Below, piece by piece: positions 1 through 51,599 of a DNA stretch of 51,599 nucleotides. The DNA is from Candidatus Doudnabacteria bacterium (GTDB lineage: Bacteria; Patescibacteriota; Doudnabacteria; UBA920). The stretch lies in assembly GCA_023245995.1 (NCBI GenBank), contig JAHFJH010000005.1, positions 1 through 51,599 on the forward strand, written 5' to 3'. The position numbers and the translations under genes were made by a program. Position 1 is the first letter of the stretch. Every line of letters begins with the position of its first letter. Under the pieces are notes generated by a model. That model had not been told where the DNA came from, did not search any database, and saw nothing but the letters and a program-made list of their open reading frames with translations.

Positions 1-250
1 TAGTAGTTCTGTAAATATCTTCAGCTGTTTCTGCGTCTACCAGTATGCCTGTTGCAGCTTGTACGCCAAGACGTATGTTTTGAAGCTGTTCATGATGCAT
101 GTCTTTTATTAAGCCTATTTTTTCAGCTGGTTCAAGTTCGCCTTGTCGATGAATTCTGCTATTTATATCTGCTTGTTTAGCAGATTTGGTAAGGTCTGCT
201 GGTCCGGGTTGCCCACCTGTAATAATTTCGAATGGTTTTTCTGGTTTCAT
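1..250 (-). CDS. hypothetical protein, 3' part cut by window edge (MKPEKPFEIITGGQPGPADLTKSAKQADINSRIHRQGELEPAEKIGLIKDMHHEQLQNIRLGVQAATGILVDAETAEDIYRTT...)
   Basis: open minus frame from ATG at 250 to window edge, protein-like composition; not in ORF track because it is incomplete. Confidence 0.6.
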   Translation of the reverse strand, partial: MKPEKPFEIITGGQPGPADLTKSAKQADINSRIHRQGELEPAEKIGLIKDMHHEQLQNIRLGVQAATGILVDAETAEDIYRTT

Positions 251-260
251 AAAATTTTGG

Positions 261-1901
261 TTATTTGCGCCTAATGTGTTTTTCGTAGTAGTCCATGGTG
301 GCGTCTACTTTTTTGTGAGGGTTAAATATGTTTAGCGGGTCAAAAATTTTTTTAGTTTGGCGGAACAGTTCCATTATGTCTGGACCAAACATTTTTTCTA
401 AATATGGCCCCCTCACCACTCCGTCGTTGTGTTCTGCGGTAAATGAGCCATGGTACTCCACAATAAGCGCGTACACTTCTGCAGATAGCCTTTCTACCAT
501 GTCTCGTTCGTGTTGTTTGGAGAGGTCCACAAAAGGAATAATATGGAAATTTGCGTCGCCTGCATGGCCTGCAATAGTATACTCAAAACTCGGATAGCGA
601 GCAAAAATGGCGTTTAAGCGGGGCATGAAGCTTGGTAGCTGGTCGGTATGGACAATTATGTCTTCTACAAATGGCGAAGAAATTTTTCCGTGCGCATGTT
701 GGCGAAGCAGGTTAAAACTTTCTCGCCTTACTGTCCAATATTTTTCCGTTTCTTGTTCAGTTTTAGTTATGTGTGTTTCCGCGGAAAAGTTTTTTCGTAT
801 GTCTTCTTCTGCCTCACGTGCTTTTTTTGTCACTTCTGTTTTGTCTTGGCCGGCAAACTCTGCAAGCAAGACAAGTTTTGGCAAGCCACCTCGTAGGCTC
901 ATAAGTGCTTCGGGTAGGAACTGCCACATAAGTTTAAATATGCCCGCACCCATTTTTTTGGCAATGTCTGGCAGGAACCTGAGCGCGAGTTTTAAAGTGT
1001 GATCGTCGTATAGTTCAAAGCTTTGTGGTCGGTGGTTTTTCACTCGCCCAACTATATTGCCCAAGTCTTTGAGGTCTGTAAGAAAAATAACTAGCAGTTC
1101 GCTGTTTGGCTCCACAGGTGCTAAGCGGAATGAAATGTTGGTAATAATTCCCAGAGTTCCCTGTGAACCAACAAAAAGTTTGGTTAAGTCAAAATGTTTG
1201 CCGTCCCAGACTTTCCATAAAAAATAACCAGCAGAGTTTTTGGAGGTAGTTGGTTCGGCTTTTTTTATGGCTTCAAAGTTCGAAGAAATTAAGTGCCAAA
1301 TTTTTTTGTAAGTTTGTCCTTCGAATGTTGGCTCGTTAATTTTTTTTGTAAGTTCTGCTTCGGTTAGTGGCTTTACTGTGTAAAGATTGCCGTCCGAAAG
1401 AATTACGTCTAGGCTTTCTACCCAGTCCACAGTTTGGCCGTAAGCGAGCGACTTTTCTCCCCCTGCGTTATTAGCCACCATACCGCCAACGCCGCAAATC
1501 GACTTGGAGGCAGGGTAACTGGGCATTTCCAAGTTTTGGGCGTGAGTTACTTTTTCTAAGTCTCTATAGTACGCTCCAGGCTCTACTTGTATGGTGTGGC
1601 CTTCTATTTTTCCAATTTGGTTTAAGTGTTTGGTGAAGTCTATAATTATAGACTCGGAAATACTGCCACCTGTCATGTCTGTTCCACCCACGCGCGCAGT
1701 TAAAGACACGTCTTTACCCGCTTGTTTTTCAGTTGTGGTAAAATTTACTAACGCTTTAATGTCTTCCGTGTTTGTTGGTTGCACCACTAGTTCTGGTGTT
1801 GCTTCAAAAATACTTGCGTCGCGACTAAAGTGTTGCCTTGTGACTTCGTCTGAAAGTATTTCACCCTTAAAAGTTTGTTTTAGTTTCTCTACGTCTAACA
1901 T
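261..1901 (-). CDS. FAD/FMN-containing dehydrogenase (GlcD / D-lactate dehydrogenase-like, FAD_binding_4 + FAD-oxidase_C)
   Basis: long ORF; GGTDMTGGSIS, GGMVANNAGGEKSLAYGQTVDWV, GSQGTLGIIT, GHAGDANFH motifs. Confidence 0.9.
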   Translation of the reverse strand: MLDVEKLKQTFKGEILSDEVTRQHFSRDASIFEATPELVVQPTNTEDIKALVNFTTTEKQAGKDVSLTARVGGTDMTGGSISESIIIDFTKHLNQIGKIEGHTIQVEPGAYYRDLEKVTHAQNLEMPSYPASKSICGVGGMVANNAGGEKSLAYGQTVDWVESLDVILSDGNLYTVKPLTEAELTKKINEPTFEGQTYKKIWHLISSNFEAIKKAEPTTSKNSAGYFLWKVWDGKHFDLTKLFVGSQGTLGIITNISFRLAPVEPNSELLVIFLTDLKDLGNIVGRVKNHRPQSFELYDDHTLKLALRFLPDIAKKMGAGIFKLMWQFLPEALMSLRGGLPKLVLLAEFAGQDKTEVTKKAREAEEDIRKNFSAETHITKTEQETEKYWTVRRESFNLLRQHAHGKISSPFVEDIIVHTDQLPSFMPRLNAIFARYPSFEYTIAGHAGDANFHIIPFVDLSKQHERDMVERLSAEVYALIVEYHGSFTAEHNDGVVRGPYLEKMFGPDIMELFRQTKKIFDPLNIFNPHKKVDATMDYYEKHIRRK

Positions 1902-1931
1902 GTATATAGTATAGCAAGTTTTTTAAGTTGA

Positions 1932-1959
1932 TTGACAAAATACAGCTTTAGTTTATAAT
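1932..1959 (+). promoter_or_regulatory. sigma70-type promoter TTGACA-16-TATAAT
   Basis: consensus -35 (1932-1937) and -10 (1954-1959) hexamers. Confidence 0.65.
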
Positions 1960-1965
1960 CTTTAC

Positions 1966-2095
1966 ATGCAGCAATTAGTAGTTTCCATGTTTTGGCACTA
2001 TAACCTTCTCCACGTTCGTACGGTGGTTGAGTTTGGTGCTGCATAAATGTTCCAAATTATACTCAAAGCCACCCTTACAAGCGGTGGTTTTTATT
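1966..2095 (+). ncRNA. candidate structured small RNA or leader
   Basis: starts ~7 nt after the TATAAT; closing helix ATGCAGCA (1966-1973)/TGCTGCAT (2037-2044); internal hairpin around 2009-2025; CCACC/GGTGG hairpin followed by TTTTTATTTT. Confidence 0.35.
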
Positions 2096-2214
2096 TTATG
2101 AACGACATACTTTTACAAGCTATGCATTATTATCTTTGGCTCCTTACTGACCAGTTTGGTGGCTCTTTTGATGTTGGCTTGTGAGTTTAATTTATATTCA
2201 CTAGGTAACATAAA

Positions 2215-2244
2215 AACAGCTTCCAAACGGGAAGCTGTTTTATT
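2215..2244 (+). terminator. hairpin AAACAGCTTCC-AAAC-GGGAAGCTGTTTT (attenuator or terminator)
   Basis: perfect inverted repeat with flanking A/T tracts, upstream of the 2291 start. Confidence 0.6.
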
Positions 2245-2290
2245 TCGGCCTTTTGGGCCGGTGGCAAACCAATTTTCAGGAGGATTAGGC

Positions 2291-3421
2291 ATGTTTTCAG
2301 TAAGTCCGAAGGTCGATGTTAGTTTGCGCGCCTTACAAGCGCTACACTCGTCTGGGCATTTTGTTGCTCGGTCGTCGCACATTGGTAACCACTACCTTTC
2401 CAACTTGCTTCTGTGGACAGTTGGGCTACCCGCCTTGTTGTTCGACAGGAATTTGTTTCAAAGGGATGTAAATTACCATCCAGGCCACCATATCATTGGG
2501 GGCAAAATAACACCGCTTAATGCTACCAAAGGGCTTGTGCCATTTGGTCGGGATGTGTGTCAGGTTCATTTGGCACCGCTTCGTTCTTTGTTCGCTGGTC
2601 TTTGCCCAACCGAAGCAGAATACTTCTCGGCTCATGCGGACGTGGTGCAGAAGGTCTTTGCGCTTATGGCAAAGCATATGCCTCATGTTTTTGATCGCTA
2701 CTTGTGTGCCTGTGGTGAAGTCTACAAACTGCTCATGAGTGGTAATAATTACGTTGCGGACTGTCCTGCCTGTGGCCGTACTTTACTGCCCTACGACTCC
2801 GTTGCGGAATCGGCCTTTAATTTGGTATTGGGCATAGCAAACGCAGAAAATGGTGGTGGAGGTGCGCAAACGGGTGTGTTGTGGAGCCTGCCGCTTCATT
2901 TGGTGCTTGAGTCTATACTTAACGTACTAGACTCGGGCAAGAATGTTGTTTACCAGCTTTCAGGACCGGACATGATACGCTACACTCGCAACGGTGCTTG
3001 GCTTTCAGAAGTGCGCTGGGTATGGGCCGTCTTGCAAAAACAGGCTCCTGCATACGGCCTTGATTTGCCAGAAGAAATTCATGTGCATGTGGTGCCAACC
3101 GCAGAAATGCGGTTTGGTTACATACAAGGACATGAGGCAGGCCGTTTGGTTGTGGAGGGTTTACTTGGGCTTGAAGCGTACAAGAAGGATCGGACATCGC
3201 CTGCGCGGGCAGATTACTTGGAGCAGGTGCGGACGAACTTAGCAGGCTGGAATGTGTTTTACGACATTCAAGACCCAACGTCCTGGCCTTGCAGTCATCA
3301 CGACTTGGCCCACAACAGACTTACCTTGGTAATACCCGAGGTGGTAATGAACATGAATATGGAAGCTGTGCGAAGGTTGTTCTCTGACTCGCAGAGCAGG
3401 TTGTTTAAATCGCGACATTGA
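2291..3421 (+). CDS. hypothetical protein with CxC..CxxC zinc-ribbon-like segment
   Basis: ORF 2156-3421; start reassigned to ATG 2291 because of CAGGAGGATTAGGC SD; LCACGEVYKLL..DCPACGRTLLPYDS. Confidence 0.7.
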   Translation: MFSVSPKVDVSLRALQALHSSGHFVARSSHIGNHYLSNLLLWTVGLPALLFDRNLFQRDVNYHPGHHIIGGKITPLNATKGLVPFGRDVCQVHLAPLRSLFAGLCPTEAEYFSAHADVVQKVFALMAKHMPHVFDRYLCACGEVYKLLMSGNNYVADCPACGRTLLPYDSVAESAFNLVLGIANAENGGGGAQTGVLWSLPLHLVLESILNVLDSGKNVVYQLSGPDMIRYTRNGAWLSEVRWVWAVLQKQAPAYGLDLPEEIHVHVVPTAEMRFGYIQGHEAGRLVVEGLLGLEAYKKDRTSPARADYLEQVRTNLAGWNVFYDIQDPTSWPCSHHDLAHNRLTLVIPEVVMNMNMEAVRRLFSDSQSRLFKSRH

Positions 3422-3504
3422 CTTGTTGGTGCGCGCGGTTTGTGGGGGTAGTAGTTACTGCCCCCAAATTTCTCACATATGTAGTATTATTATTTAATAA
3501 AGTT

Positions 3505-4491
3505 ATGGAGATTATTATTTCTGAAAAATTAAAGACAGGAGATGAGGTGCGTGTAATTGCTCCGTCTTGCGCTAAGGGTACTTTAAGCTCTTCTGTGATA
3601 GAAGCAGGCGAAGCTGAACTGCGTAGGCTTGGGCTTGTTGTAAGTTGGGGCGAGAATTCTCATATTATAGACAGTTTTGAGTGTGCGCCAATTGCTACGC
3701 GTGTTGCAGATTTGCACGCTGCGTTTTTAGATAAGAATGTAAAAGCAATTTTAGCTGTGCGAGGGGGTTTTTATGCCAATCAGCTTTTAGACTACATAGA
3801 CTGGAATATAATAAAAAACAACCCTAAGGTCTTTTGCGGTTTTTCGGACATTACGGTTTTGCAAAATGCTATGTTAGCTCGGACAGGTCTGGTTAGTTAT
3901 TCGGGTCCAAATTTAAGTTACATAGGTAAGTCCGGAACGCTTGGTTATACTTTAGATTATTTTAAGAAATGTTTGTTTAGCGACGAACCATTTAAGGTGC
4001 AGCCGTCAGACGTCTTTCAAAGTTTTGACTCGCAGGAAGGAATGCAAATAAATAAAAATAGTGGGTGGTATGCCTTGCAGGACGGGGAAGCACTAGGAAC
4101 AATTGTCGGGGGTAACTTATGCACGTTGAACTTACTTCAGGGGACAAAGTATATGCCTTCGTTGCAGAACTCAATTTTGTTTTTAGAAGACGATGTGGAG
4201 TCTAAGTATAGGGATTTTGACAGAAATTTTCAGTCTTTAATTCACTTACCAGAATTTACGGGCGTGAAGGGCATACTTTTTGGACGGTTCCAAGACGGCA
4301 GTAAAATTACTAAAGAAATGTTACAAAGTATGGTGGCTATTCGTCCGGAGTTGCGGCATGTGCCCATACTTGCAAATGTAGACTTTGGTCATACAGAACC
4401 AAAATTAACTTTCCCAATAGGCGGCACTGCACGTTTAGTTGTAAATATTCTAAAACCACAGTTGTCCGGCGTTGAAATACTTACACATTAG
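3505..4491 (+). CDS. LD-carboxypeptidase / MccF-like peptidase S66
   Basis: ORF; GDEVRVIAPSCA, AVRGGFYANQLLDYIDW, KVFCGFSDITVLQNA, YSGPN, LFLEDDVESKYRDFDRN; start set at the internal ATG by homology. Confidence 0.88.
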   Translation: MEIIISEKLKTGDEVRVIAPSCAKGTLSSSVIEAGEAELRRLGLVVSWGENSHIIDSFECAPIATRVADLHAAFLDKNVKAILAVRGGFYANQLLDYIDWNIIKNNPKVFCGFSDITVLQNAMLARTGLVSYSGPNLSYIGKSGTLGYTLDYFKKCLFSDEPFKVQPSDVFQSFDSQEGMQINKNSGWYALQDGEALGTIVGGNLCTLNLLQGTKYMPSLQNSILFLEDDVESKYRDFDRNFQSLIHLPEFTGVKGILFGRFQDGSKITKEMLQSMVAIRPELRHVPILANVDFGHTEPKLTFPIGGTARLVVNILKPQLSGVEILTH

Positions 4492-4507
4492 CGTAAGCAT
4501 TCAACAT

Positions 4508-4538
4508 AAAAAATTACCCAAACTTTGGGTAATTTTTT
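4508..4538 (+). terminator. Rho-independent terminator
   Basis: AAAAAATTACCCAAACTTTGGGTAATTTTTT. Confidence 0.85.
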
Positions 4539-4543
4539 ATAGT

Positions 4544-4843
4544 TTAGTGCGTAGTTGGTGGTTGGAAGTGGCTGGCGAAAGCAGGGGCTATATGGCTATC
4601 TACTTTGTCTGAACTTATGCCGAAGTCGTTATGGTCGTCTTTTAGTTTGTACATCCAGCGGTGCATAGCGTCGCCGTCTATAGTGTTATCGCCATGCCGA
4701 GCCATGCCTCTGGCCTCACCTGTAAGATAGGTAAATTGCTGGTTGTTGATGTGGCCTTCGCGTTTGAGCTCATCTAAGCTTTTTTCAATGTCTGCTAGAG
4801 GCACATGCTTACTGCCGTGCTCTGTAAATAAACTAAAGTCCAT
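4544..4843 (-). CDS. hypothetical protein (99 aa)
   Basis: intact ORF, protein-like composition. Confidence 0.6.
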   Translation of the reverse strand: MDFSLFTEHGSKHVPLADIEKSLDELKREGHINNQQFTYLTGEARGMARHGDNTIDGDAMHRWMYKLKDDHNDFGISSDKVDSHIAPAFASHFQPPTTH

Positions 4844-4978
4844 ATGATTTTATTTAGTAGTTAGTATCTACCCTAAAATTACTACCCACTAGTCTGTTTG
4901 TCAATCCACATTTTAAAACAGTACCCAAGCAATGTAGGTTTGCTATACTATATAAACTGTCATTAAGTGCGCGTAAGT

Positions 4979-5473
4979 ATGCAAAAGAAGAAGATTAATA
5001 AACAAATTATCATTCAGCCAAAACCGTCTAAGTACCGTTTAGTAGCTAAGCGAAGTAGCGCGGGGTTAGGACTTTACACTATAGACCCAATAAAAAAAGA
5101 TGAACAAATAATAGAGTATGGTGGGTACAAACTTACTAACGAAGAAGCGGAGAAGCGGGGTGGCAAATATTTATTTGAAATAATAGAAAGTAACTTTACT
5201 ATAGACGGCACGCCTAGGTGGAACTTGGCGCGGTACGCCAACCACAGTTGCAAGCCAAATGCGGAAGCAGTTTGGTACGGCAAACATGTCTGGATTTGCC
5301 CCAAACGAAACATAAAACCTGGAGAAGAAATTACCTACAACTATGGCCGTGTCTATTTTAAAGACATAATTGGCGGGGAGAAATACTGCAAGTGCCCAAT
5401 ACACCACCCGTCAAAAGGGCACTTGGGTAAGTTGACGGAAAAGGAACTCCGTCGTTATAGCCGGAATTCATAA
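4979..5473 (+). CDS. SET-domain protein (lysine methyltransferase-like)
   Basis: SSAGLGLYTIDPIKKDEQIIEYGG, NLARYANHSCKPNAEAVW, PGEEITYNYGRVYF, post-SET-like CKCPIHH. Confidence 0.88.
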   Translation: MQKKKINKQIIIQPKPSKYRLVAKRSSAGLGLYTIDPIKKDEQIIEYGGYKLTNEEAEKRGGKYLFEIIESNFTIDGTPRWNLARYANHSCKPNAEAVWYGKHVWICPKRNIKPGEEITYNYGRVYFKDIIGGEKYCKCPIHHPSKGHLGKLTEKELRRYSRNS

Positions 5474-5545
5474 TTTTTAATGTCTAAAAAATAAGAGTAT
5501 AATTACCTTAACATTAGATATTAGTTATTAGAAATTTTTAAAACT

Positions 5546-5932
5546 ATGCTTAAAGGATTTAAGGATTTTATTTTACGGGGGAACGTTATAGACCTCGCAG
5601 TTGGTGTGGTAATAGGTGCGGCATTTGGTGCGGTGGTGGAGTCGTTGGTAAAAGATGTTTTAACTCCGCTTATTGGTGCTATTGCTCGCGTGCCAAATTT
5701 TGCTAATTTATCTTTCACTTTAAACGGTAGTAGATTCATGTACGGAGCGTTTATAAACGCCCTGCTTGGGTTTTTGTTGGTAGCTGCCTCTATATACTTT
5801 TTTGTTGTGGTACCAGTTTCTAAACTTGTCCCTAAAAAACAAGAACCAGTAACTACTAAAGACTGCGGAGAATGTTGCAGTTCCATTCCGCTACAAGCTA
5901 AGCGTTGCAAACATTGTGGGCAACCTGTATAG
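5546..5932 (+). CDS. mscL: large-conductance mechanosensitive channel with C-terminal zinc ribbon
   Basis: [45 protein letters not shown]-term [21 protein letters not shown]. Confidence 0.93.
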
Positions 5933-5978
5933 ACAATACGTAATATGTAATCTAAAACATATTGCTCTTTTCCTATAT

Positions 5979-6290
5979 ATGATGAATTTTAGAGAAAGAG
6001 TTATAGAGATTGTGAAAAGCATACCCAAAGGAAAAGTTGCAAGTTACGGGCAAGTGGCGGCCGTTTGTGGTAGCCCAAGGGCAGCAAGAGTCGTGGGCGG
6101 GATTTTGCGTGGCTCTAGTTTAGACTCTTTGCCTTGGTGGCGGGTTATAAATAACAAAGGAGAAATATCTATAAAAGGTAGTTTTGAAGCCACGAAATTT
6201 TTGCAGAAGCAATTGCTTGAGGCAGAGGGAGTGGCTGTATCGGTAAATATGCTTGTAGACATGCGGAAATATAGATTTAATTTCAAATAA
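5979..6290 (+). CDS. MGMT-family alkyltransferase-like protein (ATL)
   Basis: IPKGKVASYGQVAAVCGSPRAARVVGGIL, PWWRVIN (Trp at the active Cys position). Confidence 0.88.
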   Translation: MMNFRERVIEIVKSIPKGKVASYGQVAAVCGSPRAARVVGGILRGSSLDSLPWWRVINNKGEISIKGSFEATKFLQKQLLEAEGVAVSVNMLVDMRKYRFNFK

Positions 6291-6313
6291 ACTGCGGCAT
6301 AATTTGTAGTACT

Positions 6314-6345
6314 AAAAAATACGTAATAATAATTACGTATTTTTT
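6314..6345. terminator. bidirectional terminator
   Basis: AAAAAATACGTAATAATAATTACGTATTTTTT between convergent genes. Confidence 0.85.
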
Positions 6346-6363
6346 ATAACAGTGAAATGTAAT

Positions 6364-7002
6364 TTAGTTTACCAAGTTAAGTAGGTGAGTGGTATTGTTC
6401 CAGGTAATTAAATTCCAGCCAGAACTTTCACTGTATTCTAAATGGATTATGCCAGTATTATTTACTTTGCAGTGATAAAAGAATTGCCAAAAAACAGACG
6501 GAGTAAGTTGGTCTTGCAGTAGCAGTCTTAGTACAATTAAAACCGTAATTTGTATATGAGATATGCAGACTATATTTTCATTGTTCTGGTGCAACAATAC
6601 GTGCTGCTCTACTTGTTTTGCTCTGCACAATAAGTCGTTAAAAGATTCGTCGTCTGTATACTTCCAGTCAGGACTAGTTTGATTTTCCTTTATAATTTTT
6701 TTAATTTCATGAGCTTTTGGGTGATTATATTCTAAACCCTCTAGCTCTGTAGGTCGTTTAAGCTCTTTGAGGAATTCTATATGTTCAAGTGGAAGTTTTA
6801 ACACTTCTGAAATAATTTCAGCTGTGTGCTTGGCTCTTAGGTGGGGGCTCGTATAGAGTTTGTCTATTTTTATTTGTTTAAAGTATTGTGCAACAGCTCT
6901 TGCCTGCTTAACCCCTATTTCGGACAATGACACGTTCTCGCCTTGATGAAATTGTCTTGAATTACCCTCGGACTCTCCATGGCGTATAAAATATAGGTTC
7001 AT
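6364..7002 (-). CDS. histidine phosphatase family protein (phosphoglycerate mutase-like)
   Basis: MNLYFIRHGESEGN, LSEIGVKQARAVAQYF, LYTSPHLRAKHTAEII. Confidence 0.9.
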   Translation of the reverse strand: MNLYFIRHGESEGNSRQFHQGENVSLSEIGVKQARAVAQYFKQIKIDKLYTSPHLRAKHTAEIISEVLKLPLEHIEFLKELKRPTELEGLEYNHPKAHEIKKIIKENQTSPDWKYTDDESFNDLLCRAKQVEQHVLLHQNNENIVCISHIQITVLIVLRLLLQDQLTPSVFWQFFYHCKVNNTGIIHLEYSESSGWNLITWNNTTHLLNLVN

Positions 7003-7104
7003 ATACTACTAAAACTAATATATTACAATATGATTGTACCATTTAAGGGTTAGGTTGTAATTTATTGTATAAACACGTTCATAGTCTATGATTCTTTTGT
7101 TTAC

Positions 7105-7133
7105 TGGACAACTTGGGTTATCTATGCTATAAT
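7105..7133 (+). promoter_or_regulatory. promoter TGGACA-17-TATAAT
   Basis: near-consensus hexamers at 7105-7110 and 7128-7133. Confidence 0.5.
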
Positions 7134-7165
7134 AACTGTAAGTTACATTCTTCATGCATTGGTAG

Positions 7166-7186
7166 CCCAAGTGTTTGGGTTTTTTA
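7166..7186 (+). terminator. short hairpin CCCAAGTGTTTGGG + TTTTTT (attenuator-like)
   Basis: inverted repeat plus U tract ~35 nt after the TATAAT. Confidence 0.6.
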
Positions 7187-7308
7187 TTTAACAACCAATG
7201 TTTACTCAACTATAAAATAGTTTGGGTACAAGCAGAAGATATCTCTATTTTTATTTAAAAAAGTAGAGCACGCGGTAGAAATAATTATAATCCATTTTTA
7301 AATTTGGG

Positions 7309-7340
7309 TTGTTGGCACCTTGCCGAACAAATATTTTTTC
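7309..7340 (+). terminator. attenuator-like hairpin TTGTTGGC-ACCTT-GCC-G-AACAA + ATATTTTTT
   Basis: imperfect stem plus T tract in the leader of the DEAD-box helicase gene. Confidence 0.4.
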
Positions 7341-7436
7341 TTGCCGTCATATTTAAACCAACAAGACACATATACATACAGGTATATGGTTGTGGTTGCA
7401 CACTGCACAGAATGAGGCTAGAAAGAATATAAGTAT

Positions 7437-8747
7437 ATGAATACAGTTACGACAGCTCCAGAGCAAGACTCTGAGGCGCCTAGCAGTTTTGAAGGTCTTG
7501 GTATAGACCCGAAATTTTTAGGCATGCTTAAAAGAGCTGGCTATAGCGAGCCAACACCAATCCAAAAACAATCCTTGCCGGTTACACTGCAAGGTGCAGA
7601 TGTTTTGGGTATTGCCCAAACAGGAACAGGAAAAACCTTAGCCTTCGGTGTACCAATGATACAACGCCTAGTGACCGGTGGTGGGATAGGGCTTGTGGTG
7701 TTGCCAACTCGCGAACTTGCAGTGCAAGTAGAAAGTTCACTACACCGCATTGGTAAAGAAATTGGCCTTAAAACAGCTTTACTTATTGGCGGAGAAGCTA
7801 TGGGTAAACAATTACGCGCGTTAAAGTTTTCACCGCACATTTTAATTGCTACTCCGGGTAGGCTTATAGACCATTTAGAACAAAAAACTGCGCGTCTTAA
7901 CACAGTCAAAGTTTTGGTTTTAGACGAAGCCGACAGAATGTTAGACATGGGTTTTGCTCCACAGTTAAAACGTATATTGCAGGAAGTGCCGGAGGAGCGG
8001 CAGACTATGTTGTTTTCTGCAACTATGCCCGACGCAATTGTAAATATTGCAAAACAATACATGAAGTTGCCGGTGCGCGTGGAAGTTGCAAAGCCTGGAA
8101 CTGCAGCAAGTACCATAGCCCAAGAAGTTGTGTTCGTTCACAGAGCCGACAAGCCTTTAGTGCTAAAAGAGTTGCTTGCAGAAGAGCAGGGGACAGTGTT
8201 GGTATTTACTCGCACAAAGTTTGGAGCAAAAAAAGTTGCAAAACTTGTACGTGACTGGGGTTACACTTCCAACGAGCTTCATTCCAACCGCACACTTGCA
8301 CAGCGCTTAGCTGCTTTGAACGGTTTTAAAAAAGGAATATATAGAGTACTTGTGGCTACAGACATTGCTGCACGCGGTATAGACGCAGCAGGTATTGCGC
8401 TTGTGGTAAATTTTGACTTGCCTATGCAACCGGAAGACTATGTGCACCGGATTGGCCGTACCGGTCGCGCTGGTAAAGCTGGTAAGGCTATTTCCATAGC
8501 GGCTATAGAAGAACGCCGCGACGTCCGCGAAATAGAGCGACTAATAGGTAAAATGTTACCAGTTAAAAAAGTTTCTAGTGTGGCAACTCCGGCAACGCCT
8601 GTGTATGACTCACCAAGAGCTGCGTCTCCTTTTGCTTCTGCGCGGAGCAGACCAGCTTCACGTTTTTCTGGTAGACAAAAAAGTTTCCGACGTCCTAGCC
8701 GTCCCTCTGTCCCTTCCGGTAGTCGCCGTAGCGGCCGCATGAGATAA
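7437..8747 (+). CDS. rhlE: DEAD-box ATP-dependent RNA helicase (RhlE-like)
   Basis: Q motif, AQTGTGKT, PTRELA, TPGRLIDHLE, DEADRMLDMGF, SATMP, HRIGRTGRAG; basic C-terminal tail. Confidence 0.93.
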   Translation: MNTVTTAPEQDSEAPSSFEGLGIDPKFLGMLKRAGYSEPTPIQKQSLPVTLQGADVLGIAQTGTGKTLAFGVPMIQRLVTGGGIGLVVLPTRELAVQVESSLHRIGKEIGLKTALLIGGEAMGKQLRALKFSPHILIATPGRLIDHLEQKTARLNTVKVLVLDEADRMLDMGFAPQLKRILQEVPEERQTMLFSATMPDAIVNIAKQYMKLPVRVEVAKPGTAASTIAQEVVFVHRADKPLVLKELLAEEQGTVLVFTRTKFGAKKVAKLVRDWGYTSNELHSNRTLAQRLAALNGFKKGIYRVLVATDIAARGIDAAGIALVVNFDLPMQPEDYVHRIGRTGRAGKAGKAISIAAIEERRDVREIERLIGKMLPVKKVSSVATPATPVYDSPRAASPFASARSRPASRFSGRQKSFRRPSRPSVPSGSRRSGRMR

Positions 8748-8771
8748 AAATTTACAGTATATATAAAAAAT

Positions 8772-8806
8772 GAGCGGGCAAGTGACGGCACTTTCCCGCT
8801 CTTTAT
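8772..8806 (+). terminator. Rho-independent terminator
   Basis: GAGCGGG...CCCGCTC + TTTATTTT. Confidence 0.75.
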
Positions 8807-8832
8807 TTTACACGCGTGATGGTTTCGCTTCA

Positions 8833-9894
8833 CTACTGTTGCTCTGGTGGTGGCAGTTTTGTAACCGCCATTAAGTAGGGGCCGGTGCTGTAGCCGGATA
8901 TGACGTCGGTCAAAATAAGTTTTTCGGGGTTGTTAAGATCCCGAGAAAATATTTTTACCGAATTTGGTCTTGCCCCTCTTGGTGCTTGGCTAGCTACTGC
9001 AACCCAGTCTCCAAAGCACGTAATACCGTAGTAGTAGGTGCTTGAGTCCAACTCGCCCTGTGCTACCAGCTCGCCGCTTTGCGCATTAAGAGCCAGTGGG
9101 AAACCAAATCCTTGGAGGGTATATACGAGGGACTTATCCTCATTTATGTCCAAGGTAAATGCACCGCCAAACTGCGGATTTAGTTTGATGACTTTAACCA
9201 CCTTGAAACTTGGTATGTCAACCACAGTGACACCGGGAGCGTATGGCGTTTCATTGGTGACGTACAGATTGTCACCAATTATTGCCATGCCTCTGGCTCC
9301 GGACATGCCTTGTATGGTGTCGGTTTCACCGGTGAGTAAGTTTATTCGATAGAGCAATCCACCTTCTTGGCTACCCGTAACGAATAGGAAGTTTTCGTCT
9401 GCTGACAGCAGGCAAAATTTTATCGCCCATTCAGCCCACCTTCCGAGTTTAACGGGAATAATGCTGGTTGTGCCGTCTACAAGATTGCAGTCGTAGACGA
9501 CATGGTCTATTTTGTCGGTGACAAACATGCGTTTGCCGTTTTTGGTTATGGCAATGCCAAACGGGCTTCCTTTTTCTGCCACGTTGGCAATTTTGGTAGA
9601 GCCTAACCGCTGAAGACTCAGTACATCAAACGCGTCTACATCTCCTTGGTCGTTGTTGTCTGCACAAGCAATGCGGACAACGCCGTTGTTAATTGAAATG
9701 CCATAGGCTTTGCCACCCATGGGAATGCTATTCATTGCAACTACCCGTCCGTTTTGAATGTCAAACACTCCTACCATAGTGCCTTGTTCGTACCCGACGA
9801 AAAGGCGATATGTATTTGGTGTTGTGCTCTGTGCACCCGCCAATTTGGTTTGCGACAGTGCAAAAATTGCGACCATCAAAAAACGTGTAAACAT
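8833..9894 (-). CDS. secreted beta-propeller (YncE/lactonase-like) protein
   Basis: start reassigned to ATG 9894 with AAAGGAG SD; signal peptide MFTRFLMVAIFALSQTKLAGAQ; repeated blade-like motifs. Confidence 0.72.
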   Translation of the reverse strand: MFTRFLMVAIFALSQTKLAGAQSTTPNTYRLFVGYEQGTMVGVFDIQNGRVVAMNSIPMGGKAYGISINNGVVRIACADNNDQGDVDAFDVLSLQRLGSTKIANVAEKGSPFGIAITKNGKRMFVTDKIDHVVYDCNLVDGTTSIIPVKLGRWAEWAIKFCLLSADENFLFVTGSQEGGLLYRINLLTGETDTIQGMSGARGMAIIGDNLYVTNETPYAPGVTVVDIPSFKVVKVIKLNPQFGGAFTLDINEDKSLVYTLQGFGFPLALNAQSGELVAQGELDSSTYYYGITCFGDWVAVASQAPRGARPNSVKIFSRDLNNPEKLILTDVISGYSTGPYLMAVTKLPPPEQQ

Positions 9895-9970
9895 TTGTAG
9901 CTCCTTTGTTGATGTGAATGTGCGGCATGTCTCGCATGTGTGCGAGTAGCATGGTTTTTCAGATATCCCT

Positions 9971-9999
9971 AACATACTCGTACGCAATACAATAGTCAA
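9971..9999 (-). promoter_or_regulatory. promoter TTGACT-17-TATGTT for the beta-propeller gene
   Basis: reverse complement of 9971-9999. Confidence 0.5.
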
Positions 10000-10078
10000 C
10001 AGAGGGATGTGATATGCATAACACAAAAGTTAAGACTAAAATTTGTAGGAAGCAAAGTGTTATTGTCCATACCACAAA

Positions 10079-10240
10079 ATGGTGCCATTGTTTGTGGTTT
10101 TGTTTGGTTTAACTTTTTTGCTTCACGCACTAAACGTGCTGGGCGACCACATAACAGCAATTGTCTGGCCGATAATCTTAATAGCTATTGGCCTTCAAAA
10201 GAATTTTGAAATGCGTTGTACATGTTGCAGTAGAATGTAG
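10079..10240 (+). CDS. small membrane protein (53 aa) ending CTCCSRM
   Basis: MVPLFVVLFGLTFLLHALNVLGDHITAIVWPIILIAIGLQKNFEMRCTCCSRM; two TM stretches; followed by a terminator hairpin. Confidence 0.7.
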   Translation: MVPLFVVLFGLTFLLHALNVLGDHITAIVWPIILIAIGLQKNFEMRCTCCSRM

Positions 10241-10253
10241 TTATTTGATGCAT

Positions 10254-10279
10254 AAACATCCTTATTGCGGGGATGTTTT
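10254..10279 (+). terminator. terminator hairpin AAACATCC...GGATGTTT
   Basis: inverted repeat + T tract. Confidence 0.65.
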
Positions 10280-10378
10280 GCTATTGCGTGTTATTGTTTA
10301 GTTTTGCTATAATAAGACGGTCAATTTATACAAAATTGATGTGTTCGGGAGTAGCTCAGCGGTAGAGCAATCGGCTGT

Positions 10379-10931
10379 CAGGTACACAATTATCTGCAAA
10401 TTTATGGTAGATAAAAGAACCTACAAAGACCGCGCCACATATTTAATTAAGGCCGTGGCTAAAAGGCGTAAATCGCTTAAAGCTCAGGCGTTGGATTATA
10501 AAGGTGGCAAATGCGCTATATGTGGATACGATAAATGCTCTAGTGCTTTAGAGTTCCATCATATAGACCCAAAACAAAAAGATTTTGGCATAGGCGAGAA
10601 AGGCTATACAAGATCTTGGGAGAAGGTGAAGCATGAATTGGATAAATGCATACTCATTTGTTCAAACTGTCACCATGAAGTGCATGCGGGTCAAGTGCAG
10701 CTTCCTTCGGTAACGATGGAATGATAACGAGGTGAATTGACTGGAAGCCGTAATCTGCCAACTGGCGGAACGGTAATCAGCAGCCAAGCTTTGACGAAAG
10801 TCATTGAAGGTTCAGAGACTATCCCTTACGGGAGTACTTCTCTAACACATGTTAGAGCGGGAAGCGCCTCGCATCCTACTTGTTAGGATGATGATATAGT
10901 CCACCCCCAGTAGAAATACTAGGACAATGTG
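10379..10931 (+). mobile_element. group I intron (subgroup IA-like, P7.1 hairpin present) inserted between anticodon positions 35 and 36
   Basis: 5' exon ends in U and intron ends in G; Q-like AATCAGCAGCCAAGC (10775-10789), R-like TTCAGAGACTA (10811-10821), S-like GATATAGTCC (10893-10902); P7 GACTA/TAGTC; P8 CATCCTA/TAGGATG; P7.1 CTCTAAC/GTTAGAG. Confidence 0.9.
10404..10724 (+). CDS. HNH homing endonuclease (intron-encoded, 106 aa)
   Basis: CAICGYDKCSSALEFHHIDPKQKDFG...CILICSNCHHEVHAG; start ATG 10404 inside the intron. Confidence 0.85.
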   Translation: MVDKRTYKDRATYLIKAVAKRRKSLKAQALDYKGGKCAICGYDKCSSALEFHHIDPKQKDFGIGEKGYTRSWEKVKHELDKCILICSNCHHEVHAGQVQLPSVTME

Positions 10932-10974
10932 TAACCGATGGGTCCTGGGTTCGAATCCCAGCTCCCGAGCCAGC

Positions 10975-11006
10975 AAAAAACCACTAACCTGTTTGGTGGT
11001 TTTTTG
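10975..11006 (+). terminator. tRNA terminator
   Basis: AAAAAACCAC...GTGGTTTTTT directly after CCA. Confidence 0.85.
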
Positions 11007-11019
11007 TTATTATTAGCCT

Positions 11020-11727
11020 ATGATTAGAAAAATTTCGGCTAATAGTCGCTACAAAGCTGAACATGACTGGCTTACAACATACCACCTGTTTTCTTTTAGT
11101 ATGTACTTTGACCGCGGCAATATGAATTTTGGTGCACTCAGGGTTTTTAACGACGACTACATACAAGGTGAAAATGGTTTTGGTGCGCACCAACATGACA
11201 ATATGGAAATTGTTACTATTGTCCACGAAGGCCAGCTTACTCATCAAGATAGCATGGGCAACACTGGAACAATTCGCAAGGGTGAAGTTCAATACATGTC
11301 AGCTGGAACAGGGGTAACTCACGCCGAGGTGAATCAGGACAAGGAGCCAATACACTTGTACCAAATTTGGATAATGCCCGATGAACAAAATGTGCAACCT
11401 CAATACGCACAGAAGGATTTTAGTAATATATCATCAAATGCCCTGGTTCCAGTTGCCTCCGGACAAAACCTGCTTGGCGCAATTCCAATCCGCACGAACT
11501 CCACTATTTACCTATGTAAGTTGGATGCAGGACATAGTATAATCCACCGGCTTGAGCATGATCGCGGACTATTTGTGTACATGAAAGAGGGCGATGTGGA
11601 AATTAATGGCACAAAATTCGAAAAGGAAGACCAAGCTAGAATTATGGACCAAGACACTATTTTGATAAAAGCCAATACCGCCACTGAATTTGTTGCTATT
11701 GATGTGCCCATGAAGCTACCAATATAG
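11020..11727 (+). CDS. pirin family protein
   Basis: GFGAHQHDNMEIVTIVHEGQLTHQDSMGN, MSAGTGVTHAEVN, HLYQIWIMP. Confidence 0.92.
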   Translation: MIRKISANSRYKAEHDWLTTYHLFSFSMYFDRGNMNFGALRVFNDDYIQGENGFGAHQHDNMEIVTIVHEGQLTHQDSMGNTGTIRKGEVQYMSAGTGVTHAEVNQDKEPIHLYQIWIMPDEQNVQPQYAQKDFSNISSNALVPVASGQNLLGAIPIRTNSTIYLCKLDAGHSIIHRLEHDRGLFVYMKEGDVEINGTKFEKEDQARIMDQDTILIKANTATEFVAIDVPMKLPI

Positions 11728-11753
11728 ATTTAGGAAATTAATTGAATTGAAAT

Positions 11754-12179
11754 ATGGCAACAATAAACCCTTGGATAAACTTTAATGGCAACGCAGAAAA
11801 AGCATTTACCTTTTACAAATCGGTGTTCGGCGGAGAGTTTGGAAGAATTGTACGGTTTAAAGACCTGGCAAGCGCTGAGTTTCCCGTACGCGAAGCAGAA
11901 GCAGAGAAAATAATGCTTATTACATTACCCATTGGTAACGGTAGTGTGCTCATGGCCAACGACGTGCCGGAAGTAATGGGCAAAGTAAATGAACGGGAAA
12001 ACCGAAGCAAAATTTCCGTAAGCGCGGAAAGCAAAGAAGAAGCGGATAAATTATTCACCGGCCTTTCTGTGGGTGGAGAAGTAGAAGGCCCAATGGGCGA
12101 CGGGCCATGGGGTTCCTATGCAGGTATGTTCCGCGACAAATACGGCATTGAGTGGATAATTGAATTTTATTTCCAATAA
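11754..12179 (+). CDS. VOC/PhnB-like protein
   Basis: INPWINFNGNAEKAFTFYKSVFGGEF, WGSYAGMFRDKYGIEWIIEF. Confidence 0.9.
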   Translation: MATINPWINFNGNAEKAFTFYKSVFGGEFGRIVRFKDLASAEFPVREAEAEKIMLITLPIGNGSVLMANDVPEVMGKVNERENRSKISVSAESKEEADKLFTGLSVGGEVEGPMGDGPWGSYAGMFRDKYGIEWIIEFYFQ

Positions 12180-12423
12180 TAGTTTCTTATTCTCCTAGGC
12201 AATGAGGGCAATATAAAATCCCTCCATACTGACAACTTCACCTCACTTTGCAAAATCGCCCATACGATAATTAGCATTGTAGCCAAAATATTTAAAAGAT
12301 TTTTTATAAACTACGCTTTTATAGAACAATAATGATAATTATGTAGTGGCTAAGTTTTCAAGTATGTAGGCTATTAACACGATATTTAAGTCTCGCGCCA
12401 ATAGCCCAGGTTAAGGAGACATG

Positions 12424-12546
12424 TTAACCACTTGGTTGTCTGTGGCCAGACGTCTCACATTTGTTTTCTACAACCCTACAGTCGCAGATCCCTCCAGTCG
12501 TTCCAGGACATTCCCTTGAGCCACAACAATCCGTTCCTTCTGGCAT
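12424..12546 (-). CDS. small Cys-rich peptide MPEGTDCCGSRECPGTTGGICDCRVVENKCETSGHRQPSG
   Basis: 40-aa ORF with strong SD AAAGGAGG (12551-12558 minus) upstream of ATG; 6 Cys; below the ORF-track length cutoff. Confidence 0.5.
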   Translation of the reverse strand: MPEGTDCCGSRECPGTTGGICDCRVVENKCETSGHRQPSG

Positions 12547-12651
12547 TAGACCTCCTTTTACCCAAAATGGGCATATAACTATGTTATCATAAAAGCAACT
12601 ATATGATGTAAATGATGTTTTGAATATACGTTTAACAGTTAATCAAATTTT

Positions 12652-13137
12652 ATGGCAGAAATAAAGACAAAGGCTACTAAGGAAAGTGTGGCCAAGTTTA
12701 TTAAGACTATTGAGCCAAAGGAAAAGCAAGTAGACAGTTTAGCTTTGCTCAAACTTTTTACAAAAGTTACCGGAGAGAAGCCGGTTATGTGGGGACCAAG
12801 CATTGTAGGCTTTGGGAAGTACAACTATAAATCTGACAAAAGGAGGCAAGAGGGTGACTGGTTTCATGTAGGGTTTTCTCCTCGCAAGCAAAACTTAACC
12901 CTGTACATTTTGGCTTGGAAGATAGAAGACCCTAAGGAGCTGTCTAAACTCGGAAAGTTTAAACGAGGCGGTGGGTGTTTATACATAAACAAACTTGCCG
13001 ATGTAGACCAGAAGGTTCTGGTAAAATTCATTAAAGAAATATACATTTACCGAAAGAAAATTCACAAAAAGGAAGAGCGGCTGCGTGACGCCCGCCCGCC
13101 AAGCAAGCCGAGTTCGCGAGGCGTTGCGGGCAGGTAA
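12652..13137 (+). CDS. DUF1801 family protein
   Basis: DSLALLKLFTKVTGEKPVMWGPSIVGFGKYNYK, WFHVGFSPRKQNLTLY, GGGCLYINKLADVD. Confidence 0.9.
   Translation: MAEIKTKATKESVAKFIKTIEPKEKQVDSLALLKLFTKVTGEKPVMWGPSIVGFGKYNYKSDKRRQEGDWFHVGFSPRKQNLTLYILAWKIEDPKELSKLGKFKRGGGCLYINKLADVDQKVLVKFIKEIYIYRKKIHKKEERLRDARPPSKPSSRGVAGR
13091..13134. repeat. GC-rich palindromic element inside the DUF1801 C-terminus
   Basis: CCCGCCCGC...GCGGGCAGG imperfect inverted repeat, far more GC-rich than its surroundings. Confidence 0.6.
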
Positions 13138-13159
13138 AAGATAAATAATCAATTAATAT

Positions 13160-13795
13160 ATGAATGAAAATATGTCCGCCAGAGGCGGATCCGCCTTTGG
13201 CGGAAGAAAAATAATTGTAATATCAATGGTTACGTTAGATGGGGTAATGCAAGCGCCGGGTGGGCGGAAGGAAGATACAAGTGGTGGGTTTAAGTATGGC
13301 GGGTGGACTGCTTCGTTCAATGACAAAGTTTTTAATAAAGCTATGGCAAACGAATTAAAGCCTGCAGATTATTTGCTTGGCAGAAAAACCTTTGAAATTT
13401 GGGAAAAGTATTGGCCAAAACACGCGGACTTTTGGCCAGGTATAAACAGCGGCACTAAGTACGTAATGAGTAGCACTAGGAAAAGTTCAGATTGGAATAA
13501 ATCTGTATTTATAAAAAATGTGGCAGATATTAAAAAGCTTAAAAAGACAAAGGGCCCAAACATTCAAGTATGGGGGAGTAGCAAGCTTATTCAAACGTTA
13601 CTCAAAAATGACTTAGTAGACGAGCTCAGACTGAAAATTTTCCCCCTAACTCTTGGCAGCGGAAAAAAGTTGTTTGGTGACGGCACAATTCCAGCAGCAC
13701 TTAAGTTAGTAGAGGGTACCATAACGCCTACTGGAATTATTTTAGCCAACTATGAGCGGAGCGGAAAAGTTAAAACAGGGAGCGTTGAAGTTTAA
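13160..13795 (+). CDS. dihydrofolate reductase family (RibD C-terminal-like) protein
   Basis: KIIVISMVTLDGVMQAPGG, LLGRKTFEIWEKYW, IQVWGSSKLIQTLLKNDLVDELRLKIFPLTLGSGKKLF. Confidence 0.92.
   Translation: MNENMSARGGSAFGGRKIIVISMVTLDGVMQAPGGRKEDTSGGFKYGGWTASFNDKVFNKAMANELKPADYLLGRKTFEIWEKYWPKHADFWPGINSGTKYVMSSTRKSSDWNKSVFIKNVADIKKLKKTKGPNIQVWGSSKLIQTLLKNDLVDELRLKIFPLTLGSGKKLFGDGTIPAALKLVEGTITPTGIILANYERSGKVKTGSVEV
13175..13204. repeat. 30-bp palindrome TCCGCCAGAGGCGGATCCGCCTTTGGCGGA inside the DHFR-like N-terminus
   Basis: inverted repeat with a single mismatched pair, read in-frame as SARGGSAFGG. Confidence 0.85.
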
Positions 13796-13798
13796 ATT

Positions 13799-14125
13799 AT
13801 GGACAATAAAAAAATATCAACTTCGCCAACTGGTGGAACAGCACATAAGCTCCCGTTGGATTTAAACAAGGCGCTTGCTTTTGATAGAAAGGCATTGGCT
13901 TTATGGGAAGACCTTACACCACTGGCACGTAATGAGTGGATATGTTGGGTGACTTTTGTAAAGAAAGAGGAGACAAGAAAGGACCATGTGAAAAGAGTAG
14001 TGAGCGAACTTAAAGAAGGCATACGCAGGCCATGTTGCTGGATGGGCTGTCCACATCGTACAGACAAACCCATAAGCCATTCGGTACAATGGGTGCTAAA
14101 CAAGCAGACTAAAAAGTTAAAATAA
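13799..14125 (+). CDS. YdeI/OmpD-associated family protein
   Basis: LPLDLNKALAFDRKALALWEDLTPLARNEWICWVTFVKKEETRKDHVKRVVSELKEGIRRPCCW. Confidence 0.82.
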   Translation: MDNKKISTSPTGGTAHKLPLDLNKALAFDRKALALWEDLTPLARNEWICWVTFVKKEETRKDHVKRVVSELKEGIRRPCCWMGCPHRTDKPISHSVQWVLNKQTKKLK

Positions 14126-14164
14126 TGTGTTGTTATAAGGTCCTGGGATTTAACATAATGAGGT

Positions 14165-14680
14165 ATGAAGAAATTTTGTATTACTTTTGCTGGGGCGGTA
14201 GGGAGTTCTAAGTCACCTATTGCTAATTATTTAAGTGGAAAGCTAAATTTGCCTGTGTTTAATAACGATATTATCCGCACCGAAGTTCAGGAGGACATGG
14301 GTAAATTTGACGAAGTAGAGTATAAAAAACGGAGAAATGAAAGAGCAGAGGCGTTGCTTAAGAGTGGTGTGTCATTTATATACGACGCCAGTGTAGACAG
14401 AGAATGGGATTTACTTAAAAAGTGGTTAATTCGGGAAAAATATAATTGGTTTATTATTAGTTTAGACTTAAGCAAGGACTTGCTTTTGAAACTTTATAAG
14501 ATAAAAGAGTATGCAGATGCACAACAGAGGTTGGAACAACTTTTTCTTGAACATCAAGTTTTTCTTGATAAGTATTCTAAAGAGGTTGGTGTGCATATTA
14601 CTGATGAGCAATTTTACAGTAGGTTGAGCGTTGCATATATAGCGGTCAAAGAGTCAATTACTACTCATGCTAAGCTTTAG
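14165..14680 (+). CDS. P-loop kinase-like protein
   Basis: ITFAGAVGSSKSPIANYLSGKLNLPVFNNDIIRTEV. Confidence 0.7.
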   Translation: MKKFCITFAGAVGSSKSPIANYLSGKLNLPVFNNDIIRTEVQEDMGKFDEVEYKKRRNERAEALLKSGVSFIYDASVDREWDLLKKWLIREKYNWFIISLDLSKDLLLKLYKIKEYADAQQRLEQLFLEHQVFLDKYSKEVGVHITDEQFYSRLSVAYIAVKESITTHAKL

Positions 14681-14714
14681 TTATAAGCTAGTAATGGCGT
14701 TTAGGTGTAATATA

Positions 14715-14818
14715 TAAGTATATAATTAACAAGTTAAATTTATGTCACATGGTATGCACAAAGAGGGTGGAAGAGCGGTATATGGTCTTGGGTTTATTGG
14801 CGCCGCTATTTATTTTTT
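14715..14818 (+). repeat. direct repeat copy 1 (upstream region plus truncated start of the small membrane protein gene)
   Basis: near-identical to 15881-15984. Confidence 0.92.
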
Positions 14819-14853
14819 TGATAAAATAATATATGAATCAAGAAACTCAAAAT
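14742..14853 (+). pseudogene. truncated copy of the small membrane protein (MSHGMHKEGGRAVYGLGFIGAAIYFFDKI...)
   Basis: matches the N-terminus of 15908-16087 then diverges. Confidence 0.7.
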
Positions 14854-15840
14854 GAAGAAGCAGAAGTTCCAAAAAAGCAGAAGCGTCGTTTTTTAAAGTG
14901 GCTTGGTAGGTTTGTAATATTGGTTATTATTTTTATCTTAGTCGGCGCAGTCTATGAACCTATTGCAGAAAAACGAGACGCGAAAGCTCACCCGCCAACA
15001 GGGCAAATGGTAGACGTAGGCGGGTACAAGTTGCACATTCGTTGTACAGGAGTGGGTGGGCCTACAGTAGTTATTGAGTCCGGCTGGGGTGATTTTTCTT
15101 CCTCTTGGGCTTGGGTACAGCCAGAAGTTGCAAAGACCACTCGTGTTTGTACCTACGACAGGGCGGGTACGGGATGGAGTGAACTTAGTCCAGAACCTAG
15201 AACCGCAAGAGTGTTTGCTCGTGAGCTACACACACTCCTTGGCAAAGCGGGTGAAGCTGGGCCATATGTTTTAGTAGGACACTCACTTGGTGGGTACACA
15301 ATGCGTGTGTATGCTCACGACTACGAAAGCGAAGTTGCAGGGTTGGTTTTGGTAGACGCTCAAGCTTTGCCAACTAAAAATATTGAAAACCCAACGCCCG
15401 CTCCAAAACCGAATAAGAGTTCATTTCCTGCGTGGTTGGCCCGCGTAGGTATGGCGAGGTTGCTTGCCGGTCCACTTGGTGCTATACGCAATTTGCCTGC
15501 AAAAGATAAGTCGGACTATAGGGCTATTGCGGTAACTCCTCGTTATGTTCAAACTTTTTTTGACGAAGGTAGGGGCATGTCCGAAGGCGGTGCTGAAGCA
15601 AGAAGTGTTACCACGCTTGGAGCTTTGCCGTTAATTGTTTTATCCCGAGGTAAAGACCAAGATGCTGCTTGGGCCACTTCGCAGGCAGAATATCTTAAGT
15701 TGTCTACAAATGGTCAGCAGGTTTTTGCAGACAAGAGTGGCCACGAAATTATGATAGAACAGCCAGAAGCCGCTATTTCGTCTATTATAAAAATGGTAGA
15801 GCAGGTTCGTTCAGCTAACCAGAAAAATATCGTTCAGTAA
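14833..15840 (+). CDS. alpha/beta hydrolase with N-terminal TM anchor
   Basis: VGHSLGGYTMRVYAHDY, VDAQ, DKSGHEIMIEQPE. Confidence 0.9.
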   Translation: MNQETQNEEAEVPKKQKRRFLKWLGRFVILVIIFILVGAVYEPIAEKRDAKAHPPTGQMVDVGGYKLHIRCTGVGGPTVVIESGWGDFSSSWAWVQPEVAKTTRVCTYDRAGTGWSELSPEPRTARVFARELHTLLGKAGEAGPYVLVGHSLGGYTMRVYAHDYESEVAGLVLVDAQALPTKNIENPTPAPKPNKSSFPAWLARVGMARLLAGPLGAIRNLPAKDKSDYRAIAVTPRYVQTFFDEGRGMSEGGAEARSVTTLGALPLIVLSRGKDQDAAWATSQAEYLKLSTNGQQVFADKSGHEIMIEQPEAAISSIIKMVEQVRSANQKNIVQ

Positions 15841-15880
15841 TTAATATAGAGTAGCAAGCAACGGCTCTAGGAGTAAAATT

Positions 15881-15984
15881 TAAGTATATAATTAACAAGT
15901 TAAATTTATGTCACATGGTATGCACAAAGAGGGTGGAAGTGCGGTATATGGTCTTGGGTTTATTGGCGCCGCTATTTATTTTAT
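15881..15984 (+). repeat. direct repeat copy 2
   Basis: near-identical to 14715-14818. Confidence 0.92.
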
Positions 15985-16087
15985 TAGCCATGCCGCCAGT
16001 TTTTGGTTGGGTGTGTTAGGTTTTTTAAAGGCCATAGTTTGGCCGGCTATTTTGGTGTATGAGGTCTTGTTAAGGCTATATAAATAA
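15908..16087 (+). CDS. small membrane protein (59 aa)
   Basis: MSHGMHKEGGSAVYGLGFIGAAIYFISHAASFWLGVLGFLKAIVWPAILVYEVLLRLYK; missed by length cutoff. Confidence 0.8.
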   Translation: MSHGMHKEGGSAVYGLGFIGAAIYFISHAASFWLGVLGFLKAIVWPAILVYEVLLRLYK

Positions 16088-16144
16088 TATTTTGGGAGCG
16101 AGTGTTCTGGTTTTTTTCAGTAGGGTTATTAAGAGAGATAATAT

Positions 16145-16474
16145 ATGGAACAAGAATTTAAAAAAGAAATTTTGTCTGAAGGCTCTGGGGTGGAAGCTAA
16201 AGCAGGCGACACTGTTGCTGTACACTATACTGGTACTTTGGAAAACGGAAGTAAGTTTGACTCTAGTTTAGACCGTGGCACGCCTTTCCAGTTTCCTCTT
16301 GGCGCTGGTATGGTTATAAAAGGCTGGGACCAAGGTGTTGCTGGTATGAAGGTGGGCGAGAAGGTTAAACTAACTATTCCGGCAAGTATGGGGTATGGGG
16401 AGTACGGACACCCGCCGGTTATTCCCGGAAATGCTACGCTTATTTTTGAAGTTGAACTGTTAAAAATTAATTAA
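16145..16474 (+). CDS. FKBP-type peptidyl-prolyl cis-trans isomerase
   Basis: [50 protein letters not shown]. Confidence 0.96.
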
Positions 16475-16505
16475 ACGCTAGTTTGTTTGGCAAGATGAAA
16501 TATTT

Positions 16506-16955
16506 ATGTCTGAAACCCTAGAATCTGGCAAAGTGCCGAATGCAGAAGAGTTAGACGAAGACGGCTTAACAGTGGCAGAACGAGAGTTCGCTGTTGGCAT
16601 GTTAAGCGTGGTAGAAAAAATTGTTCCGCCAAGTGAACGCAGGGACAGCGCCAAAGAAGTAGCCGAGCTAGAAGATTTACTTTCGGCATTTGAAGCAGAA
16701 CAGCCTTTGGAGGAGTTACGGTCCATACAGACTCTTACGCAGGAAGAAGCCACTCAGCACCCAACATGGAGAGCTGCCCAAACAGCCATAGCGCCTATTG
16801 TGCGTTTGTTGTATGTTTTAAATGCAGAAACTAATATTGCCACCGAAACATATGAAGCGCTATATGCACGGTATTTACCTTTATCGAAGGCGTTAGGGAT
16901 AATTAGCACAGGCGACACATTAAGGCACGAAAAAATTTATGCAAAAAATAGTTAG
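16506..16955 (+). CDS. hypothetical acidic protein
   Basis: intact ORF, overlaps the next start by 17 nt. Confidence 0.7.
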   Translation: MSETLESGKVPNAEELDEDGLTVAEREFAVGMLSVVEKIVPPSERRDSAKEVAELEDLLSAFEAEQPLEELRSIQTLTQEEATQHPTWRAAQTAIAPIVRLLYVLNAETNIATETYEALYARYLPLSKALGIISTGDTLRHEKIYAKNS

Positions 16956-17820
16956 TCATTTGTGGTTTAACAAAGAAGCTAAAGAAGCGACTGCGCTTTA
17001 CGCATCACTTTTTGAAAATTCTAAAATTGGCAGTGTTACTACCATTCCAAATACGCCAAGTGGCGACTGCGATATAGTAAGTTTTACTTTGGCAGGTCAA
17101 GAGTTTATGGCTATTTCAGCTGGTCCAAATTTTAAACTTAATCCTTCTATTTCTCTCTTTGCGGTGTTTGAGAGTGAGGAGGAAATGGACGCTGTTTGGG
17201 AAAAGCTTGTAGAAAGTGGAAAAGTGCTTATGCCATACCAAACATACCCATGGGCAAAGAAGTATGGTTGGCTTCAAGACAGGTTTGGGCTGTCTTGGCA
17301 GTTGTCTATGAGTGAGAACCATAAACTGGAACAGAAAATTACCCCAATGCTTATGTTTACAGGTGGCGTTGCAGGCAAGACAAAAGAGGCAATTGCTAAG
17401 TATACAAGTATTTTCTCAAACTCTAATATAGATATGACAGTTCCATACGGTGCGGGCGAAGGCGACACCGAAGGGTTTATAAAGCATGCGCGTTTTACTT
17501 TAGCGGGTCAACATTTTATGGCTATGGACAGCTCTGCTCCCCACGGGTTTGGTTTTAACGAAGCAATTTCTTTTATAGTTAACTGTGAGACGCAGGAAGA
17601 AATAGACCATTTTTGGAGAGCACTTTCGGCAGTACCAGAGGCAGAACAGTGTGGCTGGCTAAAAGACGAGTTTGGGGTTTCGTGGCAAATTGTGCCTACT
17701 CTTATGAAAGAGTATATGGGTAGTGGCGACAAAGAAAAAATCGCGCGCGTAACTCAGGCTTTTCTAAAAATGAAAAAATTTAATATAGCAGAGCTTACAA
17801 AAGCTGCGGAATTAGGCTAA
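16939..17820 (+). CDS. tandem PhnB-like/VOC domain protein
   Basis: two domains (SHLWFNKEAKEATALYASLF..., LMFTGGVAGKTKEAIAKYTSIF...). Confidence 0.9.
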   Translation: MQKIVSHLWFNKEAKEATALYASLFENSKIGSVTTIPNTPSGDCDIVSFTLAGQEFMAISAGPNFKLNPSISLFAVFESEEEMDAVWEKLVESGKVLMPYQTYPWAKKYGWLQDRFGLSWQLSMSENHKLEQKITPMLMFTGGVAGKTKEAIAKYTSIFSNSNIDMTVPYGAGEGDTEGFIKHARFTLAGQHFMAMDSSAPHGFGFNEAISFIVNCETQEEIDHFWRALSAVPEAEQCGWLKDEFGVSWQIVPTLMKEYMGSGDKEKIARVTQAFLKMKKFNIAELTKAAELG

Positions 17821-17869
17821 GCATTAGCAGAGTAGCGAACTTTATAACTTATAATTATTCACAAAATAT

Positions 17870-18271
17870 ATGAACAGAGTTGTACATTTTGAAATACATG
17901 CGGGTAACCAAGACAAGGTGCAAAAGTTTTACGAAGAAGTTTTTGGTTGGAGTTTTCAGGACATGGGCGCACAAATGGGAAATTATAGGCTTATTACTAC
18001 TGGCAAAGACGAAGACGGTGCAAAGTGGCCTGGTATAAATGGTGGCATGAATCCACGTAGGGGAGAGTCACCGCGGGGCGGCGAGCCGGTAAATGCTTTT
18101 GTATGCACAGTTTCAGTAGAAGATATAGATGACATTTTAGAAAAAATAGAAAAAGCCGGCGGTAGTGTGGCGACAGAAAAAATGCAAGTCCCCGGCGTAG
18201 GGTGGCTTGCATACCGTAAAGATCCAGACGGTAATTTGTTCGGGGTTTTACAGCCCGTTGCGACAAATTAA
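17870..18271 (+). CDS. VOC (glyoxalase) family protein
   Basis: VVHFEIHAGNQDKVQKFYEEVFGWSFQDMG, DPDGNLFGVLQ. Confidence 0.93.
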   Translation: MNRVVHFEIHAGNQDKVQKFYEEVFGWSFQDMGAQMGNYRLITTGKDEDGAKWPGINGGMNPRRGESPRGGEPVNAFVCTVSVEDIDDILEKIEKAGGSVATEKMQVPGVGWLAYRKDPDGNLFGVLQPVATN

Positions 18272-18325
18272 TATGTACAAGTTCTATAAATTTTAGATGC
18301 AGTAGAGGATAGTCGGGTATATTTT

Positions 18326-18361
18326 AAAAAAAGACAGTACCAAGTTTGGTACTGTCTTTTG
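18326..18361. terminator. bidirectional terminator
   Basis: AAAAAAAGACAGTACCAAGTTTGGTACTGTCTTTT between convergent genes. Confidence 0.85.
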
Positions 18362-18367
18362 TAACGT

Positions 18368-18883
18368 TTATGGACGATGATAGAGTAATTTTAATTTTAC
18401 AAGCCCGCGGTGTAACTGTACAGAAATAGAATTTTTTGTAAGACCGGTAATAAGCGATATTTCTTGCAGTGAAAGTTCTTGCGAGTAGCGCATGCGCATA
18501 ATTTTGTGGTATTTTTCCGGAAGTTGGCCAATATATAGCATTGCTGCTTTGCCATCTATAATGTTTGGTAAGCGATTAGGGGCAGTATTTGTTGGTTCGT
18601 ATCCTTTTTCTATGAGTGCATCGAGTGAGGAAGTAGTTCGTTTTCGGTATCCGTCTATAATAAGACCATTTAAAACATGATACAAAAATGCTTTCATAAC
18701 TTCTATTTTACCACCCCTAACCAAAAAACTCCACGTTTTTAAGAAAGTGTTTTGCACCAAGTCTTCGCTGGTTGCATGGTTGTTGGTTTTGAAAAACGAC
18801 CGTGCATTTAAACCCTTGGCGTAGTCTCCATGGGCCTTGGTTAATACTTTTTGCATTTGCGTTTCTTGTCTTTGGCTGGTCAT
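18368..18883 (-). CDS. ECF-type RNA polymerase sigma factor
   Basis: SEDLVQNTFLKTW; LPEKYHKIMRMRYSQELSLQEISLITGLTKNSISVQLHRGLVKLK. Confidence 0.85.
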   Translation of the reverse strand: MTSQRQETQMQKVLTKAHGDYAKGLNARSFFKTNNHATSEDLVQNTFLKTWSFLVRGGKIEVMKAFLYHVLNGLIIDGYRKRTTSSLDALIEKGYEPTNTAPNRLPNIIDGKAAMLYIGQLPEKYHKIMRMRYSQELSLQEISLITGLTKNSISVQLHRGLVKLKLLYHRP

Positions 18884-19098
18884 ATTGCTGAAGCCGTGTG
18901 TAGGGCCGGTTTATTACATTGGCATTACACGTTATAAAACTTGAAAGTAATTTATCGCTTATGTATGGCATTTATATAAATTTAGCAACCATGCTCTTAT
19001 TACAATAGTGTTGCTTAGCGAGGGTTTTTGCTGACTCAAGCATAGCACCTTTTGCACTTAGATGTTTGTTGTAATGTAATTGTCTGTTTTACGGCTTA

Positions 19099-19698
19099 GT
19101 GAGTATGGAAACAGACAAACAAGATAAGGATAGAGCAAAATCAAATGCTTCGGTAGACGAACATTTCTTGGAGCATTATTGGGAGCATAGTTGGACTTAC
19201 ATTAAAACAGTGGTAGACGTAGTGCGAGAACCTGTGCTTATTTTAGACAAAAGCCTGCGGGTTATGGCTGCTAATGAGTCTTTTTATAACACTTTTCAAG
19301 TAGAGCCAAAAGATACAGAAAAACAAGTTGTATATGAACTTGGCAACGGCCAATGGAATATTCCTGCCTTACGAAAATTATTAGAAGATATTTTACCTAA
19401 GAATTCTTTTTTCAAAGGTTTTGAAGTCACACATTTGTTTCCTTACATTGGACGCAAAGTCATGATTTTGAATGCAAGACAAATTCATTCCACAAAAGAA
19501 GGAGTAGCTGAGTTGTTTCCACCTATTATTTTACTTGCGATGGAAGACGTAACCGACATGATGACGGTAGCAGAAACATTGGCCAGTCATGCACGAGGGG
19601 TGCAGAATGCTTTTGGCGAGAGAACCAGTAAACTTGAAGCTAAGCTTAACAAGCTTGAAAAAGAAGTTCGTGAGCTAAAAAAGCCTTTGACAAAATAG
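19099..19698 (+). CDS. PAS-domain protein
   Basis: VVDVVREPVLILDKSLRVMAANESFYNTFQVEPKDTEKQVVYELGNGQWNIPALRKLLEDILP; C-terminal coiled coil. Confidence 0.85.
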   Translation: MSMETDKQDKDRAKSNASVDEHFLEHYWEHSWTYIKTVVDVVREPVLILDKSLRVMAANESFYNTFQVEPKDTEKQVVYELGNGQWNIPALRKLLEDILPKNSFFKGFEVTHLFPYIGRKVMILNARQIHSTKEGVAELFPPIILLAMEDVTDMMTVAETLASHARGVQNAFGERTSKLEAKLNKLEKEVRELKKPLTK

Positions 19699-19778
19699 AA
19701 AACACAATGTAATTACTTAGCACTAGTTGCGGCTTATATTGTAGAGACATAAGTGTGAAAAATTATTAATTATATTTT

Positions 19779-20135
19779 ATGGATTCAACAAACTCACCAA
19801 GTACTAAACCGCTATACCACGGAACGCAAGTAGTATGGTATATACTTGGAATTTTAGAAGCTGCGTTGGCATTCCGTTTTTTGTTAAAGTTGCTTGGTGC
19901 AAACGCGGCCGCTGGCTTTACAAGTTTTATATATGGAGTTACTAGTCCTTTTGCAGCGCCGTTCTTACGGGTATTTAGTATAACTAAAGTTGAGGGAAAT
20001 GTTTTTGAATGGACAACAGTCTTGGCAATGATTGTGTATTGGCTTGGTGCGTTGGCAATTGTCAAATTATTTTTTATAAGCAAAACGGTTTCAACCACAG
20101 AGGCAGCAGTGAAGTTGGATAAACAGGACATGTAA
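19779..20135 (+). CDS. YggT-like membrane protein
   Basis: FRFLLKLLGANAAAGFTSFIYGVTSPFAAPF. Confidence 0.75.
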   Translation: MDSTNSPSTKPLYHGTQVVWYILGILEAALAFRFLLKLLGANAAAGFTSFIYGVTSPFAAPFLRVFSITKVEGNVFEWTTVLAMIVYWLGALAIVKLFFISKTVSTTEAAVKLDKQDM

Positions 20136-20139
20136 CTAT

Positions 20140-20442
20140 ATGATAATTGGATTAATAATTGTTTTTGGAGCGTTTGTTGGCACCATCTGTTATAAGTTTT
20201 TTGGGTCACAGTCTACTCTGGTGTGGAAAATAATATCTGGTATAGCTGGTGTTGTTATAGGCAGTTCTGTAATGGCCGCGGCATACGTATTAAATTTTAT
20301 CAGTCGGCAGGAGGCAATATCTTTTAACTGGTACAGTGTTGCAATGGGGGTAGTTGGAATATGTGTAGTTGTGTATACGGTATTTGTGGGTAAGGCACAA
20401 AATGTTGCTGTATTCCGAGTGGTAAAACGCTCGCATATTTAA
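20140..20442 (+). CDS. small membrane protein
   Basis: hydrophobic ORF just downstream of the YggT-like gene. Confidence 0.6.
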   Translation: MIIGLIIVFGAFVGTICYKFFGSQSTLVWKIISGIAGVVIGSSVMAAAYVLNFISRQEAISFNWYSVAMGVVGICVVVYTVFVGKAQNVAVFRVVKRSHI

Positions 20443-20512
20443 ATTGTATATACACTGGTTTTGGCAAAGGAATTATTACAAGTAATAAAAAATATTTAAT
20501 AAAGGAACAAAT

Positions 20513-20653
20513 ATGACAACAGATAATGATGTAGCAGATGCAGATAAAAAAGTAGTGGAGGCGCAGATGGCTAGTGCAGAAGCGCACGAGGCGGCGTCAC
20601 AAGAGCACCACGCTGCGGCCGAAGAAGAGAAAAAAGCTGCAGATTCAGACTAA
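20513..20653 (+). CDS. 46-aa Ala/Glu-rich small protein
   Basis: MTTDNDVADADKKVVEAQMASAEAHEAASQEHHAAAEEEKKAADSD with AAAGGAAC upstream. Confidence 0.55.
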   Translation: MTTDNDVADADKKVVEAQMASAEAHEAASQEHHAAAEEEKKAADSD

Positions 20654-20702
20654 ATTGCAAAGCCAATTTTATAATTATTTTTTAAATTTTAAAAAAGTGC
20701 TT

Positions 20703-20951
20703 ATGGGCATAATTCTTTGGATAGTGTTTGGGGCTCTGGCTGGTTGGGTTGCTTCGGCTCTTATGAAAAACAACGAAAGTTTGTTTATGAATATTGTCAT
20801 TGGTATTGTGGGTGCAGTGCTGGGTGGCTTTATTATGGGTTTGTTTGGGCAAAGTGGAGTGAATGGGTTTAATATATACAGTTTTGTTGTCGCTATTGTT
20901 GGTGCTGTCGCTCTTATAGCTATTGTGCGAGCCATGCGCCGTACGACTTAA
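20703..20951 (+). CDS. GlsB/YeaQ/YmgE family membrane protein
   Basis: MGIILWIVFGALAGWVASALMK...GIVGAVLGGFIMGLFG. Confidence 0.85.
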   Translation: MGIILWIVFGALAGWVASALMKNNESLFMNIVIGIVGAVLGGFIMGLFGQSGVNGFNIYSFVVAIVGAVALIAIVRAMRRTT

Positions 20952-21045
20952 TAGATATGCAAAAATTGCGGTTACAATTAAAGCCATGTGTCCGGCAGAA
21001 ACATCCTTTCTAACTTTATAAAACTTCTTAATTAAATAAAATTCT

Positions 21046-24000
21046 ATGAGACATTTTTTAGCAAAGCTTGCCGTAGTCGCTGTTTTGGCTACACCGCTTG
21101 CAGGGTTGCTGCCACTTGCAGCTTCAGCTGCGGGTCCGGCTCAAGTTAATCTTTTATCGGCCGGTAATTTTTCTCTTCTCTCCAGCGCAGGGATAACAAA
21201 TACAGGTAGTCATTCAACAATTGTGGCCGGTAATGTTGGGGCGAGTCCTATTACCGCCGCTTCTATGAATAGTGTATTTTGTTCAGAAATCACGGGCACC
21301 ATATATGGTGTAGACGCGGCCTATGTTGGTAGTGGTAGCCAAACTTGTTTTGCGGGCAATCCGCCTCTTGCAAACAAAACATTGGTGGACAACGCGGTAG
21401 GCGATATGAATACAGCCTACATCGACGCTGCTGGCAGGACACTTCCAGACGGAATAGATTTATATAGTGGAAATTTGGGTGGGCAAACGCTAACACCCGG
21501 ACTTTATAAATGGAATACCGACGTTACTATTCCCACAAGTGTAATCCTTTCTGGTTCCGCAACTGACGTATGGATATTCCAAATATCTGGAAACTTAAAC
21601 GTTGCTTCTAGTGGCAGTGTACCTACAGGTGTAAAAGTTATACTCTTAGGTGGAGCCAATGCTTCCAATATTTTTTGGCAGGTTGGCGGAAGCATAGGTG
21701 CAACACTAGGCACGTACGCAACGTTTAACGGCAACATACTAAGTGCAAAACAAGTTATTATACAAACCGGAGCAGTTCTTAACGGTAGGGCTTTAGCTCA
21801 AACACAAATTACTTTAGACGCAAATACAATCTCAGTTCCTCCATCTAGTGTGGCTCCTCAAACATGTGCCACTATAAATTTGGCCAGTGGAACAAGTACT
21901 AAAACAGCAGGATTTACAGAAACAACTCAAAACTCTCCTGTAACTGCACTGCTCCCTGCTTCGTATAGTGTTGGAAGTTTGGCGCCAGCCACCGTCACTT
22001 TACCAGTTATACCACCGTGGGTGGACCCAAGTCTAGACGCAAACTTTACAGGTACGGGTGCTTTGTGGACCTCAACTCATGCCACTTGGCCCGGTGGAAG
22101 TGGTAACGTCGAAGGTTTGCCAAGTAGCGACCAGTGGAGACTGTTCGAAGATAATTTTAACCTCCCAGTTGGCGCAACGGTGACTTCTGCTAACCTCTCT
22201 TTTTCTGGCGACAACGCGGTTGACGTATATTTAAACGGAAATACTACCCCTGTAGCTACTACAAACAACACCTATGGGGCGGTACCTGGAGCGTTGCCAC
22301 AGAATTTTGCAAGCAGTTTTAACACTCCATTTGTGCCTGTGATTGGCAACAATGCACTAGATTTTGTTTTAAGAAATTGGGGCGGGGATTACTCTTCTAA
22401 CCCGACTGGTTTGTTGTACAAAGCTACTATAAATTACTGTGTCCCAACTCCTCCCGAAAGTGTACAAGTACATATTTATAAATATATAGACGGAGTACAC
22501 GCAACGAGTTTGCCTGCTAGTGCCAATGGAGCAAGTTTCCCTATGCTCACTTCCTATAGCGACCCAAATGTTGGTGCGGGCACTAACGTACCATTTACAC
22601 TAAATCAAAATGGCTGGACAACCGGCGACCTGCCATATGAAGCATCTACTGGTCCAAGAACTTTAGGGTCTTCTGCAAGTTTTTCCGAAGACACAACAAC
22701 AGCACTTGTTGGTGCCATCTGCACACTTGGCACTAAATATGCTTTAGAGGGTTATAGTGTTGGAACGACATTGGCTGAGGCAGTGGCCAGTCCAGCTACT
22801 GCAAGCTCGCCTAGTTTTTCTTCGCTTGCAACCGATGAGTATGTAATTGTTCGTAATACTTCCTGCCCAGTTACGCCTCCAACATCACTTAAGGTACACA
22901 TATTAAAGTACTTAAATGGGCAAAAAGCAACGCTTGCAACCGCCAATAATTATCAGTTTCCTATGACTGCAACATGGAGCGCCCAAAATATTGGTGCGGG
23001 TAGCGGCAGTTATGTCCTTGGGACTAATTTTGGTGGGGCTGTGGATGTGTATGGTGCAGATACATCTACCATGACAGCACCGGCTAACTATGTTACCGCT
23101 GAAGTAACAGACAACACGAGCCAAGTTGTTGCAATGCCTGAAGCTTGTTTGCCAGGTAAGTATCTTTTAAATGGGTACAGAAGTAGTGCTGTAAGCTTTC
23201 TGGATGCAGTAACTCAACCGCTTCAGTTGGTGTCACCTAGCTTTACCAACTTACTGAGCGACGAATACATAATTGTCGACAATGCGAGTTGTCCTACTAC
23301 CGGAAGTTTAACCGTACAAAAAGACACAATTGGTGGAAATGGCACATTTAGCTTTAACGGAGATGGAGGCGTGGGTGCTTTCCAAATAACGACTACTAGC
23401 AATACTGGTAGCAAGACTTTCACCAACTTAACTCCTGGTACGTATCATATAGTTGAAAGTGTGCAGGCTAAATGGACACAGACAGATACTGAATGCGCAA
23501 GCGTGGTGGTGGTCGCTGGAGCTTCTCCAACTTGTGTTATTACAAATGCCAACAATAAGTTGCTTGGAGAAATTCGCGGAACCAAATACGAGGACCGTGA
23601 CGGTGACGGCAAACTTAAAGACGGAGACCATCATAAACTTTCGGGTTGGACTATTTTCTTAGACACAAACAATAACGGGGTCTTAGATACCGGAGAAATG
23701 TCTACAGTAACAAACAGTCATGGTGAGTATCATTTCTCAGGGCTTATAGCTGGTAGTTACCACGTTCGCGAAGTAGGGCAAACAGGCTGGATGCAAACAT
23801 ATCCAACTAGCGGTAAGTACGACATTATGCTCGCTAGCGGACAGCTTGCTAAGAAAAAAGATTTTGGTAACTTTAAATTCGGAAGTATTTCTGGTATGAA
23901 GTTTAACGACGCAAATGCCAATGGTAAAAAAGACATAATGGAAGTTGGGCTTGCAGGTTGGACAATTAACTTAAAAGGTCCAAATGGTTTTATGGCAACA

Positions 24001-24240
24001 ATGGTTACGGACTTGAACGGGAGTTATACGTTTGAAAACCTTGGTCCAGGAAAGTATATGCTCAGCGAAGTTATGCAAAACACTTGGACGCAGACTATGC
24101 ATCCAAATTGGGTTAAAGTTCAGTCAGGGACAACGTCTATAAACAACAACTTTGGTAACACACAAAAAGTGCTTAATCTAAGGTGGCATGAAAATGACCG
24201 CGATAACGATGAAGACTATAACTTCAGAAAGAGAAATTAA
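21046..24240 (+). CDS. secreted DUF3494 (ice-binding-like) protein with SdrD_B/SpaA-like repeats
   Basis: signal peptide; AGNFSLLSSAGITNTGSHSTIVAGNVGASP...GGQTLTPGLYKW...IFWQVGGSIGATLGTYATFNGNILSAKQVIIQTGAVLNGRALAQT; C-terminal GTKYEDRDGDGKLKDGD...GWTIFLDTNNNG. Confidence 0.9.
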   Translation: MRHFLAKLAVVAVLATPLAGLLPLAASAAGPAQVNLLSAGNFSLLSSAGITNTGSHSTIVAGNVGASPITAASMNSVFCSEITGTIYGVDAAYVGSGSQTCFAGNPPLANKTLVDNAVGDMNTAYIDAAGRTLPDGIDLYSGNLGGQTLTPGLYKWNTDVTIPTSVILSGSATDVWIFQISGNLNVASSGSVPTGVKVILLGGANASNIFWQVGGSIGATLGTYATFNGNILSAKQVIIQTGAVLNGRALAQTQITLDANTISVPPSSVAPQTCATINLASGTSTKTAGFTETTQNSPVTALLPASYSVGSLAPATVTLPVIPPWVDPSLDANFTGTGALWTSTHATWPGGSGNVEGLPSSDQWRLFEDNFNLPVGATVTSANLSFSGDNAVDVYLNGNTTPVATTNNTYGAVPGALPQNFASSFNTPFVPVIGNNALDFVLRNWGGDYSSNPTGLLYKATINYCVPTPPESVQVHIYKYIDGVHATSLPASANGASFPMLTSYSDPNVGAGTNVPFTLNQNGWTTGDLPYEASTGPRTLGSSASFSEDTTTALVGAICTLGTKYALEGYSVGTTLAEAVASPATASSPSFSSLATDEYVIVRNTSCPVTPPTSLKVHILKYLNGQKATLATANNYQFPMTATWSAQNIGAGSGSYVLGTNFGGAVDVYGADTSTMTAPANYVTAEVTDNTSQVVAMPEACLPGKYLLNGYRSSAVSFLDAVTQPLQLVSPSFTNLLSDEYIIVDNASCPTTGSLTVQKDTIGGNGTFSFNGDGGVGAFQITTTSNTGSKTFTNLTPGTYHIVESVQAKWTQTDTECASVVVVAGASPTCVITNANNKLLGEIRGTKYEDRDGDGKLKDGDHHKLSGWTIFLDTNNNGVLDTGEMSTVTNSHGEYHFSGLIAGSYHVREVGQTGWMQTYPTSGKYDIMLASGQLAKKKDFGNFKFGSISGMKFNDANANGKKDIMEVGLAGWTINLKGPNGFMATMVTDLNGSYTFENLGPGKYMLSEVMQNTWTQTMHPNWVKVQSGTTSINNNFGNTQKVLNLRWHENDRDNDEDYNFRKRN

Positions 24241-24295
24241 ATATTGCTTATTAATAAATTAAGATTGTGTAAAAAGCAATCAGTAAAGGGAAAAT

Positions 24296-24388
24296 ATGAG
24301 TAACCAACCACATCCTGGGGTAACCCCCACCACACAGCCACCGGTTAAGCCAGACGAGGCAAAGCCAGAGGCGCATACAAATAAATAG
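24296..24388 (+). CDS. 30-aa Pro-rich peptide
   Basis: MSNQPHPGVTPTTQPPVKPDEAKPEAHTNK with GTAAAGGGAAAAT upstream. Confidence 0.4.
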   Translation: MSNQPHPGVTPTTQPPVKPDEAKPEAHTNK

Positions 24389-24397
24389 GTACAGACG

Positions 24398-24432
24398 AAA
24401 AAAACTTTCGACATACAGTCGAAAGTTTTTTG
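24398..24432. terminator. bidirectional terminator
   Basis: AAAAAAACTTTCGACATACAGTCGAAAGTTTTTT. Confidence 0.85.
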
Positions 24433-24461
24433 TTTGGTGGTTCTAAGTCCAATTGGTGTAG

Positions 24462-25532
24462 CTAGTTGTCTTGGTCAAAGTTTTCTAAATAAGTAGTAAG
24501 TTGCTTGTTTACGCGTATAAAGGTGGCGCGTTTGGAAAATTCTTTTAAGGTTTTAGCACCTATGTACGTGCCGGTACTGCGAAGACTTCCAAATAGGTCT
24601 TGTATAAAGCTTGCTACACTACCTTTGTATGGCATGAGCACATAGCGTCCCTCCGAAGCCCTGTGCGCCTCTTTTTTTCCGTAAAATTCTAGCAACGCTT
24701 TGTTAGAAGACGAGCCAAAGTATTCTTTATATTTTTTACCGTCCTTTTCCACCAATTTACCGGCGCTTTCGTCGAATCCCGAAAACAGTGAGCCGGACAT
24801 GTTAAAGTCTGCACCAGCACAAAACGCCTTAGCAATGCACGAAGGGTATTGTTGCCCGCCGTCGGCTATTACAAGACCGCAACCTTTGGTGTTAGAAATC
24901 CCGTGTGCTGCATCTGCGCACTCAATAACTGCAGAGAGTTGCGGGTAGCCAACGCCAGTCATGCGTCTTGTGGTGCAGGCAGAGCCTGGGCCTATGCCTA
25001 CTTTTACAATATCGGCGCCGGATAAAATAATTTCCTCGGTCATTTCGTTTGTTGCAACATTACCAGCAATTATTATGTGTTCTGGGGCAAGTGCGCGAAT
25101 AAGCTTTATAGTTTCTAAGAATTTTTCTAAGTACCCGTTGGGCACGTCTAGGCATATAAAAGAAAAATTGTTCAGCAGGCCGGCTTCGCTCATGGCCTTG
25201 AGTTGTGTTATGTCCTCGTCCCTCATGCCCAGCGTGTAGACTACAAAGTTTGGGTTGTTAAAAGTTTCAAAAAACTTTTGGTATTCGGCTTGTTTGTAGT
25301 ACTTATGAAATGTGGTTATTATTTTGTGTGGTGCTAACACCCGAGCCATTTCAAAAGTTCCGCAGGTAGCCATGTTGGCAGTCATAATAGGCACACCAGT
25401 CCACTGTTTGGGGGAGTGGTAAAAGCGAAAAGTACGCTCAAGTACGACCTCTTTTCTTGAAGTAAGAGTACTTCGTTTTGGCCGTAGTAGTACGTCTGCG
25501 TAGTCTAGTTTTATATCTTCTTCTATTCTCAT
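24462..25532 (-). CDS. guaC: GMP reductase / IMPDH family
   Basis: [59 protein letters not shown]. Confidence 0.9.
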
Positions 25533-25632
25533 GCCTACACTGTAACGGATTTATGCTTTTGCATCAATATAATAGAGTAGGTCTAGTTTTATTTTTAAAT
25601 AGTACTATACTAAAAGTGAAAGGGATAAACAT

Positions 25633-26184
25633 ATGAAAATAATACAAAATGCAGAAAGTTTGCAAGTGCCATTTATGCGTTTTTTATTTCAGGATAGGCG
25701 CACGGCGTTCTTGTGGCTCCTAGTAAGGCTCTACGTAGGGTATGAGTGGCTTATTGCCGGTTGGGAAAAAGTACATAGTCCTTTATGGAGCGGGTCTGGT
25801 GCTGGTGGGGCCGTGAAGGGTTTTGTAATGGGCGCACTACAAAAGACGTCTGGTGCTCATCCAGATGTGCAGAGTTGGTACGCTTGGTTCTTACAGCACG
25901 CTGTCTTGCCACACGCACTCTTGTTTTCGCATTTAGTGGCGTATGGAGAGTTGCTTGTTGGGATTGGTCTTATTGTAGGTTTGTTTACAGGTGTTGCTGC
26001 TTTTTTTGGTGCGTTTATGAATGTGAATTATTTACTGGCTGGCACTGTTAGCCTAAACCCACAGCTTTTGATATTGCAAATTTTTCTTTTGTGGGCATGG
26101 CGTGTAGCTGGATGGTTCGGCTTGGATGGAGTTGTTCTGGGCAGGTTTTTTAAACATAACTCTGGGGCTACATTGTTTCATTAG
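25633..26184 (+). CDS. DoxX-family membrane protein
   Basis: LVRLYVGYEWLIAGWEKVHSP, GELLVGIGLIVGLFTGVAAFFGAFMNVNYLLAG. Confidence 0.85.
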   Translation: MKIIQNAESLQVPFMRFLFQDRRTAFLWLLVRLYVGYEWLIAGWEKVHSPLWSGSGAGGAVKGFVMGALQKTSGAHPDVQSWYAWFLQHAVLPHALLFSHLVAYGELLVGIGLIVGLFTGVAAFFGAFMNVNYLLAGTVSLNPQLLILQIFLLWAWRVAGWFGLDGVVLGRFFKHNSGATLFH

Positions 26185-26228
26185 TTTGTAATGTGGGAGC
26201 TTGTGTAATTATAAACAATACACTGCAT

Positions 26229-26756
26229 ATGAATATACATCCTTTATTTGTTCATTTTCCGGTTGCTTTACTTAGCACTTATGCCGTGTTTGAACTTCTG
26301 CGGTTTAAAAAAATTACAAGCCAAAATTACTGGTTTTATGTAAAAGCAGTTCTGGTCATTGCCGGCACTCTTGGGGCTTGCGTTGCGTACTTGGCGGGAG
26401 ATGAGGCTAAGCACCTTATTCTACAAAAGCATGCAGACTTAAAATCGCTCATTGCTTTGCACGAGAATTGGGCTTTGGTAACACTAATAATTTTTGCTAT
26501 TATCGCTTCCAGCTACACTGTTGTTTGGTTGAAACAGTATAAAATTGGTTGGCTTTCTAAAGACAATTTTTTTGGCAGGTCATGGAAGTTAAAGATTATG
26601 GTTGCAGGCTTCATCCTTAACTCATCAATTGTTCTTATACTTGCGTTTGTAGGCCTTGTGGCTTTAACTATAACCGGCGCGCTCGGTGGAAGCATTATTT
26701 ATGGACACTCGGGCGACCCGTTCACCGCGTTCGTATATAGTATATTTTTTAGGTAA
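26229..26756 (+). CDS. DUF2231-like membrane protein
   Basis: MNIHPLFVHFPVALLSTYAVFELL. Confidence 0.75.
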   Translation: MNIHPLFVHFPVALLSTYAVFELLRFKKITSQNYWFYVKAVLVIAGTLGACVAYLAGDEAKHLILQKHADLKSLIALHENWALVTLIIFAIIASSYTVVWLKQYKIGWLSKDNFFGRSWKLKIMVAGFILNSSIVLILAFVGLVALTITGALGGSIIYGHSGDPFTAFVYSIFFR

Positions 26757-26778
26757 GTTGTAAAATTGTCCACTTTTG

Positions 26779-28899
26779 CTATTTAGCTCCAGAAACTTTA
26801 TATAGTGAGCTGTTACCAACACTGAACACTACTTTTCCAAGTTCGGCAAATTTTTGTTCGTTTAAGTTTTTGTATGTGGTGCGTTCTAGTTGCCCTATAT
26901 ACACATATTCAATATGGTATTGCTCTAGTAGCTGAAGCGCTTCTAGCGCATTGTTTGTTTCATAGAGTGTTCTCGTGTCGCCACTAACTTTACTTACCGC
27001 ACCCCATCCAGTTTCCACTTGCTCTCCGGGCTTTGCGTGAAGCGCGTTTTTGCCTTGGAAACGCCATGTCCATTCATGCGTACTCCAGCCCATTGGCGTG
27101 CTGTTGCCAGTGTAAGTGACCATGCGTGAAAAAGTTGTGTAGCTGTCACCAACGGCCTCGGCAATTACAGTACGGTTTGGTATATGTGTGTTTATATACT
27201 GCACTGTTGCGTAGTCTTCTGGTGTTTGCTCCTGCATCCAATGTGCTGCGTTTAGAGTTTTGGGCTCGTGGCTTGAAAGATAAAATTGCGCAATGGCGGC
27301 ATATGGGTACACGAGTCCTGCGCTAAGCGTTACTGCAACAAGTGTGTATACAAATGCAGTTGTCATGCGCGATGTTTGCCCTTTATATGTAAGTACACGA
27401 CCGAGTCCTGCTGAAAAAAGAATACAAAGCATGCTCCATGCGTGGTAGCCAAATTTAAAAGTAGTGTTGGCTCTAAAATACGGTGGGTTGGCAACGCTAT
27501 ATATATCTCTTATAAAAAATAATTCAACGCCTATAATAATACCAAAAGATAGCAAAAAAAGAATAAGTAGGTATGCATGCTCGTGTAGGTTTTTTCTATA
27601 ACGGTATAGAGCAAAACCACTGCCAAGTAAAAGCACCCCCCACATACCTATTTCTGCTTTTATGGGGGTTGGCCACTGAATGTTTGTGAGTGTGTGTTGT
27701 TTTACGTAGTCGGGGACAAATCCAAGTCCAAGTACGGGATTTTGAAAGCTTCTAAGCGCAGGCCAAAGTAGTACCCATGTGAATATAAGAACTAAAAACC
27801 CGAACTGAAGCCAGTGTTTAAGAGTAACTATTTTTGTATCTTTTGGTTCGTTTTGCCAAGCGCGTAGTAGTTTATAAAGTAGAGTAAGCCCTACTAGGCA
27901 GGAGAGTGAAATTAGGTCCCATGCGTTTATCATACCGCTTGTTGCCAGAGACAAGCCCAAGACCGGTGCAAGCCATAGTCGCGGTTTATCGTTTTCCATA
28001 ATAGCATATATAAGCAGTAAGCCGAGTAGAAAAAACGGTAGAGCTAAGAGGTGTGCGTGCAAGTCGCCTACTGTAAAGCTGTAGGAGGGGATTTCGTTTA
28101 TTATGTACGATGGGCTGTAAAGTCTGGTTGAAGATGCGTAAGAGCAGGTTGTGATTGGGTGAAAGAAGGAAGTCCTTAGAGCACAGTTGGCAAAAAATAG
28201 GGTACCACAAGTTGTAAGCAGTACTGCGCCGACTACGGCCATTTTTTTAGATTTAGACAGTGCGTATATTAAACTACCGGAAAGTAGGAGGCTTTGGCTG
28301 TAAATAAGTCCGAGCGCAAAGTTGTAGGTAAGGGTTACGGGCAAACGGGCAAGGTTACTGAGCAGGCTCATAAGGTATGAACCGTAATAATAGTAGTTTA
28401 CCGTGTGGCCAGCATACCATGGGTCTATAAATGGGAAATAGTTTGTTTTGCTAGCAGCCGAAAGCATGGCCATGTCCATAAATCTTTCGGTGCCGTTTGC
28501 TCCCGCATTGTGACTACGTAGCACTAGGTAAAGAGTAAAAGCTAGCAGGCCTAAAGCTTCAAGCAAAAGAGCTTGTTGCCAAAATGGTCTTCCAATTTCT
28601 TTTTTCTTTATATTTTCTGATGTGCTTTTTGCTTTTATTATGTAACTTATAAAAATGCCAGCAATAAATAATCCAGTAAATAAAACAAAAATGAGTGCGT
28701 GTGACTGGTAGTTAAGAATTCGTGCAGAAGCCAAGAGCCAGATAAAATAACCAAATACTACCAAGCCTAGTGCTTTTGCAATTGTGTAACTAAGTAAGTT
28801 GTTACTAAATATTTGTTTGCTAATTGGAAAACCAATAAAAGCAAGGCATGTAGTGACTAAGTAAAACAAAATCCCTAAGAGTAATTCTGAAAATAACAT
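26779..28899 (-). CDS. DUF2298 (YYY) multi-pass membrane protein, putative glycosyltransferase-like
   Basis: DPWYAGHTVNYYYYGSYLMSLL, EIPSYSFTVGDLHAHLLALPFFLLG. Confidence 0.85.
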   Translation of the reverse strand: MLFSELLLGILFYLVTTCLAFIGFPISKQIFSNNLLSYTIAKALGLVVFGYFIWLLASARILNYQSHALIFVLFTGLFIAGIFISYIIKAKSTSENIKKKEIGRPFWQQALLLEALGLLAFTLYLVLRSHNAGANGTERFMDMAMLSAASKTNYFPFIDPWYAGHTVNYYYYGSYLMSLLSNLARLPVTLTYNFALGLIYSQSLLLSGSLIYALSKSKKMAVVGAVLLTTCGTLFFANCALRTSFFHPITTCSYASSTRLYSPSYIINEIPSYSFTVGDLHAHLLALPFFLLGLLLIYAIMENDKPRLWLAPVLGLSLATSGMINAWDLISLSCLVGLTLLYKLLRAWQNEPKDTKIVTLKHWLQFGFLVLIFTWVLLWPALRSFQNPVLGLGFVPDYVKQHTLTNIQWPTPIKAEIGMWGVLLLGSGFALYRYRKNLHEHAYLLILFLLSFGIIIGVELFFIRDIYSVANPPYFRANTTFKFGYHAWSMLCILFSAGLGRVLTYKGQTSRMTTAFVYTLVAVTLSAGLVYPYAAIAQFYLSSHEPKTLNAAHWMQEQTPEDYATVQYINTHIPNRTVIAEAVGDSYTTFSRMVTYTGNSTPMGWSTHEWTWRFQGKNALHAKPGEQVETGWGAVSKVSGDTRTLYETNNALEALQLLEQYHIEYVYIGQLERTTYKNLNEQKFAELGKVVFSVGNSSLYKVSGAK

Positions 28900-29149
28900 A
28901 TATAATGCTGTAAATTTTTTTGTTTATGTAAGAATAGTATATCATGATCTGTGCTAGGATTTTGATTTTACTAATATGCAAGCAGTCCATAATTGCCATA
29001 AGTGTGTTTGCTAGATTTGCTCTTATTTGCGACCTTTTTTGTATAAGTATAGTTTGTTGCATAAAGCATATTTCATTTATATATGTTTAGGTGTATAACG
29101 TATATAGAGGGTTTTAGTAGCCAATTTTGGCTGTAAATTTTTATAAAAA

Positions 29150-29713
29150 ATGAACGAACTAGAAGCTCACAACTTACACGAACACACTATACGCAGTAGT
29201 ATTACCGTGCTGTTATTTCGTGGCGCGGTGGCATGGCTGTTGTTTGCTGTGTTGTCTTATGGTGTTGACGAGTTACCAATTGTGCTTCAGATGTTAGTAG
29301 ATAGAGGCACAGAGTTTTCGTTCTTTACTGTAGAGGATGCCATACAAGGCCTTGCGCTTATGCATTTTGTTTTGAATATTTTGTATGGGGGTTTGTTGCT
29401 GTATGTAGTGTTGTCATGGATTTTTGAGTACTATATTATTCGTCCAGACGCAATTGTAGTAAGACAAGGGATTTTGTTTAGTCACGAACATTTGTACCAA
29501 ATGGAAGACATAAAAAGCATAGAGGTGCACGAAAGTTTTTGGGGAAAGTTATTTATGTTCGGGACTATAGAGTTTTTTGCGCATAGAGCGCAACAGAAGG
29601 TGTTTCTTCGCTCTATAGAAAATCCACACTCAGTGGCCGCGCACATTCATGAAATGCATCCTGCTCCAGAAACTGTAGAGCTTACAAGCGCGCGTATTGG
29701 TAAAGGTAAATAG
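29150..29713 (+). CDS. bacterial PH-domain membrane protein
   Basis: YIIRPDAIVVRQGILFSHEHLYQMEDIKSIEVHESFWGKLFMFGTIEF. Confidence 0.75.
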   Translation: MNELEAHNLHEHTIRSSITVLLFRGAVAWLLFAVLSYGVDELPIVLQMLVDRGTEFSFFTVEDAIQGLALMHFVLNILYGGLLLYVVLSWIFEYYIIRPDAIVVRQGILFSHEHLYQMEDIKSIEVHESFWGKLFMFGTIEFFAHRAQQKVFLRSIENPHSVAAHIHEMHPAPETVELTSARIGKGK

Positions 29714-29773
29714 TTAAATAATTTACAAGTAAACCGACAAGGCTTGCTCAGGCTTTGTCACGAAAGGAATTTT

Positions 29774-30031
29774 ATGCCAGAAGAGACAACGCATGAACAA
29801 AAGGAAGAGTTTAAAGTGCATGGTGACGACATAGTAAAGAAAATAAAAGAAATAATTAAGGCCGGCAATGCTCGGCGTATAATTTTGAAGAATGAGAAAG
29901 GTGAGGTGCTAATGGAAATTCCATTGACCTTTGCTGTAGTGGGCACGGTTTTTGCACCCATTTTGGCTGCTGTGGGTGCATTGGCTGCTCTGGTTTCAGA
30001 GTGCAGTATAACGGTAGTAAGAAAGGAGTAA
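29774..30031 (+). CDS. DUF4342-like protein
   Basis: VHGDDIVKKIKEIIKAGNARRIILKNEKGEVLMEIPLTFAVVGTVFAP. Confidence 0.8.
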   Translation: MPEETTHEQKEEFKVHGDDIVKKIKEIIKAGNARRIILKNEKGEVLMEIPLTFAVVGTVFAPILAAVGALAALVSECSITVVRKE

Positions 30032-30032
30032 T

Positions 30033-30257
30033 ATGCATTTTGTATATAGAGATTATCCATTTATAACATTTTATAGTCCTGGTTTGAGGGCGTTTGTAGT
30101 CTTTGCGCTTTTGTGGACGCTAATATGGAAAGGTATTGCACTATGGAAGGCAGGGAGGAATGGCCATTTGTCGTGGTTTGTTGCTTTGTTTTTGCTGAAT
30201 ACGCTTGGAATACTAGATATTGTGTACATTGTTTGGTTTGCTAAAAAGAAAGTTTAG
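30033..30257 (+). CDS. DUF5652-like small membrane protein
   Basis: LLWTLIWKGIALWKAGRNGHLSWFVALFLLNTLGILDIVYIVWF. Confidence 0.75.
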   Translation: MHFVYRDYPFITFYSPGLRAFVVFALLWTLIWKGIALWKAGRNGHLSWFVALFLLNTLGILDIVYIVWFAKKKV

Positions 30258-30259
30258 CA

Positions 30260-30736
30260 ATGAAAAAGCTACTTGTTGTACAAACAGTCGTATTGTTGTT
30301 TGGCGCGGTATTTGCTTGGCAAAGCGTCACGAAGAATTTTATTCGGTTTTACCATATAGAGGGGACTATATTCAAAGTAACAAATTGCAGTATTCCTAAC
30401 CCTATAACTGAAGCCTGTTTTTATGGCGCGGTTGCATTTGTTGTTGCATTTCTTTTATCTCTTGTGATTATTAGGACACAGGAACACCGCTATTTGGCCA
30501 GACAGAAATATTTGCTTTGGTTTTTGTGTGCCGGTACAGTTTTTGCTTGGTTTAATGTAAGCAAAGAATTTATCGCATTCTATAGCGCTCATGGTAAAGT
30601 GGTGCTGGGTGGTTCTGCTACGCCCATTACAAGTCCGTTTTACACACCTTGCTTTACGGGGGCAATGATATTTTTACTTTCTGCTTTTGTTGCTTATATT
30701 CTTTTCGTCTATGGCCGTAAGGGTGTATTGAAGTAG
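30260..30736 (+). CDS. membrane protein, hypothetical
   Basis: four hydrophobic segments in two related halves. Confidence 0.65.
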   Translation: MKKLLVVQTVVLLFGAVFAWQSVTKNFIRFYHIEGTIFKVTNCSIPNPITEACFYGAVAFVVAFLLSLVIIRTQEHRYLARQKYLLWFLCAGTVFAWFNVSKEFIAFYSAHGKVVLGGSATPITSPFYTPCFTGAMIFLLSAFVAYILFVYGRKGVLK

Positions 30737-30801
30737 TCTTTTTACGTCCAGTCGCATATTCTATATAAGATAATATTTATTGATTAAGTTAACAAAAACA
30801 G

Positions 30802-30834
30802 AAAACCCCTCGTATGTATATGCGAGGGGTTTTG
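30802..30834. terminator. bidirectional terminator
   Basis: AAAACCCCTCG...CGAGGGGTTTT. Confidence 0.85.
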
Positions 30835-30870
30835 GTTTACTCATACAAGTTTTAAATTATGAAGGGTTAT

Positions 30871-31311
30871 TTAGAACCACGTGCCATGGCCAAGCGTGCC
30901 ACGATGACCGCCACCGAGCTTGCCATTTTTCATTTGAGTTTGCATAAATTGCAGTCTTTGGTCGGCCTGTGCTTGGGTTATAACCCCGCTGGTAACTAAG
31001 GCTTGTAAATGGTCTTTGGCTTGTTGCACATGCATGCTTTGCATTTTCGTCTTTAATTGTTCTTCTGAAATGCCTTTCTCTTTTGCTAAGTCTTGTAAGC
31101 TTTGCCCTTTTGCCCAAGACGCCTTAACATCCTCTACACTTATTCCTAAAATGTCTGCCTGTTTTTGGAACATTGTGCTTTGAGCAGTTGCTATTTCTTG
31201 TGGGTTGGCGGAGCTACCCATCATGCCAAAACCATGTGCGCTCGCAGTGCCCGCAACCAGCGCTAAAGCCAAAACTGGCAAGAGCGCATAACCTATGTAT
31301 CTTTTTTTCAT
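30871..31311 (-). CDS. exported hypothetical protein (YckD/DUF2680-like helical)
   Basis: MKKRYIGYALLPVLALALVAGTASA signal peptide; VITQAQADQRLQFMQTQMKNG. Confidence 0.72.
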   Translation of the reverse strand: MKKRYIGYALLPVLALALVAGTASAHGFGMMGSSANPQEIATAQSTMFQKQADILGISVEDVKASWAKGQSLQDLAKEKGISEEQLKTKMQSMHVQQAKDHLQALVTSGVITQAQADQRLQFMQTQMKNGKLGGGHRGTLGHGTWF

Positions 31312-31401
31312 AAAATATAAATTAATAATAGTGTGTAGCAAAGATCGGCCGATCATGCCTTGCAATGTATATTACCTATTGTGGACATAATTATTTCACA
31401 A

Positions 31402-31436
31402 ATAAAAAACCTCGTCAGTAAGGCGAAGTTTTTATT
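31402..31436 (-). terminator. terminator of the sigma/membrane operon
   Basis: minus-strand imperfect hairpin AAAAACTTCG...CGAGGTTTTTT. Confidence 0.55.
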
Positions 31437-32184
31437 CCGTAATATTATATCTTAGGGTGTGTATGTCGTGCTCTATCCATGGGGGCGCTTCTGGAAGCTC
31501 TTGTACGCCGACTGCTTGTATATTTTCGTTTATTCTAGAGCCGAACACCATAACTAAGTCGTTTATAGTGACGTCTTGGTCGTTTACAATTGTTTCTGGA
31601 GTAAGTGTTACCACAAATGTTTCGTGGCGGTGGCCTTCTAGGGTAAATCCAGTTGCAGTTTTAGTTTTTATAAGTCCAATAACGGCGTTGCGCATGGGAG
31701 GAAACGAGTGCACGCGGTACAGAGCGCCCGCAAAAGGTAGCTTGCCCATTGTCGCTTGCCTATAGGCTTCTTCATGCAAGTGAGTTTTGTCTACTAGAAA
31801 TCCACTTACACATACAAGCAAAGTTAAACCGGCAACCGAGACAACCAGAGGGCGCTTATAAGCAAAGGAGTATTGGCGTACTAAGATTTCTACAATAGTT
31901 AAAAATACCAAAGCAAGCAGGACAAATATCCACGGCAGTGAACGCAGTAGCTCTTCGACTCCGGCAAGTCCGAATGTGGGAGCATAGAGCGCACCGTTTT
32001 GTCTTAGCATGAACACAGTAAAACTTACTACATATACTAGAGCAAGGGCTGTTAGTACTGCGCCGACAATAACCAAAGCTGTGCGCAACAAAAAGTGCCA
32101 TTTTGGCTTCATAATTATTGAGTGGCTCTGTATGCTTGCGAGCACGGAATCTTTTATGGAATTGTTAGGCGTTTCTGGGTGCAT
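31432..32184 (-). CDS. membrane protein co-transcribed with an ECF sigma factor (putative anti-sigma)
   Basis: three hydrophobic segments; overlaps the upstream sigma gene by 20 nt. Confidence 0.65.
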   Translation of the reverse strand: MHPETPNNSIKDSVLASIQSHSIIMKPKWHFLLRTALVIVGAVLTALALVYVVSFTVFMLRQNGALYAPTFGLAGVEELLRSLPWIFVLLALVFLTIVEILVRQYSFAYKRPLVVSVAGLTLLVCVSGFLVDKTHLHEEAYRQATMGKLPFAGALYRVHSFPPMRNAVIGLIKTKTATGFTLEGHRHETFVVTLTPETIVNDQDVTINDLVMVFGSRINENIQAVGVQELPEAPPWIEHDIHTLRYNITE

Positions 32185-32767
32185 AGGATTTTTCTAAATG
32201 TATATAGGCTTTTCTAAGTAGTTGTTTACCGCGATTTATTCGCACACCAACGGTAGAGGTTGGTATGTGCATTATTTCAGCTATGGTTTGGTAGTCCATG
32301 TCTTCGTAAAAGTAAAGTACTAAAGGTTCTCTGTATTTTGGGTCAAGCTTTTCAAGACAGGAGTCGAGAATGTCTTTTAACTCTGCTTTTTGTATGTCGT
32401 CGTCGGTGCGTGTTGGCTCTACTGGATGGGGGAATAGTGTATCGGGGTCAAAAAACGGGATTGGCTCCTTACCTTTCTTTTTTATTGCATTTATAAACTC
32501 GTTATGGGCAATGCGATATATCCATGCAGAAAAAGAGCGCGCGGTATCAAAACTTTGTAGGTTGGCATAGGCTTTTAGGAAAACATCTTGCACAACATCT
32601 TCGGCCTCAGTATAGCCAAATAAGAATCTGCGAGCGTAACGTTTTAGTGGTTGCTCGAAGCGTTCTACAAGTATGCCAAAAGCTTCTGCTTTGCCATTTT
32701 GCGCTTCTTGGGCAATTGCCTCGTCTGTTTTTTTTAGGCTTTCCATATCTTTCATATAATACAACAA
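32165..32767 (-). CDS. ECF-type RNA polymerase sigma factor
   Basis: FGYTEAEDVVQDVFLKAYANLQSF, FSAWIYRIAHNEFINAIKKK, EDMDYQTIAEIMHIPTSTVGVRINRGKQLLRKAY. Confidence 0.95.
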   Translation of the reverse strand: MLYYMKDMESLKKTDEAIAQEAQNGKAEAFGILVERFEQPLKRYARRFLFGYTEAEDVVQDVFLKAYANLQSFDTARSFSAWIYRIAHNEFINAIKKKGKEPIPFFDPDTLFPHPVEPTRTDDDIQKAELKDILDSCLEKLDPKYREPLVLYFYEDMDYQTIAEIMHIPTSTVGVRINRGKQLLRKAYIHLEKSYAPRNA

Positions 32768-32901
32768 ATTCCGACATTTATTACAATCTTTTGAAATTTA
32801 TAAAAAATAAGCATATTTATAACATATTCTCGCTTGTGTGCTAAAATATAATATATATCAAAGCAATCCGAAACAAATACAATACGTAGCAGCTTTTTAG
32901 C

Positions 32902-34776
32902 ATGCAACAAACACATAAAATTTTTGGTAGCGTACAAGCTTGGTTTAACCAAACACCAAAGCGTGGTTTGGTATTTGGTTTTACGCTTATAGAGTTGGTG
33001 GTGGGTGTTGCAGTTATGACTATTTTGCTTGCTGGTGTGCTAGGTGCGACAAGTAGCATAGTACGGTCTGCTAAGGTGGCGCGAGAAAAAACTATATTGA
33101 ATAGCTTGGTTTCCGCAGATTTAGAAATAGTAAGAAATTTACCCTATAGCCAAATTGGTACAGTCAACGGCAATCCAACGGGCGCTTTGGCCGATGCGAG
33201 CAATCCGAAAAGTATTACTTCGGAAGGCAGAAGTTACCAAATTTACTACGAAGTCACTTACTTGGATGACCCTGCCGATGGCACGGTTCTTTCTAGCCCA
33301 GCTGACACTGCACCGAATGATTACAAACAGGTAAAGATGTTTGTTCGGGAAGTGGCGAGTGGCAAAGTAACAAGCATTTTAACTAATTTTTCTCCAAAGG
33401 GGTTGGAGGGCTTGGTAAATGCAGGGGCCTTGGTTATAACAGTCTTTGATGCTGCAGGCCAACCCGTTCCAAATGCTTCTGTGCACATAGAGAATTTGGC
33501 TATTAACCCTGACATAGTATTGGACAGAACTACTGACTCTAGTGGTAGGTGGATAGAAGTAGGCTTGCCAGTTTGGGTTAACGGTTACCACATTGTTGCT
33601 ACGAAGACTGGTTATTCCACAGATCAGACGTATCCAATTACCGCTCAAAATCCAAATCCTATAAAACCAGACTCGACTATAGCGAATGGCACTGTTACGC
33701 AAGTGAGTTTTGCTATAGACCTGCTTTCTAATTTAACTATTAAAACAGTAAACCAGTTTTGCCAGTCAATAAGCGGTGTAGGAATAAACGTGCGCGGTGC
33801 AAAAACTATTGGCACAAGTCCAGCAGTCTATAAATTCGACAACAATTATACATCAAGTGGCGGTCAGGTACAGCTTTCAAATATTGAATGGGATACTTAC
33901 ACACCTGTCTTGCAAGCAGGAGAGCCTTACACTATATATGGAACTTCTCCAGCACAGCAAGTAACAGTACTACCGAACACAACACAGACTTTTACTTTCG
34001 TTTTGGGTGCTGCGACGACCAACAGTTTGCGCGTTATAGTTAAAGACGCGGCTACTGGTGCGCCTATTGAAGGGGCTGCTGTGCATTTGCAAAAGGGCGG
34101 AAGCGTTCCACAGGACTACTATGCTACAACCGGTGGCAGTGTTTGGTCGCAGGCAGACTGGTCCGGTGGTTCCGGACAAACTTCGTGGCTTCCCCAGCCA
34201 CCTAACAGAGTAGACAAATATGCAAGTGATGATGGCAACATAGATAGCAATAGCGCGCCCACAGGCATGCGTCTTAGGAAGACGAGCGGAAAGTATGCGC
34301 TTTCTGGCATGGCAGAGTCATCTACTTTTGACACCGGTACTGGCGCAAGCAATTTTACCACCATTACTTGGGAGCCTACGTCACAAAATCCTGCTACTAC
34401 GTTAAAATTTCAAATTGCAACTTCTAACGACCCAGCGCATACATGGGTTAACGCCGACTTTAAGGGTCCAGACGGTACAAGCGGGTCTTATTACACAGTT
34501 TCTGGTACCACAATTAATAGCGTACACGACAACAACCAGTACATGCGCTATAGGGTGTACGAGTCTACTACAGATGATAAAAAAACTCCTGTTCTTACTA
34601 GCTTACTTGTTAACTATGTTTCTGGGTGTTTTACTCCTGGGCAGGTGGAGTTTCCTGGTCTGACTTCAGGAAATAATTACGACATGGACATCTCGATTGT
34701 TGGTTACCAGACTTATACTGAGAATAATTTTCAAATAAATGGGAATATTGTTAAAGAAATTTTAATGAGCCCGTAG
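32902..34776 (+). CDS. prepilin-like protein with carboxypeptidase-regulatory-like domains
   Basis: GFTLIELVVGVAVMTILLAGVLGA; repeated Ig-like domains. Confidence 0.85.
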   Translation: MQQTHKIFGSVQAWFNQTPKRGLVFGFTLIELVVGVAVMTILLAGVLGATSSIVRSAKVAREKTILNSLVSADLEIVRNLPYSQIGTVNGNPTGALADASNPKSITSEGRSYQIYYEVTYLDDPADGTVLSSPADTAPNDYKQVKMFVREVASGKVTSILTNFSPKGLEGLVNAGALVITVFDAAGQPVPNASVHIENLAINPDIVLDRTTDSSGRWIEVGLPVWVNGYHIVATKTGYSTDQTYPITAQNPNPIKPDSTIANGTVTQVSFAIDLLSNLTIKTVNQFCQSISGVGINVRGAKTIGTSPAVYKFDNNYTSSGGQVQLSNIEWDTYTPVLQAGEPYTIYGTSPAQQVTVLPNTTQTFTFVLGAATTNSLRVIVKDAATGAPIEGAAVHLQKGGSVPQDYYATTGGSVWSQADWSGGSGQTSWLPQPPNRVDKYASDDGNIDSNSAPTGMRLRKTSGKYALSGMAESSTFDTGTGASNFTTITWEPTSQNPATTLKFQIATSNDPAHTWVNADFKGPDGTSGSYYTVSGTTINSVHDNNQYMRYRVYESTTDDKKTPVLTSLLVNYVSGCFTPGQVEFPGLTSGNNYDMDISIVGYQTYTENNFQINGNIVKEILMSP

Positions 34777-34795
34777 TAGGTGTAATTTTAGATTT

Positions 34796-35425
34796 ATGAT
34801 TTCAGATTTCAGAATTAAGGTTCAAGGATTCACGCTTATAGAGTTGATTATTTCTATTGCGGGGTTTGTCATAATTATGCTTGGTATAGTGGCAGTGATT
34901 TCCAACACTTTTAGCGTGAATAGACAACAGGGAACACTAATTTCAGACCAAGACCAAGCACGGAAAGTTGCGTTTACAGCCATGACCGAACTGCGCAATA
35001 GTGTTGCTTCCAATGTTGGCGCCTATCCTATAGTAGACGCCTCCGCACAACAACTGACTTTTTACTCAGACATAGACGGCGGACTAGACGTTGAGCGCGT
35101 ACGTTATTTTTTGCAAAATGGTGAACTAAAAAAAGGAGTGGTTAAGCCAACCGGCAACCCGCTAACTTATAATTTTGCAAGTGAAACAGTTACCAGTGTA
35201 CAAAAGAATATTGCCAATGGAGCAAATCCACTTTTTTACTATTACGATGGTAGCTATACCGGAGTAACCGATACTTTTATAGCCCAGCCGGTGAACGTTA
35301 CTGCCGTACGTCTTGTAAAAGTTAGTTTAGACATTTCTAACAAAGCCGGAGTAGCAAATACAAATAAATATACAGTCACCGCTATTGGGACTATAAGAAG
35401 TTTAAAAACAAATTTGGGTAACTAG
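34796..35425 (+). CDS. prepilin-type N-terminal cleavage/methylation protein
   Basis: GFTLIELIISIAGFVIIMLGIVAV. Confidence 0.88.
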   Translation: MISDFRIKVQGFTLIELIISIAGFVIIMLGIVAVISNTFSVNRQQGTLISDQDQARKVAFTAMTELRNSVASNVGAYPIVDASAQQLTFYSDIDGGLDVERVRYFLQNGELKKGVVKPTGNPLTYNFASETVTSVQKNIANGANPLFYYYDGSYTGVTDTFIAQPVNVTAVRLVKVSLDISNKAGVANTNKYTVTAIGTIRSLKTNLGN

Positions 35426-35520
35426 AGAAATTTCAGATTTAAGATTGCAGAATGTAGATTAATATGCTTTGCCAATCTGAACTCTTAAATCTGCAATCTG
35501 AAATTTATAATATATACGCA
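35426..35520. repeat. AT-rich intergenic inverted repeat built of CAGATT/TAAGATT/TGCAGA words
   Basis: AAATTTCAGATTTAAGATTGCAGA ... TCTTAAATCTGCAATCTGAAATTT. Confidence 0.7.
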
Positions 35521-35521
35521 T

Positions 35522-36970
35522 ATGGATAATGCTATTAGCGTCAAGAGTATCCGACTCGCAAAAAATAAACATCAAGGGAGCATACTTATTTTTGAAGTAG
35601 TGGCGATTTTTATTACGTCTTTAGTTTTGCTTTCACTACTTGGGTATGCAAGCCAACAACTGCGTCTTGTTCGCTCTTCTGCTAACAAAGAATTGGCTTT
35701 CCATATTGCCGAAGCAGGTGCAAATTACTATGAATGGCACTTGGCGCACTTTGCTTCCGATTATGCCAACGGTACTGGCCAGACTGGTTGTAACCCTTGC
35801 GGACCTTATGTAACAGATTTCCGTGATACTGACGTGAATACGATTTTAGGACAGTATAGTTTGCTTATTACTCCACCACCGGTGGGCTCTACTGTTGTAA
35901 CTATCCAGTCCACTGGTTGGACAACCCAGGAGCCAAAAATAAAACGCACGGTAACGGTTCGGTATGGAGTACCGTCCTTAGCTAAGTATTCACTGCTTAC
36001 AAATACAGACATTTGGGTAGGGAATACTGAAACTGTAAGTGGAGAAATGCATGCCAACGGCGGTATTCGGTTTGACGGTACGGGCAACGCACCAATTTCT
36101 TCTGCTAAGTCCAACTATCCGCCGCCGCCAGCTTCAAACACCGGCTATTTGTGCCAATGGTACCATGGTTGTGGGCCTACTCAAAAACCTGGAATTTGGG
36201 GAGCTGCACCTGCTAGCACGCAAGCCTTTTGGCAAATAGGAGTTCCGACCATAGATTTTTCTAGCATGACCTCAGATCTTGCTACCATGAAAACAGATGC
36301 TCAGGCTTCGGGAATTTATTTACCGCCGTCAAGCGCTCAAGGTTACTCTTTAGTGTTTAACGCAAACGCCACCGTAAGCGTTTATAAGGTTACAAGTTTG
36401 CTTGCGCATCCTAGTGGTCAAGATGTAAATGGTGCCTCGCACAGCGAAGATTTAGATTATAACGCGCGGGCTTTGCAGTTCAACCAAGCTTTGCCAACAA
36501 ATGGCATTATATATGTGGAGGACAGGACTTGGGTAGAGGGAACTGTGGCGGGACGTGTTATGGTGGCAGCGGCAAAGCTGCCTTACAACGCTGCTACTGC
36601 ACCGAGTATACTTATCCCAAACAATATTTTATATACAGCAAAAGACGGTAGTGCAAGTTTGGGTTTGTTAGCTCAACAAGATGTGTTAATTACATATTCT
36701 TCGCCTAACGATTTGGAAATAGACGCAGCAATGGTGGCACAAAATGGCAGTACTGAGCGGTACTATTTTCCCGGGAACATTAAAAATACCATAACTATAT
36801 ATGGTGCTGTGGCCAGTTTTGGTGTGTGGACGTGGAACTGGAATAGCCCAGTAAATTCCGGATATGTAAACACCGTAACGGTTTATGATGGTAACCTGCT
36901 ATATGCTCCACCGCCTAAGTTTCCACTCTCTAGTGCTGGCTACCAGCAAATAAGTTGGGATAGTAATTAA
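35522..36970 (+). CDS. PilX-like pilus-associated protein
   Basis: N-term KHQGSILIFEVVAIFITSLVLLSLLGYASQQLRLVRSSANKELAFHIAEAGANYYEWHL. Confidence 0.75.
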   Translation: MDNAISVKSIRLAKNKHQGSILIFEVVAIFITSLVLLSLLGYASQQLRLVRSSANKELAFHIAEAGANYYEWHLAHFASDYANGTGQTGCNPCGPYVTDFRDTDVNTILGQYSLLITPPPVGSTVVTIQSTGWTTQEPKIKRTVTVRYGVPSLAKYSLLTNTDIWVGNTETVSGEMHANGGIRFDGTGNAPISSAKSNYPPPPASNTGYLCQWYHGCGPTQKPGIWGAAPASTQAFWQIGVPTIDFSSMTSDLATMKTDAQASGIYLPPSSAQGYSLVFNANATVSVYKVTSLLAHPSGQDVNGASHSEDLDYNARALQFNQALPTNGIIYVEDRTWVEGTVAGRVMVAAAKLPYNAATAPSILIPNNILYTAKDGSASLGLLAQQDVLITYSSPNDLEIDAAMVAQNGSTERYYFPGNIKNTITIYGAVASFGVWTWNWNSPVNSGYVNTVTVYDGNLLYAPPPKFPLSSAGYQQISWDSN

Positions 36971-36984
36971 AAGTAGAATTTAGA

Positions 36985-37389
36985 ATGCAGAACCAAAATA
37001 TTTCATTTAGGCCTTATAAGTTGAGAGTTTCCTATATGCTTAAAATATTGTTTATAGTGTTCATTTTTTTCTATGCATCTATGCCTGTGCAGGCGATAAC
37101 GTGGTACGACAGATTGCCTGCGAGTGGGGAACATACACCAAAAGCCGGGGCAGATGTTGGGCAACCAAATTATTCTGGAAATATAAATTTCAATGAATCC
37201 ACCCAACAAGACACAGGCGCAGGTTTAGCCAATAACGGTGTAGCAGAAAAAAATGAAAAGACTACTACATTGGTAAATAAAGGTGCCACAAATACCAGTG
37301 GTAGACTGGTTGCATGGTTGTTGGTTATTATTAGTTTGGCCATAATTATTGTACTGTTTTGGTCTATTCGTTCTAGTCGAAAATTGTAA
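36985..37389 (+). CDS. small exported/membrane protein
   Basis: signal-like MLKILFIVFIFFYASMPVQA and C-terminal TM. Confidence 0.65.
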   Translation: MQNQNISFRPYKLRVSYMLKILFIVFIFFYASMPVQAITWYDRLPASGEHTPKAGADVGQPNYSGNINFNESTQQDTGAGLANNGVAEKNEKTTTLVNKGATNTSGRLVAWLLVIISLAIIIVLFWSIRSSRKL

Positions 37390-37422
37390 TCTTATACCGA
37401 GTTAGTTCTTGGGTAAACACAT

Positions 37423-38703
37423 ATGATATTTAAAAATTTTGAGCAACTTGCCACCAGTCCAGAGAGAAAACAAGCCTTGTTAATAGCAGAAAGTGGGCTT
37501 GCGGCCATTACTACAAAAACTGTTATACAAAAGTCTGTGCAGTACAACCCGAAAACGGATGTAGTAACTGTAGAAGGCACGGACTACGCTTTGCCGAAAG
37601 CAGGGAAACTGGTCCTAGTTGGATTTGGCAAGGCCTCTTTTGAAGCAGCAACTAGTTTGTACGCACTGCTAGGGAGTCGCATTGCTTGTGGTTTTGTACT
37701 GGACTTGAAAGGCGGAAGTATTGGCAATCTTACTTGCACTATTGGATCGCATCCGTACCCAACGGTAGTAAATGTAGAGGCTACGAAAGAGATTGTTACT
37801 ATGCTTGGTACATTAGAAGAACAAGATACAGTTTTATGTGTAGTAAGCGGTGGGGGTAGTAGCCTGCTTTGTTACCCATACGAGCAAAGTTGTGAAATGC
37901 AGACCAATATTGTGGGAACGCTCATGCATAAAGGTGCAACTATAGAAGAGTTAAATACGGTTCGTAAACACATAAGTCGAGTAAAAGGCGGGCAACTTGC
38001 AGAGGCGGCTTACCCTGCGCGAATAATAAATTTAATTTTTTCAGATGTGCCCAGCGAAGACCCGAGTATGGTCGCTAGTGGGCCAACTTTGTTTGATCCG
38101 ACTACCGTAGACATGGCAGCAGCAGTGCTACAAAAGTACAATGTGCTGGAGAGTTGCAGTTTACCTCACTGTAGGCTAACAGAAACGCCGAAAGATAAAA
38201 AATATTTTGAAAAAGTCACCAGTCATGTGGTGGTTTCGGCCCACAAGGCCATAGTAGCCATGAAAGAGAAGGCGGAAGATTTGGGTTTTAGTGTAAGAGT
38301 TTATAAGGAAGGCTACAGCGGGCAGGCGCGTGAACTTGCTCGTGAATTTTCAACAGCGGTTTCAGCAGGAGAGTGCCTACTTGCTTCTGGGGAAAGTATG
38401 GTTACTATTAAGCATGAAGGCAAAGGTGGAAGAAATTTAGAAATGGCGTTGGCAAGCTTGCCATACCTAAGGTCAGACCAAGTATACTTAGCACTCGACA
38501 CAGACGGTTTTGACAATACTGACTTCGCAGGGGCTATTGTAGATAACGAAACTAGTAAAAAGGCCAGTGTTCTTGGCCTTGATCCAGTTCAAGAGCTGGA
38601 AAATAATAGTAGTTATAATTTTTTTGAAGGCGTTGGTGACTACTTAAGTACAGGCTTAACTGGTGCCAACGTGTCGGATATAGTAGTAACTTTACGACAA
38701 TAG
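37423..38703 (+). CDS. glycerate 2-kinase (DUF4147/MOFRL family)
   Basis: LVGFGKASFEAA, GSHPYPT, CVVSGGGSSLLCYP, VRKHISRVKGGQLAEAAYPARIINLIFSDVPSEDPSMVASGPT, LALDTDGFDN. Confidence 0.93.
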   Translation: MIFKNFEQLATSPERKQALLIAESGLAAITTKTVIQKSVQYNPKTDVVTVEGTDYALPKAGKLVLVGFGKASFEAATSLYALLGSRIACGFVLDLKGGSIGNLTCTIGSHPYPTVVNVEATKEIVTMLGTLEEQDTVLCVVSGGGSSLLCYPYEQSCEMQTNIVGTLMHKGATIEELNTVRKHISRVKGGQLAEAAYPARIINLIFSDVPSEDPSMVASGPTLFDPTTVDMAAAVLQKYNVLESCSLPHCRLTETPKDKKYFEKVTSHVVVSAHKAIVAMKEKAEDLGFSVRVYKEGYSGQARELAREFSTAVSAGECLLASGESMVTIKHEGKGGRNLEMALASLPYLRSDQVYLALDTDGFDNTDFAGAIVDNETSKKASVLGLDPVQELENNSSYNFFEGVGDYLSTGLTGANVSDIVVTLRQ

Positions 38704-38726
38704 TTTATAATAAATATATGTCTAGT

Positions 38727-38864
38727 AGAACTTCTTTACAAGTCTTCTATTGGCATGATTGTCAAACACAATGATTTTTATTTAGTTTATACGTAGTTAA
38801 CCACTGGCTGTTGTTTGAAGACTGGAAGCCATGTGTAAAGAAGTCTTACTGGGTATGTCCAGTA
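38727..38864 (+). ncRNA. candidate structured leader/RNA upstream of the 2-hydroxyacid dehydrogenase
   Basis: ACTTCTTTACA+AGTCTTC (38730-38747) pairs with GAAGACT (38817-38823) and TGTAAAGAAGT (38834-38844); then TACTGG/CCAGTA hairpin. Confidence 0.45.
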
Positions 38865-38888
38865 TAGCTTTAGAAATCTTGACTTAGT

Positions 38889-39890
38889 ATGCATATTTTA
38901 TTTTGTGAAGTTGAAGAGTGGATGAAAGACTATTTTACAAGTAGGCTTTCTGGTTTTGAGTTGGAGTTTACCGAAAGCAAAATGCAGGACGTGGCGGCTG
39001 GCAGTAGTGCCGAAATTGTCTCTATTTTTGTAAATTCCCGCGTAGACGTAGAGTTGTTAAAAAATTTCCCTAACTTAAAGTTGCTGGCTACTCGTAGCAC
39101 GGGTTTTGACCATATAGACAATGACGCCTGCAAAAAAAAGAATATTACGGTTTGCAATGTCCCAAGTTACGGCGAGCATACGGTAGCCGAGTTTACCTTT
39201 GCTCTTCTTTTGGCTTTGTCCCGTAAAATTTATCCAGCACTTTCACGTGTACACCAGCAGGGCACATTCCATACCGAAGGCCTAAAAGGTTTTGATTTAT
39301 TTGGCAAAACTATAGGTGTTATAGGTACGGGTAGGATTGGTTGTCATGTTATAGACATTGCTAACGGTTTTGGTATGCAAGTGTTGGCTTACGATCCATA
39401 TCCTAAAAAAGAAATGGAACAAACATGCCACATGAAGTACGTGTCTTTGGAAGAGTTACTTAGTAAGTCAGATGTCATTACAATACATACGCCATATATG
39501 CCTAGCACACACCATTTGTTAAATAGCACAAATATGCGCAGTATAAAAAAAGGTGCAGTGCTCATAAATACCGCTCGGGGAGCAATTGTAGACACAATGG
39601 CGCTTGTTGAGTCGTTGTCTAGCGGGGTGTTATCTGGCGCCGCCCTAGATGTTTTAGAAGAAGAAGGGCATGTAGGCGAAGAGTGGCAATTTATGCACGC
39701 CAACCACCCGAAGCTTGCACAAATGGAAGCTTTGCTCGCCGACCATCAGTTGCTTTCTCTACCAAATGTTCTCATAACCCCGCATAATGCTTTTAACACT
39801 CAAGAGGCTATGGAGCGGATATTGGAAGTTACAATAGAAAATATTATGCATTTCCAAGACGGTACTCCGCAAAACTTGATAAAAGCATAA
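38889..39890 (+). CDS. D-isomer-specific 2-hydroxyacid dehydrogenase (D-lactate dehydrogenase-like)
   Basis: GKTIGVIGTGRIGCHVIDIANGFGMQVLAYDPYP, LINTARGAIVDTMALVESL, PNVLITPHNAFNTQEAMERI. Confidence 0.95.
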   Translation: MHILFCEVEEWMKDYFTSRLSGFELEFTESKMQDVAAGSSAEIVSIFVNSRVDVELLKNFPNLKLLATRSTGFDHIDNDACKKKNITVCNVPSYGEHTVAEFTFALLLALSRKIYPALSRVHQQGTFHTEGLKGFDLFGKTIGVIGTGRIGCHVIDIANGFGMQVLAYDPYPKKEMEQTCHMKYVSLEELLSKSDVITIHTPYMPSTHHLLNSTNMRSIKKGAVLINTARGAIVDTMALVESLSSGVLSGAALDVLEEEGHVGEEWQFMHANHPKLAQMEALLADHQLLSLPNVLITPHNAFNTQEAMERILEVTIENIMHFQDGTPQNLIKA

Positions 39891-39902
39891 AATAATTTTT
39901 TG

Positions 39903-39945
39903 TAATGCAAAGCATGCATAAAAGCAACATGCTTTGCATTTTTTG
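39903..39945 (+). terminator. Rho-independent terminator
   Basis: AATGCAAAGCATG...CATGCTTTGCATTTTTTG. Confidence 0.85.
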
Positions 39946-39958
39946 TTATACTACAGCT

Positions 39959-41614
39959 ATGCGAGGAAGTTTTAAGGTGAGTAATACATTTTTGGCTGTA
40001 ACTCTCGTGGTGGCAGCTTTGGTGCTATATATGTTTTCGTTCCAAAACCAAATGTTTTGGGACGATGACGATTTTATTTTGCACAATACTTATGTGCAGG
40101 ACTACCATTATATTCCCAAGTTGTTTAGTGAGAATGTAATTGCGGGCAGTAATTTAGTTTCTAACTATTGGCGGCCGGTGTTATTGCTGGTTTTTTCTGC
40201 AGAGTGGCATGCGTGGCATGCGTGGGTGCCGGGTTGGCACGCGGTTAATGCGGTTTTTCATGCAGCTAACGCAGTGTTGTTGTTTTTTATATTGTTGAAG
40301 CTTTTACATACATTATCGCCCTCGCGTTTTATAAGCAGTCGCTGGTTGGCTTTTGTAATTGCGCTTTTTTTTGTTGTGCATCCATTGCAAGTTGAAGCAG
40401 TCGCTTATGTTAACTCTCTTGGTGACTCGCTGTCGGTGTTTTTTATGTTTTTAGGCTTGTTGTTTTTCCAAGAGTTTTTACATAAGCCACAAAAGTCCCG
40501 TAATGCTTACTTGCTATTTTTAGCTTCTGTTTTGTGCTATCCACTCGCGCTTATGAGCAAAGAGACTGCAATAATTATGCCTGCTCTTGTAGCACTATTG
40601 TACTTATATAGCGGGTTCTCTTTTACAGTAAAGGGGTTTATAAAAGCAGTTTGGCCTTATGTAGTCGTTGCTCTTACATATTTAGCGTTGCGTGCTACTA
40701 TACTGAATTTTAAGAATAGTTTTAACCTGTATGATCAGGCAAATGTTTTTAGTAGCAGTATGTGGGTGCGTGGGCTAACTTTTTGTAAAATAATAGTTGC
40801 ATATGTAAAATTAATTTTTTGGCCGTCCCATCTACATATGGAGCGCAGTATGGAGTATGCGACTTCTATGTTGGACTGGCAGGTTCTGCTTGGAGTTTTG
40901 TTAGTTTTTGGGTTGCTTGCAGTGGCGTATCGCACAAGGGTCAAAGTTCCCATAATTAGTTTTGGTGTTCTTTGGTTTTTTATTTCGCTTGCTCCAACTT
41001 CAAATATTTTAGTGCCAATAAATGGCTTACTCTACGAGCATTGGTTATACGTGCCTATTATTGGAGCTTTAATAGCGTTAATGGCTTGCTTATTTTGGTT
41101 TTTAGAGCAAGGTTCAAAATGGTTGCAGGTAGTAACAAGCATACTGCTTGTACTAATTATTTTTGCATTGTCCACTCGAGCAGTACTGCGCATGGGTGAT
41201 TGGGCAAATCCTGTAACTTTTTATGAACAGACTATAAAGTACGCGCCACAAAGTTATCGTATAGTGAATAACTTGGCTATGTCGCTCGCAAATGAAGGGC
41301 AGTTACAAGAGTCGATTGTTTATTATAAGCAGGCAATACAGTTAGACGCTACAAATCCTGTGGCGTACTATAATTTAGGCAATACCTATGTTGGCTTGGG
41401 GAACGTTATAGAGAGCGTGGGATATTACCGTAAAGCCTTGGAAGCAGATCCAAAGTTTTTATTTGCTTATGGGAGATTAATTAACGGCTACGCAAGCCTT
41501 GGGCAGTACGATAAGGCGTTGGCCACGCTAGACCAATATATAGAGCAGGTTGGTGCTTCAAGCGAATTAGAAGTAGTGCGTAAGCAGTTACTAGTAAAAC
41601 AACATGCGCAGTAA
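39959..41614 (+). CDS. TMTC-like multi-pass membrane protein with C-terminal TPRs
   Basis: FWDDDDFILHNTYVQD, VVHPLQVEAVAYVNSLGDSLSVFF; TPR motifs; start moved to ATG 39959 because the ORF-track start lies in the terminator. Confidence 0.85.
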   Translation: MRGSFKVSNTFLAVTLVVAALVLYMFSFQNQMFWDDDDFILHNTYVQDYHYIPKLFSENVIAGSNLVSNYWRPVLLLVFSAEWHAWHAWVPGWHAVNAVFHAANAVLLFFILLKLLHTLSPSRFISSRWLAFVIALFFVVHPLQVEAVAYVNSLGDSLSVFFMFLGLLFFQEFLHKPQKSRNAYLLFLASVLCYPLALMSKETAIIMPALVALLYLYSGFSFTVKGFIKAVWPYVVVALTYLALRATILNFKNSFNLYDQANVFSSSMWVRGLTFCKIIVAYVKLIFWPSHLHMERSMEYATSMLDWQVLLGVLLVFGLLAVAYRTRVKVPIISFGVLWFFISLAPTSNILVPINGLLYEHWLYVPIIGALIALMACLFWFLEQGSKWLQVVTSILLVLIIFALSTRAVLRMGDWANPVTFYEQTIKYAPQSYRIVNNLAMSLANEGQLQESIVYYKQAIQLDATNPVAYYNLGNTYVGLGNVIESVGYYRKALEADPKFLFAYGRLINGYASLGQYDKALATLDQYIEQVGASSELEVVRKQLLVKQHAQ

Positions 41615-43181
41615 TTTTTTTATTCCATATTTTAAGTTTGCTGTTTTTTTAGCGCTAATTTTGTTTTTAGCTTTTTTGTTGGCTCAGAAAATAAATTTTG
41701 CAACAGCAGATTTGGGCAGGCATATAAAAAACGGCGAGTTATTGTGGCAAAGTTTTGGCCATGGGTTTTGGCAGAATAGTGTATTGCGCGAAAATACATA
41801 TTCTTACACCAACCCTAGCTTTTCTGTGTTAAATCACCATTGGGGGAGCGGTATATTGTTTTATTTAATTTTTAATTTATTTGGATTTTCTGGCCTTTCG
41901 GTGTTTTATATTTTTCTGTTGCTTTCTGCGTTTAGCTTATTCTTTTTTGTTTCAGTTAAGGTTAGTGGCTGGCGGGCGACTGTGTTAGGTGGTTTGTTAG
42001 TAATTCCACTTATAGCTTATAGGAACGAAGTACGGCCAGAAGGTTTTACTTACTTATTTAGTGCATCATATGTGTTTTTACTATTCGTCTTTACAAACAA
42101 TACTAAAACAAAACTCATTTGGCTATTACCGCTTATACAAGTTCTGTGGGTAAACACGCATATTTATTTTATATTAGGACCGGCTATTATTTGTGCTTTT
42201 TTGCTTCCTCTATTTTTACAGAAAAGCAATTTTGCAATTAAGCTTTTACCTGTATTTGTGGCGACTGTGTTAGCGAGCTTGTTTAGTCCTTTTGGCATAA
42301 AGGGTGTGTTGTACCCTTTTACTATTTTTTCTAACTACGGCTACAGAGTGCTGGAAAACCAAACCGTTTGGTTTTTAGAGCGTTTGCATGTATCTGGGCC
42401 AGCTTATGTTTGGTTTTTGCCTTGCCTTGCTTTAGCTATAATTTGTTTTGCATGGACGGTTTTTTCTCTACTGAGGTTTTGGCATACACAAAAGGCACAG
42501 TTTTTGTACTGGGCTGTATGTCTTGCGCTCGGTGGTACTTTTATGGGTTTGTTCGCAGTGCGTAATTTTGCTTTGTTTGGTTTGTTTAGCTTGCCTTTAT
42601 TTTCTCAAATGTTTAAGCGTTTGTTTACCAATAAGCATGAATGGTTGCGCTCTTTACCTGTATACGTGTCGCTTTTGCTTGTGTTATTAGCCGCACAATT
42701 TTTTATATTTTATAAAGCAGAGGCGGAGAAAAATTTTACCCGCGGGTTTGGTCCTTTGCTTGGCGTTATGGGTGCAGCGGAATTTATAAAGTCGAATCAA
42801 ATTACAGGGCCAATTTTTAACAATTACGACTTGGGCGGGTATTTAGTGTACGCACTTTACCCAGACCAAAAAGTGTTTGTAGATAATAGGCCCGAGGGTT
42901 ATCCGAAAGAATTCTTTTCTGAGACCTACATACCAATGCAAGAGCAAGAAGCTATTTGGCAGCAAGAGCTCAGAAAATATTCAATAAACGCCATAGTCTT
43001 TTACTACCATGATGCAACTCCGTGGGCACAAACTTTTCTTAAGCAACGTATTCAAGACCCTTCGTGGGTTCCTATTTTTGCAGATCAGTATATAATAATT
43101 TTGGTGAATAAGAGCAATAGTATAAATGATGTACTGGTGCAAAAGTACCAACTGCCCAGCTCTATGTTTAGAATGCAGTAA
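41604..43181 (+). CDS. multi-pass membrane protein, putative glycosyltransferase-like
   Basis: many TM segments; overlaps neighbour by 11 nt; GPIFNNYDLGGYLVYALYPDQKVFVDNRPEGYP. Confidence 0.8.
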   Translation: MRSNFFIPYFKFAVFLALILFLAFLLAQKINFATADLGRHIKNGELLWQSFGHGFWQNSVLRENTYSYTNPSFSVLNHHWGSGILFYLIFNLFGFSGLSVFYIFLLLSAFSLFFFVSVKVSGWRATVLGGLLVIPLIAYRNEVRPEGFTYLFSASYVFLLFVFTNNTKTKLIWLLPLIQVLWVNTHIYFILGPAIICAFLLPLFLQKSNFAIKLLPVFVATVLASLFSPFGIKGVLYPFTIFSNYGYRVLENQTVWFLERLHVSGPAYVWFLPCLALAIICFAWTVFSLLRFWHTQKAQFLYWAVCLALGGTFMGLFAVRNFALFGLFSLPLFSQMFKRLFTNKHEWLRSLPVYVSLLLVLLAAQFFIFYKAEAEKNFTRGFGPLLGVMGAAEFIKSNQITGPIFNNYDLGGYLVYALYPDQKVFVDNRPEGYPKEFFSETYIPMQEQEAIWQQELRKYSINAIVFYYHDATPWAQTFLKQRIQDPSWVPIFADQYIIILVNKSNSINDVLVQKYQLPSSMFRMQ

Positions 43182-43891
43182 TGAAGCTAACTGTTATAAT
43201 TCCCGTATTTAATGAACAGGCTACCGTAAAAGAGTTGCTGTACCGCGTGTGTACTGCAAATACTTTGACGTGGGAAAAAGAAGTAATTGTGGTAAATGAC
43301 GGTTCTACAGATGACACAGCAAAAATATTGGAGCAAGCAGGCTCGGATTATGTTTTTAAAATCATACGTCACCGAGATAATTTAGGAAAGGGCGCAGCCG
43401 TACGTAGTGGATTAGGTGTTGCTACAGGAGATGTGGTTTTAATTCAAGATGCAGACTTAGAGTACGATCCTAGCGAGTACGTAACTTTATTAAATGCTTT
43501 AGAACCGAATGTGGACGCAGTTTTTGGTTCGCGCATGCAGAAAGGTGTGCAAGGAGGTTACTGGCACTATATTTTAGGTGCGAAGTTTTTAAATGGGTTT
43601 ATAAATTTTTTGTTTTGGACTAAACTTACAGACGTGTATACATGCTATAAGCTAATTCGTACAAATATTTTACGTTCTCTTGCCTTGTCTTCGAACGGTT
43701 TTGAGCTGGAGTCGGAGCTGGTTTCTAAATTATTGGCTCGGAAGGCTTGCATACAAGAGGTGTCCATTTCCTATGCTCCGCGTACCTTTAAGGATGGCAA
43801 AAAGATTCGCGGAATAGATGCTATAAAAGGTGTCTTAACGGCCTTAGAAATATGGATTAGGCTAAAAATATTTTCTAAAAACTCCATGTAA
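43181..43891 (+). CDS. family 2 glycosyltransferase (dolichyl-phosphate mannosyltransferase-like)
   Basis: LTVIIPVFNEQATVKELL, VVNDGSTDDTAKIL, DNLGKGAAVRSGL, VVLIQDADLEYDP. Confidence 0.95.
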   Translation: MKLTVIIPVFNEQATVKELLYRVCTANTLTWEKEVIVVNDGSTDDTAKILEQAGSDYVFKIIRHRDNLGKGAAVRSGLGVATGDVVLIQDADLEYDPSEYVTLLNALEPNVDAVFGSRMQKGVQGGYWHYILGAKFLNGFINFLFWTKLTDVYTCYKLIRTNILRSLALSSNGFELESELVSKLLARKACIQEVSISYAPRTFKDGKKIRGIDAIKGVLTALEIWIRLKIFSKNSM

Positions 43892-43936
43892 CTATTTACG
43901 TACAGAAAATAGGGTTACTATGATATACTTAAAGCT

Positions 43937-44473
43937 ATGAAACAAACAGTCGTACTACTTTTAATTTCTTTAGTTGGTGTAGCCTTACCGAAATTGGTTA
44001 CTGCCAATTCGACTGCAGATAAAGGCCTGCCCATTACCACTCAGTCTGTACATTTGTCTGTGGTCACCGAGCAGTATGCGCCAAATATTGGAGTCAGTAG
44101 CGTTATGCCGAATTGCGGTAGTGGTGAGTTTGGTGGCGAACGAGTAGCCGAGTGGCTGTCCCAGTGGTCGTGTGGAACTTTGGCGCTTTCACTTGCGCCC
44201 ACAGCAACAACAGAACCAATGGTGTCTGTTCAAAATATACACACACCAAACATTGTCGTAGTGCGTACGCAAGAAATTATAGCGCCAAACAATGTTGCTA
44301 AAAATTCCAGTGAACAGCCCTTAAAGTTTGCTGCTTTTTTCCGCAATAATGAAGATTTTACTTTTCATGAGGTTAACAGCCAAGAGTTTTATATAGATTT
44401 TACTATGCAGACTTCTTTGTCGCATAGTGACGCAAAGCGCTATTTTGAAGTGCTGTACGCACTTTTATGTTGA
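43937..44473 (+). CDS. exported hypothetical protein
   Basis: signal peptide MKQTVVLLLISLVGVALPKLVTA. Confidence 0.65.
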   Translation: MKQTVVLLLISLVGVALPKLVTANSTADKGLPITTQSVHLSVVTEQYAPNIGVSSVMPNCGSGEFGGERVAEWLSQWSCGTLALSLAPTATTEPMVSVQNIHTPNIVVVRTQEIIAPNNVAKNSSEQPLKFAAFFRNNEDFTFHEVNSQEFYIDFTMQTSLSHSDAKRYFEVLYALLC

Positions 44474-44526
44474 TGCTTGACTTTGTTTGTTGAATATAAA
44501 AAAAGTATTAATTTAAATTATATTAT

Positions 44527-45147
44527 ATGAGTGAAGAAATAAGAGTTAGCAGACCAATGAATCCTTCTATGCGTGCTGAAACAACTCCACCGGAGTACCA
44601 GCACCATGGTCGTGGCAGTAAATTACCTTGGATTATATTAGTCGTAATAGTTGCAGTTATTATAGTAGTCGCTGTGTTGTTTAGAGATAAATGGGGTGGC
44701 AGTAAAACAAGTGCTACCATGAAGGCTTCGGACTATCAGGCCGTATTCTTAACAAATGGTCAGGTATATTTTGGAAAAATTTCAGGTACTCGGGATTCCT
44801 ATGTTACTTTGAAAGATATTTTCTACTTACAAGTTCAAAACCCACCTATTCAGGGTTCACAGCAACAGCAACAGGCTCAAGCTCAACAACAGCCACAGGT
44901 ATCTTTGGTTAAGCTAGGCCAAGAACTTCATGGACCAGTAGATGAAATGCATATTAACAAAGATCAAATTCTCTTCTACGAAGACATGAAGGCCGACGGA
45001 AAAGTAGCACAGGCTATAAAGGAATATAAAGCCAATCCAAACGCAGGCCAGCAACAACAAGCTCCAGCTGCAAATGGCGGACAGCAACAGGCTCCCTCAG
45101 CACCAGTAGCAACTCCAGCTCCAAAGGCTAGCCCAGCAGGACAATAG
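44527..45147 (+). CDS. single-pass membrane protein with Gln/Pro/Ala-rich linkers
   Basis: TM LPWIILVVIVAVIIVVAVLF; QAVFLTNGQVYFGKI; Q-rich tracts. Confidence 0.75.
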   Translation: MSEEIRVSRPMNPSMRAETTPPEYQHHGRGSKLPWIILVVIVAVIIVVAVLFRDKWGGSKTSATMKASDYQAVFLTNGQVYFGKISGTRDSYVTLKDIFYLQVQNPPIQGSQQQQQAQAQQQPQVSLVKLGQELHGPVDEMHINKDQILFYEDMKADGKVAQAIKEYKANPNAGQQQQAPAANGGQQQAPSAPVATPAPKASPAGQ

Positions 45148-45191
45148 TTAGAGACTAGAGATTGGAGACTAGAAACTAGTTTCTAGTAGAT

Positions 45192-45228
45192 AAAAAAACT
45201 ACCCCGCCGTGGCGAGGTAGTTTTTTTA
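45192..45228. terminator. bidirectional terminator
   Basis: AAAAAAACTACCCCGCCGTGGCGAGGTAGTTTTTTT. Confidence 0.85.
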
Positions 45229-45246
45229 AAATGTAAGATTAAAGTG

Positions 45247-45591
45247 TTACGCGAGAGCTTTTACAAAAGCGTCAAAGCTTTCCGGTGCTTGTATTGCTAG
45301 TTCGGAGAGCATTTTACGGTTTATAAGAATACCACTGGTTTTTAACTTGCCTGCGAACTTACTCCAAGTGGTGCCGTTTTCGCGAAGTGCTGCGTTGGTT
45401 CGTTGTAACCATAGAGCACGTTGATCGCGTTTGCGGTTTCGGCGGTCGCGGTAGCTGTATGTATCTGCATGCAGTAAAGCTTCGCGTGCTGCTACAAAGT
45501 TTGTAGAACGGCGATTGTCGAAACCTTTAGTGCGTTTAAGTAAATTTTTTCTGCGCTTGTGGGCGGCCACGCCGCGTTTTACTCGTGTCAT
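45247..45591 (-). CDS. rplT: 50S ribosomal protein L20
   Basis: MTRVKRGVAAHKRRKNLLKRTKGF...YRDRRNRKRDQRALWLQRTNAALRENG. Confidence 0.97.
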   Translation of the reverse strand: MTRVKRGVAAHKRRKNLLKRTKGFDNRRSTNFVAAREALLHADTYSYRDRRNRKRDQRALWLQRTNAALRENGTTWSKFAGKLKTSGILINRKMLSELAIQAPESFDAFVKALA

Positions 45592-45596
45592 AAAAG

Positions 45597-45671
45597 TAGC
45601 TTCTAGCTGCTAGGTACTAGGTGCTAGTCTGGAATTAACCTAGAAGCTAGCAGCTTGAACCTATAAGCTAT
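45597..45671. repeat. intergenic hairpin repeat copy A
   Basis: GTAGCTTCTAGCTGCTAGGTACTAGGTGCTAGTCTGGAATTAACCTAGAAGCTAGCAGCTTGAACCTATAAGCTATT. Confidence 0.85.
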
Positions 45672-45865
45672 TATTTGTAAGGAATTAAGAGCTTAAGTTT
45701 ATCGTGTGTCTTATGTAAGGTTTGGTCACGACGTTTATTCTTTGTGGTTTTACCGGTTTCGCGAGAGTTAAAATGGTCTTGGCCCATAGTTCTGTGGCGT
45801 AGTTTTCCGGTTTTGGTTAGGCGAAGTCGTTTTGACGCGCCTTTGTGAGTCTTTACTTTCGGCAT
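45671..45865 (-). CDS. rpmI: 50S ribosomal protein L35
   Basis: MPKVKTHKGASKRLRLTKTGKLRHR. Confidence 0.95.
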   Translation of the reverse strand: MPKVKTHKGASKRLRLTKTGKLRHRTMGQDHFNSRETGKTTKNKRRDQTLHKTHDKLKLLIPYK

Positions 45866-45869
45866 ATAT

Positions 45870-45948
45870 AGTAGCTTCTAGCTGCTAGGTACTAGGGTGC
45901 TAGTCTGGAATTAACCTAGAAGCTAGCAGCTTAAACCTAAAAGCTATT
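45870..45948. repeat. intergenic hairpin repeat copy B
   Basis: near-identical to copy A, one gene upstream in the operon. Confidence 0.85.
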
Positions 45949-45952
45949 TAAA

Positions 45953-46459
45953 TTATTTACTGGGGGCTAAGGTCATACCCATTGTGTTGCCCATGCGTTT
46001 AATGGGAACTTCTATTCTGCTTGGAACAGTAATTTTACTATGAAAGTTTTTTACTTGTTTTTCTGCAATGTCCAAAAAGGCTTGTTCTCTGCCTTTCATG
46101 CGAAGTTCTACTCGCACAAGGTCTCCATCTTCTAGAAAACCGTCGGCTTGTTTGGCCTTGGTGTCTAGGTCGTGTTCTGAAATGCGAACACTTAAGCGTA
46201 TGGTTTTGACTTCAACTTTCTTGGCTTTTTTCTTCTGTAGTTGTTCAGCTTTCTTTTGCTGATACCGGAACTTGGCGTAGTCTATAAGCTTTGCTACTGG
46301 AGGATTGGCGTTAGGAGATACTTCTACTAAGTCCAAACCATGTTCCGTGGCAAGTTTTAAAGCCTCAGAAAGACTATAGACGCCAACTTGTTCGCCGTCT
46401 TCGTTGACCAAACGCACTTCTCGCGCTTGGATTTGATGGTTAATTCTGGTTTTTTGCAT
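45953..46459 (-). CDS. infC: translation initiation factor IF-3
   Basis: RINHQIQAREVRLVNEDGEQVGVYSLSEALKLA...LDLVEVSPNANPPVAKLIDYAKFRYQQKK. Confidence 0.97.
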   Translation of the reverse strand: MQKTRINHQIQAREVRLVNEDGEQVGVYSLSEALKLATEHGLDLVEVSPNANPPVAKLIDYAKFRYQQKKAEQLQKKKAKKVEVKTIRLSVRISEHDLDTKAKQADGFLEDGDLVRVELRMKGREQAFLDIAEKQVKNFHSKITVPSRIEVPIKRMGNTMGMTLAPSK

Positions 46460-46690
46460 CTATTAGATTATTTTTCTTCCATAATTATAAGGTTTTGCGC
46501 ATTTTTTGTCAAAAAGAATTTATTATTGTGACTAGTATTGACTTATAGGCCATATTCGTGGTTTAATATGCATAAGTTAAGTCAAAGACAAGGCTTCACT
46601 TTTTGCTCAAAAGTTTGGGCAAAATTCTGGCTAAAGCACTGCCGACAGCAGTGCCTAGCCAAACAAACATGTAGTTTCGTGGAGGAACTT

Positions 46691-47836
46691 ATGAAACTTT
46701 TGATACCGAACACGCAAAATGCGGACGCGGTTTTACAGCTACGTTGGTGTCTAACCTCAAAGGACAGGCGAGACATAGTTGGGAACAAAGTAGAGGAACC
46801 GCACATCTTAATTGTGGTGGCGAGGAAACAGAAGGATAGGCGTTATGTTAAGCCTGAGAAAGGTAAGGCGGAAAAGGTGGTCTACAACTACACCGAAGTG
46901 AGTCGCCATCTAACGCCTTTAACCGACGCAGCGGTGTATCAGGTATTTGAGGCACCTGGGGAATACGTCATCTTTGCCTGCATTGTTGGCGACGCTGACA
47001 CAGAGGTGGAGTGGTTGCGAAAGCGCTACTTGGGCGCAGATCGCCAGCAGCTAGTGACTGAGACGGGTGATTTTACGCCGAAGTGGCCATTTAGTTCGCA
47101 GACTCAAGTTGAAGTAGTCGTTGGGCCGGAGTTTTTTGCACCGCCCCCGCCAGCATGGGAAAAAAGCTACTTTGAATTTTGGCCACTGTTCCAGAGACGG
47201 GCGGTGGACCAGTGTAGCTGGCGTCGTCGTCGCATGTTCGCTTACTCGTTCATGCCTGTCTTTCTCCTTGTGTGGTGGGCGGTGGCGGTCGCTGCCGGTT
47301 TGGTAGCCTACCTCGTTGGCTTCACGCAAGGCAGGTACAACATGAACTTCCAAGCGGTGTGGCGAATCTACACCTACGACTTCCGCGCCATTTGGCGGAA
47401 CACACACTTTACCAACGCTTGGTTCTTCGAAGACAGAGGCGGCAAGGAGCACCTGCACAGGTTGCTCATACACCCGTGGCTGCTTGGCGCGCTCATGATT
47501 ATTGCCCGAATCACTTTTGGGCGGTGGGCGACGTGGCGGGAGTTTTTGCTTCGCTTCGTGTTTTTATACGGGATTGTGCTGGTAATTGTCGGATTGTGTT
47601 TTGTTGGGTACTTAGTGCACTTGGTGTACAGGAAGTACTTTCCATTACCCGATGAAGCCAAGCTCAAGGCCGAGCAAGCGCGGCTGGCTCGAACCAAACT
47701 ACAGGCGCTGGAGGCGGAGCTTTCTGCCCTCTCTTGTGGGTTGGTGGACGAAAACACGCCGATTCCCATTTTCAAGTTCCGCCTTCGGTATCAACAGTTA
47801 AAAGCACAATATTGCAAGCCCTTCAGTAAGGGCTAG
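46691..47836 (+). CDS. membrane protein, hypothetical
   Basis: start reassigned to ATG 46691 after GGAGGAACTT SD; three hydrophobic segments. Confidence 0.7.
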   Translation: MKLLIPNTQNADAVLQLRWCLTSKDRRDIVGNKVEEPHILIVVARKQKDRRYVKPEKGKAEKVVYNYTEVSRHLTPLTDAAVYQVFEAPGEYVIFACIVGDADTEVEWLRKRYLGADRQQLVTETGDFTPKWPFSSQTQVEVVVGPEFFAPPPPAWEKSYFEFWPLFQRRAVDQCSWRRRRMFAYSFMPVFLLVWWAVAVAAGLVAYLVGFTQGRYNMNFQAVWRIYTYDFRAIWRNTHFTNAWFFEDRGGKEHLHRLLIHPWLLGALMIIARITFGRWATWREFLLRFVFLYGIVLVIVGLCFVGYLVHLVYRKYFPLPDEAKLKAEQARLARTKLQALEAELSALSCGLVDENTPIPIFKFRLRYQQLKAQYCKPFSKG

Positions 47837-47929
47837 CTACGAGTGCCATTTCCAAAGTGGTGGACGACGTCAGTTGTCTGCCACTTTTGCATTTATTGGT
47901 AAGTAATATTTTTTCGCATAGGTGGAGTG

Positions 47930-47958
47930 TTGATGCAAGTCTATTTTTCTGTTATAGT
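47930..47958 (+). promoter_or_regulatory. promoter TTGATG-17-TATAGT
   Basis: hexamers at 47930-47935 and 47953-47958. Confidence 0.5.
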
Positions 47959-48022
47959 ATGCAACGTTGCTCAAGTGGCACAAAATATTCTAAATGGAGG
48001 AAATATTAGGTTTAGGGTTCAT

Positions 48023-48069
48023 GAATGCAGGTGCTTTGGTGTAAACATTGTACCGAAGTACCTGCATTC
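48023..48069 (+). promoter_or_regulatory. leader hairpin GAATGCAGGTGCTT...GAAGTACCTGCATTC
   Basis: ~14-bp stem in the 5' UTR of the 48136 gene. Confidence 0.7.
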
Positions 48070-48135
48070 AGAGCCGAGCGAGCGCATGGCCTCACAAGTT
48101 TGCAGGAAGATACACAATTTGACTTAGGAGCGAAT

Positions 48136-49047
48136 ATGACATTCAGTTCGAAACGTCTGCTGTTAGTTTTTGCGTTGTTGGTTAGTGTTGCGATTGGCGC
48201 ATTCGCGCAAGAAACCGACGTACAGGCGCAGACAAACATGGTGGCTGTTAACGGGTCATTCCAGTACCGTGCGGGTAAAGGAATTTCTCCCGGCACAATT
48301 GTGGTGCTGTACTCCAAGTTTTTACGCAACAAGGCGGCAGTCGGCGCGACTTCCGTTCCGTTGCCAATAGAGCTTGGCGACACCGGCACAAGAGTTACGG
48401 TGGAAGATTTGCCCGTTGGCCTCTTCTATGTTGGCGACGCAAGTAATGGACAAGTCAACGTTTTTTTCCCACCTCGTACCGAGTGGGCGGGGAAGTCGGT
48501 AGAAGTGAAACTCTGGCAGAAGAACACTGCTGGCGCGCTTGAAGCGGTTGATAGCACGTTTGTGGCCGTAGAGAAGTTCACTCCGGGTGTTGTGACAGCA
48601 AACTCTGCCGGAAGCGGAGTCCCTACCGGACTGTTTTTGAACATTTTTCTTACCGGTGCGCAGGTGTACGCGGGCATGGCAGTTTACATGCCAAACGGCA
48701 CCGCAGTGCCAGCGATTTTTGACCTCTACGGCAACGGCAATATAAAACAATACGCCGTTGTCACGTTAACTGGTGGAATGTTCCTGCCGGAAAACGGACT
48801 GCAAGGTTTGAAGGTGAAAATTGCTGGACGGGCAAACTTGGCTAAACTCGTTTTTTTGGGTTCGTTCGGGTTTATTGGCGCCCAACAGGGCAACATAGAC
48901 CTTAACGGGCCTGCGATCATCAATGAAGGCTTGGCGCAAAAGCAGTTGCTGGACTGCACACTGGAGGACGAATTTGGCAACGTGTTAAGTCGGTTCCAAC
49001 TTCGGTTCAACACAGTGCCGGTGGCAGCGGCCGACCCTGGCCAATAA
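48136..49047 (+). CDS. secreted protein resembling TIGR03437 (Soli_cterm)-type domains
   Basis: start at ATG 48136 with TTAGGAG SD; signal peptide ...VAIGAFAQ; YRAGKGISPGTIVVLYSKFL...VPLPIELGDTGTRVTVEDLPVGLFYVGDASNGQVNVFFP. Confidence 0.72.
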   Translation: MTFSSKRLLLVFALLVSVAIGAFAQETDVQAQTNMVAVNGSFQYRAGKGISPGTIVVLYSKFLRNKAAVGATSVPLPIELGDTGTRVTVEDLPVGLFYVGDASNGQVNVFFPPRTEWAGKSVEVKLWQKNTAGALEAVDSTFVAVEKFTPGVVTANSAGSGVPTGLFLNIFLTGAQVYAGMAVYMPNGTAVPAIFDLYGNGNIKQYAVVTLTGGMFLPENGLQGLKVKIAGRANLAKLVFLGSFGFIGAQQGNIDLNGPAIINEGLAQKQLLDCTLEDEFGNVLSRFQLRFNTVPVAAADPGQ

Positions 49048-49076
49048 CTAAAGCTTCGGCTGAAACCTAAAACAAC

Positions 49077-49120
49077 GGAGGCGACACTTTGCGAAAGTTT
49101 ACAAAGTGCCGCCTCCTTTT
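49077..49120 (+). terminator. Rho-independent terminator
   Basis: GGAGGCGACACTTTG...CAAAGTGCCGCCTCCTTTT. Confidence 0.85.
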
Positions 49121-49215
49121 CCGTTCATATATATTTATTAGATTTTTTTTGGCTACACATAAGCGAGTTTGGTCAACTATATTGTATAATGCATATAGAA
49201 CTGTATAACTTTTAT

Positions 49216-50268
49216 TTTTTTAGTATGGCTTTAGTAGAAGGCGGAATGGAACATTTGCAACACGACGCACAGGCGGAAGTTTTGGAGTCGCCAAAACACG
49301 AACGCGCGCAGGTTCCCCATAGAGAGCGTCATGGTTTGTCGGGCGCGGGTGAACGGCGCAGGGGCGAGACGGTTCAACTTGTGCCGGGGGTTATAAGTGT
49401 AGAAACATTTGCACCGCCAACTACGCAAGAGTTGGACGAGGAGGACAAAACCACACAGCGAGCAAAGCTTGATTTGGCAAGCTTTCAAGAAGAAAAAAGG
49501 CGTGTAGATGCCAGCTTCCAAGCAGAATGGGGAGATGTAATAGGTAACAGGCTGTACATGGACGACGCTGGTAGAGCGGTGCCGCGTGAGCAGTTAACCG
49601 AAACAGAACAAGTAAGGCTTGGTTTGCTTCGTCCGGTATTTGAAAAAAAGTTACTCGGACTAAAAACTAAGTTTAAAGGCTATGAAGACGCTTTGGTTGT
49701 GTCCGAAGAAAGAAGGCAGGCGTTTGAAATGGCAGACAAAGAGTATAAGGCAATCGCACTAGCACTAAATAACAAAATAGCTACAAGCCTTGGAGAAATT
49801 AGGCGACAGGAGGAGAAAAGGGAGTTTCGGCGTACTCTTGTTCCGGAGTTTTACTCTGCAGACCGCCAAGCGAATAGGCAAGAGTTGGTAACAGAATTCC
49901 AAACTTATTTTGGCGGGCAGTTGCAATTTGCAAAAGACGAAGTGGTAGCAGTTAAGGGTGACGGTGGTTCATACTTAAGAGAAGACGGTAACGGGCTTGT
50001 GTACGGCTTTGGCATGACAGAAGCAGACAGGGCTTTGGTGCAATCTAGTTCTGCTAATGGTGTTGGTGGGGGGCCAGCTCGCCAAATACAAAACTTTCAG
50101 CTACCATGGACGCGCAGAAATGCAGACGGTAGTGAAACTCGTTTTTTGTATGTGCATAAAGGACGGCTCTCACAAACAAATTACGGCCCACAGAGTATGA
50201 CCACGCCAAAACTTAAAGCCCGCGTCACCCTAAAAAACGGAATCGTAATAACCAAAGAACTTCTGTAA
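49216..50268 (+). CDS. hypothetical protein
   Basis: intact ORF 49189-50268; charged/helical; likely start MALVEGGMEHLQHD. Confidence 0.65.
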   Translation, partial: FFSMALVEGGMEHLQHDAQAEVLESPKHERAQVPHRERHGLSGAGERRRGETVQLVPGVISVETFAPPTTQELDEEDKTTQRAKLDLASFQEEKRRVDASFQAEWGDVIGNRLYMDDAGRAVPREQLTETEQVRLGLLRPVFEKKLLGLKTKFKGYEDALVVSEERRQAFEMADKEYKAIALALNNKIATSLGEIRRQEEKREFRRTLVPEFYSADRQANRQELVTEFQTYFGGQLQFAKDEVVAVKGDGGSYLREDGNGLVYGFGMTEADRALVQSSSANGVGGGPARQIQNFQLPWTRRNADGSETRFLYVHKGRLSQTNYGPQSMTTPKLKARVTLKNGIVITKELL

Positions 50269-50310
50269 GTATGTGAACACCAGAAAGTTATTGATATTCT
50301 AGTGTGTAAT

Positions 50311-50336
50311 AAAAAACACCCACATGGGTGTTTTTT
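50311..50336. terminator. terminator hairpin AAAAAACACCCACATGGGTGTTTTTT
   Basis: perfect inverted repeat. Confidence 0.85.
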
Positions 50337-50354
50337 GGTGGAGCAGATCGGGAT
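50336..50354 (-). pseudogene. 3'-end remnant of tRNA-Ala (ATCCCGATCTGCTCCACCA)
   Basis: minus strand reads T-stem 3' strand, CUGCUCC acceptor strand with U70, A73 and CCA, followed by a terminator; rest of the tRNA missing. Confidence 0.55.
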
Positions 50355-50420
50355 GCGTGGCAAGCTTTAGAGCACCTTTTGTATTACTAAGGATAATCCT
50401 TGAAAGGAGTCTTTTTAAAC

Positions 50421-50451
50421 AAAAACAAGCCGACTATATCAGCTTGTTTTT
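50421..50451. terminator. hairpin AAAAACAAGC...GCTTGTTTTT
   Basis: inverted repeat with T tract. Confidence 0.7.
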
Positions 50452-50637
50452 GGTGGACATCATCTCAAAAAACTTGGAACCAATCAGGGAGTATGTATTG
50501 CGCTGGTATCCAGTTCTTTCAGAAACCTAAGAAGATAGCACGCTGAGGGAGGGGTAAGGCAAGGGTTAGGTACCAGCTTTTCCAAAATTTCATAGATTAC
50601 TACAATGATAAATATAAGATAAACTATTTAGTAATAA

Positions 50638-51546
50638 TTAGGCTTCGCCATTAGTATTTTCTTCTGCGGCAATATCTCCGGTTTGATCTGGCTTAGATGA
50701 GGTTTCGTCCTTTGTTTCGCTTTCTTCATCCTCTTCATTGTCAGTGATATCCTTATTCGCTGGCGCAAAATCTAGCCTGCCTTTAAAATCAGGATAAAGT
50801 TCATCCACTGTTAGCAATATTTTATTAACTATTTCTACCATGTCATTGGTTGCGCTGCCCATCACCGGTAGATCAAAACTTGGAATCCTATGAAGTCTAT
50901 GCAGAGGGTTTAAACATTTTTGATATTGAGATTCTCTAACGGCCGCCCAGTTAGCATGCACGAACCCAGAGGTATAAGTAAAAAACTTATCGTATAAAGG
51001 TTTTTCCCCAACAATCTCCGCGATTTTACGAAGATCAAGGTTATCCCAATGCCCTAGGTTAATAGGTACAAATTCTACCCACTTATCTTCGTTTGCTATA
51101 GCTTCAATATCTTCCGGTTTTAATGAAGAAGTTTGAAAATTATTTTCTTCAAATTTTCTATAAACCAAGTTCGCTTGGCCATTCCCATACATGCGATATT
51201 CGTCCCAAATTGTTGGTTCCGTTTTTGACTTTTCTGCTAAATAAGCCAATGTCAAATAAGTCTCTAATAGAGTCCTTAGCATTGATCGGGCGTTGACGGA
51301 AACTCCTGACCGATAAAAATTATTTTCTATAAAATTACCCAGCCCATATAGTGCTAAGCCAAATACAGCCTCATGCTTTGCGTCGATAGCAGAAGTTACA
51401 CTGGTCGTTAAACAATGTGTGACTAAGTCATGCCGCAAATTTTTAGTCGTATCGAAGTAAAATGGTCGTGTATGCTTAAGCTCAGTTTCAAATTCTCTAT
51501 AACGTCCCTCTAATCCAGGAGGAATAGAGCTGCTGGGGATACACAT
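50638..51546 (-). CDS. DUF5677-like protein
   Basis: ARSMLRTLLETYLTLAYLAEKS, YTSGFVHANWAAVRE; acidic C-terminal tail. Confidence 0.6.
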   Translation of the reverse strand: MCIPSSSIPPGLEGRYREFETELKHTRPFYFDTTKNLRHDLVTHCLTTSVTSAIDAKHEAVFGLALYGLGNFIENNFYRSGVSVNARSMLRTLLETYLTLAYLAEKSKTEPTIWDEYRMYGNGQANLVYRKFEENNFQTSSLKPEDIEAIANEDKWVEFVPINLGHWDNLDLRKIAEIVGEKPLYDKFFTYTSGFVHANWAAVRESQYQKCLNPLHRLHRIPSFDLPVMGSATNDMVEIVNKILLTVDELYPDFKGRLDFAPANKDITDNEEDEESETKDETSSKPDQTGDIAAEENTNGEA

Positions 51547-51599
51547 AGTTTTATCAAAGCATTCTTTCCAAAAAAGGGGAGGGAAAGTCTCCGGCTTTC

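Follow-up and report, generated by a model that had tools for sequence, protein, structure and literature searches.

A putative mobile group I intron with an HNH endonuclease gene splits the anticodon of the only tRNA-Asn(GUU) gene found in a Patescibacteria genome

Introduction

In the genome of a Candidatus Doudnabacteria bacterium, the sole tRNA-Asn(GUU) gene found is, to judge from sequence comparison, very probably interrupted between U35 and U36 by a mobile group I intron that carries the gene of a tRNA-Asn-associated HNH nuclease. The gene lies in a stretch of 51,599 nucleotides, called the window here. If this reading is right, many Patescibacteria depend on a ribozyme to splice an essential tRNA that has only one gene, and a standard tRNA finder either misses this gene (ARAGORN with introns disallowed found 0 tRNA genes in the window) or misnames it as tRNA-Thr.

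The group I introns of the tRNA-Leu(UAA), tRNA-Ile(CAU) and tRNA-Arg genes of cyanobacteria, plastids and proteobacteria belong to subgroup IC3 and usually lack an ORF; the window's site, in contrast, is shared by two ribozyme types, A (79 introns) and B (14 introns). The tRNA-fMet intron of Synechocystis was reportedly described by Biniszkiewicz in 1994, and Bonocora and Shub are said to have described, in 2001, an endonuclease specific for the tRNA-fMet anticodon region, which belongs to another family than the HNH protein of the window. Like the window's intron, the tRNA-fMet intron lies in a bacterial tRNA anticodon loop, is patchily distributed and encodes an endonuclease aimed at the tRNA gene, but the tRNA and the phylum differ, and the ORF of the window is an HNH gene in L1 that overlaps the guide. 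This ORF-containing cyanobacterial intron is cited in PMC3984707 and PMC8450103.

For the candidate phyla radiation (CPR), group I introns in tRNA genes are mentioned in PMC8172020 and in a review (PMC9698310), whose passages on tRNAs name no site, mechanism or HNH gene. A survey of CPR rRNA group I introns, in which a LAGLIDADG enzyme was characterised (PMC11270868), deals with the same host group and the same kind of element, but with rRNA genes and LAGLIDADG, and its text contains neither "tRNA" nor "HNH". No description of the tRNA-Asn site or of the series of alleles reported below was found in the literature searched, with many subscription papers outside its scope. The site-specific lineage is thus new and the kind of element known, and the HNH–tRNA-Asn linkage spans phages and bacteria.

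Results

The genome bearing the window (949 kb in 54 contigs, 96.3% complete) belongs to the Patescibacteria. The tRNA-Asn 5' exon (10345–10378, plus strand) runs from U1 to U35, ends in C32-U33-G34-U35 and is identical to nt 1–34 of the intronless tRNA-Asn of relatives, and the 3' exon (10932–10972, plus strand) runs from U36 to G73 and includes an encoded CCA. The two halves are separated by exactly 553 nt. When the exons were joined, ARAGORN reported a complete tRNA-Asn(gtt), 75 nt long with its CCA, with a cloverleaf, the anticodon GUU, U1-A72 and G73. Over nt 1–75 this spliced tRNA is 100% identical to the intronless tRNA-Asn genes that three genomes from the same family as the window carry: G010, G012 (in two copies) and G021. 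These results bear out the earlier note, which had described two exact halves 553 nt apart and had claimed that excision of 10379–10931 restores tRNA-Asn(GUU).

The earlier note had also proposed checking whether the gene is the genome's only tRNA-Asn, and none of the other above-cut-off tRNAs among the 43 of the genome is a second one. The other 19 amino acids all have tRNAs, including a tRNA-Thr(TGT). A truncated tRNA at the end of contig C15 was considered as a second tRNA-Asn and rejected, its loop reading His by eye. Directly after the tRNA, folding predicts a terminator-like hairpin (10972–11008, plus strand; −18.3 kcal/mol, z −4.4); a scan for consensus promoters and terminators gave no match, missed this hairpin and established no promoter.

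The insert of 553 nt (10379–10931, plus strand) matches the Rfam group I model Intron_gpI (RF00028) at 10697–10923 with 71.7 bits (cut-off 50, E 1.1e-17), and the match covers the whole model. Together with covariation, this match identifies the conserved catalytic core, with P3, P4, P6, P7, P8 and P9. Intron_gpI is the only Rfam family above its cut-off in the window, and this is its only such match in the genome. The 5' exon ends in U10378 and the intron in G10931, the omega-G. The internal guide sequence GCAGCU (10697–10702, plus strand) pairs with the exon sequence GGCUGU to form a 6-bp P1, with a U10378·G10697 wobble at the 5' splice site.

Downstream of the guide, all on the plus strand, follow the P2 hairpin (10704–10719; compensatory change in 6/6 pairs), the 5' strand of P3 (10728–10732), the two strands of P7, GACUA (10817–10821) and UAGUC (10897–10901), which enclose the P8 hairpin (10872–10890), and the P9 hairpin (10906–10923; compensatory change in 6/7 pairs). 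P3 and P8 were placed by covariation analysis of relatives. The 5' strand of P7 does not vary in 22 relatives, so the support for this helix comes from the model match and not from covariation. The P7.1-type hairpin is real and is accompanied by a second hairpin, P7.2, with compensatory changes in both; lying between P7 and P3, the two may point, by the subgroup rule, to an IA2-like core in the window's type.

In the 22 introns of the window's type, the structure P2–P9 with P7.1 and P7.2 allows 94.3% of cells to pair, and compensatory change was seen at 37 of 55 pairs. None of 500 shuffles was as good, and slid structures dropped to 33–46% pairing, a control that is favourable by construction because the consensus structure was derived from the same 22 sequences, except for P7 and P9, which were placed by hand. 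In all 93 non-redundant related introns, the exon sequence just before the intron is CTGT and the last intron base is G, in a set for which the exon detector required [CT]TGT and TAA and only introns of at least 150 nt were kept. GCAG directly precedes P2 in the 88 related introns with a located core; since the guide search looked for GCAG, the independent support lies in its fixed place before the covarying P2 and in the minimal P1 loop, which is 5–11 nt long in several ORF-less introns. For P1 itself covariation is uninformative, CUGU being constant and GCAG having served to locate the guide.

The Rfam match, the splice-site rules, P1 and the covariation together agree with the earlier reading, a group I intron that splits the anticodon after U35. 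The covariance-model match proposed there as a check was found, its U and G at the two ends are U10378 and G10931, and its P7, P8 and P7.1-type hairpin are all present, P7.2 being an addition. P1 needs only C32-U33-G34-U35, which is constant in all tRNA-Asn intron hosts collected (the detector required nearly this motif), and this constancy might account for the fit of a single intron to many tRNA-Asn genes. No P10 pairing at the 3' exon was apparent by eye.

The HNH endonuclease gene (10404–10724, plus strand; 106 aa), noted earlier as an ORF inside the intron, lies in the P1 loop (L1), and its 3' end overlaps the guide and P2; relatives have it in the same position. The ORF matches PF01844 with 21.4 bits, exactly at the curated cut-off of 21.4, and phrog_2255 with 2.9e-31. 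It has an HNH motif with two CxxC zinc pairs, and C37, C40, H52, H53, C86, N88, C89 and H90 are invariant among relatives. L1 measures 5–80 nt in ORF-less introns versus 298–354 nt in HNH-bearing ones. The AlphaFold model has a pLDDT of 86, with 96 residues at 70 or above and low confidence in the tail coded over the guide, and Foldseek with this model returned weak matches to HNH nucleases only (E about 0.1). The start codon at 10404 lies in the loop of a predicted hairpin just past the 5' exon (10364–10428, z −2.0), and no Shine-Dalgarno sequence was seen by eye before it.

In the window's family, 22 genomes were looked at, of which 18 were resolvable at the site. The intron is present in 10 of them (G000, which is the window's genome, G004, G005, G008, G009, G011, G013, G017, G018 and G019) and absent from eight (G002, G006, G007, G010, G012, G015, G020 and G021). 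Presence is thus patchy, with empty alleles in close relatives, and the intronless alleles that the earlier note had proposed to look for exist within the family itself.

Beyond the family, an HNH profile matched 50 of 380 genomes of the phylum at E<=1e-8, and a scan of 84,980 species genomes gave 312 HNH relatives. Among the best 80 of these 312, 71 lie inside a tRNA-Asn intron at the same site (two were assigned by eye, and one of this pair is truncated), six stand 18–53 nt upstream of tRNA-Asn and three run into the end of a contig, so that 77 are in or beside tRNA-Asn. The hosts are mostly Patescibacteria; among the others are Omnitrophota and Elusimicrobia, both supported by long contigs (312 kb and 248 kb), as well as one Aerophobetes and one Bacteroidetes bin. 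The insertion had been called uncommon, a description that fails, given the site's occupancy in 10/18 resolvable family genomes and in many other Patescibacteria and the Asn linkage of these 77 of the best 80 HNH relatives. The suggestion of a possible new lineage does not hold as worded, the intron being a member of a large lineage, and survives in that this lineage is without a description in the literature searched.

Several allele states were found: introns with an intact HNH gene, with a decayed one (G023 and G090) and without an ORF. In the whole set, a free-standing HNH gene precedes an intronless tRNA-Asn in L189/G082, L192 and L216/G108, with a remnant in L089/G049, and in relatives, not in the window, it precedes a tRNA-Asn with an ORF-less intron (L084, L127, L145, L174, L187 and L215). 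A search beside the free-standing cellular HNH genes for an upstream copy of the tRNA 5' half, which would have been a sign of past movement, gave nothing beyond 9-nt matches.

Two further kinds of locus were seen at tRNA-Asn. In L139 (750–1343), the intron is truncated in its 3' portion and the 3' half of the anticodon is lost, a dead copy or an assembly error. In L098 (1180–1575; G015) and L099 (1501–1885, minus strand; G020), a small ORF, assigned by eye as GIY-YIG-like, precedes the intronless tRNA-Asn, and further upstream lie a second copy of the tRNA-Asn 5' half and a hairpin; a different endonuclease has apparently lodged at the same tRNA-Asn gene.

For the viral relatives, the best 80 HNH matches in IMG/VR were reduced to 65 without near-copies. 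Most of these stand free within arrays of tRNA genes, and tRNA genes occur in 59 of the 65 loci. Where a tRNA lies less than 400 nt upstream, the nearest one is tRNA-Asn in 22 of 42 loci, and where one lies less than 200 nt downstream, in 16 of 38; among the remaining tRNAs in these loci, only 12 of 368 are Asn (one-sided Fisher tests, 1e-16 upstream and 2e-11 downstream, with loci that are partly non-independent). In four loci (L229, L232, L235 and L237), tRNA-Asn lies close on both sides of the HNH gene. Free-standing endonucleases, SegB among them, have been described from the tRNA regions of phages (PMC13096335, PMC6409571). Such endonuclease genes sit within phage tRNA clusters and spread the region, a role that the viral HNH genes would share; the HNH family differs in its specific concentration beside tRNA-Asn. 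SegB is not known as an HNH enzyme. One locus filed as viral, L219 (IMGVR_UViG_3300001199_000352), carries a tRNA-Asn intron with an HNH gene that groups with those of Omnitrophota, and may be a bacterial contig.

Core motifs split the 93 introns into type A (79, including the window's, most with P7.1) and type B (14), two introns having been typed by eye. Both types occur with and without HNH, and identity between the HNH proteins of type-B and type-A hosts reaches 85% (L121/L175), which suggests that HNH gene and ribozyme have been re-paired. On the HNH tree, ribozyme type changes six times, against a mean of 8.7 and a lowest value of seven in 200 shuffles. The pattern is suggestive of types that cluster somewhat on the tree yet change several times; with 108 columns and many unresolved forks, the tree serves coarse use only and is too weak for counting re-pairing events.

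Discussion

We infer splicing and homing from these features as follows. After transcription the RNA would fold, with exon CUGU paired to guide GCAG in P1 and a U35·G wobble. An exogenous G would attack after U35, the freed U35 would attack after the omega-G, and the exons would be joined to give tRNA-Asn. Because no other tRNA-Asn was found in the genome, the cell should be unable to do without this splicing. The HNH gene in the P1 loop would be translated from unspliced RNA, and its protein would cut or nick intronless tRNA-Asn genes near the insertion site, a target suggested by the linkage of the HNH family to that gene, and repair would copy the intron in.

The intron perhaps acquired its HNH gene by capture of a free-standing one located next to tRNA-Asn. 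In collaborative homing, described from two phage systems (cyanophage psbA and a second one), the intron takes in a free-standing endonuclease whose target is already the site of that intron (PMC3984707). The tRNA-Asn series looks like this route in nature, with the differences that the gene is a cellular tRNA gene and that four states coexist, namely no element, free-standing HNH only, free-standing HNH with an ORF-less intron, and HNH inside the intron. We therefore advance, tentatively and at a little short of an even chance, that a tRNA-Asn-specific HNH family, free-standing in phage arrays and beside bacterial tRNA-Asn, was taken up by two different group I ribozyme types, in both into the P1 loop and at a single anticodon site, which would make this a natural collaborative-homing series with cross-phylum spread. 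A single gene shows empty, intron-only, endonuclease-only, side-by-side and fused states, so that, if the proposal is right, existing alleles would allow a test of the way in which introns come by their homing endonucleases.

The capture step, and that step only, has a strong competitor: the free-standing bacterial HNH genes could quite possibly be escapees from introns instead of their source, as they are scattered among intron-borne ones on the poorly resolved tree. All six introns next to a free-standing HNH gene, however, have a minimal P1 loop of 5–11 nt with no remnant length, and the phage homologues are free-standing, linked to tRNA-Asn and mostly placed outside the bacterial group.

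The intron might also splice by itself and carry an HNH protein that is a splicing helper or a decaying passenger; the broken copies (G023, G090) and the persistence of ORF-less introns allow a passenger role. We consider this unlikely, since the ORF-less relatives suggest that splicing does not need HNH, the active-site residues are invariant, and relatives stand beside tRNA-Asn without any intron in both bacteria and phages.

It is very improbable that the intron is a degenerate one in a dead tRNA gene, the working tRNA-Asn being absent from the assembly. An assembly of 54 contigs and about 96% completeness leaves room for such a loss, but the core, HNH frame, exons and terminator-like hairpin are all intact, tRNAs for the other 19 amino acids are present, and the exons are also intact in the intron-bearing family members.

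The gene could, finally, be read as tRNA-Thr(UGU), with both splice sites 2 nt upstream (after U33 and after G10929) and the loop CUUGUAA. ARAGORN prefers this reading once introns are allowed: it sets the junction 2 nt away and names the gene tRNA-Thr(tgt), since ATGTG|TAA at the end of the copy lets the splice sites shift by that distance; in the window's copy both shifted ends even obey the U and G rules. This reading has next to no probability. The genome already has a tRNA-Thr(TGT) and no other tRNA-Asn, and the intronless alleles of the family read GTT (GUU). The G at the shifted intron end is absent in 32 of the 93 non-redundant related introns, and U33 would face an A of the guide, whereas U35 faces the wobble G. 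The tRNAs of all 93 related introns have U1 and G73, which are Asn-like and unlike Thr. Together the relatives, the P1 pairing and U1/G73 settle the identity of the tRNA as Asn.

A tRNA intron of the archaeal or eukaryotic kind, short and excised by the tRNA endonuclease at a bulge-helix-bulge motif, is unlikely for an insert of 553 nt with a group I core in a bacterium.

Introns were also seen in other genes of the material collected. In G001, a member of the window's genus in which BLAST of the genome did not find tRNA-Asn, the 23S rRNA gene has two group I introns (L047). In relatives, genes for tRNA-Phe(GAA) and tRNA-Leu may likewise hold group I introns, as ARAGORN suggests for L053, L072, L064 and L075.
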